Positions 1 to 5,060 of a stretch of 5,060 nucleotides of DNA are shown one piece after another. The stretch comes from an uncultured Eubacterium sp. (GTDB taxonomy: Bacteria > Bacillota_A > Clostridia > Lachnospirales > Lachnospiraceae): assembly GCA_948759685.1 (NCBI GenBank), contig CAQBGY010000280.1, positions 1-5,060 of the forward strand, read 5' to 3'. The position numbers and the translations under genes are program-made. Each line of letters opens with the position of its first letter. Position 1 is the first letter of the stretch. Under the pieces are notes generated by a model that ran no database searches, was not told the DNA's origin, and saw nothing but the letters and a program-made list of their open reading frames with translations.

Positions 1-103
1 TTTTTTGTGCCCAAAATGGCCAAAAATTGTGGGTTTTCGGACAGCCTGAGGGGGGGTTCCTAAAATTATAGAAAATGCTATATGTAATTATAGCAAGTGC
101 AAC

Positions 104-1120
104 TTGAAAGGTAAAATCAACAATTCTGTATATGTACACAGCAAGGACATGCTGTTGGAATATATGAGAAATGAGCATGATATATTGGAGTGGAAAGAAA
201 TTTGGAAAAAAGTCGTATTAGATGCTGTTAATAAAGCATATCAATCATTAGAAGAATTTGAGGAGGAATTGAAACAAAAGTGCATTAAAGTTGTATTTTT
301 AATTGATGGTTTAGAAGAGATTTTTCAGCATACGATTTTATCGCAAAATGAAAGAAATGCCGTCGCAGCATTATGCAGGGATTTAATTGATGAAGTGAAG
401 ATATCATATCACAATTTGGGTTTTATGATATTTTTGAGAAAGGATATGGTACGGGACTCGCTGACGATCAATTATGAGCAGTTTCATTCACTCTACCGTT
501 CGGTCGAATTGCAGTGGTCAAGTACGGAAGCATTAAGATTAGCAGCTTGGCTGACTAGTCAGGCTGTATCAGATTTTTATGAGGAGGATGTTCCACTTGA
601 AATGGCGCCAAGAGATGTAATTGACCAGACACTTCATAAATTATGGGGAGTGAAACTTGGAAAGCCGACTTCCAATGAAGCAAATTCATCGAGATGGATT
701 TTGGCGGCATTATCAGATTTTAATGGACAATTACAGGCGCGGGATATCATAAGATTTTTGGAAAAAGCGACTGTAAATGCAGGTAAACCTGTTTATACAG
801 ATAGGTATTTAATGCCTACAGAAATCAAAAAAGCTGTATCAGAATGCTCAACGGATAAGATTGGTGAAATAAGGGATGAAATTAAAGCACTTGGACCAAT
901 CTTTGATAAGCTGGAACATGCGCCAGCAGAAGATAAAATTTTACCATTTTCTGGTGACACATTTCAGCTCACACAGGGAGAAGAGAAAATTATGAAGCAG
1001 GAAGGTTATTTAAGGATAGATAATGATAGGTATTATTTACCCGAGATTATCAGGCACGCCTTAAAATTTAAATATGGGAAAGGCGCCCGTCCCAAGGTAC
1101 TTTCCTTATTACTAAAATAA
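104..1120 (+). CDS. C-terminal part of a large P-loop NTPase (5' truncated)
   Basis: This is the C-terminal portion of a P-loop NTPase. Residues 63-72 (VVFLIDGLEE) form a Walker B-like strand of hydrophobic residues ending in Asp. It is followed by a sensor-like strand GFMIFLRKDMVRDSL (106-120), a conserved WILAALSDFNGQLQARDI block (198-215) and a winged-helix-like tail ending in ARPKVLSLLLK. No Walker A (GxxxxGK) exists anywhere in the frame, so the N-terminal half is missing. From memory, the C-terminal blocks resemble large ParA/MinD-fused or AAA-type ATPases; that family assignment is recall, not a search. The TTG start has no Shine-Dalgarno site, and the frame is open back to position 50, just after an in-frame TGA at 47-49. 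The true protein therefore probably ran further upstream and was cut at a junction near 50-60 or at the contig edge. The C-terminus looks complete. A 52-base gap separates it from the next gene, so the two may be co-transcribed. Confidence 0.7.
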   Translation: MKGKINNSVYVHSKDMLLEYMRNEHDILEWKEIWKKVVLDAVNKAYQSLEEFEEELKQKCIKVVFLIDGLEEIFQHTILSQNERNAVAALCRDLIDEVKISYHNLGFMIFLRKDMVRDSLTINYEQFHSLYRSVELQWSSTEALRLAAWLTSQAVSDFYEEDVPLEMAPRDVIDQTLHKLWGVKLGKPTSNEANSSRWILAALSDFNGQLQARDIIRFLEKATVNAGKPVYTDRYLMPTEIKKAVSECSTDKIGEIRDEIKALGPIFDKLEHAPAEDKILPFSGDTFQLTQGEEKIMKQEGYLRIDNDRYYLPEIIRHALKFKYGKGARPKVLSLLLK

Positions 1121-1172
1121 ATGTCAATTCTATTAATAAGGTTTAGACTAAAAAGATAAGGAATACACAGAG

Positions 1173-1631
1173 ATGAAAAAAGTTGAAAAATATGACGCTG
1201 ATAAACTAGAGTGGAATTTAATTTCGAAGGAAGAGGTTTCATTACTGAAAATGAAGCTTGGAAAAAGCCACAGAAAAGAATCTGACTGGGAAGTCATAAA
1301 GGATATTTTGGGGAGACACAATGTGATTACATTTATTCCGCCCAAAAGGGAGAAAGGGCTTACAACGATTGAAAAGGTACTTTGTGAGAATGGAAATCTG
1401 ATTGTTTTTACAAACATGGAGGACTGTACACGGCATATTCAGATTGTACAGTTCAAAGGGAAATTTCGGAAATATGTCGAGATTGGTTCTATTCCATTTG
1501 CGAATGTTTTGGATATCGCAGACCAGCATGGCATGAATGTTCTTATTGATGTGAATTACGAAGTTAATTGTAAGTGCCTCATGTATGAGTCCAGAGAACA
1601 ACGATTAAAAGCTGTTATCATGACATATTAG
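1173..1631 (+). CDS. SseB-like small protein
   Basis: This is a 152-aa soluble protein with no signal peptide or membrane segment. The ATG at 1173 is supported by AAGGAA at 1158-1163, nine bases upstream. The middle of the protein (residues ~50-120) has an order that resembles the SseB N-terminal domain: a strand VITFIPPKRE, a GNLIVFTNMEDC strand comparable to the 'LPVFTS/D' strand of SseB proteins, and IPFANVLDIADQHGMNVLID comparable to the 'hPFxEVLxhAxExG' helix of that family. The assignment comes from remembered pattern only. SseB-domain proteins are common in Firmicutes and mostly uncharacterised, so no precise role is claimed. The first ~45 residues are charged and unrecognised. It lies directly downstream of the NTPase fragment and ends at a possible terminator, so the two form the first cargo block. 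Confidence 0.65.
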   Translation: MKKVEKYDADKLEWNLISKEEVSLLKMKLGKSHRKESDWEVIKDILGRHNVITFIPPKREKGLTTIEKVLCENGNLIVFTNMEDCTRHIQIVQFKGKFRKYVEIGSIPFANVLDIADQHGMNVLIDVNYEVNCKCLMYESREQRLKAVIMTY

Positions 1632-1651
1632 AAATGAAGATGTCATGCTTT
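1619..1651 (+). terminator. Possible intrinsic terminator after the SseB-like gene
   Basis: CATGACAT (1619-1626) pairs perfectly with ATGTCATG (1640-1647) across a 13-base loop, followed by CTTTTATG and a T-rich stretch. The stem overlaps the stop codon of the SseB-like gene. The stem is only 8 bp with moderate GC and the T-tract is short, so termination would be weak. Confidence 0.4.
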
Positions 1652-1725
1652 TATGTATTAATTTTTTGAATTGGTAAAATATTATAAAAAACCGAATAAT
1701 AAGTTTCTAGTTTTAAACAACTTTT

Positions 1726-1759
1726 ACAAAGTACGTGTCACTACCTTGACTCAAGGGGG
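1726..1759 (+). repeat. 34-bp direct repeat, copy 1, at the SpmA fragment junction
   Basis: Thirty-four bases (starting ACAAAGTACGTGTC, ending in a G-run) are identical to 3380-3413. The repeat lies immediately before the point where recognisable SpmA coding sequence begins. It contains a perfect 13-bp palindrome, CCTTGACTCAAGG (1744-1756), and ends in AAGGGGGG, which can serve as the Shine-Dalgarno site for the ATG at 1770. Its identity between copies contrasts with the diverged coding DNA that follows. A recombination or integration end, or a conserved 5' leader, are both possible. Confidence 0.85.
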
Positions 1760-1769
1760 GCTTAGGGCA

Positions 1770-2081
1770 ATGAACGATTTGGAGGAATTGGAGCGGGAGC
1801 GCGGGAATGGGGAATATATGGACACAAAAACAGCTCCAGCTACCTCAAGCGGTTTTATGGATTTCGGGACACGGACGGCAAGTAATGAAATGTGTACTTT
1901 TCTTGTGATGAATATCTCGTCGCTACAGCTCATACCAGTGAATATTATCGCGTATCGCAGCCAGTATGGGAGTGCCAATCCGGCGGCAGTGATTGCGCCC
2001 GCGATCGTGGCGACGTTTTTTAGTACGGTGGTAGCGGTGTTTTATTGTAAGGCAATGGGAAAACATAGTGTAAAAATTTAG
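1770..2081 (+). CDS. spmA: SpmA C-terminal fragment, copy 1
   Basis: This encodes 103 aa matching the C-terminal half of spore maturation protein SpmA (nucleoside-recognition/Gate family), a membrane protein involved in spore cortex maturation and dehydration. The recognisable part runs from GLRAMNDLEELE, which corresponds to the 'AATPxGLKAM' region of SpmA, through TASNEMCTFLVMN and SSLQLIPVNIIAYRSQYGSA to the last helix. Two hydrophobic segments lie at residues ~41-62 and ~72-93. Intact SpmA is about 195 aa, so roughly the first 100 residues are absent. I chose ATG 1770 because AAGGGGGG lies nine bases upstream; the frame continues upstream to a TTG at 1671 but without a ribosome site and without SpmA similarity. 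Codons are GC-richer (GCG, CCG, ATC) than the AT-rich neighbours. It could be a pseudogene remnant or a short expressed membrane peptide; complementation of a full SpmA by this piece alone is unlikely. Confidence 0.75.
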   Translation: MNDLEELERERGNGEYMDTKTAPATSSGFMDFGTRTASNEMCTFLVMNISSLQLIPVNIIAYRSQYGSANPAAVIAPAIVATFFSTVVAVFYCKAMGKHSVKI

Positions 2082-2190
2082 TTTTTTAAGACAATGATAA
2101 GGATACATATGGGTATGAGCAAAAAATGAAACACGATATGTAATTGCATTATAATCAAAAGAAAATTTAAACTATAGAAAAAAGACGTGG

Positions 2191-2219
2191 TTGAACAGTC
2201 TGTTAATCAATGTTATACT
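2191..2219 (+). promoter_or_regulatory. Sigma-A promoter P1 downstream of SpmA fragment 1
   Basis: TTGAAC (2191-2196) and TATACT (2214-2219) are separated by exactly 17 bases, and a TGT precedes the -10 (extended -10). The same arrangement recurs at 3720-3748 after the other SpmA fragment. It should start transcription near 2226, reading into the small ORFs and the Rpn fragment. The gap 2082-2190 holds no recognisable gene; this ~110-base stretch is absent from the second module. Confidence 0.75.
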
Positions 2220-2328
2220 GTAAATGTGGCATGATATAAAATAAATTTAAAAAGACCTCTGATAAAGAAACTGCTATTTCACATAATTATGTAGTCAGAT
2301 ATTTTGATTTAGTGGAGAAAAACTACTT

Positions 2329-2412
2329 GTGACTGAAAGCTTAGAAAAAGGTTTTTATGAATTTGAGAGAAAATATTTTTCTAAGTATTTTTTAGAGAAG
2401 ACACGGATTTGA
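2329..2412 (+). CDS. 27-aa small ORF downstream of P1
   Basis: GTG at 2329 with GGAG (2314-2317) eleven bases upstream opens a 27-residue charged, aromatic-rich peptide (MTESLEKGFYEFERKYFSKY...). Its TGA (2410-2412) overlaps the TTG of the next ORF in a TTGA junction. It may be a genuine small protein translationally coupled to the next one. It may instead be the first piece of one gene now split by a frameshift, since both pieces have similar Lys/Glu/aromatic composition. I recognise no family. Confidence 0.35.
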   Translation: MTESLEKGFYEFERKYFSKYFLEKTRI

Positions 2413-2627
2413 AATGGAATTATTACCTTATTACAAAATTAGAAAAACAAAAAACGGAAAAAGAACTTTTGTTAAAAGAATGTGTTCATAGAGAGCAGGA
2501 GTTAGAGCAGGAATATAAAAAATCAATGGACGAAAATATTTCTTTTTCAGAGCAGGAATGGGAGGAGTATCAGTTAAAAGCAAAAGGATTACAGGCACTT
2601 AAAAAAATATGGAAAAAGAGTGTGTAG
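2409..2627 (+). CDS. 72-aa coiled-coil-like small protein
   Basis: This is a 72-aa, strongly charged protein, mostly helical in appearance, with heptad-like spacing of Leu/Ile in LITKLEKQKTEKELLLKE and later EQELEQEYKKS. It has no membrane segment. The TTG start at 2409 lacks its own Shine-Dalgarno site and overlaps the stop of the 27-aa ORF, so translation would depend on coupling or reflect a frameshifted gene. The frame is open upstream only back to 2385. Its end overlaps a third small ORF beginning at ATG 2609. I do not recognise the family; it sits in the P1 transcript ahead of the Rpn fragment. Confidence 0.45.
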   Translation: MKWNYYLITKLEKQKTEKELLLKECVHREQELEQEYKKSMDENISFSEQEWEEYQLKAKGLQALKKIWKKSV

Positions 2628-2719
2628 CATTTGTATTGATACAGAATGTTGTGAGACACAAGGAGCGATATGATGTAGGAATAGATGTTTTTATTAAAAA
2701 CATTTTAAAGGACAGGTAA
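2609..2719 (+). CDS. 36-aa small ORF overlapping the coiled-coil gene
   Basis: ATG 2609, inside the end of the 72-aa ORF and in another frame, opens MEKECVAFVLIQNVVRHKER and sixteen more residues, ending in KNILKDR. The start has no clear Shine-Dalgarno site; the preceding bases are an A-run. It could be a coupled small protein or the continuation of the upstream protein after a frameshift. The two explanations cannot be separated by sequence alone. The stop lies 15 bases before the GTG of the Rpn fragment. No known family. Confidence 0.3.
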   Translation: MEKECVAFVLIQNVVRHKERYDVGIDVFIKNILKDR

Positions 2720-2733
2720 ATGACTTATGGCAA

Positions 2734-3237
2734 GTGAGCAAAAAAGGGAAGAAAAACAGCAGTTTAATGGATGCCAATGCAATCCTTCCAGGAGATGATA
2801 CAGAATTGCTTCCAGAAACATATGTGATATTTATTACAGAAAATGATGTGCTAGAGGGGAATCTCCCTATTTATCATATTGATAGGACAATTAAAGAGAA
2901 CGGAAAAATATTTGATGACGGGGCGCATATTATATATGTAAACGGAGAAATTAAGAACGATACACCATTGGGACGATTGATGTATGACTTAAGCTGTTCC
3001 GACCCGGATAATATGAATTATAAAGAATTGGCCGATCGAGCAAGATACTTTAAAAGAGATAAGGAGGGACAAAAAATTATGAGCAGAATTATGGAAGAAA
3101 TTGTAAATGAAGAAAAGATTGAAGCAGCAAAGCGTATGCTGGATGATGGCGAGTTAACTATTGATAAGATAGCAAAATATTTAGCGCTTCCGATTGAAAT
3201 TGTAGAGAAATTGGCAGACAGTCTGCAACTCGTGTAG
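2734..3237 (+). CDS. Rpn/PD-(D/E)XK nuclease C-terminal fragment lacking the catalytic core
   Basis: This 167-aa protein matches the C-terminal part of Rpn-family recombination-promoting nucleases (the group often annotated as 'PD-(D/E)XK nuclease family transposase'). Diagnostic blocks are NSSLMDANAILPG (8-20), LPETYVIFITENDVL (26-40), LPIYHIDRTIKE (44-55), GAHIIYVNGEIK (63-74), LGRLMYDLSCSDPDNM (79-94) and KELADRARYFK (97-107). A helical tail, RMLDDGELTIDKIAKYLALP, follows at 134-153. In full-length relatives NSSLMDAN comes shortly after the catalytic 'EIQ' motif, so the whole N-terminal nuclease core (~110-120 aa) is missing and only a seven-residue basic leader (MSKKGKK) replaces it. The frame is closed by TAA at 2695-2697, and GTG 2734 is the first start. 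Its ribosome site is poor: AGGACAGG at 2709-2716 is better placed for an ATG at 2727 in a different frame. The product cannot cut DNA. It is either a remnant or a stand-alone regulatory domain. A terminator follows. Confidence 0.75.
   Translation: MSKKGKKNSSLMDANAILPGDDTELLPETYVIFITENDVLEGNLPIYHIDRTIKENGKIFDDGAHIIYVNGEIKNDTPLGRLMYDLSCSDPDNMNYKELADRARYFKRDKEGQKIMSRIMEEIVNEEKIEAAKRMLDDGELTIDKIAKYLALPIEIVEKLADSLQLV
3061..3081 (+). promoter_or_regulatory. Internal ribosome binding site and ATG inside the Rpn fragment
   Basis: AAGGAGGG (3061-3068), a near-perfect anti-SD match, precedes an in-frame ATG at 3079. From that start the frame gives a 52-aa helical protein (3079-3237), beginning MSRIMEEIVNEEKIEAAK. 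In E. coli, Rpn genes are known to encode a small intragenic C-terminal protein that neutralises the nuclease. Caution: the same bases encode Lys-Glu-Gly, so the SD match may be a by-product of coding. Confidence 0.5.
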
Positions 3238-3265
3238 ATGGTCACAAGTGAATAGCTGATTTTAG

Positions 3266-3308
3266 AAAGCAGGAAACCTTTGTATAGGAGAAGTCCTGCT
3301 TTTATTAT
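3266..3308 (+). terminator. Intrinsic terminator after the Rpn fragment
   Basis: AAAGCAGGA (3266-3274) pairs perfectly with TCCTGCTTT (3294-3302). A possible inner CCT/AGG pairing lies within the 19-base loop, and a T/A-rich tail (TTTTATTATAT) follows. It lies 28 bases after the Rpn fragment stop and closes the second cargo block. Confidence 0.7.
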
Positions 3309-3324
3309 ATAGATTTACTTGCTT

Positions 3325-3333
3325 TGGTATAAT
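3325..3333 (+). promoter_or_regulatory. Possible extended -10 promoter before SpmA fragment 2
   Basis: TGGTATAAT is a perfect -10 (3328-3333) with the TGn extension. The -35 at 17-base spacing (TTATAT, 3305-3310) is poor and overlaps the preceding terminator. It would transcribe the 34-bp leader and the second SpmA fragment. I see no counterpart before SpmA fragment 1. Confidence 0.45.
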
Positions 3334-3379
3334 TCGACAATAAAAGAGAGGAAAAATCCATTATTATAAGATGTTTTTG

Positions 3380-3413
3380 ACAAAGTACGTGTCACTACCT
3401 TGACTCAAGGGGG
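3380..3413 (+). repeat. 34-bp direct repeat, copy 2, at the SpmA fragment junction
   Basis: These bases are identical to 1726-1759, including the palindrome CCTTGACTCAAGG at 3398-3410. Upstream of ACAAAG the two loci share only a few T-rich bases (copy 2 reads TTTTTG, copy 1 CTTTT), so the 5' edge of the repeat is sharp. Downstream, SpmA coding DNA follows but is diverged. AAGGGGG lies eleven bases before the ATG at 3424 and can serve as its ribosome site. Confidence 0.85.
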
Positions 3414-3423
3414 ACTGCGGGCA

Positions 3424-3723
3424 ATGAGCGATTTGGAGGAATTGGAGAGGGCGCGTGAAAACAGCGAATATGTAGACGTGGGAGCATCAACTGGTTCTTT
3501 GGGGAGTTTGACAAATTATGGAGCGCGGACTGCAAGCAATGAGATGTGCACATTTCTTGTGATGAATATATCGTCATTGCAGTTAATACCAGTGAATATT
3601 ATTGCCTATCGCAGCCAGTACGGGAGCGCCAATCCGGCAGCAGTCATCGCACCTGCAATTGTGGCAACGTTTTTTAGTACGGTGGTGGCTTATTGCAAAA
3701 TAATGGGGAAAAACTGTAGTTGA
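3424..3723 (+). CDS. spmA: SpmA C-terminal fragment, copy 2
   Basis: This is a 99-aa second copy of the SpmA C-terminal half, cut at the same residue as copy 1. The conserved 55-residue block (3526-3690, starting RTASNEMCTF) is amino-acid identical to copy 1, although 23 codons differ, all synonymously. The linker after DLEELER is variable in length and sequence between the copies, and the tail is shorter (VAYCKIMGKNCS). ATG 3424 follows AAGGGGG and is preferred to the TTG at 3400, which lies inside the repeat. Two hydrophobic helices remain; the N-terminal ~100 residues of SpmA are missing. Its TGA overlaps the -35 box of promoter P2. It is probably a target-gene remnant from a different allele than copy 1, though a short expressed membrane protein is possible. 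Confidence 0.75.
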   Translation: MSDLEELERARENSEYVDVGASTGSLGSLTNYGARTASNEMCTFLVMNISSLQLIPVNIIAYRSQYGSANPAAVIAPAIVATFFSTVVAYCKIMGKNCS

Positions 3724-3748
3724 AGCTCTTGTTAATTGATGTTATACT
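3720..3748 (+). promoter_or_regulatory. Sigma-A promoter P2 downstream of SpmA fragment 2
   Basis: TTGAAG (3720-3725) and TATACT (3743-3748) are 17 bases apart, with the TGT extension before the -10. The spacer shares the TGTTAAT core and the ATGT before the -10 with P1. The likely start near 3755 leaves a ~200-base leader before the DUF2589 gene. Similarity between the two modules fades about 35 bases after the -10 (AAATTTAA(A/T)AAG shared). Confidence 0.75.
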
Positions 3749-3803
3749 AATAATTGGAAATTATTTAAGACAAATTTAATAAGGAATTGTAGGAAAATAA
3801 GTG

Positions 3804-3905
3804 ATGCAGATTGCGCAGGTATATTGTTTTTATAATGGTTTACTGCCAATTATCTATTGGAATAAATTTAATGATGTTGAAAGACTGATAATGATTACTT
3901 TATAA
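3804..3905 (+). CDS. 33-aa leader ORF upstream of the DUF2589 operon
   Basis: ATG 3804, preceded by AGGA (3791-3794) nine bases upstream, opens a 33-residue hydrophobic peptide beginning MQIAQVYCFYNGLLPIIYWN. It lies in the long leader between P2 and the DUF2589 gene. It could be a leader peptide or a small protein, but an ORF of this length is not significant by itself in AT-rich DNA. No family is recognised. Confidence 0.2.
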   Translation: MQIAQVYCFYNGLLPIIYWNKFNDVERLIMITL

Positions 3906-3953
3906 ATATTGCAAGAGAGAAAAAGTCGATAATGATAGAAAGGAGCAAACAAT

Positions 3954-4571
3954 ATGGCAGATTATGGTAATGAAATTTCTTCTATTAGTTTAGGCAGCAT
4001 TATAGGGGGTGCATTAAGTGCAATTGTAGAAGCACAAAGTCAAGCAGCACATACCACAGTTAATTTTATAAATGAAGTTGGCTTTGAAGGAAAACAAGGA
4101 GAAAGAAAACCGGTATATATAGATTTTCAATACGAAAAAATGATTATACCTGAAAAGGAAACTCAGCAGGAAGAAGCAGAAAAACAAAAACAAATTACCT
4201 CTTTAAAAGTACCGCTTTTAACAATGGTGCCTATTCCCTACATAAGAGTAGATGATGCTACAATTGATTTTAATGTAAAAATAAATTCTGTGCAAGAAAC
4301 AAAAACATCATCTGATCTAAACTATGGCGGAAAAACGGAAGCATTTGCTAATTATAATGGATTTCGTTTTAAAACAGGAATTAAATTAAGCGCTTCTATT
4401 TCCAATCAGAAAAAAAGCAGTACATCAGATACCGTAAAAAGAGATTATTCTTTAAATATTCATGTTCATGCAAAGCAAGATGATATGCCTGCTGGTGTAG
4501 AGCATTTATTAGATTTACTTTCTGATGCATCTTCTACAAATACTTATATTGAAAAAATATCTAACAAATAA
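3954..4571 (+). CDS. DUF2589 domain-containing protein
   Basis: This 205-aa protein has the hallmarks of DUF2589. These are an N-terminal small-residue helix SLGSIIGGALSAIVEAQSQA (12-31), then NFINEVGF (37-44), the core KVPLLTMVPIPYIRVDDATI (85-104) continuing DFNVKINSV, a beta-rich section with KLSASIS (144-150), and the C-terminal YSLNIHVHAKQDDMPAGVEH (165-184) leading into a short helix. Length is typical of the family. It has no signal peptide; the N-terminal helix is amphipathic rather than a clear membrane anchor. ATG 3954 has AAAGGAG (3939-3945) eight bases upstream. The biochemical role of DUF2589 is, as far as I know, undefined. It is the first gene of a three-gene operon under P2, and the next protein carries a shortened version of the same core motif, so the two may assemble together (inference). 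AT-rich codon use marks it as accessory cargo. Confidence 0.9.
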   Translation: MADYGNEISSISLGSIIGGALSAIVEAQSQAAHTTVNFINEVGFEGKQGERKPVYIDFQYEKMIIPEKETQQEEAEKQKQITSLKVPLLTMVPIPYIRVDDATIDFNVKINSVQETKTSSDLNYGGKTEAFANYNGFRFKTGIKLSASISNQKKSSTSDTVKRDYSLNIHVHAKQDDMPAGVEHLLDLLSDASSTNTYIEKISNK

Positions 4572-4589
4572 AAGAAAGGGAAATAAATC

Positions 4590-4787
4590 ATGATAACATT
4601 TGGTGAATTTGCAGGATTACTGATAACTGATTTTTTGCAGGCACGTAAAATTGCAGATACTTATAGTGCAGCTTTATCTCAGGAATATTATGTTAATCCA
4701 GTTTTAAAAGGCATGCCTGTTCCACACTATACCATTGATGAAGCAGAGATTGATGTTCCTATGAAAATTATGGGAGTAAAAAAGTAG
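4590..4787 (+). CDS. Small DUF2589-like partner protein
   Basis: This 65-aa protein starts at ATG 4590 with GAAAGGG (4574-4580) nine bases upstream, 18 bases after the DUF2589 stop. Its second half, LKGMPVPHYTIDEAEIDVPM (39-58), aligns by eye with the core LLTMVPIPYIRVDDATIDFN of its neighbour: a Pro-hydrophobic-Pro turn followed by an acidic alternating strand. It therefore looks like a shortened paralogue that keeps the N-terminal helix and the first core strand but lacks the C-terminal beta section and the QDDMPAG motif. Whether it is naturally short or truncated is unclear; the frame downstream codes for an unrelated protein, so no simple frameshift restores it. Function unknown; probably acts with the DUF2589 protein. 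Confidence 0.7.
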   Translation: MITFGEFAGLLITDFLQARKIADTYSAALSQEYYVNPVLKGMPVPHYTIDEAEIDVPMKIMGVKK

Positions 4788-4794
4788 AAATTAC

Positions 4795-5021
4795 ATGAGA
4801 ACAGATTTGCTCATAACACAAACTTTAGTTTATTTTAACAATTTTTTAGAGGAAGAATTTCGTCTTCCTATTTATCAAATTGAGTTATTAAAGGATGATA
4901 CCGGAATTATGGAGTTTGTAACGCATACAGAAAATATGACTCAAGAACAAGCACACTCCTATTTCTTAAAGTTTGGTGTATTAATGTGTTTTATCAAACT
5001 ATTTGGTATTGGAGATATTCA
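4795..5021 (+). CDS. Unrecognised third operon gene, 3' end lost at adapter
   Basis: ATG 4795 lies seven bases after the previous stop and opens a frame that runs to the end of real sequence (75 codons, no stop). The product starts MRTDLLITQTLVYFNNFLEE and contains FRLPIYQIELLKDDTG and a hydrophobic GVLMCFIKLFGIGD near the break. No Shine-Dalgarno site lies at the usual distance (GGGAG at 4772-4776 is 18 bases away), so translation is probably coupled to the upstream gene. I do not recognise the family. The frame continues through the adapter and would add an artefact tail, DRKSTRLNSSHG, which must not be annotated as protein. Confidence 0.6.
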
Positions 5022-5060
5022 AGATCGGAAGAGCACACGTCTGAACTCCAGTCACGGACC
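5022..5060 (+). other. Illumina TruSeq adapter read-through (not biological)
   Basis: From AGATCGGAAGAGC at 5022 through AGTCAC at 5055 the sequence matches the 34-base TruSeq read-1 adapter exactly. The last five bases (GGACC) would be the start of the index. The contig end should be trimmed to about 5021. Confidence 0.98.

Follow-up and report, generated by a model that had tools for sequence, protein, structure and literature searches.

SpmA acts in spore maturation. In the window, the whole 5,060-nt contig CAQBGY010000280.1 of an uncultured Eubacterium sp. (Lachnospiraceae), the 3′ part of its gene appears twice in tandem, and the locus raises the question of how ends of one gene came to alternate with unrelated genes. 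The original prediction was of mobile cassettes stacked at one site, each bringing a substitute spmA 3′ end. The favoured reading, with a probability of roughly 75%, is that the window is part of an spmA cassette array built from the attR scars of elements with three serine recombinases, and that these recombinases moved its cassettes.

Organization of the window

Both tandem units begin with an identical 34-bp leader (1726-1759 and 3380-3413, spacing 1654), and SpmA is cut at the same residue in each, with codons 114-218 at 1749-2063 and 3403-3711. Between the units, two repeat blocks of 184 and 102 nt show identities of 82% and 85%. Positions 49-5021 match the cultured isolate Lachnospiraceae bacterium A4 at 99.86% identity over 4973 bp, and in A4 an intact spmA is followed by three displaced pieces at 71313, 75491, and 77145. 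The tandem arrangement is real, as it is found independently in the A4 assembly, and other assemblies do not reduce it to the single module that would have meant misassembly. An assembly artefact has next to no probability: although the contig ends are damaged (adapter at 5022-5060, positions 1-48 unmatched in A4), A4 shows the identical tandem order, and tandem pieces also occur in G004, G006, G007, and G407 (relatives are given G numbers). The features are as follows.

1..48, no strand: sequence before the A4 match, which begins at 49; possibly a chimera or a strain difference
104..1120, + strand: first cargo gene of cassette X, encoding the C-terminal portion of a KGGVGR/STAND-type ATPase (A4 protein: 877 aa)
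1173..1631, + strand: cassette X cargo 2, an uncharacterised 152-aa protein with homologues in G004, G006, and G405
1726..1755, + strand: leader 1, read as attR half-site P, the right end of a serine-recombinase element; ends in TTGACTCAAG
1756..2081, + strand: displaced spmA 3′ piece 1, from about codon 116 through the stop codon, opening the next cassette
2191..2219, + strand: promoter-like TTGAAC-17-TATACT with TG, behind piece 1; the same site lies behind the intact spmA of G004
2409..2627, + strand: cassette Y cargo, SMC-like ATPase remnant (65 aa, 90.8% identity in A4; a 428-aa ORF in G004)
2734..3237, + strand: cassette Y cargo, Rpn-type PD-(D/E)XK protein without its N-terminus (PDDEXK_2 2.9e-7 for the G005 homologue)
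3265..3303, + strand: terminator-like hairpin at the end of cassette Y (-16.2 kcal/mol, z -3.9)
3380..3409, + strand: leader 2, read as attR half-site P
3410..3723, + strand: displaced spmA 3′ piece 2
3720..3748, + strand: promoter-like TTGAAG-17-TATACT over the spmA stop codon, at the same position in G004, G005, G006, G407, and G406
3954..4571, + strand: DUF2589 protein behind piece 2 (PF11655 3.2e-31)
4590..4787, + strand: uncharacterised 65-aa ORF from the ORF list
4795..5021, + strand: start only of a DUF4135-like protein (5.5e-6, below the curated cut-off; a 306-aa ORF in A4)
5022..5060, + strand: 39 bases resembling an Illumina adapter, presumably non-biological read-through; the A4 match stops at 5021

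The cassette X ATPase has STAND/AAA domain matches below curated cut-offs and a PADLOC match to PDC-M28B (1.6e-16); in G006, its gene (96.7% amino acid identity) stands immediately behind an intact spmA. The last part of piece 1 matches the 3′ end of the intact spmA of G004 (88-98% in bins).

Each window unit carries the predicted promoter, with TG before the -10 element, although a consensus scan of the region gives 13 sites against a shuffled mean of 9.8 (sd 2.7), which is not clearly above chance. The claim that every module brings a ready promoter is true of these two units, whereas TTGANN-17-TATACT lies within 200 bp behind only 12 of 31 spmA 3′ ends in A4 and relatives (7 of the 12 overlap the spmA stop codon). 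Of the terminators said to precede both leaders, one is borne out: the hairpin ahead of leader 2 is strong, whereas that ahead of leader 1 is weak (z -0.3).

Serine-recombinase elements in spmA

In relatives, elements with three tandem large serine recombinases occupy spmA at one Gly codon (about 116). The 5′ halves of spmA ending at a single codon that had been anticipated are present in six genomes, where the split gene ends at aa 118-120 (G007, G419, G422, G003, and G418, or 5 of 38 genus genomes, plus G290). All six run on into a nearly identical sequence P′, the left end of the element, which is an imperfect inverted copy of the leader P. Both element ends lie on one contig in G007 (28.7 kb apart) and on two contigs in G290 and G419; G422 and G418 have the left end only, and in G003 a left end and a leader sit on separate contigs.

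The window lacks a recombinase, as was originally noted, and the gene to look for proves to be the serine-recombinase triplet, which lies upstream of the leader in relatives. No ORF is listed between triplet and leader in G239 and G419; a 157-aa ORF intervenes in G290 and an Rpn gene in G007, which is isolate COE1. All three G290 proteins have Resolvase, Recombinase, and zinc-ribbon domains (Pfam), and the triplets of G007, G239, and G419 were identified by reading ORFs. A DUF6870 protein encoded next to the recombinases is a possible directionality factor. The COE1 element spans about 29 kb and encodes ParA/ParB-like ORFs; part of it is masked, and no relaxase was seen in it by eye. The G239 element has a relaxase-like ORF, also by eye.

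With gaps allowed, the alignment of P with P′ is weak for G007 and G290, where 594 and 176 of 2000 shuffles do as well, and better for G239, where 41 of 2000 do. An ungapped test of a 20-nt core against reverse-complemented P′, designed after that weak result, gives 13 (G007), 14 (G290), and 16 (G239) matches, with 88, 32, and 0 of 20000 shuffles as good. At E <= 1e-120, recombinase 3 of G419 has relatives in 2 of 38 genus genomes, its own and that of G007 (78%), each of which carries a split spmA. At that threshold none was found in A4 or in the other 36, including the split G003, G418, and G422; the absence from A4 is not strict because scoring in A4, G007, and G419 covered only 37 of the 46-54 first-look candidates.

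By sequence comparison, the 34-bp leader is not ordinary spmA coding sequence, an alternative that would have undone the prediction; the sequence belongs to the serine-triplet elements, as their right end (half-site P). Since both window leaders are this same half-site, each leader with its spmA piece constitutes an attR, and each window joint is, on these alignments, an attR scar that joins an element end to a displaced spmA 3′ end.

Cassettes across relatives

Between successive attR sites, a cassette runs from an spmA 3′ tail, frequently with a promoter, through the cargo to a new P half-site. Regions behind spmA were examined in 24 of 38 genus genomes, some with less than 1 kb downstream; the remaining 14 enter through the genus-wide searches only. 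Module number varies as predicted, with an intact spmA and one to three displaced 3′ pieces on the same contig (G001, G005, G006, and G407). The cargo comprises toxin-antitoxin, defence-like, and uncharacterised genes (e.g., BrnT, Rpn, AbiLi-like, STAND-ATPase) and keeps its preceding spmA tail across species. The same cargo occurs at differing ranks in different species, and a cassette that follows an intact spmA in one of them can follow displaced pieces elsewhere: BrnT cassette DNA follows intact spmA in G407 and G408 and displaced pieces in G003-G006. Related cargo also stands behind intact spmA in G420, G409, and G430, where no leader or piece is detectable.

Linkage ends at the leader end, or within about 25 bp of it, in four pairs. 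At the right end, three pairs are 96-97% identical over the 150 bp before the leader and 77-82% in the piece beyond; the baseline, 87 genus pairs with unlike upstreams, averages 79% in the piece (sd 3.6). This comparison covered 26 leaders, with 11 left out of the baseline (remnants, truncated or missing pieces, distant species). G007/G377 is 93% identical upstream of the leader, with pieces from distant species. At the left end, the BrnT cassette of G005/G006 shows 84-100% per bin after the leader and 46-64% before it. Not every pair breaks at the leader: the initial 25 bp past it are identical in G004/G006:6790, the two leaders differ in G001:8510/G006:5834, and G001:10164/G007:10307 has no break (81% upstream, 86% downstream).

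The arrays of relatives, the shifting ranks, the tail-cargo linkage, and the breaks all support cassettes stacked at one site. Because cassettes keep their own spmA tail when they recur, and the scar is where linkage mostly ends, they bring a replacement 3′ end. They appear to have been stacked by site-specific recombination, judging from where similarity ends, through a reaction whose exact form is proposed below; we infer that homologous recombination between 3′ pieces also reshuffles them.

Alternative explanations

The arrays might be fossils of repeated insertion and repair, in which spmA was restored by homologous recombination with incoming DNA and cassettes are not units of movement. 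Each repair would leave element remnants, a P half-site, and the old 3′ end downstream. spmA 3′ alleles do look exchanged among species: across 18 intact genes, r is 0.42 between distances for the last part of the 5′ region and those for the first 3′ part, against 0.76 for two parts of the 5′ region. The two parts of the 3′ region correlate at only r 0.55, so this exchange is not confined to the joint. The BrnT pair G004/G006 has its left breakpoint about 170 bp into the piece, a pattern expected of homologous recombination, the Rpn gene at the right end of the G007 element resembles cassette cargo, and most arrays have no detected recombinase. Repair of this kind does not, however, account for identical cassettes at differing ranks in different species, or for breaks at the joint on the left (G005/G006 BrnT) and right (G001/G004 and G007/G377), and it is considered unlikely, if a serious contender.

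The alternative offered with the original prediction, that the spmA 3′ region was duplicated in tandem and then decayed, is highly improbable. It fits two alike pieces in one orientation and the one decayed spmA piece in G407, yet it would not place an identical non-spmA leader at the cut, does not explain the similar leader in front of enolase and polysaccharide deacetylase gene pieces, and leaves the tie between piece tail and cargo across species unaccounted for. A tyrosine recombinase as driver is very unlikely and was rejected. The candidate, a 326-aa ORF near the intact spmA of A4 and also in a G271 cassette, has a PHROG integrase match (6.8e-4), and a 360-aa ORF behind the intact spmA of G271 matches Phage_int_SAM_1 (0.0088, below cut-off). 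However, the catalytic Arg and HxxR are missing from the 326-aa ORF by eye, A4 alone has it among 23 stretches compared, and the partner of the leader in split spmA genes is the serine triplet.

Comparison with known systems

Precedents exist for serine-triplet elements, for split sporulation genes (gin, skin), and for composite arrays (SCC). Integrons are defined by the tyrosine integrase IntI and attC sites. Like them, the spmA array lines up short cassettes in one orientation after a fixed gene, each ending in a recombination site; it differs in using a serine-integrase half-site and in that the end of a host gene opens each cassette. Composite SCC islands (Ccr serine recombinases, rlmH) are stacks of elements at one gene, some without recombinases, and SCC replaces only the last bases of rlmH. 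The spmA array likewise has tandem recombinase-free units at one gene, but the target is spmA, and each cassette carries about 300 bp of coding sequence and a single half-site. Non-canonical att pairs, including attR x attR, are thought to permit SCC fusion (PMC5595907).

Streptococcal ICEs with a serine-integrase triplet (ConjTn1549/Tn5252 types) carry their three serine recombinases close to one end and all in one orientation, sometimes with CDSs between triplet and target, and disrupt a protein gene (PMC4701971). The spmA elements resemble them in the triplet near one end and the disrupted protein gene: three large serine recombinases are adjacent, and the insertion lies inside a gene with both ends found (G007 and G290). 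Targets differ: mutT, traG, and hsdM are named for the streptococcal triplets, whereas the elements described here enter spmA and others of their type enolase; the excerpts of PMC4701971 describe no array of displaced gene ends. Elements splitting sporulation genes include gin in gerE, which has three serine recombinases and is 28.6 kb long (PMC5595907), close to the COE1 element, as well as SPbeta in spsM (PMC4191935) and skin in sigK (PMC5025042). Here, too, a serine-recombinase element splits a sporulation gene. The name spmA does not occur in those three papers, their excerpts describe no stacked cassettes with replacement 3′ ends, and literature searches turned up neither an spmA case nor any recombinase-free cassette that carries a gene end of about 300 bp.

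Proposed mechanism and implications

Under the favoured reading, the triplet recombinases would mobilise the cassettes by one of two routes. An element in spmA could be excised via attL and a distal attR, so that the circle takes a cassette along to another spmA, where excision through the nearest attR would later leave an intact chimeric spmA, the cassette, and the old 3′ end. Alternatively, the triplet may accept non-canonical pairs (attR x attR, attB x attR), and a circle of 3′ tail, cargo, and P would enter intact spmA directly. Reported attR x attR recombination by CcrAB is a precedent for the latter (PMC5595907). Selection for whole spmA, and hence spores, would favour cassettes with a working 3′ end.

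The arrays suggest a possible route by which recombinase-free cargo, including toxin-antitoxin and defence-like genes, is stacked and moved with only a half-site and a borrowed gene end, within a gene linked to spore quality in gut bacteria (Lachnospiraceae). Cassette order would then be a readable insertion record. More speculatively, and with doubt outweighing confidence, spmA and its downstream attR sites may form an integron-like platform run by visiting serine-triplet elements, in which the sporulating cell picks among stored 3′ ends and each pick adds, drops, or exchanges cassettes with defence and toxin-antitoxin genes. If so, the 3′ third of spmA would be the entry ticket for cassettes, and mother-cell excision could select attR1, attR2, and so on, giving sporulation-linked array diversification. 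Provided that the strains are obtainable, the mechanism should be testable in two publicly recorded isolates, A4 (array) and COE1 (element in place).

Distribution and further observations

The leader 22-mer has 0 matches in viral contigs; phage records gave five partially similar sequences, none covering 80% of the query, and plasmids none. An order-wide scan found matches in 4 of 392 genomes, G290 itself included, and the matches in G635, G454, and G322 C98 have no recognisable target piece. The variant GTGTCACTAGCTTGTCACTAG (G422, G425, and G431) has no spmA sequence after it and was set aside as a different repeat. The G002 matches C101 and C111:8641 and the second leader of G155 likewise lack an spmA piece. 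Several relatives are MAGs whose contigs stop at the repeats. In G419, genes known from the spmA flanks of G426 appear within ~2 kb after the spmA 5′ half and P′, which means that the locus was rearranged or the bin is mixed.

The tandem repeat and the array in isolate A4

The 34-bp leader ACAAAGTACGTGTCACTACCTTGACTCAAGGGGG occurs twice in the window (1726-1759 and 3380-3413), and SpmA C-terminal coding sequence (codons 114-218) lies directly behind each copy, so the tandem leader and SpmA 3' repeat described in the original prediction is real. The window's repeat blocks span 184 nt (82% identity) and 102 nt (85% identity). Window positions 49-5021 align to KE159536.1 of the cultured isolate Lachnospiraceae bacterium A4 at 99.86% identity over 4973 bp, and the tandem layout is therefore present in two assemblies. 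The contig ends are untrustworthy: the last 39 bases (5022-5060) are, by their look, presumably adapter read-through, and the first 48 (1-48) have no match to A4. Within the A4 array, the window runs from inside the 877-aa ATPase to the DUF4135-like ORF.

Features of the spmA array in isolate A4, in order
C10:68242-68910, intact spmA, 222 codons, upstream of the region equivalent to the window
69010, leader with a decayed spmA remnant only, first item downstream of intact spmA
C10:69377-70357, 326-aa ORF, after the leader with remnant
Between the 326-aa ORF and leader plus piece 1, antitoxin-like and PIN protein
71313, leader and displaced spmA 3' piece 1
Behind piece 1, KGGVGR/STAND ATPase (877 aa) and a 152-aa protein
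75491, leader and piece 2
Behind piece 2, SMC-like remnant and Rpn-type nuclease
77145, leader and piece 3
Behind piece 3, DUF2589 and DUF4135-like protein

The 326-aa protein is tyrosine-recombinase-like, with no catalytic motifs by eye, and recurs as a cassette gene in the related genome G271 (C83, L070:1844-2824), where a 360-aa analogue lies behind the intact spmA.

Distribution of the leader

The search across Lachnospiraceae that the original prediction had proposed finds the leader (at most two mismatches) followed by spmA sequence in 11 of the 38 A4-genus genomes (G001-G007, G407, G419, G425, and G405, counted on a truncated remnant only). At least two tandem leader-bearing pieces share a contig in five of them: G001, G004, G007, G006 (second piece cut by the contig end) and G407 (second piece strongly decayed). 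Intact spmA followed by leader and piece on the same contig is found in G001, G005, G006 and G407 within the genus and in G155 and G271 outside it. The leader 22-mer occurs exactly at seven places in GTDB contigs, all Lachnospiraceae by title, and at up to three mismatches in 7 of 397 family-sample genomes, including A4. It is rare outside the genus, where 4 of 392 order-sample genomes matched and G290 and G322 are the clear cases.

The leader as the end of a serine-recombinase element

In an 18-sequence alignment, the bases preceding the cut are ...GGCGACGCCGGCGGGATTAAGGGCGATG in intact A4 spmA and ...TTGACTCAAGGGGGA... in the pieces; because these differ, the leader is not derived from spmA. 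A full-length SpmA search matched 33 of the 38 genus genomes, and in five of these (G007, G422, G419, G003, G418) the 5' half stops at residues 118-120; G290, from another genus, shows the same. The expectation that spmA 5' halves would end at one same codon is borne out in all six, where one shared Gly codon is the last of the coding sequence, with CNTTGAGTTATWATARTGACAGG next. In G007 (isolate COE1), the spmA halves lie 28.7 kb apart on a single contig, separated by ParA/ParB-like and metal-transport-like ORFs (by eye), a triplet of tandem large serine recombinases, and Rpn; in G422, G418, and G003, the contig ends at most about 1.1 kb past the element's left end.

This left end repeats the leader imperfectly and in inverted orientation. 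The best ungapped 20-nt match is 13 in G007, 14 in G290, and 16 in G239, equalled by 88, 32, and 0 of 20000 shuffles, respectively; in an earlier gapped test, 594, 176, and 41 of 2000 shuffles were as good. Two such mutually inverted ends make up the layout of a serine-integrase attP. The leader is the P half of attP, and each leader with its spmA piece is an attR, the right joint of element and target.

A recombinase, which the original prediction had proposed to look for, is present in relatives, with the triplet ahead of the leader in G239, G419, G290, and G007. No listed ORF intervenes in G239 and G419, and the gap holds a 157-aa ORF in G290 and an Rpn gene in G007. All three G290 proteins contain Resolvase, Recombinase, and zinc-ribbon domains. 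A search of the 38 genus genomes with the third G419 recombinase at E ≤ 1e-120, in which first-look candidates were only partly scored in three genomes, A4 included, recovered a relative in two of them: G419, the source of the query, and G007 (78% identical). G419 and G007 both carry split spmA; no relative at this threshold was found in the split-spmA genomes G003, G418, and G422.

Immediately upstream of the triplet is a DUF6870 protein (L068:1697-2026; L046:4830-5111; G419 C30, reverse complement 3653-3970), assigned by a Pfam match in G290 and by eye in G007 and G419, which is a candidate recombination directionality factor. In G419, genes that flank spmA in G426 lie within ~2 kb behind the spmA 5' half and left end on C143 (L141), and the triplet and 3' piece sit on a different contig; this arrangement is either a rearrangement or a mixed bin.

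Cassettes and their spmA tails

Twenty-six leaders were compared pairwise, 150 bp upstream against the piece downstream. Three genus pairs are 96-97% identical upstream and just 77-82% in their pieces, and G007/G377 are 93% identical upstream with pieces from distant species (the G377 piece is partly masked). Since piece identity between unlike upstreams averages 79% (sd 3.6%, range 73-96%; 87 pairs from 15 genus leaders with long pieces), upstream-linked pairs are no more alike in their pieces than unlinked ones. In 25-bp bins, the fall in identity coincides with the end of the leader for G001/G004 and G007/G377 and comes 25 bp past it for G004/G006; the G001/G006 pair is already unlike within the leader, and G001/G007 has no drop (81% upstream versus 86% downstream). 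For the BrnT cassettes of G005 and G006, bins behind the leader are 84-100% identical and those ahead of it 46-64%; the BrnT pair G004/G006 is an exception, with its break inside the piece.

BrnT cassette DNA with related tails lies behind intact spmA in G407 and G408 and behind displaced pieces in G003, G004, G005, and G006; a BrnT ORF was identified in G003 (partial), G004, G006, and G407, and G005 and G408 yielded none. The Rpn cassette heads the row after intact spmA in G005 (and in G425, across a contig break), takes third place in A4, and adjoins the triplet in G007. The ATPase cassette holds the first position after intact spmA in G006; in A4 it comes after piece 1. An AbiLi-like/TOPRIM pair is present in G002, G003, and G425, and cargo also occurs without a leader in G420, G409, and G430, the last carrying the same pair.

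Pfam and PADLOC identify the cargo as BrnT toxin, PIN toxin, PDDEXK_2 (Rpn-like), an AAA ATPase with AbiLi at 2e-30, RhuM in G155, and AAA-ATPase_like/PDDEXK_9 in G271; the STAND-like ATPase match falls below Pfam cut-offs. PADLOC matched five of ten cargo queries at 0.01, one of them weakly (0.0075); the ten included a mere 24-aa fragment.

Among 18 intact spmA genes, pairwise distances at the end of the 5' region correlate at 0.42 with those at the start of the 3' region. Within the 5' region, two parts correlate at 0.76; within the 3' region, at only 0.55. Replacement of the 3' end would give the low 0.42, and homologous recombination would give both 0.42 and 0.55. These alignments suggest that cassettes, each a spmA 3' tail, cargo, and a new P half-site, move as units with their tail, with some exceptions. 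The probability of the whole cassette-array explanation is about 0.75, and not higher because of the unscored recombinase candidates and the 0.55 control correlation.

Proposed mechanism and precedents

The sequences directly show the element ends, the target codon, split and intact states of spmA, the breakpoints, and the joint inheritance of cargo with its spmA tail; from these we infer that the triplet catalyzes the cassette movements. With the element seated in spmA, attL (the left joint) could pair with attR1 or with any attR farther down, and use of a distal attR would place the first cassette on the excised circle. The circle could insert into another cell's spmA, and later excision at attR1 would produce the arrangement seen in A4. 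Another possibility is that the triplet accepts non-canonical att pairs, as CcrAB is reported to do with attR x attR (PMC5595907). By either route, the 3' end has to accompany the cassette because spmA otherwise stays broken. The first cassettes may have originated through homologous-recombination repair of split spmA.

The element type, a serine triplet, is known. Serine-triplet integrases of ICEs disrupt mutT, traG, and hsdM (PMC4701971), the gin element with three serine recombinases splits the sporulation gene gerE (PMC5595907), SPbeta splits spsM (PMC4191935), and skin splits sigK (PMC5025042). Splitting of sporulation genes by recombinase-bearing elements, as in the latter three, is therefore already known. 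The open-licence literature yielded no report of spmA as a serine-recombinase integration site or of three serine recombinases in Lachnospiraceae, none by title of spmA with an inserted prophage or integrase, and none by title, among the matches listed, of large-serine-recombinase attR cassette arrays; these are weak negatives because only open-licence papers were covered. The spmA target is apparently new, as, apparently, are recombinase-free cassettes that bring a large gene end together with just one half-site.

Other target genes and a second repeat

Leader variants precede spmA 3' pieces in G271 (twice), G290, G377, and G155, an enolase 3' piece in G239, and 3' pieces of two different polysaccharide deacetylases in G322; targets outside A4 were named by reading translations. 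The listed G322 stretches showed no recombinase.

The sole Enolase_N match in G239 (3.4 Mb) is an enolase split at an NGG motif (C1:2648413-2648802, L161; C1:2563786, L061), with ~85 kb between the Enolase_N part and the 3' piece. In the stretches read, ParA/ParB-like ORFs lie by the left end of this element and a relaxase-like ORF and serine triplet by its right end. In G322, the cuts in the two deacetylase genes (identified by eye) fall at one shared GH motif, and both genes have the same leader there (C29:295, C94:48532; L054, L059); both contigs end <300 bp upstream of it. A second repeat, GTGTCACTAGCTTGTCACTAG, lies behind a terminator-like stretch that is conserved among G422, G425, and G431 (L096, L105, L106, L099) and looks like the end of a different element.
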